NCBI GenBank assembly: GCA_947623225.1
Contig: CANQGO010000009.1
Location: 1-61,774 of the forward strand
From: an uncultured Clostridia bacterium
GTDB taxonomy: Bacteria; Bacillota; Clostridia; Christensenellales; CAG-314
DNA: 61,774 nt
Direction: 5' to 3'
The number at the start of each line of letters is the position of its first letter. Position 1 is the first letter of the stretch. Both the position numbers and the translations under genes were made by a program. Positions 1 through 61,774 of the stretch are shown in pieces. The notes under the pieces were generated by a model, which was given only the letters and a program-made list of their open reading frames with translations, was not told the DNA's origin and made no database searches.

Positions 1-1108
1 ACAGCGCACCGCTGCTCAGCGTAGTCAGTGCCAGCATGAACGCGCTCTCCACCGCACCGCTGTTGCCGGGGGTGGGGATGATCATCGCGCTCATCTGCGC
101 GTACACATTCAGCGTCATGATCTCAAACATTAGCCCTATGCTCGGCGTCACCGACGGTCCGCCCAGTGCCACCACTACGAAAAAGGGCAGAGCCATAGAT
201 ATAAAAGGCTCGGCAATGCACAAGAGAGCCAGCGCGACGGAGTGCAGCGGCCGCTTCAGCATGGACACGAACGCCGCGACGAAGTCGTTCACTGCCTTCT
301 TGCCCCGCTCCATACGCCCGTCTATGTCCTTGACTATGTGCAGTTTGTGCCCTATCATCAGCACCCACCGCGTGATAGCCCAGGTCATCTTGGGCAGCAG
401 CGCACAGCACACTATCATCACCGGCAATGCGCAGTTGACGGCAAAGCCTATCCAGCCGCCCACTACCAGCACACCGCGCTGGGTCATGTCCTCCACGCGC
501 ACCGTCAGCACGTCCCTGTTCAGCAGCATCAGAAAGAAACATATCGTCAGCCACATGGTCATATTGAATGCAAACTTGATGAATATGACCGCACTGCTCT
601 CGCCGCCGCTTATGCCCTTCTTGTGCAGGTGGTATATCTGCATGGGCTGTCCGCCGCTGCTGAAGGGCGTTATATTGTCGTAGTACTTGCCCCACAACGC
701 CACCGACAACGCCGTACCGTAGCCCGCCTTGATACGCGTGGCACTCATGATGACCAGATACTTCAAACTGTCCAGTATGATCATCAGGCACAGTATGGCA
801 AGGGACAGCACCAGATACTTCACGTTGATATCCGAAAACACTTCCTTGAATGTCTTCTGACTGCCCAGATCGTTGCTGCTGGCAAAGCTGTACATGAGAT
901 ACAGCGACAGCGCAATGGAGAAAATGAAAAACACATTCCCCCAGAACCGCGAGTTGTTGCGCGGCGGCAGCCTCTCGCCCCGTCGCTCGGCCCTGCTGCG
1001 CTTGGCATTGTCGCATATCACGTACACGATGATGACGAACTCCGCCACTATCACCGCGACCAACAACCAAAATATATCCGGCAACCCGGAACTAAGCAGC
1101 ATCTCCAT
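1..1108 (-). CDS. LPG-synthase/flippase-type integral membrane protein (3' end outside window)
   Basis: A hydrophobic protein read leftward from the ATG at 1108; 369 codons are visible and no stop is reached, so the C-terminus lies outside the window. It has an N-terminal membrane segment, a basic loop (KRSRAERRGE), several further helices, and the motif IPTPGNSGAVES near the visible end. That motif matches the PTPGGxGxxE signature of the lysylphosphatidylglycerol-synthase transmembrane/UPF0104 family. No synthetase domain is visible, so this may be the flippase-type membrane half only, but the missing end prevents certainty. The start is set by a GGAGGG Shine-Dalgarno at 1116-1121, 7 nt upstream; a second in-frame ATG at 1102 is less well spaced. 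It has its own promoter at 1190-1218. Confidence 0.75.
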   Translation of the reverse strand, partial: MEMLLSSGLPDIFWLLVAVIVAEFVIIVYVICDNAKRSRAERRGERLPPRNNSRFWGNVFFIFSIALSLYLMYSFASSNDLGSQKTFKEVFSDINVKYLVLSLAILCLMIILDSLKYLVIMSATRIKAGYGTALSVALWGKYYDNITPFSSGGQPMQIYHLHKKGISGGESSAVIFIKFAFNMTMWLTICFFLMLLNRDVLTVRVEDMTQRGVLVVGGWIGFAVNCALPVMIVCCALLPKMTWAITRWVLMIGHKLHIVKDIDGRMERGKKAVNDFVAAFVSMLKRPLHSVALALLCIAEPFISMALPFFVVVALGGPSVTPSIGLMFEIMTLNVYAQMSAMIIPTPGNSGAVESAFMLALTTLSSGAL

Positions 1109-1189
1109 CTACCTACCCTCCGCGCTCCGTACCTTGCAGAGACTCACGTGCATACCGCGCCTACTCCCGAAACGTACTGTAACTGATTG

Positions 1190-1218
1190 ATTATATCATA
1201 TTTCCCGCCCCAATGCAA
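1190..1218 (-). promoter_or_regulatory. Sigma-A-type promoter for the LPG-synthase-like gene
   Basis: On the minus strand, TTGCAT (1213-1218) and TATAAT (1190-1195) are separated by 17 bp. The predicted start of transcription leaves a leader of about 75 nt before the ATG at 1108. Confidence 0.65.
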
Positions 1219-1310
1219 TAGTTTTTCCCCATTCCCCGCCGCCTACACACCTTTTCTCACTCGGCAGGTATATTTTTCAAAAAATTTTCCGAAAATTTTA
1301 TAAAAAACTA

Positions 1311-1339
1311 TTGACAATTCCTCGCCTCGGATCTATAAT
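1311..1339 (+). promoter_or_regulatory. Sigma-A promoter of hsp20
   Basis: Consensus TTGACA (1311-1316) and TATAAT (1334-1339) with a 17-bp spacer, immediately before the CIRCE operator. Confidence 0.9.
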
Positions 1340-1340
1340 A

Positions 1341-1367
1341 TTAGCAGTCAAAGCGAAAGAGTGCTAA
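1341..1367 (+). promoter_or_regulatory. CIRCE operator (HrcA-binding site)
   Basis: Inverted repeat TTAGCAGTC - 9 nt - GAGTGCTAA, differing at one position from the CIRCE consensus TTAGCACTC-N9-GAGTGCTAA. It starts just after the -10 box, where HrcA would block initiation. No hrcA gene is in the window, so the repressor is inferred. Confidence 0.9.
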
Positions 1368-1438
1368 CAGATACAGGCGAAGATTGCCAGACACTCCGAG
1401 CGGACTGAAATTCAAAGATATAAAAAGGAGAGAATACT

Positions 1439-1840
1439 ATGAAAAACTATATGACTACACGCAGACCTACAGACTTATTCGACGAGGCATTTGACAGCTT
1501 TTTCCGTCCCTTCTATGTGGACAGCGAGTCCACATTTATGAAGACGGACATACGCGAGACGGAGCAGGACTATGTGATGGAAGTGGAGATGCCGGGCATG
1601 GACAAAAAGGACATCGATTTGAAGTTCGACAGCGGGTATATCACCATCTCCGCCAAGAAGACGGAGGAGTCGGAGGGCAAATACCTGCGCAGAGAGCGCG
1701 CTTCCAGCTACAGCCGCAGTTACTATATGGGTGACGTGGACCGCACCAAGATCCGCGCCAAGTACGAAAACGGCGTGCTGACCGTGACCGTACCCAAGGA
1801 CAAACCGGAAGAGTCCCGCCACGCCATCAATATAGACTAA
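1439..1840 (+). CDS. Small heat-shock protein, Hsp20/alpha-crystallin family
   Basis: A 133-residue cytoplasmic holdase chaperone. The alpha-crystallin domain covers about residues 35-130. It includes the family signatures EMPGMDKKDIDLKF, a segment beginning YLRRERASSYSR, and the ANGVL-type beta strand ENGVLTVTVPK. An AAAGGAG ribosome site at 1424-1430 sets the start. The gene is monocistronic: it has a consensus promoter plus CIRCE upstream and a hairpin terminator downstream. Control by HrcA is inferred from the CIRCE element, which more often governs groESL or dnaK operons. Confidence 0.95.
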   Translation: MKNYMTTRRPTDLFDEAFDSFFRPFYVDSESTFMKTDIRETEQDYVMEVEMPGMDKKDIDLKFDSGYITISAKKTEESEGKYLRRERASSYSRSYYMGDVDRTKIRAKYENGVLTVTVPKDKPEESRHAINID

Positions 1841-1861
1841 AGCCGAAAATATTTACAAAGC

Positions 1862-1897
1862 AAAAAGGGGCGACCGCGTAAGCGGTCGTCCCTTTTT
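1862..1897. terminator. Bidirectional rho-independent terminator between hsp20 and prfB
   Basis: An 11-bp stem (1867-1877 with 1882-1892, one G-U pair) closes on a GTAA loop. It is flanked by A-runs on the left and T-runs on the right, so it can serve hsp20 (plus) and the metK-to-prfB operon (minus). Confidence 0.9.
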
Positions 1898-1923
1898 TAT
1901 AGTTACCTTATATCCATATATAC

Positions 1924-3014
1924 TCAGATGGCCTTGGTGAGGTAGTCCTCGATGAAGGGTTGGATATTGCCGTCCATGACGTCGGCGACGTTGGGGTTCT
2001 CGAAGTTGGTGCGGTGGTCCTTGACCAGGGTGTACGGGCAGAATACGTAGGAGCGTATCTGGCTGCCCCACTCTATCTTCTTGATCTCGCCCTTGATGGC
2101 TGCCGCCTCTTCCATCTGCTCGCGCTCCTTCAACTCGGCGAGTTTGCTGCGCAGCATCATCATGGCTTGCTCGCGGTTCTGTATCTGGCTGCGTTCGTTC
2201 TGGCAAGCCACCACTATGCCCGTAGGCAGGTGGGTGATACGGATGGCACTTTCCGTCTTATTGACGTGCTGACCGCCGGCACCGCTGCTGCGGTAGGTGT
2301 CTATCTTCAGATCCTTGTCATCTATGACTATCTCGTTGTCCGTTGCCAACTCGGGCATGACCTCGAGGCTGGCGAAGCTGGTATGCCGACGCTTGTTGGC
2401 GTCGAATGGGGATATGCGCACCAGACGATGGACGCCCTTTTCCGCCTTGAGATAGCCGTAGGCGTTGGTGCCCTCCACCTTGAAGGTGACGGACTTGATG
2501 CCCGCCTCCTCGCCGTCGAGGTAGTCCAGTACCGTCAGTCTGTAGCCACGCCGCTCGCAGTAGCGCGTGTACATACGGTAGAGCATCTGGACCCAGTCCT
2601 GCGCCTCGGTACCGCCTGCGCCTGCGTGCAGGGTGAGGATGGCGTTGCATGCGTCGAACTTGCCCGAGAGCAGCGTCTCCACGTGCATCTCGCTCACCGC
2701 CTGAGTGAGCGCGGTCAACTCCGACGCCGTCTCTTCCAGCATGGCCTCGTCACCGTCGCATATGTCCAGCAGATCGCTCACGTCGGCAAGCCGCTTGCAC
2801 AGCCGCTCGTAGGAGCGTATCTTGTCCTCTATGTTCTTGGCGCGCTGGCTGACCTGCTGGGCGTTCTTGACGTCCTCCCAGAAGTCCGCGCGGTGCTGCT
2901 GCTCCGTAAGGGAAGCAAGTTCCTCCTGCAGTCGGGGGATATTCAGGCTCTCGCCTATGCCGGACAGTTGCGCGTCCAGTTGCTTGATATTCAGTTTCAG
3001 TTCTTCTATCTGTA

Positions 3015-3018
<4 letters not shown>
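1924..3018 (-). CDS. prfB: Peptide chain release factor 2
   Basis: A 364-residue RF2 that releases nascent peptides at UGA and UAA. The anticodon-mimic tripeptide SPF occurs in RISPFDANKRRH and the catalytic GGQ in SSGAGGQHVN. The gene reads as one uninterrupted frame from ATG, with no in-frame UGA near codon 25, so the programmed +1 frameshift that autoregulates many prfB genes is absent. The ATG overlaps the secA stop (ATGA), so translation is probably coupled. It is the last gene of the metK-recD2-comF-secA-prfB run. Confidence 0.96.
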
Positions 3019-5932
<2,914 letters not shown>

Positions 5933-5936
<4 letters not shown>

Positions 5937-6658
5937 TGTTCCTCCTCCTCGCCGTAGAAGCGTACGCTCACTCTGCCTACCGCCAGAGTCAGCCCCGTCA
6001 CACGCAGGGCACCGTGCCGTTTCAGCACCTTCGCACACTCGTTCAGCGTGGCACCGGTAGTCTTGATATCGTCTATGAGCAGTATCTTCCTGCCCTTCAC
6101 CTCCGCGCCCGCCTTGAGCGCGAAGCAGCCTTTGAGATTCTTCCTGCGCTCACTTCGCGACAGCGAATCCTGCTTGGCTGTGTGTCGGACCTTGTACAGA
6201 GTATCGGCAAACAGGTCCGTTCTTTTCAGTATATCACAAAATTCTTCCGCAAGCAACTGCGATTGATTGTATTTGCGAACGCGCAGTGCCTTCTCGTGCA
6301 TGGGTACGAATGTGACCATGTCGTACTCGAGATCGGCACGCTCCGCCTCCCGCACCAGATATCTTGCCAATACCCTCGCCGCCGCTGCGAAGCGATGAAA
6401 CTTGAAGTCCCTCATCACCTCGCGAAACTCGCCCTCGTATATAAAGGGCGCGTATATGCCGTCGTAGTACAACTTGTCCCGCACGCAGTTGGCGCAGTAT
6501 GTAGCCGACTTGTCCAGCGCGGCTCCGCAACGCGGGCAACGCTTGCCGTCATTGGGCGAGAGCCGACCGAGACACTCGGCGCAAAAGGCTTCCTCGTCGA
6601 ATATCTCCCTGCCGCAGCGGATACAACGCGCTTCGATCGGCGACAGCAGGGCACTCAT
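5933..6658 (-). CDS. comF: ComF-family phosphoribosyltransferase-like protein
   Basis: A 241-residue protein with an N-terminal cysteine-rich zinc-ribbon region (CIRCGRE, CAEC, CPRCG, CANC) and a C-terminal PRTase fold. The PRPP-loop motif is ILLIDDIKTTGATLNEC. ComF proteins are linked to natural DNA uptake and recombination. No other competence gene is present here, but recD2 lies immediately upstream. The start is the ATG at 6658, 4 nt after the recD2 stop; its ribosome site is weak, and longer in-frame starts inside recD2 are possible. The stop overlaps the secA ATG. Confidence 0.9.
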
Positions 6659-6662
6659 AGCC

Positions 6663-8960
6663 CTAATCGTCCGACTCCGTATCGCCATCGTCCGTATCCG
6701 TGGGGTGCATGGGACCCTCTGCAAAGAAGCGTCTGTGCACGGCGTTCTCCTCCTGCAGAAATCTGCACAGATTGGTCGTGCGCTCGGCTATGTAGTTGTT
6801 GTGTATCATGTGCGCAAGTATCTTGCGGCTGCCTACCAGCACCACCGCGCGCTTGGCACGCGTGATGGCGGTGTAGAGCAGGTTTCTGTTGATGATGGTG
6901 GGCGGTCCGCTGACCAGCGGCACTACCACCACTTCGAATTCGCACCCTTGGCTCTTGTGTACGGTGATGGCGTAGGCAAGTTGCAGATCGGACAGGTCCT
7001 GCTCCGAGTAGGTGGCGAGACGGTTGTCGTCGAACTGCACCTCCACTATGCCGTTGGGTCGGTCTATGCGCCGTATGAAGCCTATGTCGCCGTTGAATAC
7101 TCCCTCGCCGTCGCTGAGCGTGCCGTCGGCATTCGCGCGGACAAAAGGCAACTGGTAGTTGTTCACCGTCTGCATCACCCTGTCCCCCTCGCGCAGCACC
7201 GACCTGCCTACGGATATCTCGCGCTTGCCGTAGACGTGCGCGTTCAACGCTTCCTGCAGGCGCGTGTTGAGATTTTCCACACCGGCGACGCCGTTTTTTA
7301 ACGCGCCCAGCACCTGTATCTCCGACGAGGGCAACCCCGTGAACTTGGGCAGGCGTGTGGTCACCAACTCCACCACCGTGTCCGACACCTGCGCGAAGTC
7401 GTTGTAGTTCATCACGAAGAAGTCGCGGCTGTGGTTGTTGATCTCCGGCATCTGCCCCTTGTTTATAAGGTGCGCGTTGGACACTATGAGACTGTCCTCC
7501 GACTGGCGGTATATGTGCGTGAGATAACGTATCTCTATGACGTGACTGTGTATGATATCCGCAAGTACGTTGCCCGCGCCCACGCTGGGCAGTTGGTCCT
7601 TGTCTCCGACCAGAACCAGACGCGTACCGTTCTCGAGAGCGGACAGCAGACTGTACATTACGGAAACGTCCACCATGCTCAGCTCGTCCACTATCACCAC
7701 GTCGCAGGGCAGGGTGTTGTTGCGATTGTATTTGAACTGCATCCTGTCGCCGTGCATCTCATAGCCCAGCATACGGTGTATGGTCTTGGCGTCGCTGCCC
7801 GTAGACTGCGACAGCCGCTTGGCTGCCCTGCCGGTGGGCGCGCAGAACTCCAGTCGCATACCGTATCCCGTCAATATCTCCGCTATGCACTTGATGATGG
7901 TGGTCTTGCCCGTGCCCGGTCCGCCGGTGATGACCGTGACGCCGTTGATGAGCGCGGACTTGACGGCTCCGGACTGTCCGGGGTGGAAGTGTATGTTGTG
8001 CACGCGCTCGAACTGCGCTATGAGGCTCTCGGCGTCTATCATTATACGCCGTGCGTCGTGATTGAGCGTCACCAGCCGCGTGGCGATGGCTCTCTCCAAC
8101 TTGTAGTAGCGTATCAGGGATATGCACCGCCGCCCCTCCACGTCGAAGGTCTTGACGGCAGGCTCCAGTACCAACTTGGTCACCGTGCTCTCCGTCAGAT
8201 CGGCGTACTCTGCAAGGTCTATTCCCAATAGCTCCGAGCAGGAGTCCAGCAGCGTCTCCAGCGGCAGGTAGGTATTGCCCTGCTTCTCCGCCGCCTCGCG
8301 CAGCAGGTAGATGATGGCGGCGCGTATGCGAAATTCCGACACCGGCTCTATGCCCATGCTCTGCGCTATCCTGTCCGCCGTGAGAAAGCCCACCCCGTCC
8401 ACGTCGTCTATGAGGCGGTAGGGGTTGGCAAGCACCGACGACTTGGTCTCGGTCTTGTATATATTGTATATCTTGACGGCGAGATTGACCGTGATGCCGT
8501 AGCTCTGCAGGAACATGATCTGCTCCTGCATCTGCTTCAGCTCGGCAACGGCATTGGCTATGTCCATAGCCTTCTTGCGGGATATACCCTTGACCATCGC
8601 CAACTGCATCGGATTGTGCTCTATCACGCCGAATGTGTCGTCGCCGAACATATTGTATATGTTGGTGGCGGTCACTTCGCCTACCCCCTTGATGAGTCCG
8701 CTGGCAAGATACTTGATGATGCTCGCCTTGCCTGTCGGGTCCGTCATGGTGTAGGACTGCACGGCAAGTTGCTCTCCGTACTTGCTGTGTACGGACAGTT
8801 TGCCGCTGACGTCCAGCACCGCGCCTACATTGATGGCGGGGAAGTTGCCCACGCACACTATGTCGTCGCCTGCCGTCGTCTCCAGAGTGAATACCGTATA
8901 TCCGTTGTCATCGTTTCGGAAGATGATAGCCGAAACGGTGCCCTTAGCACTCAGTTCCAA
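6663..8960 (-). CDS. recD2: RecD2-type SF1B DNA helicase
   Basis: A 765-residue ATP-dependent 5'-3' helicase of the RecD-like family that works without RecBC. It has an N-terminal OB-like domain, helix-hairpin-helix segments, then Walker A GGPGTGKTT, the DELSMVD Walker B, and the UvrD-C-type motif AITVHKSQGCEF. The C-terminus is acidic (TDTDDGDTESDD). It uses a TTG start at 8960: no better ATG is available, and GAGG lies about 10 nt upstream, overlapping the metK stop 7 nt away. The spacing implies co-transcription from the SAM-riboswitch promoter of metK. Confidence 0.93.
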   Translation of the reverse strand: MELSAKGTVSAIIFRNDDNGYTVFTLETTAGDDIVCVGNFPAINVGAVLDVSGKLSVHSKYGEQLAVQSYTMTDPTGKASIIKYLASGLIKGVGEVTATNIYNMFGDDTFGVIEHNPMQLAMVKGISRKKAMDIANAVAELKQMQEQIMFLQSYGITVNLAVKIYNIYKTETKSSVLANPYRLIDDVDGVGFLTADRIAQSMGIEPVSEFRIRAAIIYLLREAAEKQGNTYLPLETLLDSCSELLGIDLAEYADLTESTVTKLVLEPAVKTFDVEGRRCISLIRYYKLERAIATRLVTLNHDARRIMIDAESLIAQFERVHNIHFHPGQSGAVKSALINGVTVITGGPGTGKTTIIKCIAEILTGYGMRLEFCAPTGRAAKRLSQSTGSDAKTIHRMLGYEMHGDRMQFKYNRNNTLPCDVVIVDELSMVDVSVMYSLLSALENGTRLVLVGDKDQLPSVGAGNVLADIIHSHVIEIRYLTHIYRQSEDSLIVSNAHLINKGQMPEINNHSRDFFVMNYNDFAQVSDTVVELVTTRLPKFTGLPSSEIQVLGALKNGVAGVENLNTRLQEALNAHVYGKREISVGRSVLREGDRVMQTVNNYQLPFVRANADGTLSDGEGVFNGDIGFIRRIDRPNGIVEVQFDDNRLATYSEQDLSDLQLAYAITVHKSQGCEFEVVVVPLVSGPPTIINRNLLYTAITRAKRAVVLVGSRKILAHMIHNNYIAERTTNLCRFLQEENAVHRRFFAEGPMHPTDTDDGDTESDD

Positions 8961-8967
8961 CTTTATT

Positions 8968-10155
8968 TTACCTCTCGAGGTATTTTTTCAGATCGTCCAC
9001 ACGGTCCAGTTGCTCCCAGGCGAACTCTTCCCTGCCGAAGTGTCCGTAGCTCGCCGTAGCCAGGTATATGGGCCGCTGCAGCAAAAATTTGTCTATGATG
9101 GCGCGCGGGCGCAGGTCGAATTCCTCCCCTATGATCTCCGCCAATGCCACGTCGGAGACCTTGCCCGTGCCGTAGGTGTCCACGTCTATGGATACCGGTT
9201 TACTTCTGCCTATGGCGTAGCTGACCTGCAGCTGTATCTTGTCCGCCAGGCCTGCCGCCACTATATTCTTGCAGATATATCTCGCCATGTATGCCGCCGA
9301 ACGGTCCACCTTGGTGGCGTCCTTGCCGCTGAATGCGCCTCCACCGTGCGCGCAATATCCGCCGTACGTATCCACGATGATTTTGCGCCCCGTCAGTCCG
9401 CTGTCCGCCGCGGGACCTCCTATTTCGAAACGTCCCGTCGGGTTTATGTAGTACTTGGTCTCCTCGTCCAGCAGCTCATGGGGCACCACCTCGCGTATGA
9501 CGAGATTGATCATGTCCCGCGCTATGGTGTCGCTGTCCACGTCGGGACCGTGCTGGGTGGACAGTACGATGGTATCCACGCGGCAGGGTCTGTCCGCTTC
9601 GTCATACTCCACCGTCACCTGGCACTTGCCGTCCGGGCGCAGATAGTCCACTATGCCCTCTTTGCGCACCTGCGCCAGCCGCCTGCTTATACGCTGCGCC
9701 AGCGTTATCGCCATAGGCATATACTCCGGAGTCTCGTTGCAGGCATAGCCGAACATCATTCCCTGGTCGCCTGCACCGTACAAGTCCAGTATCTCGCCGC
9801 GATCGCGGTACTCGTCCGAGCGGTCCACGCCCTGCGCTATGTCCGGAGATTGCTTGTCCAGAGATATGATGACGCCGCAGCTGTCCGCGTCGAAGCCGAA
9901 CTTGACACGGGTGTAGCCTATGTTGCGTATGGTGTCCCGCACGATCGTGGCATAGTCCACTACCGCAGTTGTGGTGATCTGTCCCATAACGAATACCGTA
10001 CCGGTGCACACCACCGTCTCGCACGCCACGCGCGCATCGGGGTCGGAAGCCAATATGGCGTCCAGTATCGCGTCGGATATCTGGTCGCACATTTTGTCCG
10101 GATGCCCTTCCGTCACGCTCTCCGAGGTGAAAAATCTGTGTTTCGTGTTCTTCAT
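8968..10155 (-). CDS. metK: S-adenosylmethionine synthetase
   Basis: A 395-residue enzyme converting methionine and ATP to SAM. Diagnostic motifs are [20 protein letters not shown] at the N-terminus, [12 protein letters not shown], and [20 protein letters not shown]. The frame extends 29 codons upstream, but the ATG at 10155 has an AAGGAG site and gives the family-typical length. Transcription starts at a promoter (10346-10374) and passes a SAM-I riboswitch, giving feedback by the product. Confidence 0.98.
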
Positions 10156-10193
10156 ACTTTCTCCTTTGCCTATCGCGCTCGGACATAAATATA

Positions 10194-10215
10194 GCGTCTT
10201 GCCGAGACAAGACGC
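10194..10215 (-). promoter_or_regulatory. Hairpin in the metK leader, candidate riboswitch expression platform
   Basis: An 8-bp perfect stem (10194-10201 with 10208-10215) lies between the SAM aptamer and metK. On the minus strand it is followed by TATATTTAT, a weak U-rich run. It could be the terminator arm of the S-box switch; the alternative antiterminator pairing was not resolved by eye. Confidence 0.5.
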
Positions 10216-10237
10216 GTCATATACTGCCCTTCGCCGT

Positions 10238-10339
10238 CCCATCTTTCGACTCTCGTCGCGGAAATTAGCACCTAACCGAATGTATTTTTAGGTTGCTGTG
10301 ACATCACAGAGTCCGTCTCTCCGTCACTCTCGATAGGTT
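10238..10339 (-). promoter_or_regulatory. SAM-I (S-box) riboswitch aptamer upstream of metK
   Basis: Read on the minus strand, the conserved S-box blocks occur in order: CCTATCGAGAG, GGAGAGACGGACTC, CAGCAACCT, AGGTGCTAATTT and GAAAGATGGG. The closing P1 helix pairs CCTATC with GATGGG. Position (about 15-30 nt after a consensus promoter, before metK) and block order fit the SAM-I class. SAM binding is expected to reduce metK expression, and that of the genes co-transcribed after it. Confidence 0.92.
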
Positions 10340-10345
10340 GGTTAC

Positions 10346-10374
10346 ATTGTACCACCGTCGCAGGGTATTGTCAA
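10346..10374 (-). promoter_or_regulatory. Promoter of the metK riboswitch operon
   Basis: TTGACA (10369-10374), 17-bp spacer, TACAAT (10346-10351) on the minus strand, directly upstream of the S-box aptamer. Confidence 0.88.
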
Positions 10375-10384
10375 CAAGTTTATT

Positions 10385-11515
10385 CTACTCCCAGCCCATA
10401 GACGCGGGGAAAAGCATCTCTATCTCCGCCTCGTTGAGCAGCACGCGCTTCTCGGTGCCCGCTCCGTCCTCCGGCCGCACCCGCTCCACGCAGTTCAACG
10501 CCTGCAGTCCGCTCAGTATCAGAGTCGCACGCCCGTAGCCCACGCCCAGCCCGCGCTGCAACGCAACCACGTCCGCCACTCCGCCGTTGTCCCGCAACCA
10601 GAACAGTATAGCCCGCTTGGTCAGTGCGTCCAGCGGCTTTGCCAGCGGCACTATCACAAACGACCACTTGGCTCCCAGTTTGCGCGCCTGCACGTTGGGG
10701 TTCTTGATCGAGTCGCGGAACCCGACCAGGCAGGTCTCCACGTCGTTGTGAGAGTAGCGTTCCCGCGTGTACAGCACATACCTCGCCGCGTCGGGCCCGA
10801 ACTGTATGGAACGCAACTCGGCAAATACCAGCGACAGCACCAGCCTCTTTTCTATCTGCTCCTCCGCGTTGGTATACGCCGCATAGTCCACGTCCCGCAC
10901 GTACAGCGCGTTCCTGGCTTCGTCGAACAGTTTGCGCTCCTCGTCAGATATACTGCTCAGATACTTCTCCTCGTCATACGCGTTGTAGTCGTATGAGAAA
11001 AACTCGTCATAGTCTATGTCCGGCGACATGGAATCGTCGTAGTAATCTTCTTCGGCGTCCCAGTCTCCTTCCTCGTCGTCGGAGTCCTCGTCACCCTCTT
11101 CGGAACCGTCATCCTCGTCCGACTCTTCATCGTCCTCTTCTTCGTCGAGATCGTCCTCGTCGTCGGACTCGTCTTCGTCCTCGGTGTCTTCGTCGTCGCT
11201 GTCGTCTTCTTCGTCATCGTCTTCGTCATCTGCCATAGCGGCGAGACGCTCCATGAGAGCCTTGCGGCGGCGGTCCGCTTCGTCCATATCGTCGTCCCGA
11301 TCCGTACGGACGGCGGACGATTTGGCTTGAGCGGGGTGTTCGGCGGTAGGCGGACCGAAGGTCAGCCCTTCGTAGAAGGAGAGCCGACCCTCATCCGTGA
11401 GAGAGCGGACGCACTCGCGTATCTCGCCGTAGCTTGCGCCCGTCTCACGCTGCACTTCGGCTATGGTGAAGGTGCCCTTGCTCAGCAATAGTTGTCTAAG
11501 ATCGTCTTTGGTCAT
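10385..11515 (-). CDS. Acidic linker protein with N-terminal winged helix and FtsK-gamma-like C-terminal domain
   Basis: A 376-residue protein. Residues 1-50 look like a winged helix-turn-helix (FTIAEVQRETGASYGEIREC). Residues about 96-190 are almost entirely Asp, Glu and Ser. The last 65 residues (LQRGLGVGYGRATLILSGLQ) resemble the FtsK/SpoIIIE gamma DNA-reading winged helix, normally fused to a translocase motor. Here the motor-like partner is the separate VirD4-type gene just upstream (9-nt gap). The start has a GGAGG site. It is the last gene of the clpP operon. The role is unknown; sequence-specific DNA recognition for the neighbouring ATPase is an inference. Alternatively it is an unrelated tandem wHTH protein. 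Confidence 0.7.
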   Translation of the reverse strand: MTKDDLRQLLLSKGTFTIAEVQRETGASYGEIRECVRSLTDEGRLSFYEGLTFGPPTAEHPAQAKSSAVRTDRDDDMDEADRRRKALMERLAAMADDEDDDEEDDSDDEDTEDEDESDDEDDLDEEEDDEESDEDDGSEEGDEDSDDEEGDWDAEEDYYDDSMSPDIDYDEFFSYDYNAYDEEKYLSSISDEERKLFDEARNALYVRDVDYAAYTNAEEQIEKRLVLSLVFAELRSIQFGPDAARYVLYTRERYSHNDVETCLVGFRDSIKNPNVQARKLGAKWSFVIVPLAKPLDALTKRAILFWLRDNGGVADVVALQRGLGVGYGRATLILSGLQALNCVERVRPEDGAGTEKRVLLNEAEIEMLFPASMGWE

Positions 11516-11524
11516 ATTGCCTCC

Positions 11525-13213
11525 TCAGAAACGTCTGTGTCTGCCTCTGGGATGGAACGTATAGCGGTACTTGGCGTCCAACGTATTCAACTCGCACTCA
11601 TAGTCGGACGAGTCGAAGGGACGCTCGCAGCGAAACTCTGCGCACTTATACGACCGCTCCATTCTGGACAGCAGCACATATCCGCAGCGCGCCTCCGTCA
11701 CGACGCATTCTCCTTCCGCCAGCGTAGCCAGCGTGCTTTTGGGCATACGGGGTACGGGTTCCAGCATGAAGGCTTCTATCTTGTCCGTGCTGCCGCACAA
11801 CGCGCTCTTCGGGGATATGCGCGTGTACTCTCCGCACTCACGGGAAAATTCCTCCAGCGTCTCGGGATTGTTGCTGCCCAGGAATATGTGCATATTCAGG
11901 TTATCTCGTATTATCTTGGCGGTTTTCTCGCCGTATACATTGTCCAACTGCGCATAACTCTGCAGTACCAGCATGAAGAAAATATTTCTGCTGCGGCATG
12001 CGGATATGACTACGTCCGCGTCGGGGAAGGGCGGCAAATTGCCGAACTCGTCCAGCAGGAAGTAGAAGGGCGTATCCAACTTGCCCTCGGGCTGCGCATT
12101 GGCATGGCGGATAAGGAAATTGTACAAGCACTGCAAGAGAGTGGATATGACCTTGTAGTGCGTTTTCAACTCATCCTGATAGGATATGAACAGTGCCACC
12201 GGCTTGTCGTCGCGCACCAGCTCTTCCAACTCGAAACTATTGGCTGCGGTGATCAGACGTACCGCACTGGAGCGGTAGGGCGCGAGGGCGGTATTCAGTT
12301 CGGATATGATACAGCCGCGCGTGACTCTGCCCAGGCTCAGTATGCAGTTGTTGGCAAATCTGAGCGCGAGGGAGTCGGGCGAGCGTCCCGTGAAGAAGCC
12401 GCCGTCGTCGAAGCGGTCGTCGCCGTTGGACATGGAGTCGAATATGGTTATGAGCGTATTGAAGGAGAAGTTGTCCCTCGTGATGGGCACCACGTTCTCG
12501 TCCGTCGGGTGCGTGTCCTCCAACATTCCCCATATGCCGGCTTTGAGCATCAGTCTCGCGCTCTCCGGCCAATAGGCTTCCTTGGACAGGTCGTTGGACA
12601 CCATCTTCACCGCCAGTTCGTCTACGCTGTTTTGCACGTCCTCCAAGGCTACCGCCTTGGCGCGCTCCACCGCCAGATCCAACTCCCGCTGATCGTCGTA
12701 GATCCTGCCCATGAATTTGCTGCGCACTCCCTCCGGCGTATCCACCGCTTCCACCTTGTCTTCCAGAGTCAACGCCGCCGTATATGCGTCGTATATGTCC
12801 GTCAGGGGGTTCCACTTCTCCGAGTGCAGGGGATTGCGGAAGTTGATACAGTACACCCTGTAGCCGCGCTCCGCCAACGCGTAGTAGTGCTTGCGCAGCA
12901 ACTCGCCCTTCGGGTCGGCTATGACCATGGAGCGCGGACGTTTCATATGGGAAAACGTACGTATCACCGGGTCCACTATGCCCGTCGTCTTGCCCATGCC
13001 GGTGGCGGCTATGACGCATACGTGCGTGTCGCCGTTGGTGTACGCCTGCTGCAGCTGCCCGTCCTTGTAGAAGCAGGCTTTGGGAAAGCCCGTCTGCTCC
13101 GTCTCGCTCAGTTTACTGTAGGGCACGAGGGGCACATTGGTACCGTCTATCTCCCGATAGTCTATCAGTTCCGTATTTTCGTATCCGCGTATAAGTTCTT
13201 TCTCTAATATCAT
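11525..13213 (-). CDS. VirD4/TraG-like coupling-protein ATPase, no membrane anchor
   Basis: A 562-residue P-loop ATPase of the type IV coupling protein group. Walker A is AATGMGKTTG (about residues 69-78), followed by IADPKGELL, Walker B LLDEFGNLPP (about 386-395) and the arginine-finger-region motif FLGSNNPET. Type IV coupling proteins normally have N-terminal transmembrane helices; none is visible here, so it should be soluble. No relaxase, VirB4 or channel gene is nearby. The ATG overlaps the upstream stop (ATGA), and an acidic FtsK-gamma-like gene follows. The substrate is unknown; it could be a chromosomal DNA or protein translocase rather than a conjugation factor. Confidence 0.88.
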   Translation of the reverse strand: MILEKELIRGYENTELIDYREIDGTNVPLVPYSKLSETEQTGFPKACFYKDGQLQQAYTNGDTHVCVIAATGMGKTTGIVDPVIRTFSHMKRPRSMVIADPKGELLRKHYYALAERGYRVYCINFRNPLHSEKWNPLTDIYDAYTAALTLEDKVEAVDTPEGVRSKFMGRIYDDQRELDLAVERAKAVALEDVQNSVDELAVKMVSNDLSKEAYWPESARLMLKAGIWGMLEDTHPTDENVVPITRDNFSFNTLITIFDSMSNGDDRFDDGGFFTGRSPDSLALRFANNCILSLGRVTRGCIISELNTALAPYRSSAVRLITAANSFELEELVRDDKPVALFISYQDELKTHYKVISTLLQCLYNFLIRHANAQPEGKLDTPFYFLLDEFGNLPPFPDADVVISACRSRNIFFMLVLQSYAQLDNVYGEKTAKIIRDNLNMHIFLGSNNPETLEEFSRECGEYTRISPKSALCGSTDKIEAFMLEPVPRMPKSTLATLAEGECVVTEARCGYVLLSRMERSYKCAEFRCERPFDSSDYECELNTLDAKYRYTFHPRGRHRRF

Positions 13214-14787
13214 TGCTTGTACCCTCCGAATCCGAAATTATTCTCCGACTTGTCCCTGCCGTACTCATCGGTGAGCACTTTCAGCAAGTCGGCAGACGGC
13301 TGTTCGCCGTCGGGAGTGGAACGGAACAGTTTTTCCGTGATCTTTCTCGCCGTAGTCAGGGGATAGCGCACCAGCGTGCGTACCGTCTTCTCCGACAGCG
13401 GCTGTATGTCGCTGCGACGCAGTTCCTCGCGCAGTTCCTCTTCCGCCTCGCGGATGAAGGTCATCTTCTCCTCGTCCGTCATGGCGTCGAGGTATATCTT
13501 CGCCTCATCCGGTACGTAGCGAGCCGAGTGCGAGTCGCACAGACAGTACACCAGCACGTCGGACATGTCCAGCGTGACAGCAGGTCTGCGCAGAACGTAA
13601 TTGTTCTTGTTGGCGAGGAATTCGTTCACGTTGTGCAGTACCTCCTCGGACACCTTGCCGTCCAGGCGCAGTATGAGCACGTTGCATACGCCGTTGATAC
13701 AGCTGCGCAAAAATACATTGCTCACGGTGCGTTCGAAGTCGGGCTGATGCAGGTGCTCGACGTTGATGGTCTCCACGTGCTCGTGTCCCATACTTCTGTG
13801 CGCGCATACCAGCATGTCCTCCGCCTTGTCCAGCACGTCCTCGTCATCGCAGACGAAGCCGACGGTGGACTGCTTGCGGTGTATGTACATGTCCGCCGCG
13901 CGGCGGAACTGCTCTGCTCGGAAGCCCGAGGCGGTCTTTGCAAGCAACGTCGGCGCGGAAGTGGCATAGTGCGTGTCCGTAGGCAGCAACGCCAACTCCT
14001 CCTCCGAGTACTCCTTGCGCAGTACGAGTTTTTCTCTGTCGCTGTCGGATAGGTTGCGCGTGTATATTATATTGTAATACAGCGGGCTGACCCTTCCGAA
14101 CTCTATCTTGTCCGACTTGACGGCTTCTATGAGCAGATAGGCATTTTGCGCGTAGCGAGCGCGCTTGCGCGCGGCGTACGGCTCGGGATAGGGATATCCG
14201 TAGTAGTCGCAGGCGCACAGCAGCGTGGCGACGTAGTCGGGTGCACCGCTTGCAAACTCGGGCGTACGTACGCAGTACAACAGCGACGTGTAGTCCATCC
14301 AGGACGCCGCCGCATGCAGCCACTTCTGCCCGTCGTGGCTCGCGTTGGGCAATATGCCCTCCGCCAGCAGCAGTCCGCCTATACGCAGCGCGTCCACTAT
14401 CCCGTCCTCCGCCGCGCCGTACAGGTTCTTCCACAACTGCATCACCGTCATGCTGGGAGAAGCGAGCAGGTTTTCCGACATTAGCTTGCGTATTGCGTTG
14501 ACCTTGATGGCTATCATCTGCTGCTGCAGTTCCGTCAAGGGGTTTTCCTGCCGCCGTATACGCAGTACCTCGCAGGAGCGGTAATACAAGTTGCAGTCGT
14601 GTTCGTTGGTGAGTTCCGCCAACTCGGGTGCGCTGCACATGTCTCTGAAGCGGCACGCCTGCTCGTCGGACACACCGTATATGCGCAGGAACAATTCCAG
14701 TATGCGCTTATCATCGGCAGAGCCGCCTACGGCAAGACATGTCTTGAAGTAATCGGTCAACATTATTTCATATACTGATTCCAACAT
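13210..14787 (-). CDS. Protein of unknown function in the clpP-virD4 operon, possibly a degenerate AAA+ protein
   Basis: A 525-residue protein I do not recognise. The N-terminal half is helical and resembles an alpha-helical repeat or scaffold. The C-terminal part (about 330-500) has a strand/helix pattern reminiscent of an AAA+ module. It includes NVLILRLDG, DVLVYCLCD and a lid-like helical end (TVRTLVRYPLTTARK), but there is no Walker A P-loop. The start chosen is the ATG at 14787, 6 nt after an AAGGAGG site embedded in the clpP 3' end; a TTG two codons earlier is also in frame. The gap to clpP is 2 nt, and it overlaps the VirD4-like gene by ATGA. Confidence 0.6.
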   Translation of the reverse strand: MLESVYEIMLTDYFKTCLAVGGSADDKRILELFLRIYGVSDEQACRFRDMCSAPELAELTNEHDCNLYYRSCEVLRIRRQENPLTELQQQMIAIKVNAIRKLMSENLLASPSMTVMQLWKNLYGAAEDGIVDALRIGGLLLAEGILPNASHDGQKWLHAAASWMDYTSLLYCVRTPEFASGAPDYVATLLCACDYYGYPYPEPYAARKRARYAQNAYLLIEAVKSDKIEFGRVSPLYYNIIYTRNLSDSDREKLVLRKEYSEEELALLPTDTHYATSAPTLLAKTASGFRAEQFRRAADMYIHRKQSTVGFVCDDEDVLDKAEDMLVCAHRSMGHEHVETINVEHLHQPDFERTVSNVFLRSCINGVCNVLILRLDGKVSEEVLHNVNEFLANKNNYVLRRPAVTLDMSDVLVYCLCDSHSARYVPDEAKIYLDAMTDEEKMTFIREAEEELREELRRSDIQPLSEKTVRTLVRYPLTTARKITEKLFRSTPDGEQPSADLLKVLTDEYGRDKSENNFGFGGYKQ

Positions 14788-14789
14788 GA

Positions 14790-15353
14790 TCAACCTCCTT
14801 TTGCTTTGTTTCTCGTGGGTATCACGTCGTCTATGAGTCCATACGCCTTGGCCTCCGCCGCGTCCATGATCTTGTCACGGTCGGTGTCCTGGCTTATTTC
14901 CTCTATAGACTTGCCCGTGTTCTCCGCCAGTACGGTATTCAGTCTTCTGCGAATACGCTCTATGTGATTGGCGGCGATTATTATGTCGCTCGCCTGTCCG
15001 CTCGCCCCGCCGAGAGGTTGATGGATGAGTATTTCGCAGTTTTCCGTGGCGCGACGGTATCCCTTGCTGCCTGCCGAGAGCAAAAATGCTCCCATGCTGG
15101 CTGCCATACCGATGCCTACGGTGACTATACGCGCCTTGACGAAGTTCATCGTGTCATATATTGCCAGCCCCGCGCTTACACTGCCGCCGGGACAGTCTAT
15201 GATCTGTACGGTGATCTCGTCGACGCCTTTGTTGTCCAGGTATTGCAGTTGGGATATGACCAACTCCGCCTTCTGCGAGTCTATCTCGCCGACGACGTTG
15301 ATGGTATTGTGCTGCAATGAGTAATCATACGAAAAAGTCTCGTTTTTAGCCAT
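14790..15353 (-). CDS. ClpP-family serine protease
   Basis: A 187-residue self-compartmentalising protease subunit. The triad is present with canonical spacing: Ser86 in GMAASMGAFLL, His111 in LIHQPLGG (25 apart), Asp160 in DTDRDKIMDA (49 apart). The oxyanion loop CPGGSV is also present. The N-terminus (MAKNETFSYDYSLQHNTIN) lacks the usual MIPxVxExTxRGERxYDIYSRLLK axial-loop sequence that helps docking to ClpX/ClpA, so the partner may differ. No tig, clpX or lon is adjacent, unlike the housekeeping locus. It is the first gene of a four-gene operon, with a GGAGG site and its own promoter. This is probably an additional paralogue; I leave the symbol blank. Confidence 0.92.
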   Translation of the reverse strand: MAKNETFSYDYSLQHNTINVVGEIDSQKAELVISQLQYLDNKGVDEITVQIIDCPGGSVSAGLAIYDTMNFVKARIVTVGIGMAASMGAFLLSAGSKGYRRATENCEILIHQPLGGASGQASDIIIAANHIERIRRRLNTVLAENTGKSIEEISQDTDRDKIMDAAEAKAYGLIDDVIPTRNKAKGG

Positions 15354-15436
15354 AGTTACCTCCTTTATGCGGGGAGCGGCTCTGTATGCTTGTATGGTTT
15401 TGAGCCTGACCTCCCTTCTATTTGTTTTGTATTACA

Positions 15437-15465
15437 ATTGTATACCCTTTTGGGGCATATGTCGA
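15437..15465 (-). promoter_or_regulatory. Promoter of the clpP-virD4 operon
   Basis: TCGACA (15460-15465), 17 bp, TACAAT (15437-15442) on the minus strand, giving a leader of about 78 nt before clpP. Confidence 0.6.
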
Positions 15466-15501
15466 CGTACTTTCCGCCCTCTTCGGACATGATCTTGCAC
15501 A

Positions 15502-15534
15502 AAAATAAAGGAACCTTGTATCCGATACAAGATT
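15502..15534 (-). terminator. Terminator of the HTH regulator gene
   Basis: On the minus strand a 10-bp stem (one G-U pair) around a CGG loop, arms near 15525-15534 and 15512-15521, followed by a U-rich CCTTTATTTTTG tract. It isolates the HTH gene from the clpP operon. Confidence 0.7.
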
Positions 15535-15559
15535 CCGTGCGCGCTTGGATATCCCTCGC

Positions 15560-15895
15560 TCACTTGACGTACACAAGTATGTCGTCCAGACTCACGTGGG
15601 CTATCTGACAGTAAAAAAGCAGATCTTCTATACCTATCTCCGTTCTGCCCGATTCCCAATTGTTGATGACGCTGTCGGATACGCCGAATACCTGCGCCAA
15701 CTCGGGACGGCTTATGCTCCTGTCCATATACATATCGTCACACTCGTCACAGGACGGAGCCGCACTCTCGCACTTATCCGTACCCGCACGCAGGACGCTG
15801 CATACATATCGCCTCAGCAGAGCGTTGTCGCTGCGCAAACGGAACAACTTGTTTCCCGTTGCTTGCCAATCTATGAACTTTCGAATTACTTTCAT
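15560..15895 (-). CDS. Small XRE-type helix-turn-helix regulator, leaderless
   Basis: A 111-residue protein with a basic N-terminal half and a C-terminal HTH (ELAQVFGVSDSVINNWESGR), typical of Cro/CI-type DNA binding but placed at the C-terminal end. The ATG at 15895 lies only 7 nt after a TATACT -10 box with a 17-bp-spaced TTGAGC, so transcription should begin at or next to the A of the ATG and no Shine-Dalgarno can be present. A TTG at 15958 in the same frame lies upstream of this promoter. Four cysteines (one in the N-terminal half, two in CDEC, one late) could bind metal; this is speculative. The target is unknown. Confidence 0.72.
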   Translation of the reverse strand: MKVIRKFIDWQATGNKLFRLRSDNALLRRYVCSVLRAGTDKCESAAPSCDECDDMYMDRSISRPELAQVFGVSDSVINNWESGRTEIGIEDLLFYCQIAHVSLDDILVYVK

Positions 15896-15902
15896 AATGC
15901 AT

Positions 15903-15931
15903 AGTATACCATCATTTCCGCATTTGCTCAA
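15903..15931 (-). promoter_or_regulatory. Promoter producing a leaderless mRNA for the HTH gene
   Basis: TTGAGC (15926-15931), 17 bp, TATACT (15903-15908) on the minus strand. The expected start site coincides with the ATG at 15895. Confidence 0.7.
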
Positions 15932-15984
15932 CTGTTTTCTTCCATTTTGCGCTGACAATTTTGTTCTGCAGGGTCACAGACAAC

Positions 15985-16017
15985 GAAAAAGAAGGGTCGG
16001 TCTCCCGATCCTTCTTT
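15985..16017 (-). terminator. Terminator at the end of the amylolytic cluster
   Basis: A 12-bp stem (15989-16000 with 16005-16016, one mismatch) with a short loop and a T-run on the minus strand, 24 nt after the lipoprotein stop. Confidence 0.85.
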
Positions 16018-16040
16018 GATTGGCTTGCAGCCGTCATTGC

Positions 16041-16781
16041 TCACAGGTAGGTGTATGTCGGCGTAGTCTCGCTGGTCAGCACGTAGTCCGACTTGGTGGC
16101 GACGTAGCGTTCCTTGTTGTATACCAGCAGCCCCAGGTCGTTTATCTTGGTGGTCTGGTACAGCTGCACGTCCTCCATATCGTAGTACTCCTTGATGAGC
16201 ATGCCCTCGTCGAATACGCACAGCCCGTTCTCGGCGTCCACATAGAATGACTCCGCAGGAAAGCGGAATATCCGCAGCATGAACAAGTCGCCGTAGTACA
16301 ACCCCTCGTCATAGACTTCGTTGTCCGTGTAGATGATGGTCGCCAGCAGGTTCTGCGCGTCCTCCGCCTTCATGGTCTCGGTAGTCACCGTCGGCTTGTC
16401 GCTGCCTACGGGCATCTTCTCCACCGTGTAGAGATATTCGCCCTCGGACTTGACAAGCGTGGCGTGCATCTCGGTGATATTTTCCTCCTCTATGCACTCC
16501 CCCTCGTATACCGAGCGGATGGTCAACTTCAGGTCGTCCGCGTTGCTCTTGTCCAGGTACACCTCCGAGCGGAAGGTGCCCTTGACCGCGTCCTGCTTGT
16601 CCGACAGCGTGCGCACCTCCGTGTACGAGGCGGTAGCGATACGCTCATACGCCTTCTCGGCGGTCATTCCGTTGTTCAGAAACTCCCTCACCGCCGGGTC
16701 GGGCGTATACTCGCGCTCACAACCCGCCAGCATACACAGCGTGAGCAACACCAAAAATATAGTTGCAATGGCTTTTCTCAT
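16041..16781 (-). CDS. Lipoprotein of unknown function at the end of the amylolytic operon
   Basis: A 246-residue protein with a lipoprotein signal peptide (hydrophobic core, lipobox LAGC, mature start at Cys). The mature part is acidic and beta-rich, with no motif I recognise. The start is the ATG at 16781, 5 nt after the pullulanase stop; a TTG at 16790 overlaps that stop, and neither has a good ribosome site, so translation is probably coupled. Position in the operon suggests a surface role in alpha-glucan use, but this is inference only. Confidence 0.75.
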   Translation of the reverse strand: MRKAIATIFLVLLTLCMLAGCEREYTPDPAVREFLNNGMTAEKAYERIATASYTEVRTLSDKQDAVKGTFRSEVYLDKSNADDLKLTIRSVYEGECIEEENITEMHATLVKSEGEYLYTVEKMPVGSDKPTVTTETMKAEDAQNLLATIIYTDNEVYDEGLYYGDLFMLRIFRFPAESFYVDAENGLCVFDEGMLIKEYYDMEDVQLYQTTKINDLGLLVYNKERYVATKSDYVLTSETTPTYTYL

Positions 16782-16786
16782 CTCGA

Positions 16787-19555
16787 TCAAGCGTTTTTAC
16801 TCGCTATCAATACCTGACGTTGCAATATATTCGTCTGCGCGGTCAGTGCCGTATCTGCGCCGTATACGCCCAACGTATCCAGATATACGCTGTAGCCTGC
16901 CAGATCTGCGGTGGTCACGGTGCGGTTGAGTCCGGTCGCACTGTCTGCGCCCGACACACCGTTGGCGAGATACACCTTCCACACGCTGCCGTCCTTGGCA
17001 TTGATGGTCACGGAGATCGCTTTGCCGCCATTCAGAGCGATCACGGTGTACTTCGACGATACGTCCGCATTTGTCTCTATGCCGAAGTCCTTGACGAACT
17101 TCTGCTTGAAGTCTATCAACTTGACATACGTATCGAATACGTCTTTGTGCGCCACCTTACGCGAATAGTCCAGTTCGTTTATCTTGTATGTGGCATTGTA
17201 ACTGTTGTGTACTTGTTCGCCCGTAGCACCGAGTTCCTGCTTGCTGCGCATCATCTCTTCGCCTGCCAGCATGAAGTCGATACCGTTGGAGGTGAATACG
17301 ACCGAGTTGGCGAGCAGACATACCTCGCGGATCTTGTCTGTATCACGCGGTTCTCTGAACTGTCCCGTAGCGCGCATGCGGTCCAACAGGGTGTAGTTGT
17401 CGTGGCAAGTCACATAGTTGACCGTCTTGGCAAGGTCGTTTATAAGTTTGCCGCCGCCCAGGTCCGTGAATCCTTTCATTCCATTCACGATGGCAGTGGA
17501 CTCGGTATCCGAGCCGCCGTCCACCCAGCCGAGCGCATTGGCATTGTTCATGCCGCCCTTGATGAGCGCGTCGCGCATCTTGTCGCTGAATTGAGCAAAG
17601 CCTTCATACTTGTTGCCGTTGGTCTGTATCGCCATCTCCGCGTCGGTAGCCGTCGTCATATCCCACGGCTCGCCGTATACGATGATATTCGGATTGATCT
17701 TCTTGAGCGCGGCGGTGAGTTCGTTCATGGTCTGCAGATCGTGCAAGCCCATCAGGTCGAAACGGAATCCGCCCAGCTTGTACTCCTTTGCCCAGAAGCA
17801 TACGGAGTCTATCATGAACTTGCGGAACATATAGTGATCGCTTGCCGTATCGTTGCCGCAGCCGGAGCCGGAGGACAGCTCGCCGTTGTCATTGTAACGG
17901 AAGAAGTATCCCGGGCACAGCACGTCGAAGTTGGAACCGATAGCCGCACTTACATGGTTGAACACCACGTCCATGATGATATTGATACCCGCTGCGTTGT
18001 AGGCCTGCACTACTTGCTTGAATTCTCTTATACGCGCATATCCGTCGGTAGGATCAGAGGAGTATGCGCCTTCCAGCACGTTGTAGTTGAGAGGATTGTA
18101 TCCCCAGTTAAACGATACGTTGGCTTCGTCATTGTCCTGGTCGAAGATGGGTACAAATTGCACCGCATTCACGCCCAGTTCCTTGATATGGTCGAAGCCC
18201 GTCGAGACGGTCGTTCCCGTCGCGCTGTCCGTGTACTTGGTACCCGTCTCTATGAGACCGAGGAATTTCTTGGCATTGGCAGGTGTGCCGCCCCAGGTGG
18301 AGGAGGAAGTCACGTCGGCGACGTGCGTCTCCCAGACGGTCAGTTCGTTGGGTTTGTACGCGATCGGAGTTACATTGGCCCAGCCTTCCGGATCGGTCTC
18401 GTCGAACTTGACTATCTGTCCGCGCTTGCCGCTCAGCCCCGCGCTCTTGGCATACGGGTCTACTATCTCCTTTCCTGCGGGATAGGTGCTGTTGTACACG
18501 GTGTACGTGTAGTACTTGGCAGCCAGATCGCCCTCTACCGTCACGGACCATACGCCCTTGTCGCCCTTGGTCATCTCCGCAGTCTTTTCCACCGCTCCGC
18601 CGTTGCCCTTGGCGTACAGATTCAGCACTATTTTCGTGGATAAGGGGGACCACACCCTGAACTCGGTAGAGTTCTGCGTGTACAGTGCGCCCAATTCGCC
18701 GTCATAGTTGTACAGCGAGCCGAAGGACTCTCCGCCTATCATCGCGATAGTGGATATTTCCGTCTTCTCGCTCTTGTAGCCATCCGCAAACGTCACTTCT
18801 ATCGAATAAGTCTTGCCGAAGTCTACCGACCAGTTGTCGGGCAATGTGCATACGCCCTTCGCGGTCGTCTGCTCGGGTTTGTTCTCCGCCAGCACGTCGC
18901 TGCCTTCGTATATGGTGACCTTTTTCAGCGGTGACGCCGCTTCTATCTGTATTTGTCTGTCGGGTACGAATTTTGCACTCAGACCGTGTTGGAAACTATC
19001 TGTAAAATTGTACACGTCTGCCACTCCCTGTTTGATATAGATATGATAGTAGTTGTTGACGTCCTTTTCTCCAAATCCACCATATCTGTCCCCGCCGAAG
19101 TCGTCTTTCGTCCAGTTCTGCATACGGGGGATCATACCCAGTTGCTCGGTAGCCACGTCGAGGTTGCCCGTACCGCCCTGCTGCGAGGACAATTCCTTCA
19201 ATGTATACAGAGCCACGATGCCCCAGTCGTCTTTGTAGTTGAATTTCCAACCGAAGTTGCCGTTGTCGGAGTCGGAGTCGTTGGAGCCTACAGAGCCGCT
19301 ATTGGTCCACAACCACAGCTGCCAACCGGTGTAGCTGTTGGCCTTGAGACGCTGATAGTGTATCTGCACCGAAGGCTCGGCAGCAGCCCCCTCGGGTACA
19401 GTGGGCAGATTCACGCTTTCCGTGCTCTCCGCGGCGGCAGAGACTTCGTACTCCTCCCACTCGAAGGTGCCTTTGCCCTTCTTGCACGCCGTCAGCGCGA
19501 GGCTCAGCACAAATACCATGCACAGAGCCAAAATGATATATAATTTTTTCTTCAT
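16787..19555 (-). CDS. Type I pullulanase (GH13), lipoprotein
   Basis: A 922-residue debranching enzyme for alpha-1,6 bonds in pullulan, amylopectin or limit dextrins. The lipobox ALTAC follows a short signal peptide, so it is anchored outside the membrane. A carbohydrate-binding-like N-terminal region resembling CBM41 (about 60-190) precedes a CBM48-like segment (FRVWSPLSTKIVLNLYA). The GH13 barrel follows: pullulanase signature FNWGYNPLNYN, region I DVVFNH, II GFRFDLMG (nucleophile Asp), III YGEPW (acid Glu), IV VTCHDN. It follows the transporter ATPase after an 81-nt gap containing a perfect hairpin. Confidence 0.93.
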   Translation of the reverse strand: MKKKLYIILALCMVFVLSLALTACKKGKGTFEWEEYEVSAAAESTESVNLPTVPEGAAAEPSVQIHYQRLKANSYTGWQLWLWTNSGSVGSNDSDSDNGNFGWKFNYKDDWGIVALYTLKELSSQQGGTGNLDVATEQLGMIPRMQNWTKDDFGGDRYGGFGEKDVNNYYHIYIKQGVADVYNFTDSFQHGLSAKFVPDRQIQIEAASPLKKVTIYEGSDVLAENKPEQTTAKGVCTLPDNWSVDFGKTYSIEVTFADGYKSEKTEISTIAMIGGESFGSLYNYDGELGALYTQNSTEFRVWSPLSTKIVLNLYAKGNGGAVEKTAEMTKGDKGVWSVTVEGDLAAKYYTYTVYNSTYPAGKEIVDPYAKSAGLSGKRGQIVKFDETDPEGWANVTPIAYKPNELTVWETHVADVTSSSTWGGTPANAKKFLGLIETGTKYTDSATGTTVSTGFDHIKELGVNAVQFVPIFDQDNDEANVSFNWGYNPLNYNVLEGAYSSDPTDGYARIREFKQVVQAYNAAGINIIMDVVFNHVSAAIGSNFDVLCPGYFFRYNDNGELSSGSGCGNDTASDHYMFRKFMIDSVCFWAKEYKLGGFRFDLMGLHDLQTMNELTAALKKINPNIIVYGEPWDMTTATDAEMAIQTNGNKYEGFAQFSDKMRDALIKGGMNNANALGWVDGGSDTESTAIVNGMKGFTDLGGGKLINDLAKTVNYVTCHDNYTLLDRMRATGQFREPRDTDKIREVCLLANSVVFTSNGIDFMLAGEEMMRSKQELGATGEQVHNSYNATYKINELDYSRKVAHKDVFDTYVKLIDFKQKFVKDFGIETNADVSSKYTVIALNGGKAISVTINAKDGSVWKVYLANGVSGADSATGLNRTVTTADLAGYSVYLDTLGVYGADTALTAQTNILQRQVLIASKNA

Positions 19556-19583
19556 AAATACCTCTTTTTTGTTTTTTCACAGT

Positions 19584-19610
19584 ATAACCACCGAGAGTAT
19601 CGGTGGTTAT
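19584..19610 (-). repeat. Perfect intergenic hairpin between transporter ATPase and pullulanase genes
   Basis: An 11-bp perfect stem (19584-19594 with 19600-19610) with a 5-nt loop, not followed by a T-run on the minus strand. It looks like a processing or stability element rather than a terminator. Confidence 0.75.
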
Positions 19611-19636
19611 CTGCATTCAGATCACTTTCGGCCGTA

Positions 19637-22249
19637 TCAGTACAGTCTGATATCGAACAAGTTCTCGAATATACGCGCACGCGCTATGTCTATGCGGACA
19701 TTCAGTACGTCGCCGATGCTGTGCGGTTTGTCTACCTTGACATACAGCGTCTCGCCGTACAACGAGCAACGAGCATATTGCTCTGTGCCGTAGTCTATCA
19801 TCTCCTCCACCGTCACTTGGATACCGTCCTCGCCGAACGTGTAAGCGTCATGGGGTACTTCGTAACGGTAGTGGCTGAGGAACAGTTGCGCGCCCAGACC
19901 CTTGACTATCTTTTTGTTGATATCCAGCGTGGACTCGATGACGCAGCCGTTGATATATGCGGCGAATACTTTGGACTCGAACAGGATATCGTCCACAGCG
20001 GAGTTGTGCTCAGCCAGCAACGCGGCAAGCCTGTCCTTCTTGGCGATACGCGACTCTTTGTACTCTATGACCGCCGTGTCCTTCTCCGCACCCTGCGCGG
20101 TGGCGACTCTCGCCTTGGCTTGCTCGATATTGTCCGTCAACTCCTGCAACAGCGCGGCCCTGCGCTCGGCATAGCGGCGATTTTCTTCCTCCACCAGTGC
20201 GGCGGCTTCGGCTGCCTTGCTCTGCTCTATCGGGGACAACGTGCCCGCCACGCCTGCCAGATTCTTCTGTATCTCGGCGATGATGGCTCCGTATCTTTCC
20301 TCGATGAGTTTGGTTTGCTCGGCATAGCGTGCCTTGATCTGCTGTTCTTGCTCTGCGCGCTCGGCTTTCTCGCTCTCAGGCAATCCGTCGTACTCCGCCT
20401 TCTTCGCATTGTAGTCGGCTACGCGTGCCAGATATTCCTGCTTGGCTTCTTCCAACGCCTGAGCGGCCTCTGCTTTTACCTTTTTCTTGCCTTCCTTGCC
20501 CAGGCTCTCCGTGCCCAGACGGTAACTCATGTTGCCCTGTATCTCTTTACGCTTCTCGGCGTAGTCCTGCTTGATGGATACCAATACGGACGGCTGCAGC
20601 ACTACTTCGGATATCTCCGCCTGCAGTTGCCTGTTCAGCTCCGTCAGCTCCTTCTTCTTGCGCTGAGCGTAGTACTTGAGCAGTTGGTTGGTGGAACGAG
20701 TCGCATTGGCTCTGTCGAAGTACGAACCGATGAACGTATCGTATTCCGGCAACGGCGTGACTATCTGCTCGCCGCCTGCGGTCACGGATATCTTCTTGAA
20801 GTCGATACCCAGCGAGACTTTGTCCCCCGCCTGATGCTCGGTGCCGTTCAGCATGAAGAATGTACGTGTACCTATCTGCAAGTGAGTGATGCGAGTGCCC
20901 TTGATGACCTCTTCCGCCACTACCGTAGCCGTCAGGTCCTTGCCGCCTTCGTACAGTGCCGCGGTGGGTATGAGCAGCGTAGCGTCCGTCTTGCGTCCGC
21001 CCACCTGACGCGTCACAGCCTCGGGCAGTTGCACCGTCGCGCCCAGCAGCGTCATCTTGCCGCCGTCCAGTTGCACGTCGAATACGTTGTCTACCGGGAT
21101 ACGCGGAGCGATGGTCTGCTCGCTCTCGGCGTCGAAGAAGTGCGCCTTGCTCATGTCAAATGCCACATTCACTATGTCGCCGCGCTTGCTGTCATGCGTA
21201 CCGCCGTACTGCTTGACAATGAGACGCGTGCCGCTGTCCGCCAGATCGGATATCTCGGTATTCATATCGCCGTAGATGAGCGTCTCGTTGCCCAACTCTT
21301 CGAAAATGGATATCTTGATGGGTATCACGTTGTCGCTCTTGGCTACCACTTCGGGGTCTACCGACATGTGCTCGCAGCGCAGTCCGACGATGACCTTGCG
21401 GCTTCCGTCCAGATACTCGGGACGTACCTTCAGCATCTGCTCGAAGGGTACCTTGAGTATCTTGTCCACTCCGTCGAATTGTACCGATACCACGTCGCCT
21501 TCACGCTTGAGCGTCGCGTTGAAGAAGTTCATCTGCGGCGTGCCGATGAAGCCGGCGACGAATTTGTTCTCGGGGTAGTTGTACAGGTTCTGCGGAGTGT
21601 CGATCTGCTGCACGTAGCCCATGCTCATGACGACGATACGCGTACCCATCGTCATAGCCTCGACCTGGTCGTGGGTGACATAGATGAACGTCGTATTCAG
21701 TTCGTTGTGCAACTTGGCTATCTCCGCGCGCATCTCGGTACGCAGTTTCGCGTCGAGGTTGGACAGCGGCTCGTCCAGCAGGAATACCTTGGGCGTACGC
21801 AGAATGGCTCTGCCCAACGATACACGCTGACGCTGACCGCCGGACAACGCCTTCGGCTTGCGGTCGAGGTACTCTTCCAGACGCAGTATCTTGGCTGCCC
21901 ACAGCACCTTCTTGTGTATCTCCGCCTGCGGTACGTGTCTGAGACGCAGACCAAATGCCAGGTTCTCATACACCGTCATGTGCGGATACAACGCATAGTT
22001 CTGAAACACCATCGCTATGTCTCTGTCTTTGGGTTCGGTGCGGTTGACGAGATTCTCGCCTATGTACAGCTCTCCTGCCGTGATCTCTTCCAGACCCGCT
22101 ATCATTCTCAGCGTAGTGGACTTACCGCAGCCGGACGGACCTACAAAGACGATGAACTCTTTATCTTCTATCTCCATATTGAAGTCATTTACCGCTTTGA
22201 CTCCGTTTGGATACACTTTATATATGTGTCTTAAACTTAGATTGGACAT
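19637..22249 (-). CDS. MsmK/MalK-like sugar ABC transporter ATPase with a long coiled-coil extension
   Basis: An 870-residue protein, over twice the usual length of about 370. Residues 1-375 are a standard CUT1 ATPase with a TOBE domain: Walker A GPSGCGKST, signature LSGGQRQRVSLGRA, Walker B FLLDEPLSNLD, switch His in YVTHDQ. Residues about 385-505 look like a second TOBE/OB-like region. Residues about 525-750 are charged helical coiled coil rich in E, K, A and Q. Residues 760-870 end in GDVLNVRIDIARARIFEN, echoing GDIVNVAFDMSKAHFFD at 357-373. It energises the adjacent MalFG permease. The frame is continuous; the extension is unexplained, possibly regulatory. Confidence 0.92.
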   Translation of the reverse strand: MSNLSLRHIYKVYPNGVKAVNDFNMEIEDKEFIVFVGPSGCGKSTTLRMIAGLEEITAGELYIGENLVNRTEPKDRDIAMVFQNYALYPHMTVYENLAFGLRLRHVPQAEIHKKVLWAAKILRLEEYLDRKPKALSGGQRQRVSLGRAILRTPKVFLLDEPLSNLDAKLRTEMRAEIAKLHNELNTTFIYVTHDQVEAMTMGTRIVVMSMGYVQQIDTPQNLYNYPENKFVAGFIGTPQMNFFNATLKREGDVVSVQFDGVDKILKVPFEQMLKVRPEYLDGSRKVIVGLRCEHMSVDPEVVAKSDNVIPIKISIFEELGNETLIYGDMNTEISDLADSGTRLIVKQYGGTHDSKRGDIVNVAFDMSKAHFFDAESEQTIAPRIPVDNVFDVQLDGGKMTLLGATVQLPEAVTRQVGGRKTDATLLIPTAALYEGGKDLTATVVAEEVIKGTRITHLQIGTRTFFMLNGTEHQAGDKVSLGIDFKKISVTAGGEQIVTPLPEYDTFIGSYFDRANATRSTNQLLKYYAQRKKKELTELNRQLQAEISEVVLQPSVLVSIKQDYAEKRKEIQGNMSYRLGTESLGKEGKKKVKAEAAQALEEAKQEYLARVADYNAKKAEYDGLPESEKAERAEQEQQIKARYAEQTKLIEERYGAIIAEIQKNLAGVAGTLSPIEQSKAAEAAALVEEENRRYAERRAALLQELTDNIEQAKARVATAQGAEKDTAVIEYKESRIAKKDRLAALLAEHNSAVDDILFESKVFAAYINGCVIESTLDINKKIVKGLGAQLFLSHYRYEVPHDAYTFGEDGIQVTVEEMIDYGTEQYARCSLYGETLYVKVDKPHSIGDVLNVRIDIARARIFENLFDIRLY

Positions 22250-22277
22250 TTAGTTTTTCCTCCGTCAATATTTCTAA

Positions 22278-23885
22278 TTAAACTTGTTTGAGCACTGCAA
22301 AGGACATATAAGGCATGGATATCTTGTCCTTTTTCAGCTTGGGCGTTTTGTCCACCGACAACGTAGCCGCCAGTTCGAACTCGCCGTACTGCGACAGGTC
22401 CACTTCCGCATTGTTCATATGCGAGAAGTTCGCCACTATGTATACGGCGTCCGCGCCTTCGCCTTTCTTGATTATTCCCACACAGTCGTCATCGTCATAT
22501 ATCACCTCGCCGTAGTTGCGCGCTATAGCGGGGAATGCCCTCCTGAGCGCATTGGCTTTGGTGATGAACTCTATCAATGAGCCTTTCTCTTCCAGTACGT
22601 CCTGCACACTGCCCCACGGATACTTGACGCTGTCTTCCACTTCGGTAGTGCCCTGCACGGGCTTGCACCTGTATTCGTCCGCCCACGGCATGGGTTGACG
22701 CTTGTTCTCGTCGATGGTGTCCCCCGCGCTGTTGGCAAAGGTCGCCATTCCCACTTCGTCGCCGTAGTACCAGAACGTCGTTCCGCAGCTGAGTACCATG
22801 GCAGCATAGCCCATCTTGGCGTTGTTCACGCTGATATTGCTCTGCAGTATGCCCATAGCCCTCGCCGTGTCGTGATTCGCTATGAACAGTGCCGGTATGC
22901 TGCCCTCATAGATGCCTATGCGCGCCTTGTCCGTCTTGTCTATCCCCGCGAAGTACGAAAACGCTCCCGGTACCGCCGCACGTCCCGCCATGGAGATATT
23001 GTTGTCTCCGCGATATCCGTGCGTGAAGAGGAAAAAGCTGTCTATACCGCTGCTGTGATACTTGTATGCATTGGCTCCCCACGGTCCCTCGCCGACTATG
23101 TAGCAGTCCGGCTTGATGGCCTTGGCTGTCTTGTCTATCCACTCCAGACAGCGGATATTCATGTCGTCGTTGCCGCTGAAAAACTCACCCGTGGCGTCCA
23201 ACCTGAAACCGTCCACATTGTGGTCGATGAGCCAGAAACGCATCACGTCCTCGAGTTGCTTGCCCAGCTCACTGTCCGGGTCGTTCAGTACGTAGTCCCA
23301 GTTCAGATCCGGCATGCCGCTCCAGAACTGTCCCTCGTAGTACCAGCCGCTGCCTGCACTGTACCAGTGCGAGTCATCCCGCTGCGTGGAGGAAAAGTTG
23401 TAGAAGTTGTAGTACGGATCGTAAGGTCTGTTGCGTACGTGCGCCATTCGGCACTTGTCGAACCATACATTGTCCAGCGCGGTGTGGTTGATGACCAGGT
23501 CGAGTATGATGGTCATACCCCGCTTGTGACACTCCTCCACCAGCCTGTCATAGTCCTCCAGCGTGCCAAACGCCGGGTCTATGGACTTGTAGTCCACTAC
23601 GTCGTACTTGTGGTAACTCGGCGACTCGTGCACCGGCGTCAGCCATATTCCGTCGAAGTTCATGTCGGCTATGTAGTCCAACTTGTCCGTGATACCGTTC
23701 AGATCGCCTATCCCGTCGCCGTTGCTGTCGGCAAAGGAGTACGGGAATATCTGATACATTGTGCGATAGTTGTCTGTGGTCTCGCCGAACTCGGGCACCT
23801 TCTCCTTGCATGCGGCAAGCAGCCCTATGCATACGACGAGTACCAATACGATCGCTATAGTAGAAATAATCGTTTTCCGTGCCAT
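22278..23885 (-). CDS. Alpha-amylase family (GH13) lipoprotein
   Basis: A 535-residue alpha-glucan hydrolase. The signal peptide ends with lipobox LLAAC, so it is anchored outside. The GH13 conserved regions are present: YQIFPYSFADSNGDGIGDLNG, I DLVINHT, II GFRLDATGEF (nucleophile Asp), III VGEGPW (acid Glu), IV IANHDT (Asp). The GDGIGDL motif suggests an oligo-glucosidase, neopullulanase or maltogenic type rather than a classical endo-amylase; the exact specificity is not resolved. The start has an AAAGGGA site that overlaps the malG stop. Confidence 0.93.
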   Translation of the reverse strand: MARKTIISTIAIVLVLVVCIGLLAACKEKVPEFGETTDNYRTMYQIFPYSFADSNGDGIGDLNGITDKLDYIADMNFDGIWLTPVHESPSYHKYDVVDYKSIDPAFGTLEDYDRLVEECHKRGMTIILDLVINHTALDNVWFDKCRMAHVRNRPYDPYYNFYNFSSTQRDDSHWYSAGSGWYYEGQFWSGMPDLNWDYVLNDPDSELGKQLEDVMRFWLIDHNVDGFRLDATGEFFSGNDDMNIRCLEWIDKTAKAIKPDCYIVGEGPWGANAYKYHSSGIDSFFLFTHGYRGDNNISMAGRAAVPGAFSYFAGIDKTDKARIGIYEGSIPALFIANHDTARAMGILQSNISVNNAKMGYAAMVLSCGTTFWYYGDEVGMATFANSAGDTIDENKRQPMPWADEYRCKPVQGTTEVEDSVKYPWGSVQDVLEEKGSLIEFITKANALRRAFPAIARNYGEVIYDDDDCVGIIKKGEGADAVYIVANFSHMNNAEVDLSQYGEFELAATLSVDKTPKLKKDKISMPYMSFAVLKQV

Positions 23886-23889
23886 AGTA

Positions 23890-24759
23890 CTATCCCTTTA
23901 CAGAGCCTCCGGTCACGCCTGCCACGTAGAAACGCTGCATGAAGAAGAACATGATGATGGGCAGCAGGGATACTATCACACCGCCTGCGCAGAAGGTAGT
24001 GAAGTTCTCACTTATCTCCGGCAGGGTGTCCACCATCTGATACAGTCCGATCGCGGCGGTCTTGAAGTCCGTTCCTCCGCGTCCGACTATGTAGTTCGCC
24101 ATCATGTAGTCGCCCCAGGGTCCGACGAATGCACCCAGCAGCGTCTGTATGATGATGGGCTTGGACAGCGGCAGTATGATGGAGAAGAATATCTTCGCAC
24201 GGCTTGCACCGTCTATCATCGCCGCCTCATCCAGCGACCTGGATATGGTGTCGAAAAATCCCTTGGATACGTAGTAGCCCATCATGGTACCGGATATGTA
24301 TATCAGCATCAAGCCCACTATGGACATCTGCGATCCTATCATCTTCATCGCGTTGAGCAGGTAGTAGATACAGATCATACCGAGGAAGCCGGGGAACATG
24401 CCCAGTATCAGCATGAACTTCATCAATGCCTGTCTGCCCTTGAAACGCATACGACTGAGCGCGTACGCAGTCAGCAGCGTGATGAGCGTATTGATGATGG
24501 ATACCACGATGGCAATGATGAGCGTGTTCAGATACCACTTCAGAAAGTCACCCTTGAATAGGTATATGAAGTTGTTCAACGTCAGCTGCTTGGGTATGAG
24601 GTAGGTCACCATGCCCGTCGATTCGCCGCGAAATGCGCACAGGATCAGATACACAAAGGGGAATACCCAAACAATACTGATAATGACCAACAATATGTAT
24701 ATAAACGTGTCTATGATTGCATTCTTAGGACTACGTCTCGTCGTTTTCAGATATCTCAT
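23890..24759 (-). CDS. malG: Maltodextrin-type ABC transporter permease, MalG-like
   Basis: A 289-residue inner-membrane protein with six predicted helices and the ATPase-docking EAA loop EAAMIDGASRAKIFFSIILPLSKP-like segment at about 195-218. Its ATG overlaps the MalF stop by one base (TAATG), and a GGAGG site lies upstream. It pairs with MalF and the MsmK-like ATPase to import alpha-glucan oligosaccharides delivered by the binding protein. Confidence 0.93.
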   Translation of the reverse strand: MRYLKTTRRSPKNAIIDTFIYILLVIISIVWVFPFVYLILCAFRGESTGMVTYLIPKQLTLNNFIYLFKGDFLKWYLNTLIIAIVVSIINTLITLLTAYALSRMRFKGRQALMKFMLILGMFPGFLGMICIYYLLNAMKMIGSQMSIVGLMLIYISGTMMGYYVSKGFFDTISRSLDEAAMIDGASRAKIFFSIILPLSKPIIIQTLLGAFVGPWGDYMMANYIVGRGGTDFKTAAIGLYQMVDTLPEISENFTTFCAGGVIVSLLPIIMFFFMQRFYVAGVTGGSVKG

Positions 24760-26288
24760 TATTGGAAATCCTCCTCATTCTTGACGGAGCCTATTCTCGA
24801 GTATACGATCAGCGAGAAGAAGGCCACTACTATGAATATCAAAATACCCAATACCGACGCGATATCGTATTGCTGTCCGTTGACCGTCAACTTGTACAGC
24901 CAGGTTATCAACAGGTCCAGGTCTCCCGCTTGTACAGCCAGTCTGCTGTCCGCCAGTCCCGTGGATCCGCCCGTCAGAAGGAATATGATATTGAAGTTGT
25001 TGATATTGCCTACGAATGTCGTTATCAGACTCGGTCCGAGTACGAACATCATATAGGGCAACGTGATCTTCGCGAACATTTTATACGGGTTCGCACCGTC
25101 TATCTTGGCTGCCTCGTACAGGTCGTCCGGGATATTCATAAGTATACCCGTGCAGGTCAGCACCGTGTGCGGTACGCCTACCCACAGGTTGACTACCACG
25201 ATCATGAACTTGGCAAGCGGCGCACTCTTGTGCAGCCAGTCTACCGTCGGCAACCCCAGATTGTAGAGTATGGAGTTGAATATACCTGCATTGTTCAGCA
25301 TCTTGCTGACCAATAGCAACGAGATGAATTGCGGCACAGCCACGACCGTCACCAGGCAGGTACGCCACAACTTCTTCAGCTTGATGGTCTTCTTGTTGAT
25401 GAGCAACGCCACTATCATTCCGATGAAGAGATTCGTCACCGTGGCAAGTACAGCCCATTCCAGCGTCCAGCCCAGTATCTTCCAGAAGGTGTAGCTCCAC
25501 CGTCCGGCGTTCTGCGCTCCGCTCAGTCCCTTGGCTTGCCCCGTCAGCACCGCGGCGAAGTTGTCGAATCCTACCCAGGTGAATAGGTTCGCCGGCGGCA
25601 GCGTGTTGCGGTTGTAGTTGGTGAACGCCACCAGTATCATGAACATAAGCGGTACTATGGTGAATACCACCAACGTCAGGCTGGGGAACGCCAATATAGT
25701 CAGATGGAACTTGTGGTTGAGCATCTGCCCTATGTCGTCCTTGGCGGACGCCGCACGCTTGGCTATGGAGTAACCCAGCTGGTTGCTGTACGCGTTCTTG
25801 ATGGACATGACGAATACCACCGCGGTGAATACGATGACCGCTATCGTCAGCATGGAGTACAGCAGTATGCTGAATGAGTTATCGCCCATCACCAGAACGA
25901 GGTCCGTATCCGGATCGCGCTGCTGCAGCACGTCGCCCAACGTATCCAGTTTGCCCAGATACTGCGCGCCGAAGAATGTCATGAACAGTACGAATATTAT
26001 TTCATAAGCGAGGAACAAGATGCCTCTTCCTATCTGACGGTAGGCAAAGCACCCAAAGCCCCATATCAGGGCAGACAAGCGAGTCTTCCAGTTGCCATAG
26101 CGGATAGCGTCCCACAGTCCGCCGAACCAGCCGCCTATCTTGGCTCCCAGCCTTCCGAACTTGTCCGGCAGACTGCGAAACCAACGGCCTATGGCAGCGG
26201 GAATACTTGCAAAGAAAGAACAGAACTTGTACCACGCCCGTCTCGCCTTGGACATGGACAAGTATTCCAATGTAGAAATCTTTCTCAT
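24759..26288 (-). CDS. malF: Maltodextrin-type ABC transporter permease, MalF-like
   Basis: A 509-residue permease, longer than many Gram-positive MalF proteins. A basic, Trp-rich amphipathic N-terminus (about 1-75) precedes two early helices. A periplasmic-type loop follows (GDNSF and surrounding residues), then the canonical permease domain with EAA loop YEAAKIDGANPYKMFAKITLPYM. It overlaps malG by one base. Upstream is a 104-nt gap with a strong hairpin separating it from malE. Confidence 0.92.
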   Translation of the reverse strand: MRKISTLEYLSMSKARRAWYKFCSFFASIPAAIGRWFRSLPDKFGRLGAKIGGWFGGLWDAIRYGNWKTRLSALIWGFGCFAYRQIGRGILFLAYEIIFVLFMTFFGAQYLGKLDTLGDVLQQRDPDTDLVLVMGDNSFSILLYSMLTIAVIVFTAVVFVMSIKNAYSNQLGYSIAKRAASAKDDIGQMLNHKFHLTILAFPSLTLVVFTIVPLMFMILVAFTNYNRNTLPPANLFTWVGFDNFAAVLTGQAKGLSGAQNAGRWSYTFWKILGWTLEWAVLATVTNLFIGMIVALLINKKTIKLKKLWRTCLVTVVAVPQFISLLLVSKMLNNAGIFNSILYNLGLPTVDWLHKSAPLAKFMIVVVNLWVGVPHTVLTCTGILMNIPDDLYEAAKIDGANPYKMFAKITLPYMMFVLGPSLITTFVGNINNFNIIFLLTGGSTGLADSRLAVQAGDLDLLITWLYKLTVNGQQYDIASVLGILIFIVVAFFSLIVYSRIGSVKNEEDFQ

Positions 26289-26322
26289 ATATTCTCCTAA
26301 TATTTTTTTGGCTTACACTACA

Positions 26323-26350
26323 CTACCCCAAAGCAAGTGCTTTGGGGTAG
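26323..26350 (-). repeat. Perfect intergenic hairpin between malE and malF
   Basis: A 12-bp perfect stem (26323-26334 with 26339-26350) with a 4-nt AAGT loop and no following T-run on the minus strand. By analogy with the intercistronic REP hairpins of E. coli malE-malF, it may protect the malE message from 3' decay. Confidence 0.8.
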
Positions 26351-26392
26351 GTAATGACACTTGACTTTTGTCTATTACGCTCTATTGACTGA

Positions 26393-28093
26393 TTATTGAG
26401 CAGCGGACTGTATGTCAGCCTGCAACTGTCTCAGGTAACGATAGATATGAGGTACCGTGTCGAAGTTCTTGGTCGCAGACTCGCTCTTGCCGGAGATCTC
26501 CTGATACAGCGTGTTGCCGAAGTTCTGTATGGGAGTCCAGTAGTTGGCGGGTACGGAGTCCTGCGTGCGGCAGCCCAGTCCGTTACCTACGGGGTCTCCG
26601 CCGTGCTTGACTACCAATTTCATCGTGCCGGTCTCATAGCTGAGCTCGTAGTAAGTATCGCCGGCTGTGCCGGGATACTTGCATACGCGGTCGTATTGCG
26701 CATTCAGCGCGAGCAGAGCGGCGTCCTTGGCGATCTTATCGTTTGCAAGTGCTTGCTTGTTGGCGGGGCCTGCACCGGTGGAGTCGTAGCGCGCCACGGA
26801 GATCTCCGGTCCGCACAGATACTGAGCCAGCGTGTGCAACAGTTGCAGACGGTCAGCCTGTTCTTCTTGCGGAGCGTCGGTGACGAAGCTGCACTGCGGG
26901 TTGACGCCCATATGCTTGTATCCGGCGAAGTTCTTCATTGTGAACTTGAGACCGTCGTCATTTTCCAGCACGGGCAGTACCGTCGCGGCATAATCCGAAC
27001 CCCATGCCAATTGCAATTCCTTGGCCTTCCAGGTTCCGCATACGCATGCAGCCATGGGAGTAGCGAAGTGTTGCTCGTCGTTGAAGTCGGTGTAGTAGGT
27101 GATATAGTCGTTCAGGGGGGATCCGCTGCCGTCCGTGTACAGATAGTTGGCGGACAATTTGCCCGTTGCCTTGTCGGTGATGCTGTTCTTCATGCACTGC
27201 ACGGCATTCATACCGATCTGGTAGTTGTAATCATCTATGCTTGTGGCATTGTTGGGGTTGGTATATCCGAACCAGCAGTCCGCAGCACCCGTCTGCTTGC
27301 CCTGTTGGTCATACTCTACGTAGTAGTCTCCGCCCACTGCGAAGAATACGCCGCTGCCGTACCAGGAGTCACCGAGAGGCCAGGTCACTACGCCCTTGGA
27401 CCAATCGACAGACACTTCCTTCTTCTGCGTCTCTTCCTTGTATACACGCTTTCCTTTATCGTCTACGTGATCGAAGATCTTGACTTCTGCGGTGTATGTG
27501 ACCGTCTTGCCGGCTTGCTCCCGCAGTGCGGTATACAGATCTCTGAAGGTGTATCCGTCTTTCAGGTCGCCCTTGGTTCCGTCCACATTGTCCTTAGTGG
27601 CGTCCCATACGGAAGTGCCCCTGAATGCGGACTTGTTGTAGTACATATAGTAGCCGTTGTCCGCCTGCAGGGGATACGCATAGCTGCGTCCGTCTGCAAA
27701 ACGGGTCGCTTCCACAGCCGCCTCTACGCAGTTCTCTTCCGACCACTTGAGGTTGTCGCCGTTGACTACTGCCAACGCGCCCAGGTTACGCATGTTAGCC
27801 ATTTGGTCGTTTGCAAATGTGTATACGCCTGCACCGCTCTTCGGGTCGGTAGCCATAGCGTCATACGCGCCTGAGTCACCGCTGCCGGCGTACTGGAAGG
27901 TCGCGCCGTGCAACTCGCTCTTGTGTTCTTCTGCGAACTTGGCAAGGTATTCCTCGTAGATCTCTTTGTGATCATCCGGTCCCCACACAAGTATAACTGT
28001 CTTGTTGTTGCAGGCAGCCAATACGGACACTACGCCCGCCACCAGCAATACCGCAAGAACAACACACAAAATCTTTTTCCAGGTTTGTTTCAT
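26393..28093 (-). CDS. malE: Extracellular solute-binding lipoprotein, maltodextrin-binding type
   Basis: A 566-residue lipoprotein (lipobox VLAAC) of the CUT1 binding-protein family. The N-terminal strand ILVWGPDDHKEIYEEYLAKFAEEH is typical of family-1 binding proteins. Aromatic-rich segments (GYYMYYN, SWYG, YNYQIG) suit sugar stacking. It is longer than typical MalE (about 400) because of insertions in the middle. Substrate is inferred from adjacency to MalF, MalG and two GH13 enzymes. The start has a GGAG site 7-8 nt upstream. Confidence 0.88.
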   Translation of the reverse strand: MKQTWKKILCVVLAVLLVAGVVSVLAACNNKTVILVWGPDDHKEIYEEYLAKFAEEHKSELHGATFQYAGSGDSGAYDAMATDPKSGAGVYTFANDQMANMRNLGALAVVNGDNLKWSEENCVEAAVEATRFADGRSYAYPLQADNGYYMYYNKSAFRGTSVWDATKDNVDGTKGDLKDGYTFRDLYTALREQAGKTVTYTAEVKIFDHVDDKGKRVYKEETQKKEVSVDWSKGVVTWPLGDSWYGSGVFFAVGGDYYVEYDQQGKQTGAADCWFGYTNPNNATSIDDYNYQIGMNAVQCMKNSITDKATGKLSANYLYTDGSGSPLNDYITYYTDFNDEQHFATPMAACVCGTWKAKELQLAWGSDYAATVLPVLENDDGLKFTMKNFAGYKHMGVNPQCSFVTDAPQEEQADRLQLLHTLAQYLCGPEISVARYDSTGAGPANKQALANDKIAKDAALLALNAQYDRVCKYPGTAGDTYYELSYETGTMKLVVKHGGDPVGNGLGCRTQDSVPANYWTPIQNFGNTLYQEISGKSESATKNFDTVPHIYRYLRQLQADIQSAAQ

Positions 28094-28170
28094 TGTGAAT
28101 TCTCCGTTTTTTTATTTCCCATTCGGGATGATTTTTTTCGCCATATGGCGATGGTTTTCGGTGTTGTCCG

Positions 28171-28216
28171 AAAAAACAATTAGCACCGTCACGACGGAAA
28201 TTCCGCCGCGACAGTG
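28171..28216 (-). terminator. Terminator or attenuator between the starch-binding-like lipoprotein and malE
   Basis: Arms 28184-28199 and 28201-28216 form a long stem (three G-U pairs) followed on the minus strand by CTAATTGTTTTTT. No good promoter is visible between it and malE, so partial read-through may set the ratio of the first gene to the transporter genes. Confidence 0.75.
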
Positions 28217-28236
28217 TTAATCTTAAGTGTTATTGC

Positions 28237-29706
28237 TTATGCAGCAGTGTAGGTCAACGCATCTTCAAACAGGTTCAATGCGCCGGCTTTTTCGACTTTA
28301 ACTTTAGCGTTTTTTCCGCCATCGAGGCCGAACTCAGCACCGCTGGGCCAACCCGTAGGACCGGCTGCATTTTCCGTACCTACAACGACTTTGAACTCAA
28401 GTTCTTGTCCGATGAACGCGCTCATTTTAAGCGTGAACGTCTTTCTGTCGGTAGAAGCATCCATAGGATTAGTGCCGTCCCAAGCGATATCGCCGATACC
28501 GGAACCGCAAAGGAATACTTTGACACCTGCGGGCAGTGCAGCGGAGAAAGTAACTGTGAATGTAACTTCAACCGGAGTACCGAGCTCAAGGACTTTGCCT
28601 TCAGCCTTAGTGATATCGATACCTTCCTCTGCGCCCTTGAAGGACGAACCGGTCAGGTCGACATAAGAGCCGCCGTCGCCTTCGGAAATACCAACAACGC
28701 AGTTTCCGCCGTTCAGTTTGATTTGGATCGCGTTAGTAACAATTCCGTAATAGTCCCAAACAGAGGGTTCTGCGATCTCTTTTCCTTCCGCATCGACAGG
28801 TTTCTTGTCTCCAAGTCCTGTGGGGAATACTACCGCTGACCAGTCAATCGATTCCGCTGCGATGATGGAGTCTACATGGACGGAATAGCTCACAATTGCA
28901 GTAATGGAAGTGTTTCTCGTTGCCTCGCTTACCGCTTTCTTGTCCGCCGTGCTGACAGTCGTGCCCCAATTGTCGAAGAATCCGCCGACAATGTACACTA
29001 CCGTCTTATCTGTGAAGAGTTCGTTGTTAGCGGCGAAGTTCAATCTGAGATCGATATCCTCTACGGGAACGGGTGCACCGAGTTTGCCGGAGAATTCCCA
29101 CTCACCGACGAACAGAGCCTTGCCGGATTCTGCATTTGCCAAAGCACCGGTAACGTTGCCGTTTTCGCCGTCGCCCTTGGTTACGTTGTAGGCCTCATTG
29201 CCCCAGTTGACGCCGAGTTTAGAACTGTCTTGTCCGCTCGCTTGGTTGTAACCTATTACAAGTTTGTACTCATCTGTACCGCTGGTACCGAGAGAGGTTC
29301 CGAAGTTCTCAAACGGAACAAGTACGTAATAAGTTGTAGAAGTGCCCAGTTGCTTGAGTTCGTAAGCCAAACTATCAGCACCCGTTTTCCAACCGGTCAC
29401 GCCGCCTACGAAGTAGTATGCAGAATAACTGGTGTCGATGCCTTCAGTATGCTTGATCGTCCAATACAGAGTCACTTTGCCGTCTTCTGTAGGAATATCG
29501 CCCGCTTCCGGTGCCTGAGGTGTAGACTCGTGTCCCGGGCACTTCTCTTTGCATGCCTCTTCCGTACAGTCTTTGTTTGTGCATTTGCCGCATGTCTCGC
29601 ACTTGCTGGTGCACTCGTGCTTCTTGCAAGCCGCAAGAACGAATACGCAAGATACTACCAGTGCAAGAACGATCAATACTGACAAAATTCTTTTTGCGTT
29701 TTTCAT
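28237..29706 (-). CDS. Lipoprotein with Cys-rich N-terminal knuckle and starch-binding-like C-terminal domain
   Basis: A 489-residue surface lipoprotein (lipobox VLAAC) and first gene of the cluster. Directly after the anchor Cys comes a 30-residue segment with eight more cysteines plus histidines (CTSKCETCGKCTNKDC and on to CPGHE), a pattern that could bind metal or form disulfides. The C-terminal domain (about 365-470) has FTVTFSAALPAGVKVFLCGSG and AFIGQELEFKVVVG, resembling CBM20/CBM26-type starch-binding folds, so it may capture starch. It is less GC-biased than its neighbours. Transcription starts at 29992-30020 with a long leader; a terminator-like hairpin follows the stop. Confidence 0.75.
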   Translation of the reverse strand: MKNAKRILSVLIVLALVVSCVFVLAACKKHECTSKCETCGKCTNKDCTEEACKEKCPGHESTPQAPEAGDIPTEDGKVTLYWTIKHTEGIDTSYSAYYFVGGVTGWKTGADSLAYELKQLGTSTTYYVLVPFENFGTSLGTSGTDEYKLVIGYNQASGQDSSKLGVNWGNEAYNVTKGDGENGNVTGALANAESGKALFVGEWEFSGKLGAPVPVEDIDLRLNFAANNELFTDKTVVYIVGGFFDNWGTTVSTADKKAVSEATRNTSITAIVSYSVHVDSIIAAESIDWSAVVFPTGLGDKKPVDAEGKEIAEPSVWDYYGIVTNAIQIKLNGGNCVVGISEGDGGSYVDLTGSSFKGAEEGIDITKAEGKVLELGTPVEVTFTVTFSAALPAGVKVFLCGSGIGDIAWDGTNPMDASTDRKTFTLKMSAFIGQELEFKVVVGTENAAGPTGWPSGAEFGLDGGKNAKVKVEKAGALNLFEDALTYTAA

Positions 29707-29788
29707 GTTTTTCTCCTCTTATATTTTTTTATTTCTTCCGCTTACGCGGTCAAAACCGATCCTATGCGCGCCCACCGTAATATATACG

Positions 29789-29878
29789 GTCCACATGCTT
29801 TTCGTGCCTTATCAACATTCCCCGACTGATAGTCCACGTGCTTTTCGTTTCCGGAAACGAAAAGCCGCCTGCAGGCGG
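29789..29878. repeat. Palindromes and direct repeats in the amylolytic operon leader
   Basis: A perfect 26-nt palindrome (29840-29865, arms of 13 nt, centre CCGG) abuts a 14-nt palindrome (29865-29878, centre TGCA). A 17-nt sequence at 29789-29805 recurs at 29832-29848 with one change. The elements lie in the transcribed leader of the starch cluster. The first palindrome resembles a LacI-family operator with a central CG; alternatively the pair may be competing RNA hairpins. Confidence 0.75.
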
Positions 29879-29991
29879 TCCCTGCATCGTCGCGCTTATT
29901 CACTTGTGCACAGTCGCGCCTCGACAAAAAGTAACAAAATGCCCCTTTCGTACCGCTTTGTCCATAATGATGGCACAATTGTACATATAGA

Positions 29992-30020
29992 ATTTTACAC
30001 CTATAAGCCTATTCTTTCAA
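29992..30020 (-). promoter_or_regulatory. Promoter of the amylolytic/maltodextrin cluster
   Basis: TTGAAA (30015-30020), 17 bp, TAAAAT (29992-29997) on the minus strand. It is the only good sigma-A match seen upstream of the cluster. Confidence 0.72.
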
Positions 30021-30082
30021 TATCTATGGGGATAAATGAAAACAAAAGTTGCAAGTTCATTATTGAGAGCGAAAATATAATG

Positions 30083-30120
30083 AAAATATTATGAAAATGT
30101 TCGCCAAACGCAAGGCGAAC
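30083..30120 (-). terminator. Terminator of the phosphopantetheinyl transferase gene
   Basis: A 7-bp stem (30099-30105 with 30114-30120) with an 8-nt loop, followed on the minus strand by ATTTTCATAATATTTT. Confidence 0.72.
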
Positions 30121-30135
30121 TATATATAGACTATA

Positions 30136-30735
30136 TCAGTACGCTATAGCGAGGGAGAAGTGCTCGTCGCCTACGCGAACTATCTCGGCGACGGTCTCGG
30201 CGCAGACAGGCTCGGACTGGCGGGAGATATCTCCGACCATGCCGCGGTACTTGAAGGTGGCTTCCTTGGCGGACCAGCGTTCGGCGAGGTAGAGTTTGCC
30301 CTGCTCCTTCAGGGAGAGGAAGCGGCGGTATTCCTTGGCGGACAGGATACGCCGAGCGAGGCGGTCGGGGTCGGTGAAGGCGGACAGAGCCTGCAGGTCC
30401 ATACCTATGGGGTGCTCGTACAGGGCTACGGCTGCGACGTTGGAGCTATGGCTCAGGGAAAAGCGGATGGGCATCTCGGGGCAGATCCACATGCCGTTGG
30501 ACTCGCGGCGAATGTTCCAGTGCTCCACGCCCGTGCCTATGCGCTCGTTGAGAGCCATATCCAGCAGGTGCCAGACTGCATAGCGTTGGGCACGCAGCAG
30601 GGGGGCTTGCGTATTGCGAACGTACCACTCGCGCTGTATGGGCACGAGCGGATATACGGGAGCGGGACCATCGAAGCGCACCACCCATACGGTGGCGGGA
30701 CCCATGGGTATCTTGTCCAGGCATGAGTATTCCAT
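30136..30735 (-). CDS. 4'-phosphopantetheinyl transferase, Sfp-like, leaderless
   Basis: A 199-residue enzyme that would transfer phosphopantetheine from CoA to carrier proteins. Family motifs are FSLSHSSNVAAVAL, the Mg-binding IGMDLQ (residues 110-115; usually GxDxE) and WSAKEATFK (154-162). The Glu-to-Gln change in the metal motif is unusual, though the WxxKEA motif is intact. The ATG at 30735 is 6 nt after a TACAAT -10 box, so the mRNA should be leaderless; no Shine-Dalgarno is visible. No carrier-protein or synthase gene is nearby. Confidence 0.85.
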   Translation of the reverse strand: MEYSCLDKIPMGPATVWVVRFDGPAPVYPLVPIQREWYVRNTQAPLLRAQRYAVWHLLDMALNERIGTGVEHWNIRRESNGMWICPEMPIRFSLSHSSNVAAVALYEHPIGMDLQALSAFTDPDRLARRILSAKEYRRFLSLKEQGKLYLAERWSAKEATFKYRGMVGDISRQSEPVCAETVAEIVRVGDEHFSLAIAY

Positions 30736-30741
30736 AAGATA

Positions 30742-30770
30742 ATTGTAGCACCGCTTTGCCGCTCCGTCAA
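30742..30770 (-). promoter_or_regulatory. Promoter producing a leaderless mRNA for the phosphopantetheinyl transferase
   Basis: TTGACG (30765-30770), 17 bp, TACAAT (30742-30747) on the minus strand. The predicted start falls on the ATG at 30735. Confidence 0.78.
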
Positions 30771-30784
30771 CCGACAGTCGGAGG

Positions 30785-31384
30785 CTATTTCTTGAGGTAC
30801 TTGCTCGCCTTGCCCTCCTTGACGGTGAGGTAGCTGCGCCCGATGCCGAATGTGCCCTCCGGCATGTCCTTGTCCACGGTGGTGCCGCACGCCACGAAGC
30901 AGCCGTCGCCCATACGTAGCGGAGCGACGAGGCAGGAGTTGCAGCCGATGAAGCAGTCCTCGCCTATCTCGGTATGGTGCTTGGCTCTGCCGTCGAAGTT
31001 GACGAATACGGTGCCGCAGCCTATATTGGTCCGCGCGCCCACGGCGGCGTCGCCTATGTAGCTGAGGTGTGCCGCCTTCACGCCCTCTGCCAGAGTGCTG
31101 TGCTTGATCTCGACGAAGTTGCCTACCCGACAGTCGTCGCCCACTACCGCTCCGTCGCGAAGGTGTGCACACGGTCCCACCGTACAGCGATCGCCCACGG
31201 TACTGTCCACTATACGCGAGGCGCGTATGTGCGTGTCCCTGCCTATAGCGGAGTCGCACACGTAGCTGAAGCTGCCCACCACGCAGCCGTCGCCCAGCAC
31301 CGTATCTCCCTTGACCACGGCGTACGGTTCTATCGTCACGCCATCGCCTACGCGGACGGTGTCATCCAATATGTAATCAGACAA
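30785..31384 (-). CDS. Stand-alone GlmU-type left-handed beta-helix acyltransferase domain
   Basis: A 199-residue hexapeptide-repeat protein matching only the acetyltransferase half of GlmU. Matching segments are VGPCAHLRDGAVVGDDCRVGNFVEIKHS, AHLSYIGDAAVG, NIGCGTVFVNFDGRAKH (catalytic-His region) and FIGCNSCLVAPLRMGDG. The N-terminal uridylyltransferase domain of bifunctional GlmU (about 230 residues) is absent, and no separate copy is in the window. It starts at TTG 31384 with GGAG 6 nt upstream. It follows spoIIE by 22 nt, so it may be co-transcribed with sporulation genes and could act in spore envelope sugar synthesis (inference). Confidence 0.85.
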   Translation of the reverse strand: MSDYILDDTVRVGDGVTIEPYAVVKGDTVLGDGCVVGSFSYVCDSAIGRDTHIRASRIVDSTVGDRCTVGPCAHLRDGAVVGDDCRVGNFVEIKHSTLAEGVKAAHLSYIGDAAVGARTNIGCGTVFVNFDGRAKHHTEIGEDCFIGCNSCLVAPLRMGDGCFVACGTTVDKDMPEGTFGIGRSYLTVKEGKASKYLKK

Positions 31385-31406
31385 TATATACTCCTTATTA
31401 TATATA

Positions 31407-33686
31407 CTATGCCAGTTTAGCCACCACCACCGTCATGTCGTCGGTCGGCGTACCGCCGCACTGCTTGAGAGCCTTGGACATGAGAGTCTCGGCTATGCTC
31501 TGGGGTACGCATAGCGATACCTGAGCGAACTCGCGAGCGATGAGCTCCGGGTCGCGGAAGCAGTCCGCCACGCCGTCGGACATGAGCACGACTATATCGC
31601 CGCCGATCAGTGCCTTTTTGGTGACGGAGGGGGTCATCTCCTCCAGTACGCCCAGCGGAAGGCTGCTGCCGTTGACTATCTGCACCTTCCCCTCCGTGCG
31701 CACGAGTCCGGAGCACGAGCCCAACTTGATAAAGTCGGCAAGACCGTTGTACAAGTCCAGCACCACCATATCCACCGCGCAGAATATCTCGTTGCCGCTG
31801 CCCACGAGCAGTTTGTTCACACAGGAGAGTATGGTATCGTTGTCAAATCCGGCACGATAGAAGCTCTCCACCAACTCTATAGAGGTAGCGGACATTTTCT
31901 CCGCCTTGGCACCGCTGCCCATGCCGTCGCACAGGGCTATGATACACTTGCCGTTGTCGGTGCGGGTGACGGTATGAGTATCGCCGCTGACCTCGTTGCC
32001 TTGCTTGGGCACGGAGCTGACGCCGAAGGAGACGCTGTATCTCGGCTTGACGGCGAGCAGTACATTGACCCAGGCGTCGCTGTCCGTGCGCTCTATACGC
32101 TCCACCGCCACGTTCTGCTTGAGCACGCTGCCCACCACCTTCTCTATAGTCTCCGTATCAGTATCCTTGGCGGACACGGTCAGTGCCACCGTCACGGTTT
32201 CCTTCTGCCGTGCGATGACGGCTCCGCAGCAGAGGATATTGTGAAAGACCAACTTCTCCACCAATTCGCTCTCCCGCGTACTGTCGCACAACATTCGATT
32301 CTTGGTCTCGTCGGCGAGTTGCATGAGCAGATCGGACACTCCGCCCATCTGCTCGCCCAGCAACGCTTTGCCCTTGTCCGCCTGTATGGCGCGCTCGCGG
32401 TAGCCGCGATAGGTCTCGGACTGGGCATTGACCTCACTGAGCAGAGCGGACACTCGGTCACAGCGCACGGTCAGTGCCTGAGGTACGTCGAGAATGGTAC
32501 ACTTACCGCGTTTAACTGCGCAAGTTGTCAGGTTCAATAGGCTCTGTTCCGTCTGTCGCATATCCTGCCGCCAGCAGCGTGTGCGGGACGGGCAGTCCTT
32601 GCACACCACGTCCGAGCACTGCCTGACTATGGCGCGCTGAGCCTCCTCCGCGGACACGGTGCCTGCCGACATGGTGAAGAAGGCGTTCTTCATAGACAGG
32701 AATATGTCCGACAGGCGCAGCAGTCTGCGCGACAGCGTATCTCCCATCTTCTGCACCACGCTCTGACTCAGATACCTGTCCGCGCTGCCCGAGCAGTAGT
32801 CGCGTATGTACGCGTACACTCTGCCGGGGACGACGGCGAATACCAGTGCGGATGCGAACGTCGGAGCCAACGACGCCACGTCGAAGCCGCCGTGCAGGTT
32901 GAGAAAGTAGCCGAGCAGTATATCCGCAGCCAGTACTCCCACCGCGGCGAGGTACCTGCTCACCTTGCCCAGCGTCACCGCCATGAGCGCGGCGACGGCA
33001 CAGTACACGCAGCAACCGTATTCGCCCGTAGCCAATATATTGCCTATCCCCGCCAACACCGCCATGCACAGGCACACCCTGTCTCCGAGGCAGGTCGCGG
33101 CGAACAGCAACGCCGCCGGCACCACAAAGTATATCAACTCCAGCCGTCCGAACGAGACGAGGGACAGGCAGTAGGACGCCACCGCGCAAAATATCCCCAT
33201 GCACACCGCCTCATCCGCGGCGGGACGATAGTTCAGTCCGCGTACGAACAGCGCGCGGAAGGTGTATATGCTCACGTAGGCAAACGCTATCCCGCATGCG
33301 GCATATACGAAGCGGTCGAACAGGTCAAAATACCCCTTGAATGCGTACGCTATATAGAATACGTTCGCCGCCGTCAGGTACAGCAGCAGCGGCAGTTTGC
33401 CGATCTTGCGCTTGGCTATGCGGTGCACCGTCACGAACAACATCATGACCGCCGTGCGCACTCCCGCCTGTAGCAGGTTGTACACGCCGAATACCGCGCT
33501 CGAGCCAAGATACACCGTCGCCGCCACCACGGGGTGCACGGAGTACAGTGCCCCTACGAATAGTCCAAAGGCTATATTGCCGTCCAGTGCCGTCCCTGCC
33601 GCCACCGCCAGTGCCGCATACATTACGCACATGCACACCGACTTGGCGGTCAGTCCCTTTCTGAGGTTCTTCCAACGCAACTTCAT
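31407..33686 (-). CDS. spoIIE: Stage II sporulation protein E (PP2C phosphatase)
   Basis: A 759-residue membrane phosphatase that dephosphorylates SpoIIAA and so activates sigma-F in the forespore. About ten N-terminal transmembrane helices (to about 300) precede a regulatory region with a cysteine cluster (CKDCPSRTRCW) and the PP2C domain. Metal-binding motifs are ALCDGMGSGAKA and VLMSDGVADC, with PTDDMTVVVAKL at the end. The ATG at 33686 has a GAGAGGA site; an in-frame TTG seven codons earlier is weaker. A TTACAA and TAACAT pair lies upstream with a 21-bp spacer, like the long-spacer spoIIE promoter of B. subtilis, but the match is weak. Confidence 0.93.
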   Translation of the reverse strand: MKLRWKNLRKGLTAKSVCMCVMYAALAVAAGTALDGNIAFGLFVGALYSVHPVVAATVYLGSSAVFGVYNLLQAGVRTAVMMLFVTVHRIAKRKIGKLPLLLYLTAANVFYIAYAFKGYFDLFDRFVYAACGIAFAYVSIYTFRALFVRGLNYRPAADEAVCMGIFCAVASYCLSLVSFGRLELIYFVVPAALLFAATCLGDRVCLCMAVLAGIGNILATGEYGCCVYCAVAALMAVTLGKVSRYLAAVGVLAADILLGYFLNLHGGFDVASLAPTFASALVFAVVPGRVYAYIRDYCSGSADRYLSQSVVQKMGDTLSRRLLRLSDIFLSMKNAFFTMSAGTVSAEEAQRAIVRQCSDVVCKDCPSRTRCWRQDMRQTEQSLLNLTTCAVKRGKCTILDVPQALTVRCDRVSALLSEVNAQSETYRGYRERAIQADKGKALLGEQMGGVSDLLMQLADETKNRMLCDSTRESELVEKLVFHNILCCGAVIARQKETVTVALTVSAKDTDTETIEKVVGSVLKQNVAVERIERTDSDAWVNVLLAVKPRYSVSFGVSSVPKQGNEVSGDTHTVTRTDNGKCIIALCDGMGSGAKAEKMSATSIELVESFYRAGFDNDTILSCVNKLLVGSGNEIFCAVDMVVLDLYNGLADFIKLGSCSGLVRTEGKVQIVNGSSLPLGVLEEMTPSVTKKALIGGDIVVLMSDGVADCFRDPELIAREFAQVSLCVPQSIAETLMSKALKQCGGTPTDDMTVVVAKLA

Positions 33687-33784
33687 CCGTCCTCTCCCAT
33701 AGAGCAAGTGTCTACTATGTTACAGGACGGAGCGAGCGGATATTTGTAATAATATATCGGGTTATGACAGACTTTGTAGGAGCG

Positions 33785-34288
33785 TCACAGCACCCGACAC
33801 AGCAGACACGCCGCCACAGCCCCCAGCAGGTTGCACGCCAGTGCTATGGGTATCGCCCAGCCGGTATGCCGCACCTTGGTCCCGGCGAAGTATACCGACG
33901 CCACGTAAAATACCGTTTCGCTACTACCCATTATGACGCTCGCGCACCTGCCTATGTAGCTGTCCGTGCCGTAGGTATTGTACACGTCCGTCAGTATGGC
34001 GAGACTGCCGCTGCCGCTGAACGGGCGCAGGAGTATCAGCTGTACCACCTCCTGCGGTATGCCCAGCAGGCTGAAGGGCGGAGCCAATATTTTCGTTATA
34101 TACACGTCCGCTCCGCTCGCGTGCAGGGCGTTCACCATCACAAATACCGCCGCCAGGTACGGAAATACCGACAGCGACAGGTCTATCGACTTCTTCGCGC
34201 CGCATACGAAGCCGTCGTATACGTTGACGCGCTTGACCAGCCCCGTCACCAGCACGGCTATGAGCAATATGGGCAGTACGTAGTTCAT
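33785..34288 (-). CDS. spmB: Spore maturation protein B
   Basis: A 167-residue membrane protein of the nucleoside-recognition/SpmB family, involved with SpmA in spore core dehydration. Recognisable segments are LRPFSGSGSLAILTDVYNTYG and MGSSETVFYVASVYFAGT. The ATG at 34288 overlaps the spmA stop (ATGA), indicating coupled translation. It lies directly upstream of spoIIE, about 100 nt apart. Confidence 0.92.
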   Translation of the reverse strand: MNYVLPILLIAVLVTGLVKRVNVYDGFVCGAKKSIDLSLSVFPYLAAVFVMVNALHASGADVYITKILAPPFSLLGIPQEVVQLILLRPFSGSGSLAILTDVYNTYGTDSYIGRCASVIMGSSETVFYVASVYFAGTKVRHTGWAIPIALACNLLGAVAACLLCRVL

Positions 34289-34839
34289 CGTGCCCTGCCG
34301 TATGCGCAAAATACCAACGCCACTCCGCACAGCGACGTGAGTGCCGTAGCGATGAGGTTAGGCAGGAGTATGTCCGACGGCGCGGCAGAGCCAAGCGACG
34401 CACGCAGCCCGATGACCGTCGTGGGAATGAGTTGGATGCTCGAGGCGTTGATGACGAACAGCATCGCACCGCTGCGCGACAAGGTGTCCCCCTTCTCCGT
34501 CTCGCGTATGGCGGATATGGCGGAGGGCGTGGCGGCATTGCCCACGCCCAGCATATTCGAAGCCATATTCAGCGAGATATACTGCTCCGCGGCACGGGAC
34601 ACCCGCCCGTACAGCCACCTGTTCAGCGGGGCAAAGCACTTGGCAAGCCCCTCCACCAGACGGCACCTGTCCGCCACCTCGAATATGCCCAACCACAGAC
34701 AGTATATGCCCATCAGCGAGATGGTGGTCGTCACCGCCTGAGTACAGCCGTCCAGACACACCTTGAGCACGTTCTGCGGCTGCGCCACCGTCAATACAGC
34801 CAACGCGACCACCGTGATCACCGTCCATACCGTGTTCAT
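34285..34839 (-). CDS. spmA: Spore maturation protein A
   Basis: A 184-residue membrane protein of the SpmA family, partner of SpmB. Typical segments are WLGIFEVADRCRLVEGLAK, NMASNMLGVGNAATPSAISA and FVINASSIQLIPTTVIGLRA. The ATG at 34839 is chosen over an in-frame TTG at 34860. A TTGACA lies about 45 nt upstream, but the matching -10 is poor, as expected if a sporulation sigma factor is used. Confidence 0.92.
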   Translation of the reverse strand: MNTVWTVITVVALAVLTVAQPQNVLKVCLDGCTQAVTTTISLMGIYCLWLGIFEVADRCRLVEGLAKCFAPLNRWLYGRVSRAAEQYISLNMASNMLGVGNAATPSAISAIRETEKGDTLSRSGAMLFVINASSIQLIPTTVIGLRASLGSAAPSDILLPNLIATALTSLCGVALVFCAYGRAR

Positions 34840-34933
34840 CTGCCCATACCTGCCATACAAGTAGTGTATTGTCGTATTTTGTCAAATATTACGTGCAAAA
34901 TTGCCCTCTTTTTGCCCGTACGAAACTTTTTTA

Positions 34934-34962
34934 TTTACAAACGCCATAAAAACATATATAAT
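34934..34962 (+). promoter_or_regulatory. Promoter of the metG-tatD-queH operon
   Basis: TTTACA (34934-34939), 17 bp, TATAAT (34957-34962). The leader is about 45 nt, too short for a T-box. Confidence 0.8.
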
Positions 34963-35013
34963 ATATTGGAAAATACCCCTTCGCATATAGCAAAGGGACT
35001 CGAGAGGTGCACA

Positions 35014-36939
35014 ATGAGCAAAAAACCCACTTACTATATCACAACGCCCATATACTACAGCAGCGGCAGCTTCCACCTCGGACACTGCTATACCACGGTG
35101 ATATGCGACGCCATAGCACGCTTCAGAAGGATGGACGGCTATGACGTATTTTACCTGACCGGTACCGACGAGCACGGTCAGAAGGTCCAGCAGAAGGCGG
35201 AAGCCGCAGGCGTCAGCCCGCAGCAGTACGTGGACGGGCTGTACGACCAGATCACACGGCTGTGGAAGGCGTTGAATATCAGCTACGACAAGTTCATACG
35301 CACCACCGACGACTACCACGAGCGCACCGTACAGAAGATATACGAGAAGTTGCTCGCGCAGGGCGATATATACAAGTCCACCTACGAGGGCTGGTACTGC
35401 ACGCCTTGCGAGAGTTTCTGGACGGAGAGCCAACTCCACGACGGCAAGTGCCCCGACTGCGGCAGAGAGGTCAAGTTGCAAAAGGAAGAAAGCTACTTCT
35501 TCCGCCTCAGCAACTACGCCGACAGGCTCATCGCTTTCTACGAGAGCCATCCCGACTTCATCAGCCCCAAGTCCCGTATGAACGAGATGATCAACAACTT
35601 CATCAAGCCCGGACTTAAGGACCTGTGCATATCCCGCACCACCTTCGACTGGGGCGTGAAGTTGCCCTTCGACCCCAAGCACGTGGCATACGTGTGGGTG
35701 GACGCCCTCGCCAACTATATCACCGCGCTGGGCTATTTGCAGGAGGACCACGCGCTATTCGACAAGTACTGGCCCGCAGACCTGCATCTTGTGGGCAAGG
35801 AGATAGTACGCTTCCACACCATCGTCTGGCCCGCACTGCTCATGGCCCTCGACCTTCCCATGCCCAAGCAGGTGTACGGTCACGGCTGGTTGCTCTTCGG
35901 CAATGACAAGATGAGCAAGTCCAAGGGCAACGTCGTCGACCCCTTCGTACTGACCGCCCGCTACGGCGCGGACGTCATTCGCTACTTCCTGCTGCGCGAG
36001 ATACCATTCGGCAGCGACGGAACGTATACCAACGAGGCCCTGCTCACCCGTACCAATGCCGACCTGGTCAATGACCTCGGCAACCTCGTCAGCCGCACTA
36101 CCGCCATGGTGACTCAGTACTTCGGCGGTCAGGTGCCTCAGCTGGGCGAGTATACCGACCTCGACCGCGAGTTGATATCCCTGTGCACCGAGACTCTGCC
36201 TCGCGTGCGCGCGGACATGGAGCAACTCTCCGCTCCCGACGCTCTCGCGGATATATTCAGAATAGTCCAGCGTGCCAACAAGTACATAGACGAGACTATG
36301 CCTTGGGCACTGAACAAAAACGGCGATACCGTCCGCCTCGGCACCGTGCTGTACGTACTGACCGAGTGCATTCGCTTCGCCGCCACGTTGCTCACCCCCT
36401 TCATCCCCGATACCGCGGCACGCATATTCGACAAACTCGGCATGCCCCTGCCTCACGACTTCGGCGGCCTTGCCGATTTCGGCGGTACCCCGTCTGGCAC
36501 AGCCGTGCACAAGGGCGACAACCTCTTCAACCGTATAGACGTGGACAGAGAACTGCAGGAGCTGGACAAGCTGGCAGAGCAGCAAGCCGCCGAGACTCCC
36601 GCTCAGCCGCAGCAGGACGCCATCACCATAGAGGACTTCTCCCGCATACAGCTACGCACCGCCGAGGTCATAGCCTGCGAGAAGGTGGCTAAGAGCGACA
36701 AGTTGCTGCTGCTCAAGTTGCGCGTCGGCGACGAAGTGCGCCAGGTGGTCAGTGGTATAGCCTCCTGCTATACCCCCGAGTACCTCGTGGGCAAGACCGT
36801 CGTGCTGGTCAGCAACCTCAAACCCGCCAGGATACGCGGCGTGGAGTCCAACGGCATGATACTGTGCGCCTCCGACGGCAAGCAGATAGTATTCGTCACC
36901 CCGGAAAAGGATATCCCCTCCGGCACCACAGTCAGATGA
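35014..36939 (+). CDS. metG: Methionyl-tRNA synthetase with C-terminal tRNA-binding domain
   Basis: A 641-residue class I synthetase. The HIGH motif is HLGHCYT and the KMSKS loop DKMSKSKGN. A knuckle with two zinc-binding CxxC pairs (CTPCESFW, CPDCGRE) identifies the class. The C-terminal EMAP/Trbp111-like domain (FSRIQLRTAEVIACEKV to the end) aids tRNA binding and dimerisation. GAGAGG precedes the ATG at 35014; the frame is open far upstream (to 34432), but that part is antisense to spmA. The stop overlaps the tatD ATG. Confidence 0.97.
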   Translation: MSKKPTYYITTPIYYSSGSFHLGHCYTTVICDAIARFRRMDGYDVFYLTGTDEHGQKVQQKAEAAGVSPQQYVDGLYDQITRLWKALNISYDKFIRTTDDYHERTVQKIYEKLLAQGDIYKSTYEGWYCTPCESFWTESQLHDGKCPDCGREVKLQKEESYFFRLSNYADRLIAFYESHPDFISPKSRMNEMINNFIKPGLKDLCISRTTFDWGVKLPFDPKHVAYVWVDALANYITALGYLQEDHALFDKYWPADLHLVGKEIVRFHTIVWPALLMALDLPMPKQVYGHGWLLFGNDKMSKSKGNVVDPFVLTARYGADVIRYFLLREIPFGSDGTYTNEALLTRTNADLVNDLGNLVSRTTAMVTQYFGGQVPQLGEYTDLDRELISLCTETLPRVRADMEQLSAPDALADIFRIVQRANKYIDETMPWALNKNGDTVRLGTVLYVLTECIRFAATLLTPFIPDTAARIFDKLGMPLPHDFGGLADFGGTPSGTAVHKGDNLFNRIDVDRELQELDKLAEQQAAETPAQPQQDAITIEDFSRIQLRTAEVIACEKVAKSDKLLLLKLRVGDEVRQVVSGIASCYTPEYLVGKTVVLVSNLKPARIRGVESNGMILCASDGKQIVFVTPEKDIPSGTTVR

Positions 36940-37706
36940 TAGACAGCCACCTGCACCTCGACGATCCCGCGATCGCAGACGACACGGAGCGGATAGTGCG
37001 CGAGTGCGCCGAGCAAGGGATAGAACTGCTCATCAATACGTCCTGCGACTATGCTTCTATGCTCCAAGGCGTGCGCCTCGCCGACGCTTACCCCGCCGTC
37101 TACGCCACCGTGGGCATGCATCCGCACGACAGCAAGGACTTCGACGCGACATTCATAGCCGAGATGACCGCTCTCGCAGCCCACCCCAAGGTGGTGGCAG
37201 TAGGCGAGATAGGCCTCGACTACCACTACGACCTGTCCGACAGAGCCACCCAGCGCGACGTATTCGCCGCACAGCTGGAGTACGCCGACCGGTTCGGTCT
37301 GCCCGTCACCCTGCACGTCAGAGACGCCTACGGCGACGCCCGGGATATCCTGCGCGCCCAGCGACGTTTCCTCCGCCACGGCGTATTGTGGCACTGCTAC
37401 AGCGGCAGCCCCGAGTTCGCCCGTCAGGCGGCAAAGGAAGGCCACTACTTCTCATTCGGCGGGGCGATCACCTTTCGCAACGCTCACAAGGAGCAGGTCC
37501 TCGCCGAGATACCCATCGAGCGCGTGCTCTCCGAGACGGATAGCCCGTATATGTCCCCCGAGCCATATCGCGGCAAGCCCAATACCCCTCTGCGTATACC
37601 CATCATAGTGGCAAAACTCGCCGAGATATACGGCGTCGCACCGACGGACATGGAAGCCGCAATCCGCGCAAATACCCTGCGCTTCTTCCCCAAGATACAC
37701 CTATGA
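36936..37706 (+). CDS. tatD: TatD-family metal-dependent DNase
   Basis: A 256-residue TIM-barrel hydrolase. Metal ligands are visible in SHLHLDD, GEIGLDYHYD, LHVRDA, HCYSGSPEFA and SETDSPYMSPEP. The family acts as 3'-5' exonuclease or DNA repair/quality-control nuclease. ATGA overlaps link it to metG upstream and queH downstream; the metG-tatD pairing is common in Bacillota. Confidence 0.95.
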   Translation: MIDSHLHLDDPAIADDTERIVRECAEQGIELLINTSCDYASMLQGVRLADAYPAVYATVGMHPHDSKDFDATFIAEMTALAAHPKVVAVGEIGLDYHYDLSDRATQRDVFAAQLEYADRFGLPVTLHVRDAYGDARDILRAQRRFLRHGVLWHCYSGSPEFARQAAKEGHYFSFGGAITFRNAHKEQVLAEIPIERVLSETDSPYMSPEPYRGKPNTPLRIPIIVAKLAEIYGVAPTDMEAAIRANTLRFFPKIHL

Positions 37707-38341
37707 ACGCAAACTTCGACAAGCAATTCGAGCAGATACGCTCGGATATCGACCGCACTCACCCGCCGCGCCTGCTGCTGCACGTGTGCTGCGCTCCCTG
37801 CGCCACCGCCTGCCTGCTGCGCCTCGTCGACTCCTTCGATATCACAGCGTACTACGACAATGGCAATATAACCGACATAGAGGAGTGGTCCCACCGCCTC
37901 GCCGAGTTGACGCGATTGGTGGATATAGTCAATAGCGGCGACTTCGAGGTCGCGCCCCTGCGCCCGATACAACTCATCACCGCACCCCACGACCCGTCAC
38001 CCTACCTTACCGACGACCCCGCTCTCGCCGCCGAACGCGAAGGCGGCACCCGCTGCCGCGGCTGTATCTCCCGCCGCCTCACTCGCACCCGCGAGTTGGC
38101 AGAGAGCCTCCGCTTCGACCGGTTCGCCACCACCCTCACCGTATCCCCCTACAAGGACAGCCTGTTTATCAACGAGACGGGCTTCTCCCTCGCAAAGGCT
38201 TGCTCCGTGCAGTGGCTGCCTACCGACTTCAAAAAGCGCAACGGCTACAACGAAAGTATCCGCCTCTGCACCAAGTACGGCATCTACCGCCAGCACTATT
38301 GCGGCTGCGTCTACTCCCGCCCACCCTATAGCGAGTCCTGA
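37703..38341 (+). CDS. queH: Epoxyqueuosine reductase QueH
   Basis: A 212-residue iron-sulfur enzyme for the last step of queuosine tRNA modification, the non-orthologous replacement of QueG. Signature motifs are LLHVCCAPCATACL, RCRGCISRRL, VSPYKDS, WLPTDFKKRNGY and YRQHYCGCVYS. The ATG overlaps the tatD stop. Tandem terminators follow. Confidence 0.94.
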   Translation: MNANFDKQFEQIRSDIDRTHPPRLLLHVCCAPCATACLLRLVDSFDITAYYDNGNITDIEEWSHRLAELTRLVDIVNSGDFEVAPLRPIQLITAPHDPSPYLTDDPALAAEREGGTRCRGCISRRLTRTRELAESLRFDRFATTLTVSPYKDSLFINETGFSLAKACSVQWLPTDFKKRNGYNESIRLCTKYGIYRQHYCGCVYSRPPYSES

Positions 38342-38343
38342 CC

Positions 38344-38446
38344 GCCTTCCCCGACTCTATCGAGGAAGGCTCTTTTACACTCCCAAGCCCATAGCACAAA
38401 ATGAAGCGACAGCGCAATTTGCGCTGTCGCTTTTGTTTTGTCTTTT
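38344..38446 (+). terminator. Tandem terminators after queH
   Basis: The first stem is 38344-38350 with 38364-38370, followed by TCTTTT. The second is a 10-bp perfect stem (38406-38415 with 38421-38430) followed by TTTTGTTTTGTCTTTT. The second can also form on the minus strand, 27 nt beyond the end of the InlB-repeat gene. Confidence 0.88.
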
Positions 38447-38472
38447 CGCGGTTTTACCGCTGAGTTGTGAAC

Positions 38473-41400
38473 CTATCCCTGATAGTTTCCTATGTCCAGA
38501 ATTACTCCGAAGTAGGGAGCAAGTGCCGAGTGAGATATCACTCCTGCGGAAAGGTACACACACACCTTGTTCTGATAGTTATTCGCATCCAACTGACGCC
38601 ATTTGCCAAAGTGACTCAAGATATCAGTCTGCGGATTGTCCCAAGAGGCGTAACTTGCCAGTTGTTTCTGCTCAGCCGACACGCTGTCGCCAAATGATGC
38701 CGCTTTATCGAAATACTTGGTGATTCCATCAACTGTCGGGTTTATTGAGTTGGCGAGGTCTGTAGCCAGCCAGTTGTTACCCATTTGTACGAGCAGCAGA
38801 TAGTTCGCACCGTTCTTTTGCGTTTTTTCACGAACTATATTCGCGAAGTCGTTGTGCATGTGGTATTCGTTTTCTCCACCGAAACTCGTGGTACCTCTTA
38901 CGTCCAGGACATGCTTATCCCAACCGCTTATCAAGTTACCGGGAGAGCAGATCATGACGGCAAGCACGTTGATATATTGGTTCATATTTTCATCGCCTTT
39001 GCTATACGGTACCATCTTGCCTTCTTTCTTGACCCAGCGGATGGTCTTGCCTGCATCGTTGAACAGATCGGTTTCTACCGCTCCGCGCATCGTTGTGACA
39101 AGTTGTGAAGCGTTGTTGGCGTCATACCAACTTTCCGCACCGGTCGCATATGCTTCCAGACGGCAGGTGCCGGAGACTGTCAGCGTAGGTCCATCGGTAT
39201 CTACTTTGTTGTAGGAGTCGCCCTCGTCTCTAAGTCCATCGCACATGATGAACAAGGGACCGCCGGAACCAACCATTTCACTGTTACTGATCTCAATATT
39301 GCCGCGCCAGGTGTAGACCATATTGGAGTAGGCGTCGTATATCTTGGAATTAGTCACTTCGTACTTGGTTCTGAATGCGTCGTTCTCTTCGCCGTAGTTG
39401 TCGCCCACTATTGCCGTGAAGAAGTTGTTGGCATTGATATTGTCGAACTTGATACTGCTGTACGTGTTGGCAAGCATGATACCTGCGGGTGCGAAGTAGA
39501 TGGTCTTGCCTTGGTCGTAGTAGTCCTTCTGCGGAGTGGAACCCTTCATGGCTATATTCTTCACTGTGAAGGGGTTACTCAGCGTTCCGCGTGTATCTGC
39601 GGGAGCGTCTGTATTCTTGTTGGTCATCAATTGGAATACGCTCCAGTGAGGCACGGGATCGCCTATCTTTGTATCGTCGTCCCAGTCGACGTAGTTCTGC
39701 AGTCTGCGGTTGCCGCGCTCCAGTATGTGCGTCAGGCTGAAATAGTTACCGGATACGCTTACTTTGGAGGTGGAGTAGAATCCCTTCTGCATATTGACCG
39801 TGACGCCGAATCCTATAGCGGCAAATTCCGACTCGGGAGAAAGGTCATACATGGGCATATAGTTCTGGAAGTTTGAGTTACCACTGTTATCGCCGTCCTT
39901 GAGGGAACCGACCAACAACTCTTGCTGGTGAGACCAGCCCGCCAACGATTGATATGCACTATAGTACAATTGATCGCCTGCTTGCCAGAAGAATTCTTGC
40001 GGCATCTGTGTGGGATCGAGGTCGATATCGTTATGAAGGATGACCCAATCCACGTTACCTACATACTTATACAGAGGTTGATCGTCCGCAGCCAACTGTA
40101 CCGCGTTGTCCGTATTGGAGAATTCTACCTTGTACTTGTAGGCGTCCTCTCTGTTCAGACTTTCGTCGCGAACTATATTGGCAGTTACTCCCCAGAGCGG
40201 AGACCATATCTTCTGTTGCAAGTCGTTCATGACGGACAGACCGCGTTGGTCGTATACGTTGTATCCGCCCTTGACCAGCTTGAACTCAGCCGTTACTTCG
40301 TTCTTGACGGAGCCGGGGATGGTATATCCCGCACCGCTCAGCGAGATGGTGAGTTTGACATATTTGCCGTCGGCTTCATCGCTGAACTTGTAAGTGTTGT
40401 TGCCTTTCGTCACCCATTCGTCATGCGCAGCATAGCCGCTTCCTGCAACGTCGCTGAATTCCACCACGGCTGTGGTCTGCGGATTGTATTCCGTGACTAC
40501 GCCCTGTGTAGTACGTATACGTACCACGGGACGGAAGATGAACTTGTTCACGGTACCCACTTCATAGGTACTTCTGAGAGTCTTGAAGTAGCCGAGACTG
40601 TCACCTTCGGTGGTAGAACGCTGCTTGTAGTTCAGATAGAAGTCAGGTGCGCTGAAGGACAGCACCACACCGGTGAGAGACTCCTTGGACTGTGCGACAA
40701 GCGTAATGCTGCTGTTGATCTTCTCTGCCAGATCAAACGGTTCGCCGTTCTTGGTCCAGCTGTCTGCGGTGGCGAGGAACGCTTGCAGGTCCGCATTTGA
40801 TTTCGCTTCATCTTGCAGCGAGTTGCCCTCTTTTACCGTAAAGGATCTTGTCTCGACGCCATTGTTGAGCGTGACTACGAAGGAAGCACTTTCCTTCTTC
40901 CATCTTGCCCAAAGTTCGGTATCACCGCTTATGGTCGTAGTCTCTTCCCACTTGGTTCCCCAATCGGTGTCATTTGCAGACTCTCCGCCGTTCTTGGTCC
41001 ACCATCCGTCAAATGTATAACCGTTGCGTGTCGGACCGGGCAACAATATAGTCGCACCTTCATATACTTTGGTCTCGTATTTATTATCCGTTCCGTCGTT
41101 GTAGTGGAATGTGACATTGTGCTGTTGCGCCCCTTCGGTTTCCGACCAGTTGGCGTACAGCCAAGTTGTTCCGGTAACCTGGAGACGAAGGTCTATATTT
41201 TTCAAGTTATCAGGTAAGAAACTTGCATATGGGCCCTGTTTTTCCAGTACACCAAAGGCAGGCCAAGGCAATTCGACGCCTGCGCCATAGTGTCCCCAGT
41301 CAAAGTCGAAGTTTGCTTGAATCGCCTTGACCGGTTTGTTCGCGCCGAAAGTGTGTTGCGGATAAACAGGTGAATCAATTTTACCTGCTTCTCCAGTTAC

Positions 41401-44145
41401 GCTTGCACTTGTTTTAACCTTGAAGATGAGATTTTGCATTAGCTGTGGCTTGAGGGTGAAAATCATAAAATTCGTCAAATTGCCCTGATTTTTTACCAAG
41501 TCTGCAAGCAAGTCTCCTTCATAATAACACAACTGCCACGCAGGGAAAGCGTCAGTCGGCAATACGTTCGTAAAAGCGGGGTTAAACGCTACTAATGCCT
41601 TGTACAATGTATAGTTTATCAACGTTGCATTCGCAGGAATTTCTGTCGAAAGAGTTTCTTGACCATTATTCAACACAAGAATAAGTGCAACAGTCTCCCT
41701 CCACTTGGCATATACGGTTGTAGGTTCGGTGACATTAGTCAGTTTCTGTTCGGGAACTATCGTCTGGAGATCTTGCTCCTGATACCAAGCCTCGAATGTC
41801 TTACCCATTGTAGTGGGGACATATTGCGTCAGATCGAGATCGCTTCCCCATTCCACGTCAACACGCTCGCTCTCATTCTTGTCCAGATAGTCAAGGATGA
41901 CCGTGACGATTTCCCTGGTCCAATGAGCATATACATACTCGGGGACGTCGCCGTCGGACCCTACTGTGTAGACATTGCCCACGATAGGATCGCCACCGGA
42001 GAGTTCTGTGAACCAACCGTCGAAGATATATCCTTCACGAGTATTGTTCAAGTCGGAAAGTTGCAATGTGCCGTTCGGATCCACGTATGTGGGTTCGAGT
42101 TTTTCCACGTCCACGTCGTAACCTTTGTTGACATAGACCTGAATCTGCTTGGACCACTTGGCATAGACTGTCTTTGCGCCCAAGACTGTAGTTTCGTTGG
42201 TGAATTCTTTGCCCCAATCGCCTTCATGCTCGTCACCGTTTTGAGTGAACCAGCCATCGAAGTGATAATGCAGGCGAGTCGGCGTGGGAGTATTGACCGT
42301 AGAGCCTTCTACGACAGTGACTGTCTGCTGCTGCTCTTGCGGGAGTTGACCTTCGCCGGGGTTGAATGTAACTTCAAATGTGGCAGCGTCCTCGATCCAC
42401 TTGGCATACAGAGTAACGTCCTTGGTCACTTGAGTTGCATTGTTCCACTTGGTGCCGGTGCCTTGCTCGTTCTCAAACCAACCGTCGAAGGTGTGGGTCT
42501 TGCCCAGTACTTTTTCGTGAGTCGGGTCGGTGGGGAACTTGGTACCCAGTGCGGTATGGATATCCACCGTGACGGGATCGGGTGTACCCTGCGCACCTTC
42601 ATAGTTGAGGTTGAAGGTGACAGTGACCTGTTCTACCCAGTGCGCTGTAAGGGTCAGCGAACTATCGATAGCAGTATTGGATTCGTACCTTCTGTCGCCG
42701 TTGCTCTCATCGCGCCAACCGTCGAAGCGGTGCTTGGTGTATTCAGGCTCTGTGGGGAATTGACTACCGAGAGAGTCGCCCTCGTTGATGGTCACTTGCT
42801 TGTCCGGAGTGGCTCCGCCGTCATTGTACTTGAAGGTGACAGTGACGGTGCGTCTGGACCAGTGAGCGTAGTAGGTCACGTCGCCGTTTACGAGCGTCGT
42901 CTCTTCCACTTCTTCACCTGCGCTGCGGTCGGTGAACCAACCCACGAAGTCATAGTGAGCGGGGATATTCTCCGTCAATGTGGGCAGTTTTTTGCCGATG
43001 GTAGAATCTTCCTGCAGATCGGTGAAGGACACCTCTATCGCGGCAGGTTGACCCTGCACGCCGGAGGGATAGTTGTAGTCAAACTTGACTGTAGCGCGTG
43101 TGACGCCCCACTTAGCATAGAGGTGCACAGCAACGTCGTCGGCAGTAGTCTGCTTGTCTGCAGTCCACTCCTCGCCCCAGTCGCCGTTCGCGGTGCCGTT
43201 CTGCGTGTACCAACCGTCGAAGCGGTATCCGTCGCGTGCCTGAGGCTGAGGCAGTTTGCTGCCCAGTGCCTCGCCGCGCTCCACCTCTGCGGTGGTATCC
43301 GTCGAGTGTGTGGTGCCGTCGAGATACTCGAAGGTGAACTGCGTGTACTGCTTGGCGATCCACTTGGCATAGAGGGTGATGGTAGCGGTGACGGGCTTTT
43401 GCTCGGTCCATTCCTCGCCATAGTCGCCGTCTGTGCCGTCCTTGGTGAACCAACCGCCGAAGTCATAGCGATCCTTGGTAGGCTCGGTGGGGAATGTGAC
43501 CGTCTCGCCTGCCACTACAGTCCGACTTTCGGTCTTGGTACCGTCATTGAAATATACTACGTATGTGATGATCTGCTTGGTCCACTTGGCGTAGAGCGTC
43601 AGATTCTCATTCACGGGGTCGGCTTCGTTCCACTTGCTGCCCCAGTCGCCGCTCGTGGTACCGTCCTTGGTGTACCAGCCGTCGAAGTTGTAATTGTCGC
43701 GTTTCGGCGTGAACAAAGCCGCCTTCTCACCCTTCGTCAGTTGAGATACGTCATCCGGAGTAGAACCGTCGAGGTGTTTGAAGGTCACCGTGACGGTGTC
43801 TTTGGTACCGCTGTCCTTGACCTTGACTGTGACGGAGACCACGCAGGACTTGCCGCCGTAGGTCACGGTGTAGGATGTCGTTCCTTCCTTATTGAGGTTG
43901 GCTTCAGTGTGAGTAGCACCCCATTCCTTGACCGTCTTGGTCTCGGAAGTGCTGTCCTCATAAGTAACTTTCAGTTTTAAGTTGTCGTAATCAATGGTGT
44001 TGGCGTCGCCCAGATAGAACTCTGTGACAGGGTCAACGACTTCAATTTTATCGACAACTTTGTCCTTGTCGCATGCCGCTATCGTGGGAAGCACGAATGC
44101 GAGCAACATAACAAGCGCAATCAAAAGTGAGAGTCTTTTTTTCAT
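38473..44145 (-). CDS. Giant InlB B-repeat (Listeria-Bacteroides repeat) surface lipoprotein
   Basis: A 1890-residue secreted lipoprotein (signal peptide with lipobox TIAAC). After a Big-like domain (about 30-115) come at least 10, perhaps 13, InlB/Flg_new-type repeats of 65-80 residues. Each has the pattern VTFxxxDG, then YxFDGWxT, then VTLYAKW. Some late copies are degenerate. The C-terminal 700 residues form a different beta-rich region with aromatic content (ending ISHSALAPYFGVILD) and no LPXTG or S-layer anchor. Such repeats usually mediate adhesion or glycan binding; the function here is unknown. The ribosome site is AAGGAG; no clear promoter was found in the 72-nt gap upstream. Confidence 0.88.
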   Translation of the reverse strand: MKKRLSLLIALVMLLAFVLPTIAACDKDKVVDKIEVVDPVTEFYLGDANTIDYDNLKLKVTYEDSTSETKTVKEWGATHTEANLNKEGTTSYTVTYGGKSCVVSVTVKVKDSGTKDTVTVTFKHLDGSTPDDVSQLTKGEKAALFTPKRDNYNFDGWYTKDGTTSGDWGSKWNEADPVNENLTLYAKWTKQIITYVVYFNDGTKTESRTVVAGETVTFPTEPTKDRYDFGGWFTKDGTDGDYGEEWTEQKPVTATITLYAKWIAKQYTQFTFEYLDGTTHSTDTTAEVERGEALGSKLPQPQARDGYRFDGWYTQNGTANGDWGEEWTADKQTTADDVAVHLYAKWGVTRATVKFDYNYPSGVQGQPAAIEVSFTDLQEDSTIGKKLPTLTENIPAHYDFVGWFTDRSAGEEVEETTLVNGDVTYYAHWSRRTVTVTFKYNDGGATPDKQVTINEGDSLGSQFPTEPEYTKHRFDGWRDESNGDRRYESNTAIDSSLTLTAHWVEQVTVTFNLNYEGAQGTPDPVTVDIHTALGTKFPTDPTHEKVLGKTHTFDGWFENEQGTGTKWNNATQVTKDVTLYAKWIEDAATFEVTFNPGEGQLPQEQQQTVTVVEGSTVNTPTPTRLHYHFDGWFTQNGDEHEGDWGKEFTNETTVLGAKTVYAKWSKQIQVYVNKGYDVDVEKLEPTYVDPNGTLQLSDLNNTREGYIFDGWFTELSGGDPIVGNVYTVGSDGDVPEYVYAHWTREIVTVILDYLDKNESERVDVEWGSDLDLTQYVPTTMGKTFEAWYQEQDLQTIVPEQKLTNVTEPTTVYAKWRETVALILVLNNGQETLSTEIPANATLINYTLYKALVAFNPAFTNVLPTDAFPAWQLCYYEGDLLADLVKNQGNLTNFMIFTLKPQLMQNLIFKVKTSASVTGEAGKIDSPVYPQHTFGANKPVKAIQANFDFDWGHYGAGVELPWPAFGVLEKQGPYASFLPDNLKNIDLRLQVTGTTWLYANWSETEGAQQHNVTFHYNDGTDNKYETKVYEGATILLPGPTRNGYTFDGWWTKNGGESANDTDWGTKWEETTTISGDTELWARWKKESASFVVTLNNGVETRSFTVKEGNSLQDEAKSNADLQAFLATADSWTKNGEPFDLAEKINSSITLVAQSKESLTGVVLSFSAPDFYLNYKQRSTTEGDSLGYFKTLRSTYEVGTVNKFIFRPVVRIRTTQGVVTEYNPQTTAVVEFSDVAGSGYAAHDEWVTKGNNTYKFSDEADGKYVKLTISLSGAGYTIPGSVKNEVTAEFKLVKGGYNVYDQRGLSVMNDLQQKIWSPLWGVTANIVRDESLNREDAYKYKVEFSNTDNAVQLAADDQPLYKYVGNVDWVILHNDIDLDPTQMPQEFFWQAGDQLYYSAYQSLAGWSHQQELLVGSLKDGDNSGNSNFQNYMPMYDLSPESEFAAIGFGVTVNMQKGFYSTSKVSVSGNYFSLTHILERGNRRLQNYVDWDDDTKIGDPVPHWSVFQLMTNKNTDAPADTRGTLSNPFTVKNIAMKGSTPQKDYYDQGKTIYFAPAGIMLANTYSSIKFDNINANNFFTAIVGDNYGEENDAFRTKYEVTNSKIYDAYSNMVYTWRGNIEISNSEMVGSGGPLFIMCDGLRDEGDSYNKVDTDGPTLTVSGTCRLEAYATGAESWYDANNASQLVTTMRGAVETDLFNDAGKTIRWVKKEGKMVPYSKGDENMNQYINVLAVMICSPGNLISGWDKHVLDVRGTTSFGGENEYHMHNDFANIVREKTQKNGANYLLLVQMGNNWLATDLANSINPTVDGITKYFDKAASFGDSVSAEQKQLASYASWDNPQTDILSHFGKWRQLDANNYQNKVCVYLSAGVISHSALAPYFGVILDIGNYQG

Positions 44146-44217
44146 TGTTACTTTTTCTCCTTATAAGAATGTTTTGTTTATTTTATCTATATACACGCGC
44201 AAAAAGCGTCGCTTGCA

Positions 44218-44724
44218 CTACATATCGAAGAAGGGTCTGAGTTCGTTGCCGATGACGTTTATCCACAGATACGTCGCCGCGCCGCCCGCCGCCTGGTCGG
44301 TAGCATAGTACTCCAGACGAATGGAACACAGGTTGTTCGGTTCGATATTTTTGAATGTAAGTACGAATCTGTCGTCCACGTCGAAGTAGGGATGGTCCTC
44401 GTACTCATACTCGCCGTTGTACATTATCTTGATATCCACCTTCTTTTCGGTAGCGTCGGCGGGATTGAAGGCGTAGCCTACGAATACCGTCATACCCTCC
44501 TCGAATGGAAGATATATGGACTTGTTGCCGTTTTCGTCCACGACTCTGTCTATGAGGTCGCCTTGGAAAGCGGGATCTTTGAGGCTGGTGGTGACTGAGG
44601 TGAAGTATATCTCTTCTATGGGGATACGCTCCTCCACCGGTACGCTGCGCATACCGAATAAGCCTACGACCAGTACGGAGCCTACGAATACTATGCAGAG
44701 AATGAGAATAGTCGATTTCTTCAT
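44218..44724 (-). CDS. Small single-pass extracellular protein, unknown function
   Basis: A 168-residue protein with one N-terminal membrane helix (TILILCIVFVGSVLVVGLFG) and an acidic, beta-rich outer domain with Ig-like character (VDIKIMYNGEYEYED, FVLTFKNIEPNN). No catalytic motif was recognised. It starts 3 nt after the ABC permease stop, with a GGAGG site 8 nt upstream, so it is likely an accessory part of that transporter. Confidence 0.75.
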   Translation of the reverse strand: MKKSTILILCIVFVGSVLVVGLFGMRSVPVEERIPIEEIYFTSVTTSLKDPAFQGDLIDRVVDENGNKSIYLPFEEGMTVFVGYAFNPADATEKKVDIKIMYNGEYEYEDHPYFDVDDRFVLTFKNIEPNNLCSIRLEYYATDQAAGGAATYLWINVIGNELRPFFDM

Positions 44725-44727
44725 GCG

Positions 44728-46461
44728 TCAGTCCTCCACAAAGTACATTTTGCAACGGGTGAGGTACAGGTACACTCTCACCGCCGCGAACGCCACTGCC
44801 ACGACGAGTGCCTTGACCAGTGCCGCCATGGTAGGAGTGAGCGAGGAGATCACAAGTCCGCCGATATCCGACAGCAGATAGTACATGGCTGCGAACAGGG
44901 CTGCGAGCAGGAAGCCTATAAGGGTGGCGTTGCGCTCATTGGGACTGTCGAACTGTACGCCCACGGTCTGGTATTGGTCGGCGAAACTATGCATGACGTC
45001 CATCTCGGCGCACCACAGCAGGTGGGACTCGCTCACCAGCAATGTGATGACGCACATGAGTACGATCTCCTTGACGGACTGAGCGTCGAGAGCCTGATAC
45101 ACGGTCTTGCCGGCGTCGGCGTCATAGCCGTAGGACAATGCGAGCACATAGGATACTCCCACCAATACTGTAGACAGGAGTATGATGACTGCACGCATGG
45201 AAATTCTGCCGAACAGCGTGTATATTGGGTTCTGAGGACGGGTCTTGAGGATATTCCTCGCGGCACCCTCTTTGCTATATACGGACGCGTATTCGTTGTT
45301 GAAAGCCAGCGTCATCACGAGCATGACGAGGAAACTGAACGTCTTGGTCATGACGTAGCCGGAGTAGTTGGTATTCATGGCGGAGTACAGCCTGTTCTGG
45401 AAGAGAATGGCTATAGCAGGCAGAGCCAACTGCACGAAGCAACTCACTATATATGTCGTACTGCGCAGATTCATCTGCAAAGACTCCGCAAAGGGGGAGA
45501 GTTTGCGTTTGTGAACGTGGTTTTTCTTCGCCTTGACCGTGCGCTTGTCGAACTCGAACTGCTTGGAAGCCATCTTGATGAACATGGGACGTGCGCACAG
45601 GAAAGATGCGCCCAGCAGCACCGCGAGACCGCCCACCAGCACGCCGAACGTGGCGAAGGTCGCGCCGACGAAGATATTCGAACCTATGAGCAGCGTACCG
45701 CCTACCATCATGGTAGTAAGTCTGTAGTAGGGATAGGAGTACACCGAGAACTTGGTCAAAAATTCCTGTATAGATACGAATATGCTGCCCCATTGACCCA
45801 ATATATTGATATTGTTCGGGATGAGTCCTATCACGCGCACCAGCAAGTAAGCGACCGTGCCCGCGCCTACCAGAGCGAGTATGGCCTGGAGCCACTTGAA
45901 TCTACCCACGAACACACCGACATACAGCGCGGGGATAGATATGATAGCGGCGATAGCCACAGGCAGCATAGACACGAACAGGAAGCAAAACAGCAGCCAA
46001 GGATAATAGTACCACACCGCGCCGTTGATCATACCGTACGCGATGAATATGGGCAATGTAAGCCCTATATTCTTCTTCAACTCGAAGATATAGTAAAGTA
46101 TCAACTTGGATATATACACGCAGGTGCTGCTTACGGGCAAGGTCAGCAAGACCTTGTTGTCCGCGGTCATATACAGCGTCTTGGTCAGACCCACGGTACA
46201 AGTGACTATAGACATGAGTTGGATCACTGTGAAGAGGATATTCACGACCGAGTCGGGTATGACGCCCGCAGGGCGGAATATCGACAACATATTGCACACC
46301 ATGAACAATACATAGAATATAGCCACAGCGGCAACGAGTTTGATGATAGCCAAGACGACTTTGATGATCGTGGAACGCACGCTGCGGACAAAGGACAGGT
46401 CCAGCTTGTCGCGCAGTTGCATCATGACCAACGTCTTGAGATTGCGCAGATAGGTTTTCAC
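44728..46461 (-). CDS. ABC transporter membrane protein, large exporter-type permease
   Basis: A 577-residue polytopic protein with about 12 predicted helices and a basic cytoplasmic stretch (KRTVKAKKNHVHKRKLS). It resembles the putative ABC exporter/ABC-2 permeases that pair with a CcmA-like ATPase. The GTG at 46461 is chosen: GGAGG lies 9 nt upstream and the stop of the ATPase gene is 1 nt away. The frame remains open upstream through the ATPase 3' end. The substrate is unknown. Confidence 0.83.
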   Translation of the reverse strand: MKTYLRNLKTLVMMQLRDKLDLSFVRSVRSTIIKVVLAIIKLVAAVAIFYVLFMVCNMLSIFRPAGVIPDSVVNILFTVIQLMSIVTCTVGLTKTLYMTADNKVLLTLPVSSTCVYISKLILYYIFELKKNIGLTLPIFIAYGMINGAVWYYYPWLLFCFLFVSMLPVAIAAIISIPALYVGVFVGRFKWLQAILALVGAGTVAYLLVRVIGLIPNNINILGQWGSIFVSIQEFLTKFSVYSYPYYRLTTMMVGGTLLIGSNIFVGATFATFGVLVGGLAVLLGASFLCARPMFIKMASKQFEFDKRTVKAKKNHVHKRKLSPFAESLQMNLRSTTYIVSCFVQLALPAIAILFQNRLYSAMNTNYSGYVMTKTFSFLVMLVMTLAFNNEYASVYSKEGAARNILKTRPQNPIYTLFGRISMRAVIILLSTVLVGVSYVLALSYGYDADAGKTVYQALDAQSVKEIVLMCVITLLVSESHLLWCAEMDVMHSFADQYQTVGVQFDSPNERNATLIGFLLAALFAAMYYLLSDIGGLVISSLTPTMAALVKALVVAVAFAAVRVYLYLTRCKMYFVED

Positions 46462-46462
46462 T

Positions 46463-48751
46463 CTACTTAGCCTCCGTGCCCTTGTTGCGGCGGTTGCGGC
46501 GCGACTTGGCGGGCTTGTCCGCACTTGCGCCTTCTACGGGGATGGGATCCACTTCGCTGCCGTTGATGACGGACATGTAGAATGCCTCGAGGCTCTCGCC
46601 GTTGGCTTCCATCTCGTGTACGTCTCTGACGCACTGGATCTGACCCTTGCGAATGATGGCGATCCTGTCGCAGATACGCTCCACCACGTCTATAATGTGG
46701 CTGCTGAAGAACACGATATTACCGGCTTCGGCATGCTCGCGCATGCACTCCTTGACCTGGAAGATACTATTGGGATCCAGTCCGGTCAGCGGCTCGTCGA
46801 GTATCCATACCTTGGGGTTGTGTATCAAGGCCGCCATGATGGTGACCTTCTGCTTCATACCGTGCGAGTAGGTACGGATGGGGTTGTCCAGGGCTTGAGT
46901 GAGTTCGAAGCGGGTAGCCATCTTGCTGAGACGCTCGTCGCGGTCCTCTTTGCTCACCTCGTACAGGTCGGCGATATAGTTGATATACTCTCTGGCGGTC
47001 AGACGCTCATACAGTGCGTAGTGGTCGGGGACGAAGCCTATCTGACGCTTTGCCTGCACCGACTGCGTAGCCACGTCGTAGCCGCACACCTCTATCGCGC
47101 CCTCCGTTATAGTCTGGATGCCGACTATACTCTTGATGATGGTAGACTTGCCTGCGCCGTTCGGACCCAGGAAGCCGTATATCTCGCCGCCGTGCACCTC
47201 CAGGTCTGCGTCCTTGACGGCGTACACGTCGCTGGTACCGTAGCGTTTGGTGAATTTCTTCAGAATGAGTTTGTTTACGTTTTCCATATTCATTGGCTCC
47301 TCGATACTTCTGCCGGCAAGTCTTGCCTCGAGAGCAAGCCTGTCCACGCGTATTTTTTTGTTGCGTTCCGCTATATCCAACCAGCCTGAGACGGCTGCGT
47401 AACCCACCTCGTACACGAACCACATACCGAATGCAAAGCCGTAGTACACTATCAGGAATAGGAACTGGTACAGCGGGTAGAAGGTGAACGTAAGATCCTT
47501 GATCTTGAAACTCCACACGAAGTCGCGCGTATCGCGTGCCCACTGACCGAGTTTGTCCACGATGAAGTCGCTATTCAGATAGAAGTAGTCGACGCTGGCG
47601 TTGTAGTTGGAGAACCAGGCGTTGATCGTGAGCATGAGCAGGAAATACACCGAGAATGCTATCATGCTGTACTTGAATTCCTTCCAACGTGGGCGGCGGA
47701 ATATGCCCAGACCCACCACGAGCAGCGGCATAAAGAACGCCTGGTAGTGGTTCATATAGAACAGCCATATGCTCGTACTGAGGATGCTGGTACTCTCGTT
47801 GTAGTTGGGCATCACCATTGCCAGAAACGCGCCCAAGACGTTGATAAAGTAAGTAAAATAGAAGAGTCTCTTCCACTTGAACGTCAGGCACAGCGGAGTT
47901 ATATACATGGCTGTATTGCACAAGTGCAAAGGCAGTGCCGTCACCCAACTCGGACCGAAGAAGTCCGCGAATCTATGAAAGAAGCTGAAATTCAGCAGAC
48001 CCAGCCAAGCGTAGTACATCATGGCGAAGCGTCTGGTATCGGCACTTTTGTCTCTCAGCAACACATACAATGTGATGGGGATCACCGCTGCCGGATACAG
48101 TATCATGCGGTGGTAGATATTGAAATCGTGCGGATTCATCGTGTACTTCTGAGGATCCAGCACCAATTGCAGTCCGTAACTGGGGAACGCCGCAAATATG
48201 CAACCCAGCACAGCCAGCGCGAACCAGAGCCATTCCATACGGAAGAGGCGGATCTTGCGGAAATTGGTCACGGTATAGGTGATACCGATGCCCAGCCCCA
48301 GACCGGTCTCCAGCGCGATGAGCATAGCGCGGGTATTGAACGCATTCAGCGCGTCGGTACCGAGTATGGCGGTGATATGATTGGGCATCAGGATGACATT
48401 CAGCACGAAAACGGGCAATGCGAAGTACGCCACCAGCGCAGGCAGTGTACGGACGCGGAAGAACGGCGCGAGTATGAGCAGCATATCCGCCGCATACGCG
48501 AACCACACCTGCACAAACGCGACGACGATGACCTGCTTGCAGCCCAGACCGTAGCCGGGCTGCAAGTGGACGATGCTTGCGATATTGTCCTGTCCGAGCA
48601 TGTAGCGGAAGAACAATGCCGCAGCCAACGCCAGCGAAAATGCCTTGAGCGCGATATTCTGTTTTGTCGGCAACTTCGCCCGAAGCAGCATACCCGTAGT
48701 GATCACTGCGGCGGCTGCGAGGGTGCCGATGAGATAGTAAATGCCTATCAT
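46463..48751 (-). CDS. Fusion of YwaF-like (TIGR02206) membrane protein and ABC ATPase
   Basis: A 762-residue protein. Residues 1-490 contain about 12 helices. The region FGPSWVTALPLHLCNTAMYITPLCL with later MNHYQAFFMPLLVVGLG recalls the YwaF/TIGR02206 membrane family. From about 515 a CcmA-type ATPase follows: Walker A LGPNGAGKST, signature YSHGMKQKVTIMAAL, Walker B VWILDEPLTGLD, SSHIIDVVERICD. A basic tail ends the protein. The junction is continuous; there is an internal METs region (MNMENVNK) that could allow a separate ATPase start, but no gap. It works with the permease gene 1 nt downstream. Confidence 0.86.
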   Translation of the reverse strand: MIGIYYLIGTLAAAAVITTGMLLRAKLPTKQNIALKAFSLALAAALFFRYMLGQDNIASIVHLQPGYGLGCKQVIVVAFVQVWFAYAADMLLILAPFFRVRTLPALVAYFALPVFVLNVILMPNHITAILGTDALNAFNTRAMLIALETGLGLGIGITYTVTNFRKIRLFRMEWLWFALAVLGCIFAAFPSYGLQLVLDPQKYTMNPHDFNIYHRMILYPAAVIPITLYVLLRDKSADTRRFAMMYYAWLGLLNFSFFHRFADFFGPSWVTALPLHLCNTAMYITPLCLTFKWKRLFYFTYFINVLGAFLAMVMPNYNESTSILSTSIWLFYMNHYQAFFMPLLVVGLGIFRRPRWKEFKYSMIAFSVYFLLMLTINAWFSNYNASVDYFYLNSDFIVDKLGQWARDTRDFVWSFKIKDLTFTFYPLYQFLFLIVYYGFAFGMWFVYEVGYAAVSGWLDIAERNKKIRVDRLALEARLAGRSIEEPMNMENVNKLILKKFTKRYGTSDVYAVKDADLEVHGGEIYGFLGPNGAGKSTIIKSIVGIQTITEGAIEVCGYDVATQSVQAKRQIGFVPDHYALYERLTAREYINYIADLYEVSKEDRDERLSKMATRFELTQALDNPIRTYSHGMKQKVTIMAALIHNPKVWILDEPLTGLDPNSIFQVKECMREHAEAGNIVFFSSHIIDVVERICDRIAIIRKGQIQCVRDVHEMEANGESLEAFYMSVINGSEVDPIPVEGASADKPAKSRRNRRNKGTEAK

Positions 48752-48773
48752 ATTCTCTCCTGTAAATACGCAT

Positions 48774-48823
48774 CAAAAAAATCCGTCTGCTTCACCATAC
48801 TAGTGTGAGCAAAAAACGGATTT
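48774..48823 (-). terminator. Terminator or attenuator upstream of the YwaF-ABC fusion gene
   Basis: Arms 48779-48786 and 48816-48823 pair perfectly, enclosing a second small hairpin; T-run on the minus strand at 48774-48780. It sits only 25 nt before the fusion gene ATG, between it and the 152-residue membrane protein gene. Confidence 0.7.
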
Positions 48824-48937
48824 AATTACACCGACCGCAAGGCGGAAATTCCCCTGTCGCGCGTACGCCACTACACCCCCGAAGAAGAGCATAGCAAACG
48901 TCAGCAAACGGATATCCGTATGCGATCTGAGATCATG

Positions 48938-49396
48938 TCAGGATAAAAAGCTGACTTTTTGCCTATAAGAAACAGCGCACAGGCAACTCCGTATACCGAG
49001 GTCGCCGGCATTGCGCATCGAACCGCTGCGTGTACGTATTCCGCGAATACAGAAGAGGTCTCTCGCATATACGCACAGCGTGCACAGCGTCACTCCGCCG
49101 AGCATGACCAGCAGAGTGGCGAAGAGATGATTGTAAGTAAAAGTCAGTATAGACAAAGAACTCTCGTTGATGAGTATATACAATCCTTCGTCTATCACAC
49201 GCAATGTGTTGAAGGAGAACTCGGCATGCTGCTGCATGACCATCTTCAGAACCATATTGAACAGCACGACGCACAAGAGCATAGCAAAAAACCTGACAAC
49301 GCTCCTGAGAATGTTGCCGAAGTTTCTCACATGATTTCTCATAGATACGGCTACTTCGTTATTTATAACGTCGGAACCGTACACAAAGTCGTCCAT
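48938..49396 (-). CDS. Small two-helix membrane protein, unknown function
   Basis: A 152-residue protein, not recognised. Two hydrophobic segments (ILRSVVRFFAMLLCVVLFNM and HLFATLLVMLGGVTLCTLCV) flank a polar region; the C-terminus is basic. The ATG at 49396 has an AAAGGAGT site 5 nt upstream, in preference to upstream starts in the same frame. It has its own promoter at 49460-49487 and precedes the ABC fusion gene. Confidence 0.7.
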   Translation of the reverse strand: MDDFVYGSDVINNEVAVSMRNHVRNFGNILRSVVRFFAMLLCVVLFNMVLKMVMQQHAEFSFNTLRVIDEGLYILINESSLSILTFTYNHLFATLLVMLGGVTLCTLCVYARDLFCIRGIRTRSGSMRNAGDLGIRSCLCAVSYRQKVSFLS

Positions 49397-49459
49397 GTCC
49401 ACTCCTTTCGTCACCGTAGCAGACAAATTCTGCCGCGCGACCAACAAATTGCACTTCAA

Positions 49460-49487
49460 TTATAACCTTTTCGCCTATTTTGTCAAC
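49460..49487 (-). promoter_or_regulatory. Promoter of the small membrane protein gene and perhaps the ABC genes
   Basis: TTGACA (49482-49487), 16-bp spacer, TATAAT (49460-49465) on the minus strand. Confidence 0.82.
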
Positions 49488-49584
49488 GATTTTACACCTA
49501 CAGTGCCCGTGCAATCGCGAAAAACTCGACTTTTTTTATGCAATTGCGACAAAATATATCATAATCATAGCATATATCCGTTTT

Positions 49585-50328
49585 TTACATGCTTTCCAGC
49601 AGTCTACCCTGTACGAACAGGCACTGACGGGCACCGCGAGGCAATTGTGCCGCTATGTCGGGGAATTCATACAGTTGCCTGACGGTGTGCGCGTCGCTGT
49701 TGACGCAGACGTATTTGCCGCCCGCGGAGATATAGCGCGCTATGGCGTCGAGACCGGGCATGGGCGGAGTACCAGCGCGGCGCATGGAAGAAGTATTGAT
49801 CTCCGGCACGATACCGCGCGAGGCGCACAGGGCGAGCGTGTCGCACAGAAAAGGAAGGTCCTCTCTGTAGTCGTCGTGCCACTTGCGCAGTCCGTCGGCA
49901 TGGCCGAGCACGTCAAAGTCGCCGTCACGGACCATGTCCCGCACCACTCTGTCGTAGGCGCGTTCGTATTCGCGACGATCGGATATGCCGTCCAGCACTT
50001 CGGGGTCATGGACGGAGCCTATGATCATATCCGGATGCAACGAGCGAAGAAAAGCCGTTTCTTTAGGATGGAGATGCGGTTCGCCCATCTCGTAGCCCTG
50101 CAGCAGCAAAACTTTGTCACCGAAGAGGGACTTGACTCGTTCGAAACAACGAATACGGCGGTCGAAAGGAAAGTCCCGAAAGGTATCGCGTCTGGGGTTG
50201 ATATCTATATGGTCTGTGAAGCAAACCGCTTGCAGCCCCAATTCCACAGCACGCGCGGCATACTCCTCCATGGTGGCGGAGCTGTCAAAACTGAAATTGG
50301 TGTGTACGTGCAGATCGCATCTGAGCAT
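49585..50328 (-). CDS. PHP-domain phosphoesterase, histidinol-phosphatase-like
   Basis: A 247-residue enzyme with the PHP metal-binding pattern: DLHVHTNFSFD, CFTDHID, GYEMGE, GSVHD, GHADG and NSDAH. It matches HisK-type histidinol phosphatase or related PHP phosphoesterases. No histidine biosynthesis gene is nearby, so the substrate is uncertain. AGAGAGG precedes the ATG at 50328, and the gene has a good promoter. Confidence 0.88.
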   Translation of the reverse strand: MLRCDLHVHTNFSFDSSATMEEYAARAVELGLQAVCFTDHIDINPRRDTFRDFPFDRRIRCFERVKSLFGDKVLLLQGYEMGEPHLHPKETAFLRSLHPDMIIGSVHDPEVLDGISDRREYERAYDRVVRDMVRDGDFDVLGHADGLRKWHDDYREDLPFLCDTLALCASRGIVPEINTSSMRRAGTPPMPGLDAIARYISAGGKYVCVNSDAHTVRQLYEFPDIAAQLPRGARQCLFVQGRLLESM

Positions 50329-50360
50329 ACCTTGACCTCTCTTGTATAAAAAGTATAAAT

Positions 50361-50389
50361 ATTATAGAATAAAAAATAACATTTGTAAA
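50361..50389 (-). promoter_or_regulatory. Promoter of the PHP phosphoesterase gene
   Basis: TTTACA (50384-50389), 17 bp, TATAAT (50361-50366) on the minus strand. The -35 box nearly touches the end of the M14 peptidase gene. Confidence 0.78.
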
Positions 50390-50394
50390 CAGTC

Positions 50395-51288
50395 TTACTT
50401 GTACAGTCTGCCGAGACCGGCAGCGTCCACGCGCTGAACGTCTCGCACCACAGTATTCAACAAGCGGCGCGGCAGATCGAGGTTTTGCTGAAGGATATGG
50501 CGCAATTCACTGTACGGGAAGGGGTGTTCGAATGTATCATTGCCCACTTCTATGGTGAATGCCGGTATCTTGAGGTGTTCTATACACCAATCCTTATAGC
50601 CGCCGACGCTACCGTCGAGGGTGACCAGCGGGTAACCGGTATATTTGCTTATGGATTCGGCATAGCGTCTGTCCCTGTAGCGACGATGCGAGGTTTGCCC
50701 GAACTCCCAATATACTTGCTCGCCCTTGAGGTGATAGCTGAGCGTAACTATCGGCTTCAGACGCTCGGTGAATTCCTTCAACGCGCGCGTCTCCGCGGCA
50801 GAGAAAGGGGCCCTGCCTATATAGTTGCAAGGCGACTTGTAGTAGCCGTTTTGCTTGCCCGTGCCCCACTTCGCGTCGAAGTTGACGTTCAGGTCCACCC
50901 CGTCCGCATTTGCCTTCCACAGCGCGAAGTCACTGCCGCCGTTGATGGCGAGTAAGTTGCTCTTGCGCTGCTTGTCGGCAATGAAACCTACCCCTTCCTG
51001 GCACAGCCGCACACCGTCGGGATTGGTCATGGGTACGAAGTATATGCCCCCGTCGATGGGTAGGTGGCTATTCTTCACAAGATATTTGGCAAGGCACACA
51101 ACAAGCAATGCGGTCAGGTGCTCGCGCGCATGCATGGCACCCTGCACTATCATACAGTAGCCGTTTTTCTTGCCGACGAATATATACGGAATACGTTCTT
51201 TCAGTTCGCTTTCACCTATAGTACCCGTCTCCACCCCGTGCCTGCAGAATATATCTACTTCTTTCAGCAAATCTTCGTAACCGAACAT
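50395..51288 (-). CDS. M14-family zinc carboxypeptidase, gamma-D-glutamyl-DAP-peptidase-like
   Basis: A 297-residue peptidase. Zinc ligands His53 and Glu56 are in MHAREH, the third His is in SYHLKGEQVYW, and the catalytic Glu is in FTIEVGN; the substrate-binding NVNFDAKW follows. The M14C pattern (muropeptide-cleaving) fits best. No signal peptide or LysM domain is visible, so it appears cytoplasmic or is used in the mother cell or spore. The ribosome site is weak. Confidence 0.88.
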   Translation of the reverse strand: MFGYEDLLKEVDIFCRHGVETGTIGESELKERIPYIFVGKKNGYCMIVQGAMHAREHLTALLVVCLAKYLVKNSHLPIDGGIYFVPMTNPDGVRLCQEGVGFIADKQRKSNLLAINGGSDFALWKANADGVDLNVNFDAKWGTGKQNGYYKSPCNYIGRAPFSAAETRALKEFTERLKPIVTLSYHLKGEQVYWEFGQTSHRRYRDRRYAESISKYTGYPLVTLDGSVGGYKDWCIEHLKIPAFTIEVGNDTFEHPFPYSELRHILQQNLDLPRRLLNTVVRDVQRVDAAGLGRLYK

Positions 51289-51387
51289 AAATCACTACGC
51301 CTCGTTTTTTAGTATATTCACGGGCATAGTCAAAGTGTCATCTCGCGCGCCGAAAAACTTCCATCGCACAAAATATCCGCAAAAACA

Positions 51388-51416
51388 TTGAAATTACTCG
51401 GATAATGTTATATAAT
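51388..51416 (+). promoter_or_regulatory. Promoter of the 98-residue membrane protein gene
   Basis: TTGAAA (51388-51393), 17 bp, TATAAT (51411-51416). Confidence 0.8.
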
Positions 51417-51451
51417 ATATTAAAAGACAAAATACGGCATGGAGGTGCGAC

Positions 51452-51748
51452 ATGGACCGCTTCGAACGAATGGAACGCGATAGATTACCCGAGGAATACA
51501 GACCGCTGGGAGCATGGAAATACTTCGGATACGAGATCCTATTCGCCATACCCATAGTAGGATTTATTTTTCTGCTGGTATATTCTTTCAACGGTTCCAA
51601 CATCAACCGACGCAGTTTCGCAAGGAGTTATTTTTGCAAATTTCTTATCGCACTTATAGTCATAGGCGCACTGGTCGGGCTGGCTTTTGCACTGGGCTTG
51701 CAAGAGGGACTGTGGGATAAAATACGCGAGTTTTTCCAATCTCTGTAG
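51452..51748 (+). CDS. Small conserved-type membrane protein, unknown function
   Basis: A 98-residue protein with two membrane helices (ILFAIPIVGFIFLLVYSF and FLIALIVIGALVGLAFALGL) separated by a loop with NINRRSFARSYFCKF. The YFGYEILFAIPIVGFI pattern recurs in small membrane proteins of gut Clostridia, but I do not know a function. It has a GGAGG site, its own promoter and a terminator; it is monocistronic. Confidence 0.78.
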   Translation: MDRFERMERDRLPEEYRPLGAWKYFGYEILFAIPIVGFIFLLVYSFNGSNINRRSFARSYFCKFLIALIVIGALVGLAFALGLQEGLWDKIREFFQSL

Positions 51749-51781
51749 TGTCACAACGAATACAAAATATCTATGTAACCA

Positions 51782-51812
51782 AAGCGGCTTGCATCTGTAA
51801 GCCGCTTTTTCA
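51782..51812 (+). terminator. Terminator of the 98-residue membrane protein gene
   Basis: A 9-bp stem (51782-51790 with 51799-51807) followed by a T-run. Confidence 0.88.
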
Positions 51813-51929
51813 CGTCACTACACATGCTTACGGCCATACCGCACCGCCGCTTCTCTCGCAGTTTTATACTATCCGGAAGCGAGAGCGTCCGCGCGTATAA
51901 CTGAAAAACAAAATATTTACGTCAAACTA

Positions 51930-51958
51930 TTGACAGAAATCCGAAATAGAATTATAAT
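51930..51958 (+). promoter_or_regulatory. Promoter of the redox island
   Basis: Consensus TTGACA (51930-51935), 17 bp, TATAAT (51953-51958), in strongly AT-rich DNA. Confidence 0.9.
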
Positions 51959-51977
51959 TAAAATACGAAACAGAATT
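51942..51977 (+). promoter_or_regulatory. Candidate MarR operator: direct repeat over the -10 region
   Basis: CGAAATAGAATT at 51942-51953 recurs as CGAAACAGAATT at 51966-51977, one change, 24 nt start to start (about two helical turns). It straddles the -10 box and start site, a suitable place for autorepression by the adjacent MarR protein. Confidence 0.5.
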
Positions 51978-51993
51978 TCAAGGAGTTTTATTT

Positions 51994-52428
51994 ATGGACG
52001 AGCGCATCTTTTTTTATAAACTCGGCAAACTCGTATATCAAATCGACGGCGTGTATGAGGCATACGGCAAAAACTGCAGGCTTGGTTCTCCCAATCTTCT
52101 TTGGATACTCTACGCCTTAAACGACGGCGAGAGGCACAGCCAAAAGCAGCTCTGCGACGATTGGGACATTCCGCGGAGCACGGCGAACACCATTATCAAG
52201 GATTTGGAGAGCCGGGGACTTGTCGCTCTCTCTCAGATCAAGGGAGAGAGGCGGGAACTATTGGTGTCCCTCACCCCGAGCGGCAAGGAGTACGCCGACG
52301 GGATACTCTCCGACCTCTATAGACGTGAAAAAGAAATTTATTCGGAGATAGAAGCCCCCGAAGAGTTTCTCATTGTATTGCAAAATTTGGCGGCAAAAAT
52401 GCAGAAAATAGCCGCAAAAGGAGAATAA
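51994..52428 (+). CDS. MarR-family transcriptional regulator
   Basis: A 144-residue winged-helix repressor. The DNA-reading helices are in HSQKQLCDDWDIPRSTANTIIKDLESRGLV, followed by the wing (IKGERRELLVSLTPSGKEYA). It starts at ATG 51994 with AAGGAG upstream and is the first gene of the redox island. It likely senses an aromatic or redox ligand and controls the island, including itself. Codon choice (AAA, GAA) already differs from the backbone. Confidence 0.93.
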   Translation: MDERIFFYKLGKLVYQIDGVYEAYGKNCRLGSPNLLWILYALNDGERHSQKQLCDDWDIPRSTANTIIKDLESRGLVALSQIKGERRELLVSLTPSGKEYADGILSDLYRREKEIYSEIEAPEEFLIVLQNLAAKMQKIAAKGE

Positions 52429-52432
52429 GATC

Positions 52433-52909
52433 ATGAGCAAGAAAATTTTGGTAGCATATTTTTCGGCAAGCGGAACAACAAAGAGAGCGGCAAGCCTTTT
52501 GGCGAAAGCCGCAAACGCCGACCTGTTTGAAATCCGACCCGAGACGCCTTACACACGTGCCGATCTCGATTGGACGAACAAAAAGAGCCGTTCTTCCGTG
52601 GAGATGAACTATCCGTCCTCCCGTCCCGCGATCGAAAACCGTCCGGAAAACCTTTCCGACTACGACGTCGTATTCCTCGGCTTCCCCATCTGGTGGTACA
52701 CCGCTCCCACCATCATCAAGACCTTTCTCGAAAGTTGCGACTTCACGAACAAGACCATAGTTTTGTTCGCCACCAGCGGCGGCAGCGGACTCGGCAAAAC
52801 GGAGAATGCGTTAAAGCCCTGCGCGCCGAACGCCGTCTGGAAAGGCGGAAAACTCTTGAACGGCGCAACGGAAGGCGCGCTGAGATCTTGGGTGGAGAGT
52901 GTGTTATGA
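52433..52909 (+). CDS. Flavodoxin
   Basis: A 158-residue FMN protein. The phosphate-binding loop is YFSASGTTKRAA; the family segment GFPIWWYTAPTIIKTFLES and the ring-binding FATSGGSGLG are present. It carries low-potential electrons, here probably to a reductase or monooxygenase of the same island. An AAAGGAG site overlaps the marR end, and its stop overlaps the next ATG (ATGA). Confidence 0.94.
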   Translation: MSKKILVAYFSASGTTKRAASLLAKAANADLFEIRPETPYTRADLDWTNKKSRSSVEMNYPSSRPAIENRPENLSDYDVVFLGFPIWWYTAPTIIKTFLESCDFTNKTIVLFATSGGSGLGKTENALKPCAPNAVWKGGKLLNGATEGALRSWVESVL

Positions 52910-53469
52910 AGATCGTGGTCCTTACGGGCAGTCCGCATAAGCACGGCTCGTCCGATCTGCTTGCAGAGCAGTTTGTCAAAGGAGCAAAGGAAGCGGGGAA
53001 CAGCGTTTCGATCATCGACACGGCGCATTGTAACGTCAAGCCCTGTACCGGTTGCGTCCGTTGCGGATACGGCGGCCCCTGTGCGCAGAAGGACGATATG
53101 GGATCGGAAAGCGGCGCAATGCGCGGAATCAAAACCGAAATTCTCGGCGCGGATATGATCGTATTCGTCACTCCGCTCTACTATTACGGAATGTCCGCAC
53201 AGCTCAAAACTGTCATCGACCGTTTCTGCGCGTTCAACGGGGACATTCAAAGGAAGCACATGAAATCGGCACTCATTTCCGTCGCGTGGAACGCTGACAG
53301 TTGGACGTTTGAAGCTCTCACGGCGCACTATCAAACACTCGTGCGGTATCTGAATTTCAAGGACGCGGGAATGATCCTCGGCAAAGGGTGCGGAACGCCC
53401 GACATGACGGCCCGTTCACGCTATCCGGCGGAAGCCTATGAACTAGGCAAAAACCTTAAAAATCAATAA
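52906..53469 (+). CDS. NADPH-dependent FMN reductase-type flavoprotein
   Basis: A 187-residue flavodoxin-fold protein. The FMN loop is TGSPHKHGSSDLL, then KPCTGCVRCGYGGPC, a cysteine cluster typical of the iron-sulfur flavoprotein/NADPH-FMN reductase group, and VTPLYYYGMSAQLKTVIDR. The ATG at 52906 overlaps the flavodoxin stop. The same frame is open further upstream, but that part is antisense-like shadow of the flavodoxin gene. Confidence 0.92.
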   Translation: MKIVVLTGSPHKHGSSDLLAEQFVKGAKEAGNSVSIIDTAHCNVKPCTGCVRCGYGGPCAQKDDMGSESGAMRGIKTEILGADMIVFVTPLYYYGMSAQLKTVIDRFCAFNGDIQRKHMKSALISVAWNADSWTFEALTAHYQTLVRYLNFKDAGMILGKGCGTPDMTARSRYPAEAYELGKNLKNQ

Positions 53470-53482
53470 AAGGAGTATGGAT

Positions 53483-54235
53483 ATGAAAAAAATCACACAA
53501 GACGCGGGCAGAAAATCACTCGGAGAGTTCGCTCCCGACTTTGCCCACTACAATGACGATATCCTCTTTGGCGAGAATTGGAACAATCACGACATAGATC
53601 ACAAGACGCGCTGCTTGATCACCGTCGTCGCACTTATGTCCTCCGGCATTACAGACAGCTCATTGAAGTATCATTTGGAAAACGCCAAAAAGGCGGGCGT
53701 GACGAGAAAGGAAATTGCCGCCGTCGTCACACACGTCGGCTTCTATGCGGGTTGGCCCAAGGCGTGGGCGGTCTTTAATATGGCAAAGAACGTTTGGACA
53801 GAGGAAAGTGCCGACGATGCCATGGCGCGACACGAAAATTCGATGATCTTCCCCATCGGTGCGCCCAACGACGGTTTCAAACAGTATTTCAGTGGCAGGA
53901 GTTATCTCGCGCCCATATCCACAGAGCAAGTCGGCATTTTCAACGTCACGTTCGAGCCGGGTTGCCGCAACAATTGGCATATCCACCAGGCAATAAAAGG
54001 CGGCGGACAGATCCTCATCTGCGTCGCGGGCAGAGGCTATTATCAGGAATGGGGCAAAGACGCCATCGAGATGAGACCGGGTGATCGTATCAACATTCCC
54101 GCCGGAGTCAAGCATTGGCACGGTGCGGCAAGAGACAGCTGGTTTTCTCACCTTGCGATAGAAGTTCCCGGCGAGAACGGCTCGAACGAATGGCTCGAAC
54201 CTGTCGCGGACGAAGAATACAATAAGCTTTCGTGA
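53483..54235 (+). CDS. Carboxymuconolactone decarboxylase/AhpD-like and cupin fusion
   Basis: A 250-residue two-domain protein. Residues about 15-110 are CMD/AhpD-like (CLITVVALMSSG, HLENAKKAGVTRKEIAAVVTHVGFYAGWP) but lack the CxxC of true AhpD. Residues about 130-245 are a cupin with metal ligands NWHIHQ and KHWHGA. The start is ATG 53483 (7 nt after AGGAG); an ATG at 53477 is too close to it. Likely handles a small reactive or quinone-like compound. Confidence 0.9.
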   Translation: MKKITQDAGRKSLGEFAPDFAHYNDDILFGENWNNHDIDHKTRCLITVVALMSSGITDSSLKYHLENAKKAGVTRKEIAAVVTHVGFYAGWPKAWAVFNMAKNVWTEESADDAMARHENSMIFPIGAPNDGFKQYFSGRSYLAPISTEQVGIFNVTFEPGCRNNWHIHQAIKGGGQILICVAGRGYYQEWGKDAIEMRPGDRINIPAGVKHWHGAARDSWFSHLAIEVPGENGSNEWLEPVADEEYNKLS

Positions 54236-54243
54236 GGTACGGC

Positions 54244-54543
54244 ATGGCATTTACGGTCAATATCTACTACATGGGAACGGACGGCAACGCAAAAAAGTTT
54301 GCGGAAGAAATGAAAGCGAGTGGGCTTGTGGAGCGCATCCGCGCCGAAAAGGGCAACCTGCGCTATGAATATTATTTGCCTATGGACGACCCCGAAACGG
54401 TGCTTCTCATAGACGCCTGGGAAAACGAAGAAGCCCTCGACTTCCACCACAAAAGCCCGATGATGGGAGAAATCGCCGCTCTCCGCGAGAAATATCATCT
54501 CAAGATGCGGGTACAAAGATTCCGAGAAGTGCCTAAGGAGTAG
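54244..54543 (+). CDS. Antibiotic-biosynthesis-monooxygenase-fold (ABM/YgiN-like) protein
   Basis: A 99-residue ferredoxin-like protein with FTVNIYYM, NLRYEYYLPMDDPETVLLIDAWENEEALDFHHKSP and a final LKMRVQRF strand, matching the ABM family of cofactor-free quinol monooxygenases. The ATG at 54244 follows GAGG by 6 nt; a GTG at 54232 overlapping the previous stop is the alternative. Confidence 0.88.
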   Translation: MAFTVNIYYMGTDGNAKKFAEEMKASGLVERIRAEKGNLRYEYYLPMDDPETVLLIDAWENEEALDFHHKSPMMGEIAALREKYHLKMRVQRFREVPKE

Positions 54544-54546
54544 CGA

Positions 54547-54900
54547 ATGGCGATAGATTTTCATGCACATATCATAACCCCCGAATACAAATGGGGCTTA
54601 AAATCCTTAAATATTGACCCTCTTGCAGTAGACGGGTTTGCGCTTCCCGATTGGAGCGCGGAAACCCATCTCGAATTTATGCGGGAAGCGGGAATAGAGC
54701 GAAGTGTTCTTTCCTCGCCCACGCCGCACATTTGGTGCGACGACGAAAGGCTCACGGCAAAGGTCCACAGGGAAGTCAATGCTTCTATGGCGGAGGTTTG
54801 CAAAAAGCACCCAAATAAGTTTTCTTTTGTCGCTTCCGTCCCTATGCCGTACACGGACGCGACGATCGAGGAATACCGCTTTGCCAAAGAAAAACTCTGA
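54547..54900 (+). pseudogene. Truncated amidohydrolase (amidohydrolase_2/COG2159-like)
   Basis: A 117-residue N-terminal fragment with the metal-binding start IDFHAHIITPEY and the segment VHREVNASMAEVCKKHPNKFSFVASVPM. Whole proteins of this family are about 270-330 residues, so the catalytic C-terminal barrel half is missing. The frame ends 14 nt before the convergent tilS gene, where codon style switches to the backbone type. This looks like a junction where the island was cut during insertion or deletion. Confidence 0.82.
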
Positions 54901-54913
54901 TCGGGCGTGTATG

Positions 54914-56179
54914 TCAGTCGGACAACAAGCAAATATAGGAGCCGCCCGAGTCCTCCACGCGCAATTTGTCGGATATCTCCACGCCGAGTATAGCCAGCAC
55001 TTCGCTGCCGCAAGCCAGCAACAACAATCCGTCACGTGTGCGCTCGGGTATCTTTTTGTCAATGAGATATCTGTTGAGCGGTTTGGTGCCACCGCCGAAC
55101 TTGGTAAATATATCCCCCTTTCTGCGTGTACGAAACACCGCTTCCGCCGGCACCTTGTGCGCGTCTATACGCAAGCAACCCGATACGGGATGGTCGTAGA
55201 TACACACTCTCCCAAGCGGAGTTTCCGTCGTGCCCATACCAAACGGCAGAGCAAAGCGGTACTTGCGCGTCTGCTCGGCGAGACATATTGTGACGTGATC
55301 GTAGTCATTGTACGCCACAAAGCCGAAAGGCAGATCCAGCCGCTTGCCGCCCACGTTTTTTGCAAGATCGAATATGGCAAGGTAGTGCTTGCTCTCTATA
55401 TCATGATGCACGCCCAGCCTTGCGAATACCGCCTTGAGCAGTCGGTAGTCGCCGTCCTGCAGCATATGCACCGGTATATGTGCACCGTCATCGTCGAAAC
55501 GCACTTGCTCCAGCATACGCTCGGCACGTTCCGTCAATACGCTATCGTCTATGGCTATATTCTGCGCAAATCGCAATATATTCTGCTTGACAGCGGGATT
55601 GAGTTGTTCCAGCAACGGCATCACCTTGTGCCGTATGAAGTTGCGCGTATACTTCGTGTCATCATTGGTGCTGTCCTGCACATACGGGACAGAATGTTCG
55701 TACGCATACTCCTGTATCTGAGCGCGAGTCATATCCAATATGGGGCGCAGATACTTGCCGTTGCGACGGCGAATACCGCATGCGCCGCCGGCACCGCTGC
55801 CGCGCAGGATATGCATCAACACCGTTTCCGCGTTGTCATCGGCGTTGTGGGCAAGACACACGTAGTCGCAGTCCAATCCGTCGAATACGCGATAGCGCAA
55901 TATCCTTGCCGCCGTCTCCGTGGACAGCTTATGCTCGGTGGCGTATGAAGGCACGTCCACCTCGAACACGCGGCACTCCACGCCCACCCCACGGCAATAC
56001 TCCGCCACAAAGTCGCAGTCGCTCCGGGCTTCCGGTCGGATACCGTGATTGACCGTGACGACGTACATATTTTTTATTCCGCTCTGCACCATCATATGCA
56101 GCATGGTCATGCTGTCTACGCCACCGGAAACAGCCACGGCAAAGCGAGCGTCGGTGGGAATATCTGACAATAACGTCAT
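54914..56179 (-). CDS. tilS: tRNA(Ile)-lysidine synthetase
   Basis: A 421-residue enzyme that converts the wobble cytidine of tRNA-Ile(CAU) to lysidine. The PP-loop is AVSGGVDSM (residues about 16-24); HNADDNAETVLMHILRGSG and RNFIRHKVMPLL are further TilS motifs. The C-terminal domain includes KFGGGTKPLNRYLIDKKIP. Its ATG overlaps the rsmA stop (ATGA). Confidence 0.96.
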   Translation of the reverse strand: MTLLSDIPTDARFAVAVSGGVDSMTMLHMMVQSGIKNMYVVTVNHGIRPEARSDCDFVAEYCRGVGVECRVFEVDVPSYATEHKLSTETAARILRYRVFDGLDCDYVCLAHNADDNAETVLMHILRGSGAGGACGIRRRNGKYLRPILDMTRAQIQEYAYEHSVPYVQDSTNDDTKYTRNFIRHKVMPLLEQLNPAVKQNILRFAQNIAIDDSVLTERAERMLEQVRFDDDGAHIPVHMLQDGDYRLLKAVFARLGVHHDIESKHYLAIFDLAKNVGGKRLDLPFGFVAYNDYDHVTICLAEQTRKYRFALPFGMGTTETPLGRVCIYDHPVSGCLRIDAHKVPAEAVFRTRRKGDIFTKFGGGTKPLNRYLIDKKIPERTRDGLLLLACGSEVLAILGVEISDKLRVEDSGGSYICLLSD

Positions 56180-57006
56180 TTCAGCCCTTCTCCCTGTATA
56201 CTCTCATATAGTTTCACAAATTCCGCAACATTCAACTCCTCACCGCGGCAGTTAGATGCAAAACCGCAACGTTCGATAATTCGCGACGCATGTTCTTTGT
56301 CTATACCGAATCCGACGGACAGACAATTGACAAGCGTCTTGCGACGCATGGCAAATGCCGCTCGTACCGTTTTGCGGAAGAGTGCGCGATCTGCTATATC
56401 CTCCCTTCTGTCAAATACCAACGCGACTACCGCGCTGTCCACCTTGGGCACGGGATAGAACAGTTCCTTAGACAATATACGCGTCACCGTGACGCGGGCG
56501 ACGGACTGCACCGCTACGGATATGGCACCGTATTCCTTGGTACCGGCACTCGCCGCAAGCCGCTCCGCCACCTCTTTCTGCACGGTTAGCGTGATGGAAC
56601 GCACACGATCCGTCTCTTCCACAAAGCGCATGATGAACGGGCTGGTGATATAATACGGGATATTGGCAACTATACGATAGTTGTCGCCGCATAGCTGTTC
56701 TATCTGCTCCACCGTATATCTCATCACGTCGCCTATGACGAGTTGAACATTGGCACAGTCGGCGAGCGTAGCGGCAAGTACGGGTTGCAGGTTGCGGTCT
56801 ATTTCAAAAGTGACCACCTTGTCGGCATGCCGTGCCAGCACCCGCGTAAGCGTACCCGCGCCAGTGCCCACTTCCAGCACCGTGCCGCCATCTATACCCG
56901 CATCGGCGCATATGGATTCCAGCACGGCGTCGTCTGTAAGGAAGTTCTGCCCGAACTGTTTATTAAAGCGAAAACCGCTGTTGTTCAGTATCTGTTTTAT
57001 ATTCAT
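56176..57006 (-). CDS. rsmA: 16S rRNA dimethyladenosine transferase
   Basis: A 276-residue methyltransferase (KsgA) that dimethylates two adenines near the 3' end of 16S rRNA. Motifs: FGQNFLTDD, SAM-binding EVGTGAGTLT, NIPYYITSP (catalytic NIPY), and VPKVDSAVV. The gene pairs with tilS by an ATGA overlap. No good promoter was seen; it follows the rpsR terminator. Confidence 0.97.
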   Translation of the reverse strand: MNIKQILNNSGFRFNKQFGQNFLTDDAVLESICADAGIDGGTVLEVGTGAGTLTRVLARHADKVVTFEIDRNLQPVLAATLADCANVQLVIGDVMRYTVEQIEQLCGDNYRIVANIPYYITSPFIMRFVEETDRVRSITLTVQKEVAERLAASAGTKEYGAISVAVQSVARVTVTRILSKELFYPVPKVDSAVVALVFDRREDIADRALFRKTVRAAFAMRRKTLVNCLSVGFGIDKEHASRIIERCGFASNCRGEELNVAEFVKLYESIQGEGLK

Positions 57007-57065
57007 ATCTTTGTTGATACATTTATTTTAGCACAGCCCGAGCAAAAAGTACAGTATGCAATGCA

Positions 57066-57093
57066 ACAAAAAACCCGTCCATATCGGACGGGT
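57066..57093 (-). terminator. Terminator of the rpsF-ssb-rpsR operon
   Basis: An 8-bp stem (57073-57080 with 57086-57093) followed by a seven-T run on the minus strand (57066-57072). Confidence 0.88.
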
Positions 57094-57105
57094 ATTCGTA
57101 TGAGT

Positions 57106-57351
57106 TCAGTCTGCTACGTATGGGATCAAAGCCATCTGACGCGCGCGCTTGATAGCCACTGCGAGTTCTCTCTGGTGATGAGCGCACACACCCGTCATAC
57201 GGCGGGGCAAGATCTTGCCGCTCTCTGCCATATACTTCTTCAGCTTGGCTATATCCTTGTAGTCGATATACTCGGACTTATCTACGCAGAAGTTGCATAC
57301 CTTACGGCGTGCGGGACTTCTCATCGGTCTCTTTACTTCTTTATTTTCCAT
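57106..57351 (-). CDS. rpsR: 30S ribosomal protein S18
   Basis: An 81-residue ribosomal protein. [10 protein letters not shown] and a later Cys-His pair ([10 protein letters not shown]) indicate the zinc-binding form of S18; the core [19 protein letters not shown] is highly conserved. An AAGGAG site precedes it. It is the last gene of the S6-SSB-S18 operon. Confidence 0.98.
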
Positions 57352-57368
57352 GATGATTCTCCTTCAGA

Positions 57369-57779
57369 TCAAAAAGGCATATCGTCGTCATCCACCGCTT
57401 TCAGCGTGTCGATGGTCTGATCTCTGCCTGCGGGCTGAGTGCCCGTGCCTTGCTGGGGCGCACTGTTGGCGCGAGTGAGGAATTCCACCTGATCGGCACG
57501 CACGTCAAATGTCTGACGCTTGATACCGTCGCGCTCGTAGCTACCCGTCTGTATGCTACCCATTACCGCCACTTGGCTGCCCTTGACAAGGTACTTGACG
57601 CAATTGGTCGCCAATGCGTCCCAAGTGATGATATTGATGAAGTCCGCCCTGTTGTCTCCGTCACGCGAATAGTTGCGATTCACAGCGATGGAAAAACGGC
57701 AATACGTATGTCCGCCGTCGGTGGGAGTGGACGCCTGAGGGTCTTGTGTAAGTCTTCCAATCAAAAATACTTTGTTCAT
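57369..57779 (-). CDS. ssb: Single-stranded DNA-binding protein
   Basis: A 136-residue OB-fold protein (NKVFLIGRLTQDP, CRFSIAVNRNYS, FINIITWDALA) with a disordered Gln-Gly-Thr linker and the acidic tail DDDDMPF that recruits repair and replication proteins. A GGAG site precedes it. It lies between rpsF and rpsR as in most Bacillota. Confidence 0.98.
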   Translation of the reverse strand: MNKVFLIGRLTQDPQASTPTDGGHTYCRFSIAVNRNYSRDGDNRADFINIITWDALATNCVKYLVKGSQVAVMGSIQTGSYERDGIKRQTFDVRADQVEFLTRANSAPQQGTGTQPAGRDQTIDTLKAVDDDDMPF

Positions 57780-57798
57780 GTGTAACTCCTAAGTTTTA

Positions 57799-58083
57799 TT
57801 ATCTCTTGACAATCATAAAACGGATGACGCTGTCCAGATTGATACGCAATACACGTTCCAATTCTTCGGGCAGAGTCGCCGGAGCGGTGAAGTTGACAAG
57901 CACATAGTACCCTTCGGTTTTGTAGTTGATGGGATAAGCAAGACGTCTCGTGCCCCATTTGTCTACACTGTCAACGGTGCCGCCGTTACCCGTCACAACC
58001 GCATTGAATTTCTCCACTGCTTCGTCCTTCGCTTCGTCGGACAGATCGTTGTTCAGGATATACAACAACTCGTAACTGTTCAT
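57799..58083 (-). CDS. rpsF: 30S ribosomal protein S6
   Basis: A 94-residue protein with YELLYILNNDLSDEAK, WGTRRLAYPINYKTEGYYVLVNF and ERVLRINLDSVIRFMIVKR. An AAGGAGG site lies 8 nt upstream. First gene of the S6-SSB-S18 operon. Confidence 0.98.
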   Translation of the reverse strand: MNSYELLYILNNDLSDEAKDEAVEKFNAVVTGNGGTVDSVDKWGTRRLAYPINYKTEGYYVLVNFTAPATLPEELERVLRINLDSVIRFMIVKR

Positions 58084-58111
58084 ATTGTTTTACCTCCTTA
58101 TGGTCTTATTG

Positions 58112-58132
58112 GCTGTGGTTCTGCCCCACAGC
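58112..58132 (-). promoter_or_regulatory. rpsF leader hairpin, candidate S6:S18 autoregulatory site
   Basis: A 7-bp perfect stem (58112-58118 with 58126-58132) in the roughly 75-nt leader. S6:S18 complexes of many bacteria repress this operon by binding a leader stem; the fine consensus was not verified here. Confidence 0.45.
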
Positions 58133-58160
58133 AAGGGTCGCCCGTATCCGAGCAAAATAT

Positions 58161-58189
58161 AGTATATATGAAATAACTCAAAAAATCAA
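58161..58189 (-). promoter_or_regulatory. Promoter of the rpsF-ssb-rpsR operon
   Basis: TTGATT (58184-58189), 17 bp, TATACT (58161-58166) on the minus strand. Confidence 0.72.
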
Positions 58190-58223
58190 GCGATTTGCAA
58201 GCTCTATTACGTTTTTTTGCATT

Positions 58224-58880
58224 TCACCACTGTATATGTTTGCCCTGCGCCTCCAAAAACTCGTTGGCTTTGGAAAAGTGCCTGCACCCGAAGAATCCGC
58301 TATATGCCGACAGCGGACTCGGATGCGCTGCCGTGAGCACGAGGTGCTGCGGCGCGGTGATCAATTGCTTCTTGGCGTAGGCGTTGCGTCCCCACAGCAT
58401 GAATACCATCCCGCGCGGACGATCGTTCAGGTAGTTTATCACGGCATCGGTGAATATCTCCCATCCTCTGTCCTTGTGCGAATTGGGCTTGCCTTCCTCT
58501 ACCGTGAGCACCGTATTCAGCAACAATACTCCCTGTTCCGCCCATACGGTCAGGTCTCCGCCCTTTACCGTCGTGGGCACGCCGGTGTCCGAGCGTATCT
58601 CCTGGAATATATTCACCAGGCTCTTGGGCGTTTCTACTCCCTCCGGCACGGAAAAGCTCATCCCCATAGCCTGATTTGGGTTGTAGTAAGGGTCCTGTCC
58701 CAGTATCACTACATTTACGTCCTCGTACGCCGTATGGTCGAAGGCGTTCAGTATCAACCTCTTGGGCGGATATATATGCTTGTGCGCATACTCCTCTACC
58801 AGAAAACTCTTCAGTTGCACGAAGTACGGCTTGGCAAATTCCTGCAAAAACAGCCCTTCCCAACCGTTGTAATCTCTCAT
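58224..58880 (-). CDS. ung: Uracil-DNA glycosylase
   Basis: A 218-residue base-excision enzyme that removes uracil from DNA. The catalytic-water motif is present as GQDPYYNPNQA, with Tyr and Asn where GQDPYHGPGQA is usual; the catalytic Asp is kept. The LLLNTVLTVEEGKPNSH strand and the intercalation loop HPSPLSAYSGFFGCRHF are also present. The ATG overlaps the upstream stop (ATGA). Confidence 0.95.
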   Translation of the reverse strand: MRDYNGWEGLFLQEFAKPYFVQLKSFLVEEYAHKHIYPPKRLILNAFDHTAYEDVNVVILGQDPYYNPNQAMGMSFSVPEGVETPKSLVNIFQEIRSDTGVPTTVKGGDLTVWAEQGVLLLNTVLTVEEGKPNSHKDRGWEIFTDAVINYLNDRPRGMVFMLWGRNAYAKKQLITAPQHLVLTAAHPSPLSAYSGFFGCRHFSKANEFLEAQGKHIQW

Positions 58881-59272
58881 TCTTCCTCCTTCTGCGGCTT
58901 GATACGCACATCCTGCTCACAGCGCAGAATGTCCCCGTCGCTCAGTACAAGCACTTGCCCGTCGGCGCAGTCTCTCACCGCGCCATTGATCTGCACAGCC
59001 ACCGCATTGCCGTCGGCGGTTTTCAGCAAGTAGCTGCTCGCAGCCAACTGTCTGCCCTGCCCGACGCCGTATTGCAGCATCGCACTCAGCACGAAGTAGT
59101 CTCCATCTACGCCCAGTACGACGCAAGGCTCTTCCTGCTTGCGAGCGGCTTTCTCCCGCCTCATATCGCGATACATTATGACAAAACGCGCGATCAGTCC
59201 CGCGAGCGTAGCCACGGCTATAGCCAGCACTACATACGGCAGCCAATCGGCGACGGATCCTGCCGAAAACAT
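58877..59272 (-). CDS. Single-pass membrane protein of unknown function
   Basis: A 131-residue protein with one N-terminal helix (LPYVVLAIAVATLAGLIARFVI), a basic/acidic segment and a beta-rich cytoplasmic part (CVVLGVDGDYFVLSAML). No family was recognised. The ATG at 59272 lies only 5 nt after a TATACA with TTTACA 18 bp further up (59302-59307), so a short-leader or leaderless mRNA is possible. Its stop overlaps ung. Confidence 0.68.
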   Translation of the reverse strand: MFSAGSVADWLPYVVLAIAVATLAGLIARFVIMYRDMRREKAARKQEEPCVVLGVDGDYFVLSAMLQYGVGQGRQLAASSYLLKTADGNAVAVQINGAVRDCADGQVLVLSDGDILRCEQDVRIKPQKEEE

Positions 59273-59305
59273 TTACTTGTATATCCTCATCTCAGTCTCA
59301 TTGTA

Positions 59306-59332
59306 AAGAAAAGTCCCGCCTGCGGGCAGGAC
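59306..59332 (-). terminator. Terminator of the PNPOx-like gene
   Basis: A GC-rich imperfect stem (arms about 59311-59319 and 59324-59332) followed by TTTTCTTT on the minus strand. Confidence 0.75.
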
Positions 59333-59341
59333 TCGTCGTTC

Positions 59342-59821
59342 CTATCTGTACACGAACAACGGTTCCGTATGGTCGCGCGTCGCCGTATGTGCTTCGAAGT
59401 CTATCTTGTATCGATGGTAACGCGTGAATGTCTCCGCAAATGTGACGCGGATCTCCACTATGCGCATGTCCGGATTGGTCTCCGTCACGTATTCGTTGTA
59501 GTTGAGCGAAAATTCCTTTTTCAAAAACTTGCGCAAGGCAGCATTCTGCGGATCCAGCGGATGCCCCAGCGAACGCGCCACGCCGTGCATATTGTGCGAG
59601 CCGTGACACATACCCACTGCCGGATTGACAGAGATCTGGTTCATAAGCGAATTGCCCACTCTGCTCAGCACGTAAAATATGCCATCACGGTAGATCGCGT
59701 TGACGTCGCGCACACTCACCACTCCGTTCGCAGCGGAAGCAACGCTCATCTCCAATACATGTCCGAAGTTCTCTTCCATCACTTGCCGCGCTCTCGCATA
59801 TATGTCTATACCGTTGTTCAT
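59342..59821 (-). CDS. Pyridoxamine-5'-phosphate-oxidase-like FMN-binding protein
   Basis: A 159-residue split-barrel protein. The segments GVVSVRDVNAIYRDGIFYVLSR and ISVNPAVGMCHGSHNMHG match the PNPOx-like flavin-binding family rather than true PdxH. It probably binds FMN or F420 and acts on an unknown small substrate. A GGAGG site lies before the ATG; promoter at 59854-59882. Confidence 0.83.
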   Translation of the reverse strand: MNNGIDIYARARQVMEENFGHVLEMSVASAANGVVSVRDVNAIYRDGIFYVLSRVGNSLMNQISVNPAVGMCHGSHNMHGVARSLGHPLDPQNAALRKFLKKEFSLNYNEYVTETNPDMRIVEIRVTFAETFTRYHRYKIDFEAHTATRDHTEPLFVYR

Positions 59822-59853
59822 TTCACGCCTCCTTTGATCGAGAAGTTACTTAT

Positions 59854-59882
59854 ATTTTACCAATCTCTCCCGACAAAGTCAA
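59854..59882 (-). promoter_or_regulatory. Promoter of the PNPOx-like gene
   Basis: TTGACT (59877-59882), 17 bp, TAAAAT (59854-59859) on the minus strand. Confidence 0.75.
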
Positions 59883-59910
59883 TACACATTTGTCAAAATA
59901 TGCAAAAAAC

Positions 59911-59939
59911 GAAAAACCCCAAGCGTCTATGCTCGGGGT
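59911..59939 (-). terminator. Terminator of the DUF1858 gene
   Basis: A 9-bp stem (59916-59924 with 59931-59939, one mismatch or wobble) followed by TTTTTCG on the minus strand. Confidence 0.82.
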
Positions 59940-59953
59940 CAAGGCGTATCTTG

Positions 59954-60136
59954 CTATGCGTTCAACTGCGCCAGCATGTCTTCCACGTCTACACCGTGTA
60001 CGGCAGCCGCTTCTTCCACAGTCTCGGTGTGAGCCATGAGGCAATGTATGCAACCCATGCCATATTGACCGAATACGCGCGCCGCTTCCGGCTTGATCTG
60101 CAAAACTTCTACGATTTTCATGTCCTTCGTTATCAT
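59954..60136 (-). CDS. DUF1858 redox-disulfide domain protein
   Basis: A 60-residue protein of the DUF1858 family associated with hybrid-cluster proteins. The two cysteines are in GMGCIHCLMA. Such small proteins are thought to be redox active. The ATG at 60136 has AAGGAG 9 nt upstream; an ATG at 60145 is adjacent to the site and too close. Confidence 0.9.
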   Translation of the reverse strand: MITKDMKIVEVLQIKPEAARVFGQYGMGCIHCLMAHTETVEEAAAVHGVDVEDMLAQLNA

Positions 60137-60173
60137 AGTGCTCATCTCCTTGCTGATATATTATCGCAATGCT

Positions 60174-60202
60174 ATTTTACAACAGTATGTGCAAATTTGC
60201 AA
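60174..60202 (-). promoter_or_regulatory. Promoter of the DUF1858 gene
   Basis: TTGCAA (60197-60202), 17 bp, TAAAAT (60174-60179) on the minus strand. Confidence 0.65.
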
Positions 60203-60251
60203 GCGAAAATCTGCCTGCAAAACCATTTTTTGCAAAAGTTGTCAATAACAA

Positions 60252-60280
60252 TTGACTTGCAGCCGATTTTTTGGTATGCT
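60252..60280 (+). promoter_or_regulatory. Promoter of tRNA-Ser
   Basis: TTGACT (60252-60257), 17 bp, TATGCT (60275-60280), about 30 nt before the tRNA. Confidence 0.75.
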
Positions 60281-60311
60281 ATTGGAGCAACAAAGTTGCA
60301 GACTCACTTTT

Positions 60312-60400
60312 GGAGAGATGGTCGAGCGGTTTAAGGCACACGCTTGGAAAGCGTGCGAGGTTAACAGCCTCCGCAGGTTCAAATCCTGTTCTCTCCGCCA
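60312..60400 (+). tRNA. tRNA-Ser (anticodon GGA)
   Basis: A class II tRNA of 89 nt with encoded CCA. The acceptor arm GGAGAGA pairs with TCTCTCC, the anticodon loop CTTGGAAAG contains GGA (60346-60348), there is a long variable arm, and the T arm is CAGG-TTCAAAT-CCTG. Reads UCC and UCU serine codons. Confidence 0.98.
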
Positions 60401-60428
60401 GAAATGGCCCTAAAACGGCCGAAAATGA

Positions 60429-60460
60429 GGGAAACACTAAAAAGTGCTTCCCTTTGTTTT
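60429..60460 (+). terminator. Terminator of tRNA-Ser
   Basis: Arms 60429-60438 and 60443-60452 form a stem with one mismatch and an AAAA loop, then TTTGTTTTT. Confidence 0.85.
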
Positions 60461-60465
60461 TGCTC

Positions 60466-60490
60466 TGACACTAAATTTGACACTAAATTT
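60466..60490 (+). repeat. Tandem 13-nt repeat downstream of tRNA-Ser
   Basis: TGACACTAAATTT occurs at 60466-60478 and 60478-60490. It lies between the tRNA and the Rep gene, overlapping the Rep stop, where the junction of an element integrated at the tRNA would be expected. Confidence 0.65.
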
Positions 60491-61517
60491 TTTTAGGAGT
60501 AAACACCTCCGGATAGTAGTCCAGATAGCCGGACATATCCGCTTTGGAGCGGTAAACCGTCAGACTGTCCGAGTGCTTTACTTGCTCCAGACCAAAGGCG
60601 TCGATCATTTCATGCATCAATGTCGGATGATCAGCCTCGTTCAGTTCATCCTTGACATTACGCAGAAACCGAACAACCGGCTCACTACTGTTCTTGCTAT
60701 TAAACATATAACAATCCCGGCAGTCCAAATTGAGAGTATGGAAGAACCGTTTGCAACGGTATGGTGCCGGACACTTCTTTGTAAGATACTTTCCCAAATA
60801 ATTCACCACTTGTTGCTTGGCGGAACTCGGAACGATACAGCACACCGTGCTGAATCCCGCCTGCCAGTCGATACAGTTAAATATCTGGTTGCCAAACTCA
60901 GAATAGATGAACTCGCCGGTATGCGGGTTCAGCGCAGGTGTTAAACGCAACAAGCAATTGCCCAGCAATGCATGCATGTGGTAACCGCCTTTTTCAAACT
61001 CCTCGTAAGTCGCTATTGCCTTGACGTCGGGGTTGGTTTTACGCAACATTGCAATAAACTTACTGTAAGTAGCATACAATAGATCTTTATCCGAACGGTA
61101 GCGAGGATCAGCAAAAGTCCAGGTACAAAAGTACTGCCAATTGTTTTCACCTAAAGCGTAATTGTAGAACCGCCTTTTGCTTTCCCTCGCTGCACGTCGT
61201 CTGGAAGCCAACAGGTCCGCCACTTTCACCGAAGGATCTACCGGAACCAATGTCCCATCCACCGACTTCCACCGCTGGGCGCTTAATGCCTCCGCAAATT
61301 CTACGTTTGTCAAATAGTCCGACACCATGTCCGCATCAAGTGCCACATGCCGTGGAACTCTGAATGGCTGTGAGAACTTCAAAACTTCAACGCCGGTGGT
61401 CTCCGTCGTACTGATCACGCTATCAAAATACTCGTACTCGATTTGAATGATTTGCCCATCCTTCTCATAAATGTTGGGTATTTTCGCCCCGGTAGATTTA
61501 TCAAATAAATAGTTCAT
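60483..61517 (-). CDS. HUH-family rolling-circle replication initiator (filamentous-phage G2P/ORF2-like)
   Basis: A 344-residue Rep. The N-terminal domain is followed by FCTWTFADPRY (motif 1 region), the metal-binding HUH motif GGYHMHALL (His180, His182) and the tyrosine motif VVNYLGKYLTKK (Tyr240/Tyr244). This order matches Rep proteins of inovirus-like phages and related rolling-circle elements, which nick a plus origin and become covalently linked to DNA. Codon use is less GC-biased than the backbone. The ribosome site (GAGGTGAAAT-type) precedes ATG 61517. The hairpin-rich DNA upstream may be its origin; the rest of the element lies beyond the window. Confidence 0.85.
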   Translation of the reverse strand: MNYLFDKSTGAKIPNIYEKDGQIIQIEYEYFDSVISTTETTGVEVLKFSQPFRVPRHVALDADMVSDYLTNVEFAEALSAQRWKSVDGTLVPVDPSVKVADLLASRRRAARESKRRFYNYALGENNWQYFCTWTFADPRYRSDKDLLYATYSKFIAMLRKTNPDVKAIATYEEFEKGGYHMHALLGNCLLRLTPALNPHTGEFIYSEFGNQIFNCIDWQAGFSTVCCIVPSSAKQQVVNYLGKYLTKKCPAPYRCKRFFHTLNLDCRDCYMFNSKNSSEPVVRFLRNVKDELNEADHPTLMHEMIDAFGLEQVKHSDSLTVYRSKADMSGYLDYYPEVFTPKKI

Positions 61518-61774
61518 ATTTCACCTCGAAAATTTGTAAAAAATGCCATGGGCAATGACAAAATCGCCCTTTTTGCGGTATGTTGTGCCACCAGTATCAA
61601 GTAGGTGGCACACGGCCCGCTGCGCGGGCCAATAAGGTCTCACCGCCACGACCGCGCGCCCGGCTACGCTCATGGCGGCGCGGTCGCTACGGTGAGGTCT
61701 TTGGTTAAGTGTGACAGGTAGGGGGAGGCAGCACGCCTCCCCTGCGGGGGAGCCTATCCTCTGACGGCTGCCTC
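61518..61774. other. Noncoding edge of the integrated element
   Basis: No convincing gene. It contains the Rep ribosome site and the hairpin cluster. GC content rises sharply from about 61610, unlike the Rep gene itself, and the sequence runs off the window. Confidence 0.55.
61585..61742. repeat. Cluster of inverted repeats upstream of the Rep gene, candidate replication origin
   Basis: Four strong hairpins occur in 160 nt: 61585-61592/61604-61611 (8 bp perfect), 61614-61620/61624-61630 (7 bp GC), a large imperfect one with outer arms 61639-61658 and 61677-61696, and 61722-61729/61735-61742. Clusters of this kind serve as double- or single-strand origins and packaging signals in rolling-circle elements. 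Nicking sequence not identified. Confidence 0.6.

Follow-up and report, generated by a model that had tools for sequence, protein, structure and literature searches.

ClpP is normally driven by Clp-family AAA+ unfoldases. The four-gene operon described here lies in a window of 61,774 nucleotides (the whole stretch of DNA analysed) from an uncultured Clostridia bacterium. It resembles ClpXP, ClpAP and ClpCP in that its ClpP has an intact triad and is accompanied by an AAA+-fold partner bearing a hydrophobic-Gly-Phe motif similar to the ClpP-docking motif. It differs from them in that this partner lacks a P-loop, is nearest to Lon and carries the motif on a C-terminal tail rather than an internal loop, in that the one ATPase with intact motifs in the operon is of VirD4 type, and in that the operon ClpP lacks the N-terminal hairpin motif. 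Unlike Lon itself (LonA/LONP1), the partner has neither a Walker A motif nor the Lon protease domain, and has Sel1-like repeats in front. The ATPase shares PF02534 and intact Walker A and B motifs with VirD4/CD1115 coupling proteins, but it lacks the membrane anchor, has no recognised relaxase or channel genes adjoining it, and is partnered by the pseudo-Lon protein and often by ClpP. The fourth protein contains alpha and gamma domains like those of FtsK/SpoIIIE, without the beta motor and the membrane part. The papers searched contained no description of this system, nor any that treats ClpP, VirD4 and FtsK together.

Operon layout and recurrence within the order

Consistently with a previous sequence-only reading of four tightly spaced minus-strand genes at 10385..15465, all four ORFs were present, with 2 nt between the clpP stop and the adaptor ATG, a 4-nt overlap between the adaptor and virD4 genes, and a 9-nt gap between virD4 and the acidic gene. 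The likely start of the unrecognised gene, whose product we call the pseudo-Lon adaptor, is at 14787, judged by a ribosome-binding site and an ATG. The features are as follows.

15560..15958, minus strand: helix-turn-helix protein upstream, possible regulator (PF01381, 1.4e-6)
15437..15465, minus strand: promoter-like site upstream of clpP, a consensus match alone (10/12 positions)
14790-15353, minus strand: clpP (ORF, 187 aa, PF00574)
13210-14793, minus strand: ORF of the unrecognised gene; likely start 14787, giving 525 aa
13210..14787, minus strand: pseudo-Lon adaptor, with Sel1-like repeats, dead Lon-type AAA+ module and C-terminal ClpP-docking-like tail
14233..14451, minus strand: Sel1-like repeat segment of the adaptor (approximate)
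13255..14082, minus strand: Lon-type AAA+ module of the adaptor (model residues 237-512)
13834..13863, minus strand: place of the missing P-loop, where strand 1 passes directly into helix 1
13228..13236, minus strand: F-G-F tripeptide, the ClpP-docking-like C-terminal tail of the adaptor
11525-13213, minus strand: gene of the soluble VirD4-like ATPase (562 aa, PF02534)
12986..13009, minus strand: VirD4 Walker A (AATGMGKT), intact
12044..12067, minus strand: VirD4 Walker B (FYFLLDEF), intact
10385..11515, minus strand: acidic gene, fourth of the operon, encoding a motorless FtsK derivative (376 aa) with gamma-like winged helix, acidic arm, FtsK-alpha and FtsK-gamma
10640..10939, minus strand: FtsK-alpha-like domain (hhalign probability 96.8, E 3e-10, 91 columns; pairwise E, not database-scaled)
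10400..10636, minus strand: FtsK-gamma domain (hhalign probability 99.8, E 1.8e-30; pairwise E, not database-scaled)

The same reading had all four genes share one promoter. One promoter-like site does precede clpP, but the region as a whole holds 6 of them, not clearly in excess of shuffled sequence (3.4, sd 2.0). The cluster of the upstream helix-turn-helix protein recurs upstream of the system in three other loci (L059, L060 and L068). The neighbours of the operon in the window include metK and recD2.

The operon is genuine and forms part of a conserved system. With a profile built on the 525-aa protein, 37 of the 396 genomes of the order (own genome included), in 8 families, scored above 100 bits, and none of the other 390 genomes of the class sample matched at 1e-15. 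The profile matched 54 genomes, 17 of them under 40 bits and in the N-terminal/Sel1-like part, which were not counted as carriers. The virD4 gene was adjacent to, co-directional with and directly downstream of the adaptor gene in 35 of the 40 fetched loci, beyond chance expectation, and within the genus operon-type VirD4 was present in 9/9 adaptor carriers versus 0/16 non-carriers. A clpP gene stood directly upstream of the adaptor in 21/40 loci (gap -150 to 100 nt), or beside it in 24/40 once L059 and L081, whose predicted starts are over-long, and L080, where another gene intervenes, are counted, and an FtsK-gamma gene came next after virD4 in 15/40. Neither is therefore universal, and the core of the system is thus the dead Lon-like protein together with VirD4.

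This recurrence across the order answers to what the sequence-only reading expected of a system. The genes were not found embedded in an integrative conjugative element, nor did the 525-residue protein match a known conjugation factor; they were not scattered either, save that the four genomes without an adjacent virD4 had one elsewhere. No viral copy was found in a scan with patterns from four close relatives, and no plasmid copy in a search with one relative. A search of genome contigs gave no match with the window protein as query, and with four relatives gave 4 loci, all already in the set (G019, G014, G246 and G001).

The pseudo-Lon protein, its tail and the operon ClpP

The 525-aa protein had no usable Pfam, NCBIfam or PADLOC match, and querying the PDB with the sequence of the window protein on its own gave only chance-level matches. 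In an alignment-based profile (A5, made without L023 and L025, which are probably the halves of a single copy split at contig ends), positions ~112-184 matched Sel1 proteins, typical protein-binding modules; PF08238 was detected in 5 of 39 adaptor members (best 0.0011) and was absent from the window protein itself. Behind this segment, the predicted structure has a Lon-type AAA+ fold. The Foldseek TM-score to Lon was 0.36 over the whole model, a low value because only one domain of several was matched, and the further structural comparison was a re-examination of Foldseek's own candidates. The pattern GxxxxGK[ST] was missing from the P-loop position in 39/39 adaptors, its sole strict occurrence being at residue 380 of L072, away from that position. 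Nothing but a short tail follows the AAA+ lid, so that the Ser-Lys protease domain of Lon is absent.

As for the tail, [FYIL]G[FY] occurred within the last 15 residues of 39/39 adaptors versus 1/128 neighbour proteins, and a wider tail pattern was found in 4/128 neighbours, 0/12 VirD4 and 0/11 ClpP proteins. The glycine of the adaptor tail is one of three invariant columns in the adaptor alignment, and residues 513-526 were modelled with a pLDDT under 50. The half-copy L023 ends in Y-G-F-G-G plus a few residues. PMC8745299 gives the ClpP-docking motif as (L/I/V)-G-(F/L); the adaptor tails, which are C-terminal and not in a loop, are I/L-G-F in 9/39 and depart from the canonical I/L/V-G-F in the other 30/39, which have F/Y-G-F/Y. 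Where a dedicated ClpP is present, the first tail residue was aromatic in 23/24 loci; where it is missing, the residue was aliphatic in 8/11 (Fisher 5.7e-5). This covariation reflects few independent events, with only 3 independent pairs on supported branches. In 200 random pairings, the tail followed the same direction in 1.7 pairs on average, 7/200 had one pair in the opposite direction, and the sign test was not significant. Four loci (L064, L067, L068 and L071), all F-G-F, were set aside from this count as ambiguous, since further ClpPs that are unusual or of operon type occur in the same genomes.

The operon ClpP matched PF00574 at 1e-63, was 46.7% identical to the other ClpP of the genome and, like 25/25 operon ClpPs, kept the S, H and D triad positions, as the sequence-only reading had it. 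The N-terminal hairpin motif, by a sequence-motif test, was present in 0/25 operon ClpPs versus 18/20 other ClpPs, a comparison set that includes two (L155) that are unusual rather than housekeeping. Six of the 25 ORFs have 25-54 residues ahead of the core, perhaps over-long start calls, and the lost gate therefore rests on the missing motif. The pocket positions, which we take to be those named Tyr62, Phe112 and Leu114, were altered as well, with Tyr replaced by Gln in 22/25 and Leu by Thr in 20/25. The Arg equivalent to E. coli R192 was kept in 4/25 operon ClpPs versus 18/20 others; according to PMC7112951, R192 of E. coli ClpP touches the IGF loop, and ClpX no longer binds when it is changed to Lys (R192K).

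The VirD4-like ATPase and the FtsK-derived fourth protein

The VirD4-like protein matched PF02534 at 4.2e-41 over residues 48-466 of 562, and reached 229 bits with the conju_CD1115 model, below its cut-off of 250. Walker A was kept in 36/36 operon-type VirD4s. The N-terminal membrane anchor was absent from 36/36, and present in the two other VirD4s compared (L193, score 2.65; L195, score 3.18).

Profile databases gave only weak HTH/FtsK_gamma matches for the acidic protein; in PADLOC neither it nor the adaptor or ClpP had a match. Its domains rest on hhalign, because the AlphaFold2 model (pLDDT 57, pTM 0.28) was too weak to use. Six of the seven rows of the alignment (A3, L023 dropped) were compared with domains of 16 housekeeping FtsKs from this genome and relatives. 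Beside the gamma domain, this revealed an FtsK-alpha-like part whose probability was 0.1 against FtsK beta and 6.8 against gamma; no wrong-domain control exceeded a probability of 7, and none of the three parts compared matched the beta (motor) domain. The L062 copy of the gene keeps the FtsK motor. In G020, where the rest of the system is missing, the alpha-gamma unit persists fused to a small DUF1292-like domain, adjoined by a 71% homologue of the upstream helix-turn-helix protein. Of six gamma domains compared, that of the window has diverged furthest: by blastp it reaches at best 44% identity with a housekeeping FtsK from the genus, versus 55-65% for the five other copies. At the place where we take the reading helix to lie, the window copy differs by eye from housekeeping FtsK, and the five other copies are nearly unchanged.

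The possible P-loop-less AAA+ protein, the type IV coupling ATPase without membrane helices and the FtsK-gamma-like domain on an acidic arm, all recognised by the sequence-only reading, were upheld by these results, hhalign adding FtsK-alpha to the last. Together with the recurrence away from recognised adjoining conjugation genes, they support its interpretation in part; that the products form a cytoplasmic machine which strips or degrades proteins on specific DNA is still a hypothesis. Nothing pointing to sporulation, one of the roles it suggested, came to light.

A candidate proteolytic machine and competing explanations

Similarity of fold is no demonstration of function. The observations comprise the genes, their domains, the absent P-loop, the tail, the altered ClpP and the co-occurrence; a ring, contacts between the proteins, the course of transport, substrates and targeting to DNA are deduced. 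The best reading, which we judge about as likely right as wrong, is a chromosomal, energy-dependent protease with a new architecture, in which a VirD4-class motor powers ClpP by way of a dead Lon-like adaptor and may be directed at DNA. In this reading the VirD4-like ATPase, a hexamer by family, would be the motor, and the 525-aa protein, having lost ATP binding and lacking the Lon protease domain, would form a motor-dead Lon-type AAA+ ring. Its [FYIL]-G-[FY] tail would dock in the apical pockets of ClpP, and the adaptor would thereby couple motor and protease. With its N-terminal gate lost and its pocket altered, the operon ClpP is therefore expected to be a dedicated, loosely gated barrel; in lineages without it, the adaptor may dock housekeeping ClpP. 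In loci that have it, the FtsK alpha-gamma protein may bring the motor to DNA. As for the direction of transport and the substrates, we infer that the machine most likely travels on DNA or pulls DNA-bound protein, the removed proteins being fed into ClpP. In favour of this reading are the close pairing of adaptor and VirD4, the Lon fold without a P-loop, the tail, the altered operon ClpPs, the intact Walker motifs and missing membrane helix of VirD4, and the FtsK domains of the fourth protein with the motor kept in L062. Against it stand the mostly non-canonical tail, the few independent events behind the covariation of tail and ClpP, the over-long ORFs of some operon ClpPs, the limited occurrence of clpP and of the FtsK-gamma gene, and the altered reading helix of the window's gamma; nor did we find an earlier case of a protease fed by a VirD4 motor.

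Several other explanations bear on the same data. The pseudo-Lon protein could be a substrate or assembly adaptor for the usual Clp machine, in which housekeeping ClpX or ClpC works with ClpP; its tail would tether it to ClpP, its Sel1 repeats would recruit substrates, and VirD4 would act separately on DNA. Such an arrangement would suit the 11 carrier genomes counted without operon clpP, of which 10 show a single ClpP match (G319 shows none) and 8 have I/L-G-F tails, as well as the usual protein-binding role of Sel1 repeats; but the strictest partner of the pseudo-Lon protein is VirD4, not ClpP, and the changed Clp-ATPase pocket and missing hairpin motif of the operon ClpPs also speak against it, and we consider it unlikely. 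Somewhat unlikely, though it overlaps with the VirD4-driven protease and mainly narrows its purpose, is a helper of FtsK in chromosome maintenance, in which the alpha-gamma protein would read the sites that FtsK reads, and the machine would clear the path of FtsK or of replication forks from proteins that are stuck or crosslinked. The five gamma copies close to genus FtsKs, with their nearly unchanged reading helix, the motor retained in L062 and the persistence of alpha-gamma in G020 all favour this role, against which stand the limited occurrence of the FtsK-gamma gene after virD4, the absence of the system from 16/25 genus members and the divergence of the window's gamma.

Anti-phage or anti-plasmid defence, with VirD4 sensing invading DNA or its translocation and ClpP degrading phage proteins or killing the cell, would account for the patchy presence (9/25 genus genomes), the fast evolution of the adaptor (ten relatives share 19-41% identity with the window protein, versus 64-77% for ClpP), flanking genes that differ between genera, and a VirD4 match to part of the PADLOC mad8 model (4.5e-12; its status as a MADS component is taken from the model's name). 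We nevertheless find it distinctly unlikely: at 1e-10, PADLOC recognised only two HTH regulators and one RmrA-type match among 128 flanking proteins, so that no defence island was seen among the nearest neighbours, and the window neighbours are metK and recD2. Moreover, the gamma domains resemble host FtsK, and the system would therefore be directed to the host chromosome. As for a remnant or domesticated part of a conjugative element, with a coupling protein surviving beside unrelated genes, the nearness of VirD4 to the CD1115 conjugal-transfer family is in its favour, but we rejected it as very improbable in view of the adaptor-VirD4 order kept across 8 families, the conserved Walker A and the anchor missing from every operon-type VirD4. 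In line with the sequence-only reading, which saw no relaxase, VirB4 or channel gene, the own genome (92% complete) had no match to the relaxase family PF03432 or to VirB4-like PF12846, and no relaxase or channel gene was recognised beside the operon among the 25 commonest of 65 Pfam families in the 128 neighbour proteins. PF03432, the only relaxase family tested, was absent from 18/20 carrier genomes (own included) and lay on other contigs in the remaining two.

Returning to the VirD4-driven protease, we put forward only tentatively, leaning slightly against it, the broader proposal that energy-dependent proteases include a new class: a motor of the DNA-translocase family (VirD4/FtsK/HerA), rather than an AAA+ unfoldase, would power ClpP via a dead Lon ring, and proteins would be degraded on chosen DNA. 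If this is true, the three-residue tail and the changed ClpP pocket should bind each other and not their housekeeping partners; protein unfoldases and DNA pumps, the two great lineages of hexameric motors, would be interchangeable in a proteolytic machine, and bacteria would possess a built-in route to DNA-directed proteolysis, for example for the removal of DNA-protein crosslinks.

Gene order and the invariant core

The four co-directional genes that the sequence-only reading had grouped into one operon, clpP, the gene for a 525-aa protein (here pseudo-Lon, with Sel1-like repeats and a Lon-type AAA+ module lacking the P-loop), virD4 and an acidic fourth gene, were confirmed at the positions given there; their junctions measure +2, -4 and +9 nt. 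For the 525-aa gene the probable start codon is the ATG at 14787, preceded by a ribosome-binding site overlapping the end of clpP. Family searches named ClpP and VirD4 and gave no name for the 525-aa or the fourth protein. As to the shared promoter suggested for the set, a promoter-like site lies upstream of clpP; the number of such sites does not stand clearly above that in shuffles. At window positions 15560-15958 lies the gene of an HTH protein with a cysteine cluster ahead of the HTH, present also in homologues; it is possibly a zinc-binding regulator of the operon.

As sole query, the window 525-aa protein had matches in 11 of 151 genomes, its own included, and a profile from 11 members, run at a threshold of 1e-3 on 396 genomes of the order, matched 54. 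Of these, 37 genomes across 8 families scored >100 bits and the remaining 17 scored <40 bits, with the match confined to the N-terminal/Sel1-like part; in a class-wide sample (391 genomes, 1e-15), the own genome was the sole match. Since 9/25 genomes of the genus carry the protein, its presence is patchy.

Gene order was compared in 40 fetched loci, adjacency being defined as same strand with a gap of -150 to 100 nt. In 35/40, virD4 was adjacent to the 525-aa gene on its 3' side. Among the five exceptions, one locus breaks off at a contig end and the remaining four belong to genomes of a single genus in which a same-kind VirD4 is encoded elsewhere; in one of these, G319, it lies ~20 kb from the 525-aa gene on the same contig. 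The clpP gene was immediately upstream in 21/40 loci (24/40 with the addition of two loci whose predicted starts are over-long and one in which another gene intervenes), and a gene with an FtsK-gamma match followed VirD4 in 15/40. Within the genus, operon-type VirD4 (>800 bits) was found in 9/9 carriers of pseudo-Lon versus 0/16 non-carriers; genomes G004 and G020 additionally hold longer VirD4s (288 and 286 bits). Given this VirD4 partnership in both loci and genus, and the lesser constancy of clpP and the FtsK-gamma gene, the invariant core of the system is the 525-aa protein plus VirD4.

The operon ClpP and the pseudo-Lon tail

All 25 operon ClpPs kept an intact catalytic triad. The N-terminal segment of ClpP (residues 2-18 in E. 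coli) is described as building an axial hairpin collar (PMC7112951); this hairpin motif was missing from 25/25 operon ClpPs and found in 18/20 other ClpPs. The operon proteins had 8-18 residues before the core in 19/25 cases and 25-54 in 6/25, the latter perhaps over-long start calls. Pocket residues were replaced as well (Tyr by Gln in 22/25, Leu by Thr in 20/25, an aromatic by Arg, Ser, Lys, Ala or Cys in 25/25), and the R192-equivalent position was Arg in 4/25 versus 18/20 other ClpPs. From its sequence, the operon ClpP thus looks specialised for another partner. One locus (L155:8027-9106, G271:C103) encodes tandem unusual ClpPs, one of them ClpR-like, with triad Ser and His replaced by Asp and Glu.

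The C-terminal tripeptide of pseudo-Lon, likened to a ClpP-docking motif, began with an aromatic residue in 23/24 loci with a dedicated ClpP, and read I/L-G-F in 8 and F-G-F in 3 of the 11 loci counted without one; the 11 genomes so counted had a single ClpP match in 10 cases and none in G319. This trend runs in the expected direction in most random pairings, but with three independent pairs it does not reach significance.

The fourth protein as an FtsK derivative

Compared with 16 housekeeping FtsKs of the own genome and relatives, the fourth protein matched FtsK-alpha in its middle part (probability 96.8) and FtsK-gamma at its C-terminus (99.8), with a second gamma-like winged helix at the N-terminus (95.7); none of the three parts matched FtsK-beta. 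Two variant genes bear on its origin and associations.

L062:12482-14863 (genome G260), counterpart of the fourth gene whose product has an acidic arm, an FtsK-type motor and a gamma domain
L228:6694-7581 (genome G020), fusion of small DUF1292-like domain, FtsK-alpha and gamma

Because the L062 equivalent keeps an FtsK motor with Walker A, plus gamma, the usual fourth protein is most readily interpreted as an FtsK paralogue in which the motor has been lost, the L062 gene possibly being the ancestral form. In G020, where the other three operon genes are missing (neither pseudo-Lon nor operon-type VirD4 was found), alpha-gamma follows, in one fused protein, a domain with 45-65% identity to small proteins that are weakly DUF1292-like (18.3 bits, below the cut-off of 24). 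In six loci the gene of such a small protein directly precedes clpP, and two further loci have it close to the system; the fusion ties these proteins to the FtsK derivative. In the window, no such gene adjoins clpP. The window HTH gene has a 71% homologue beside the fusion gene, in divergent orientation. Other small proteins carry a tandem pair of FtsK-gamma domains outside FtsK (G113:C23:13175-13633; G196:C5:22414-22869, equal to L057:14014-14469).

Genomic context and proposed mechanism

As far as tested, the system is not conjugation. In the own genome neither a PF03432 relaxase nor a PF12846 match was found; among 20 carrier genomes, PF03432 was present in 2, and PF12846 was above cut-off in 3, with any match in 10. 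A hydrophobic N-terminal helix was found in 0/36 operon VirD4s (best value over the first 150 residues, 1.18), the longer VirD4s of L193 and L195 scoring 2.65 and 3.18. No defence island was seen among 128 flanking proteins close to the system. The neighbours had been described as housekeeping genes, and annotated flanks do include these, mixed with surface-protein genes. Upstream genes that recur in several species encode large proteins with hydrophobic helices and BspA-type LRRs or Listeria-Bacteroides repeats, a RuvB-like AAA+ protein, and proteins similar to Hsp70 (loci L015, L018, L019, L022, L056 and L057). A conserved ~235-aa protein with no Pfam match (L015:8212-8913 and relatives, 9 loci) is encoded upstream of clpP or pseudo-Lon; its C-terminal part resembles, by eye, a helical DNA-binding domain, and it is a possible regulator.

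The system may act like a Clp protease. Unlike a Clp or Lon ATPase, however, pseudo-Lon lacks the required P-loop and, unlike Lon, a protease domain; the operon VirD4 lacks the anchor of membrane-anchored coupling proteins, and the usual fourth protein lacks the FtsK motor. Given these differences, and with no paper in the literature searched combining ClpP, VirD4 and FtsK, we take the system to be new as a whole, its component folds being known.

With moderate confidence, we propose that VirD4 would serve as motor, pseudo-Lon as a dead coupling ring (ring formation and contacts being part of the proposal) and ClpP as barrel, with the FtsK alpha-gamma protein as a DNA-reading loader in part of the lineages. 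A six-fold ring can seat on seven-fold ClpP via flexible elements, as described for ClpX loops (PMC9035409). VirD4 would pull protein, or DNA with protein bound, and the protein so displaced, the putative substrate, would pass into an ungated ClpP.
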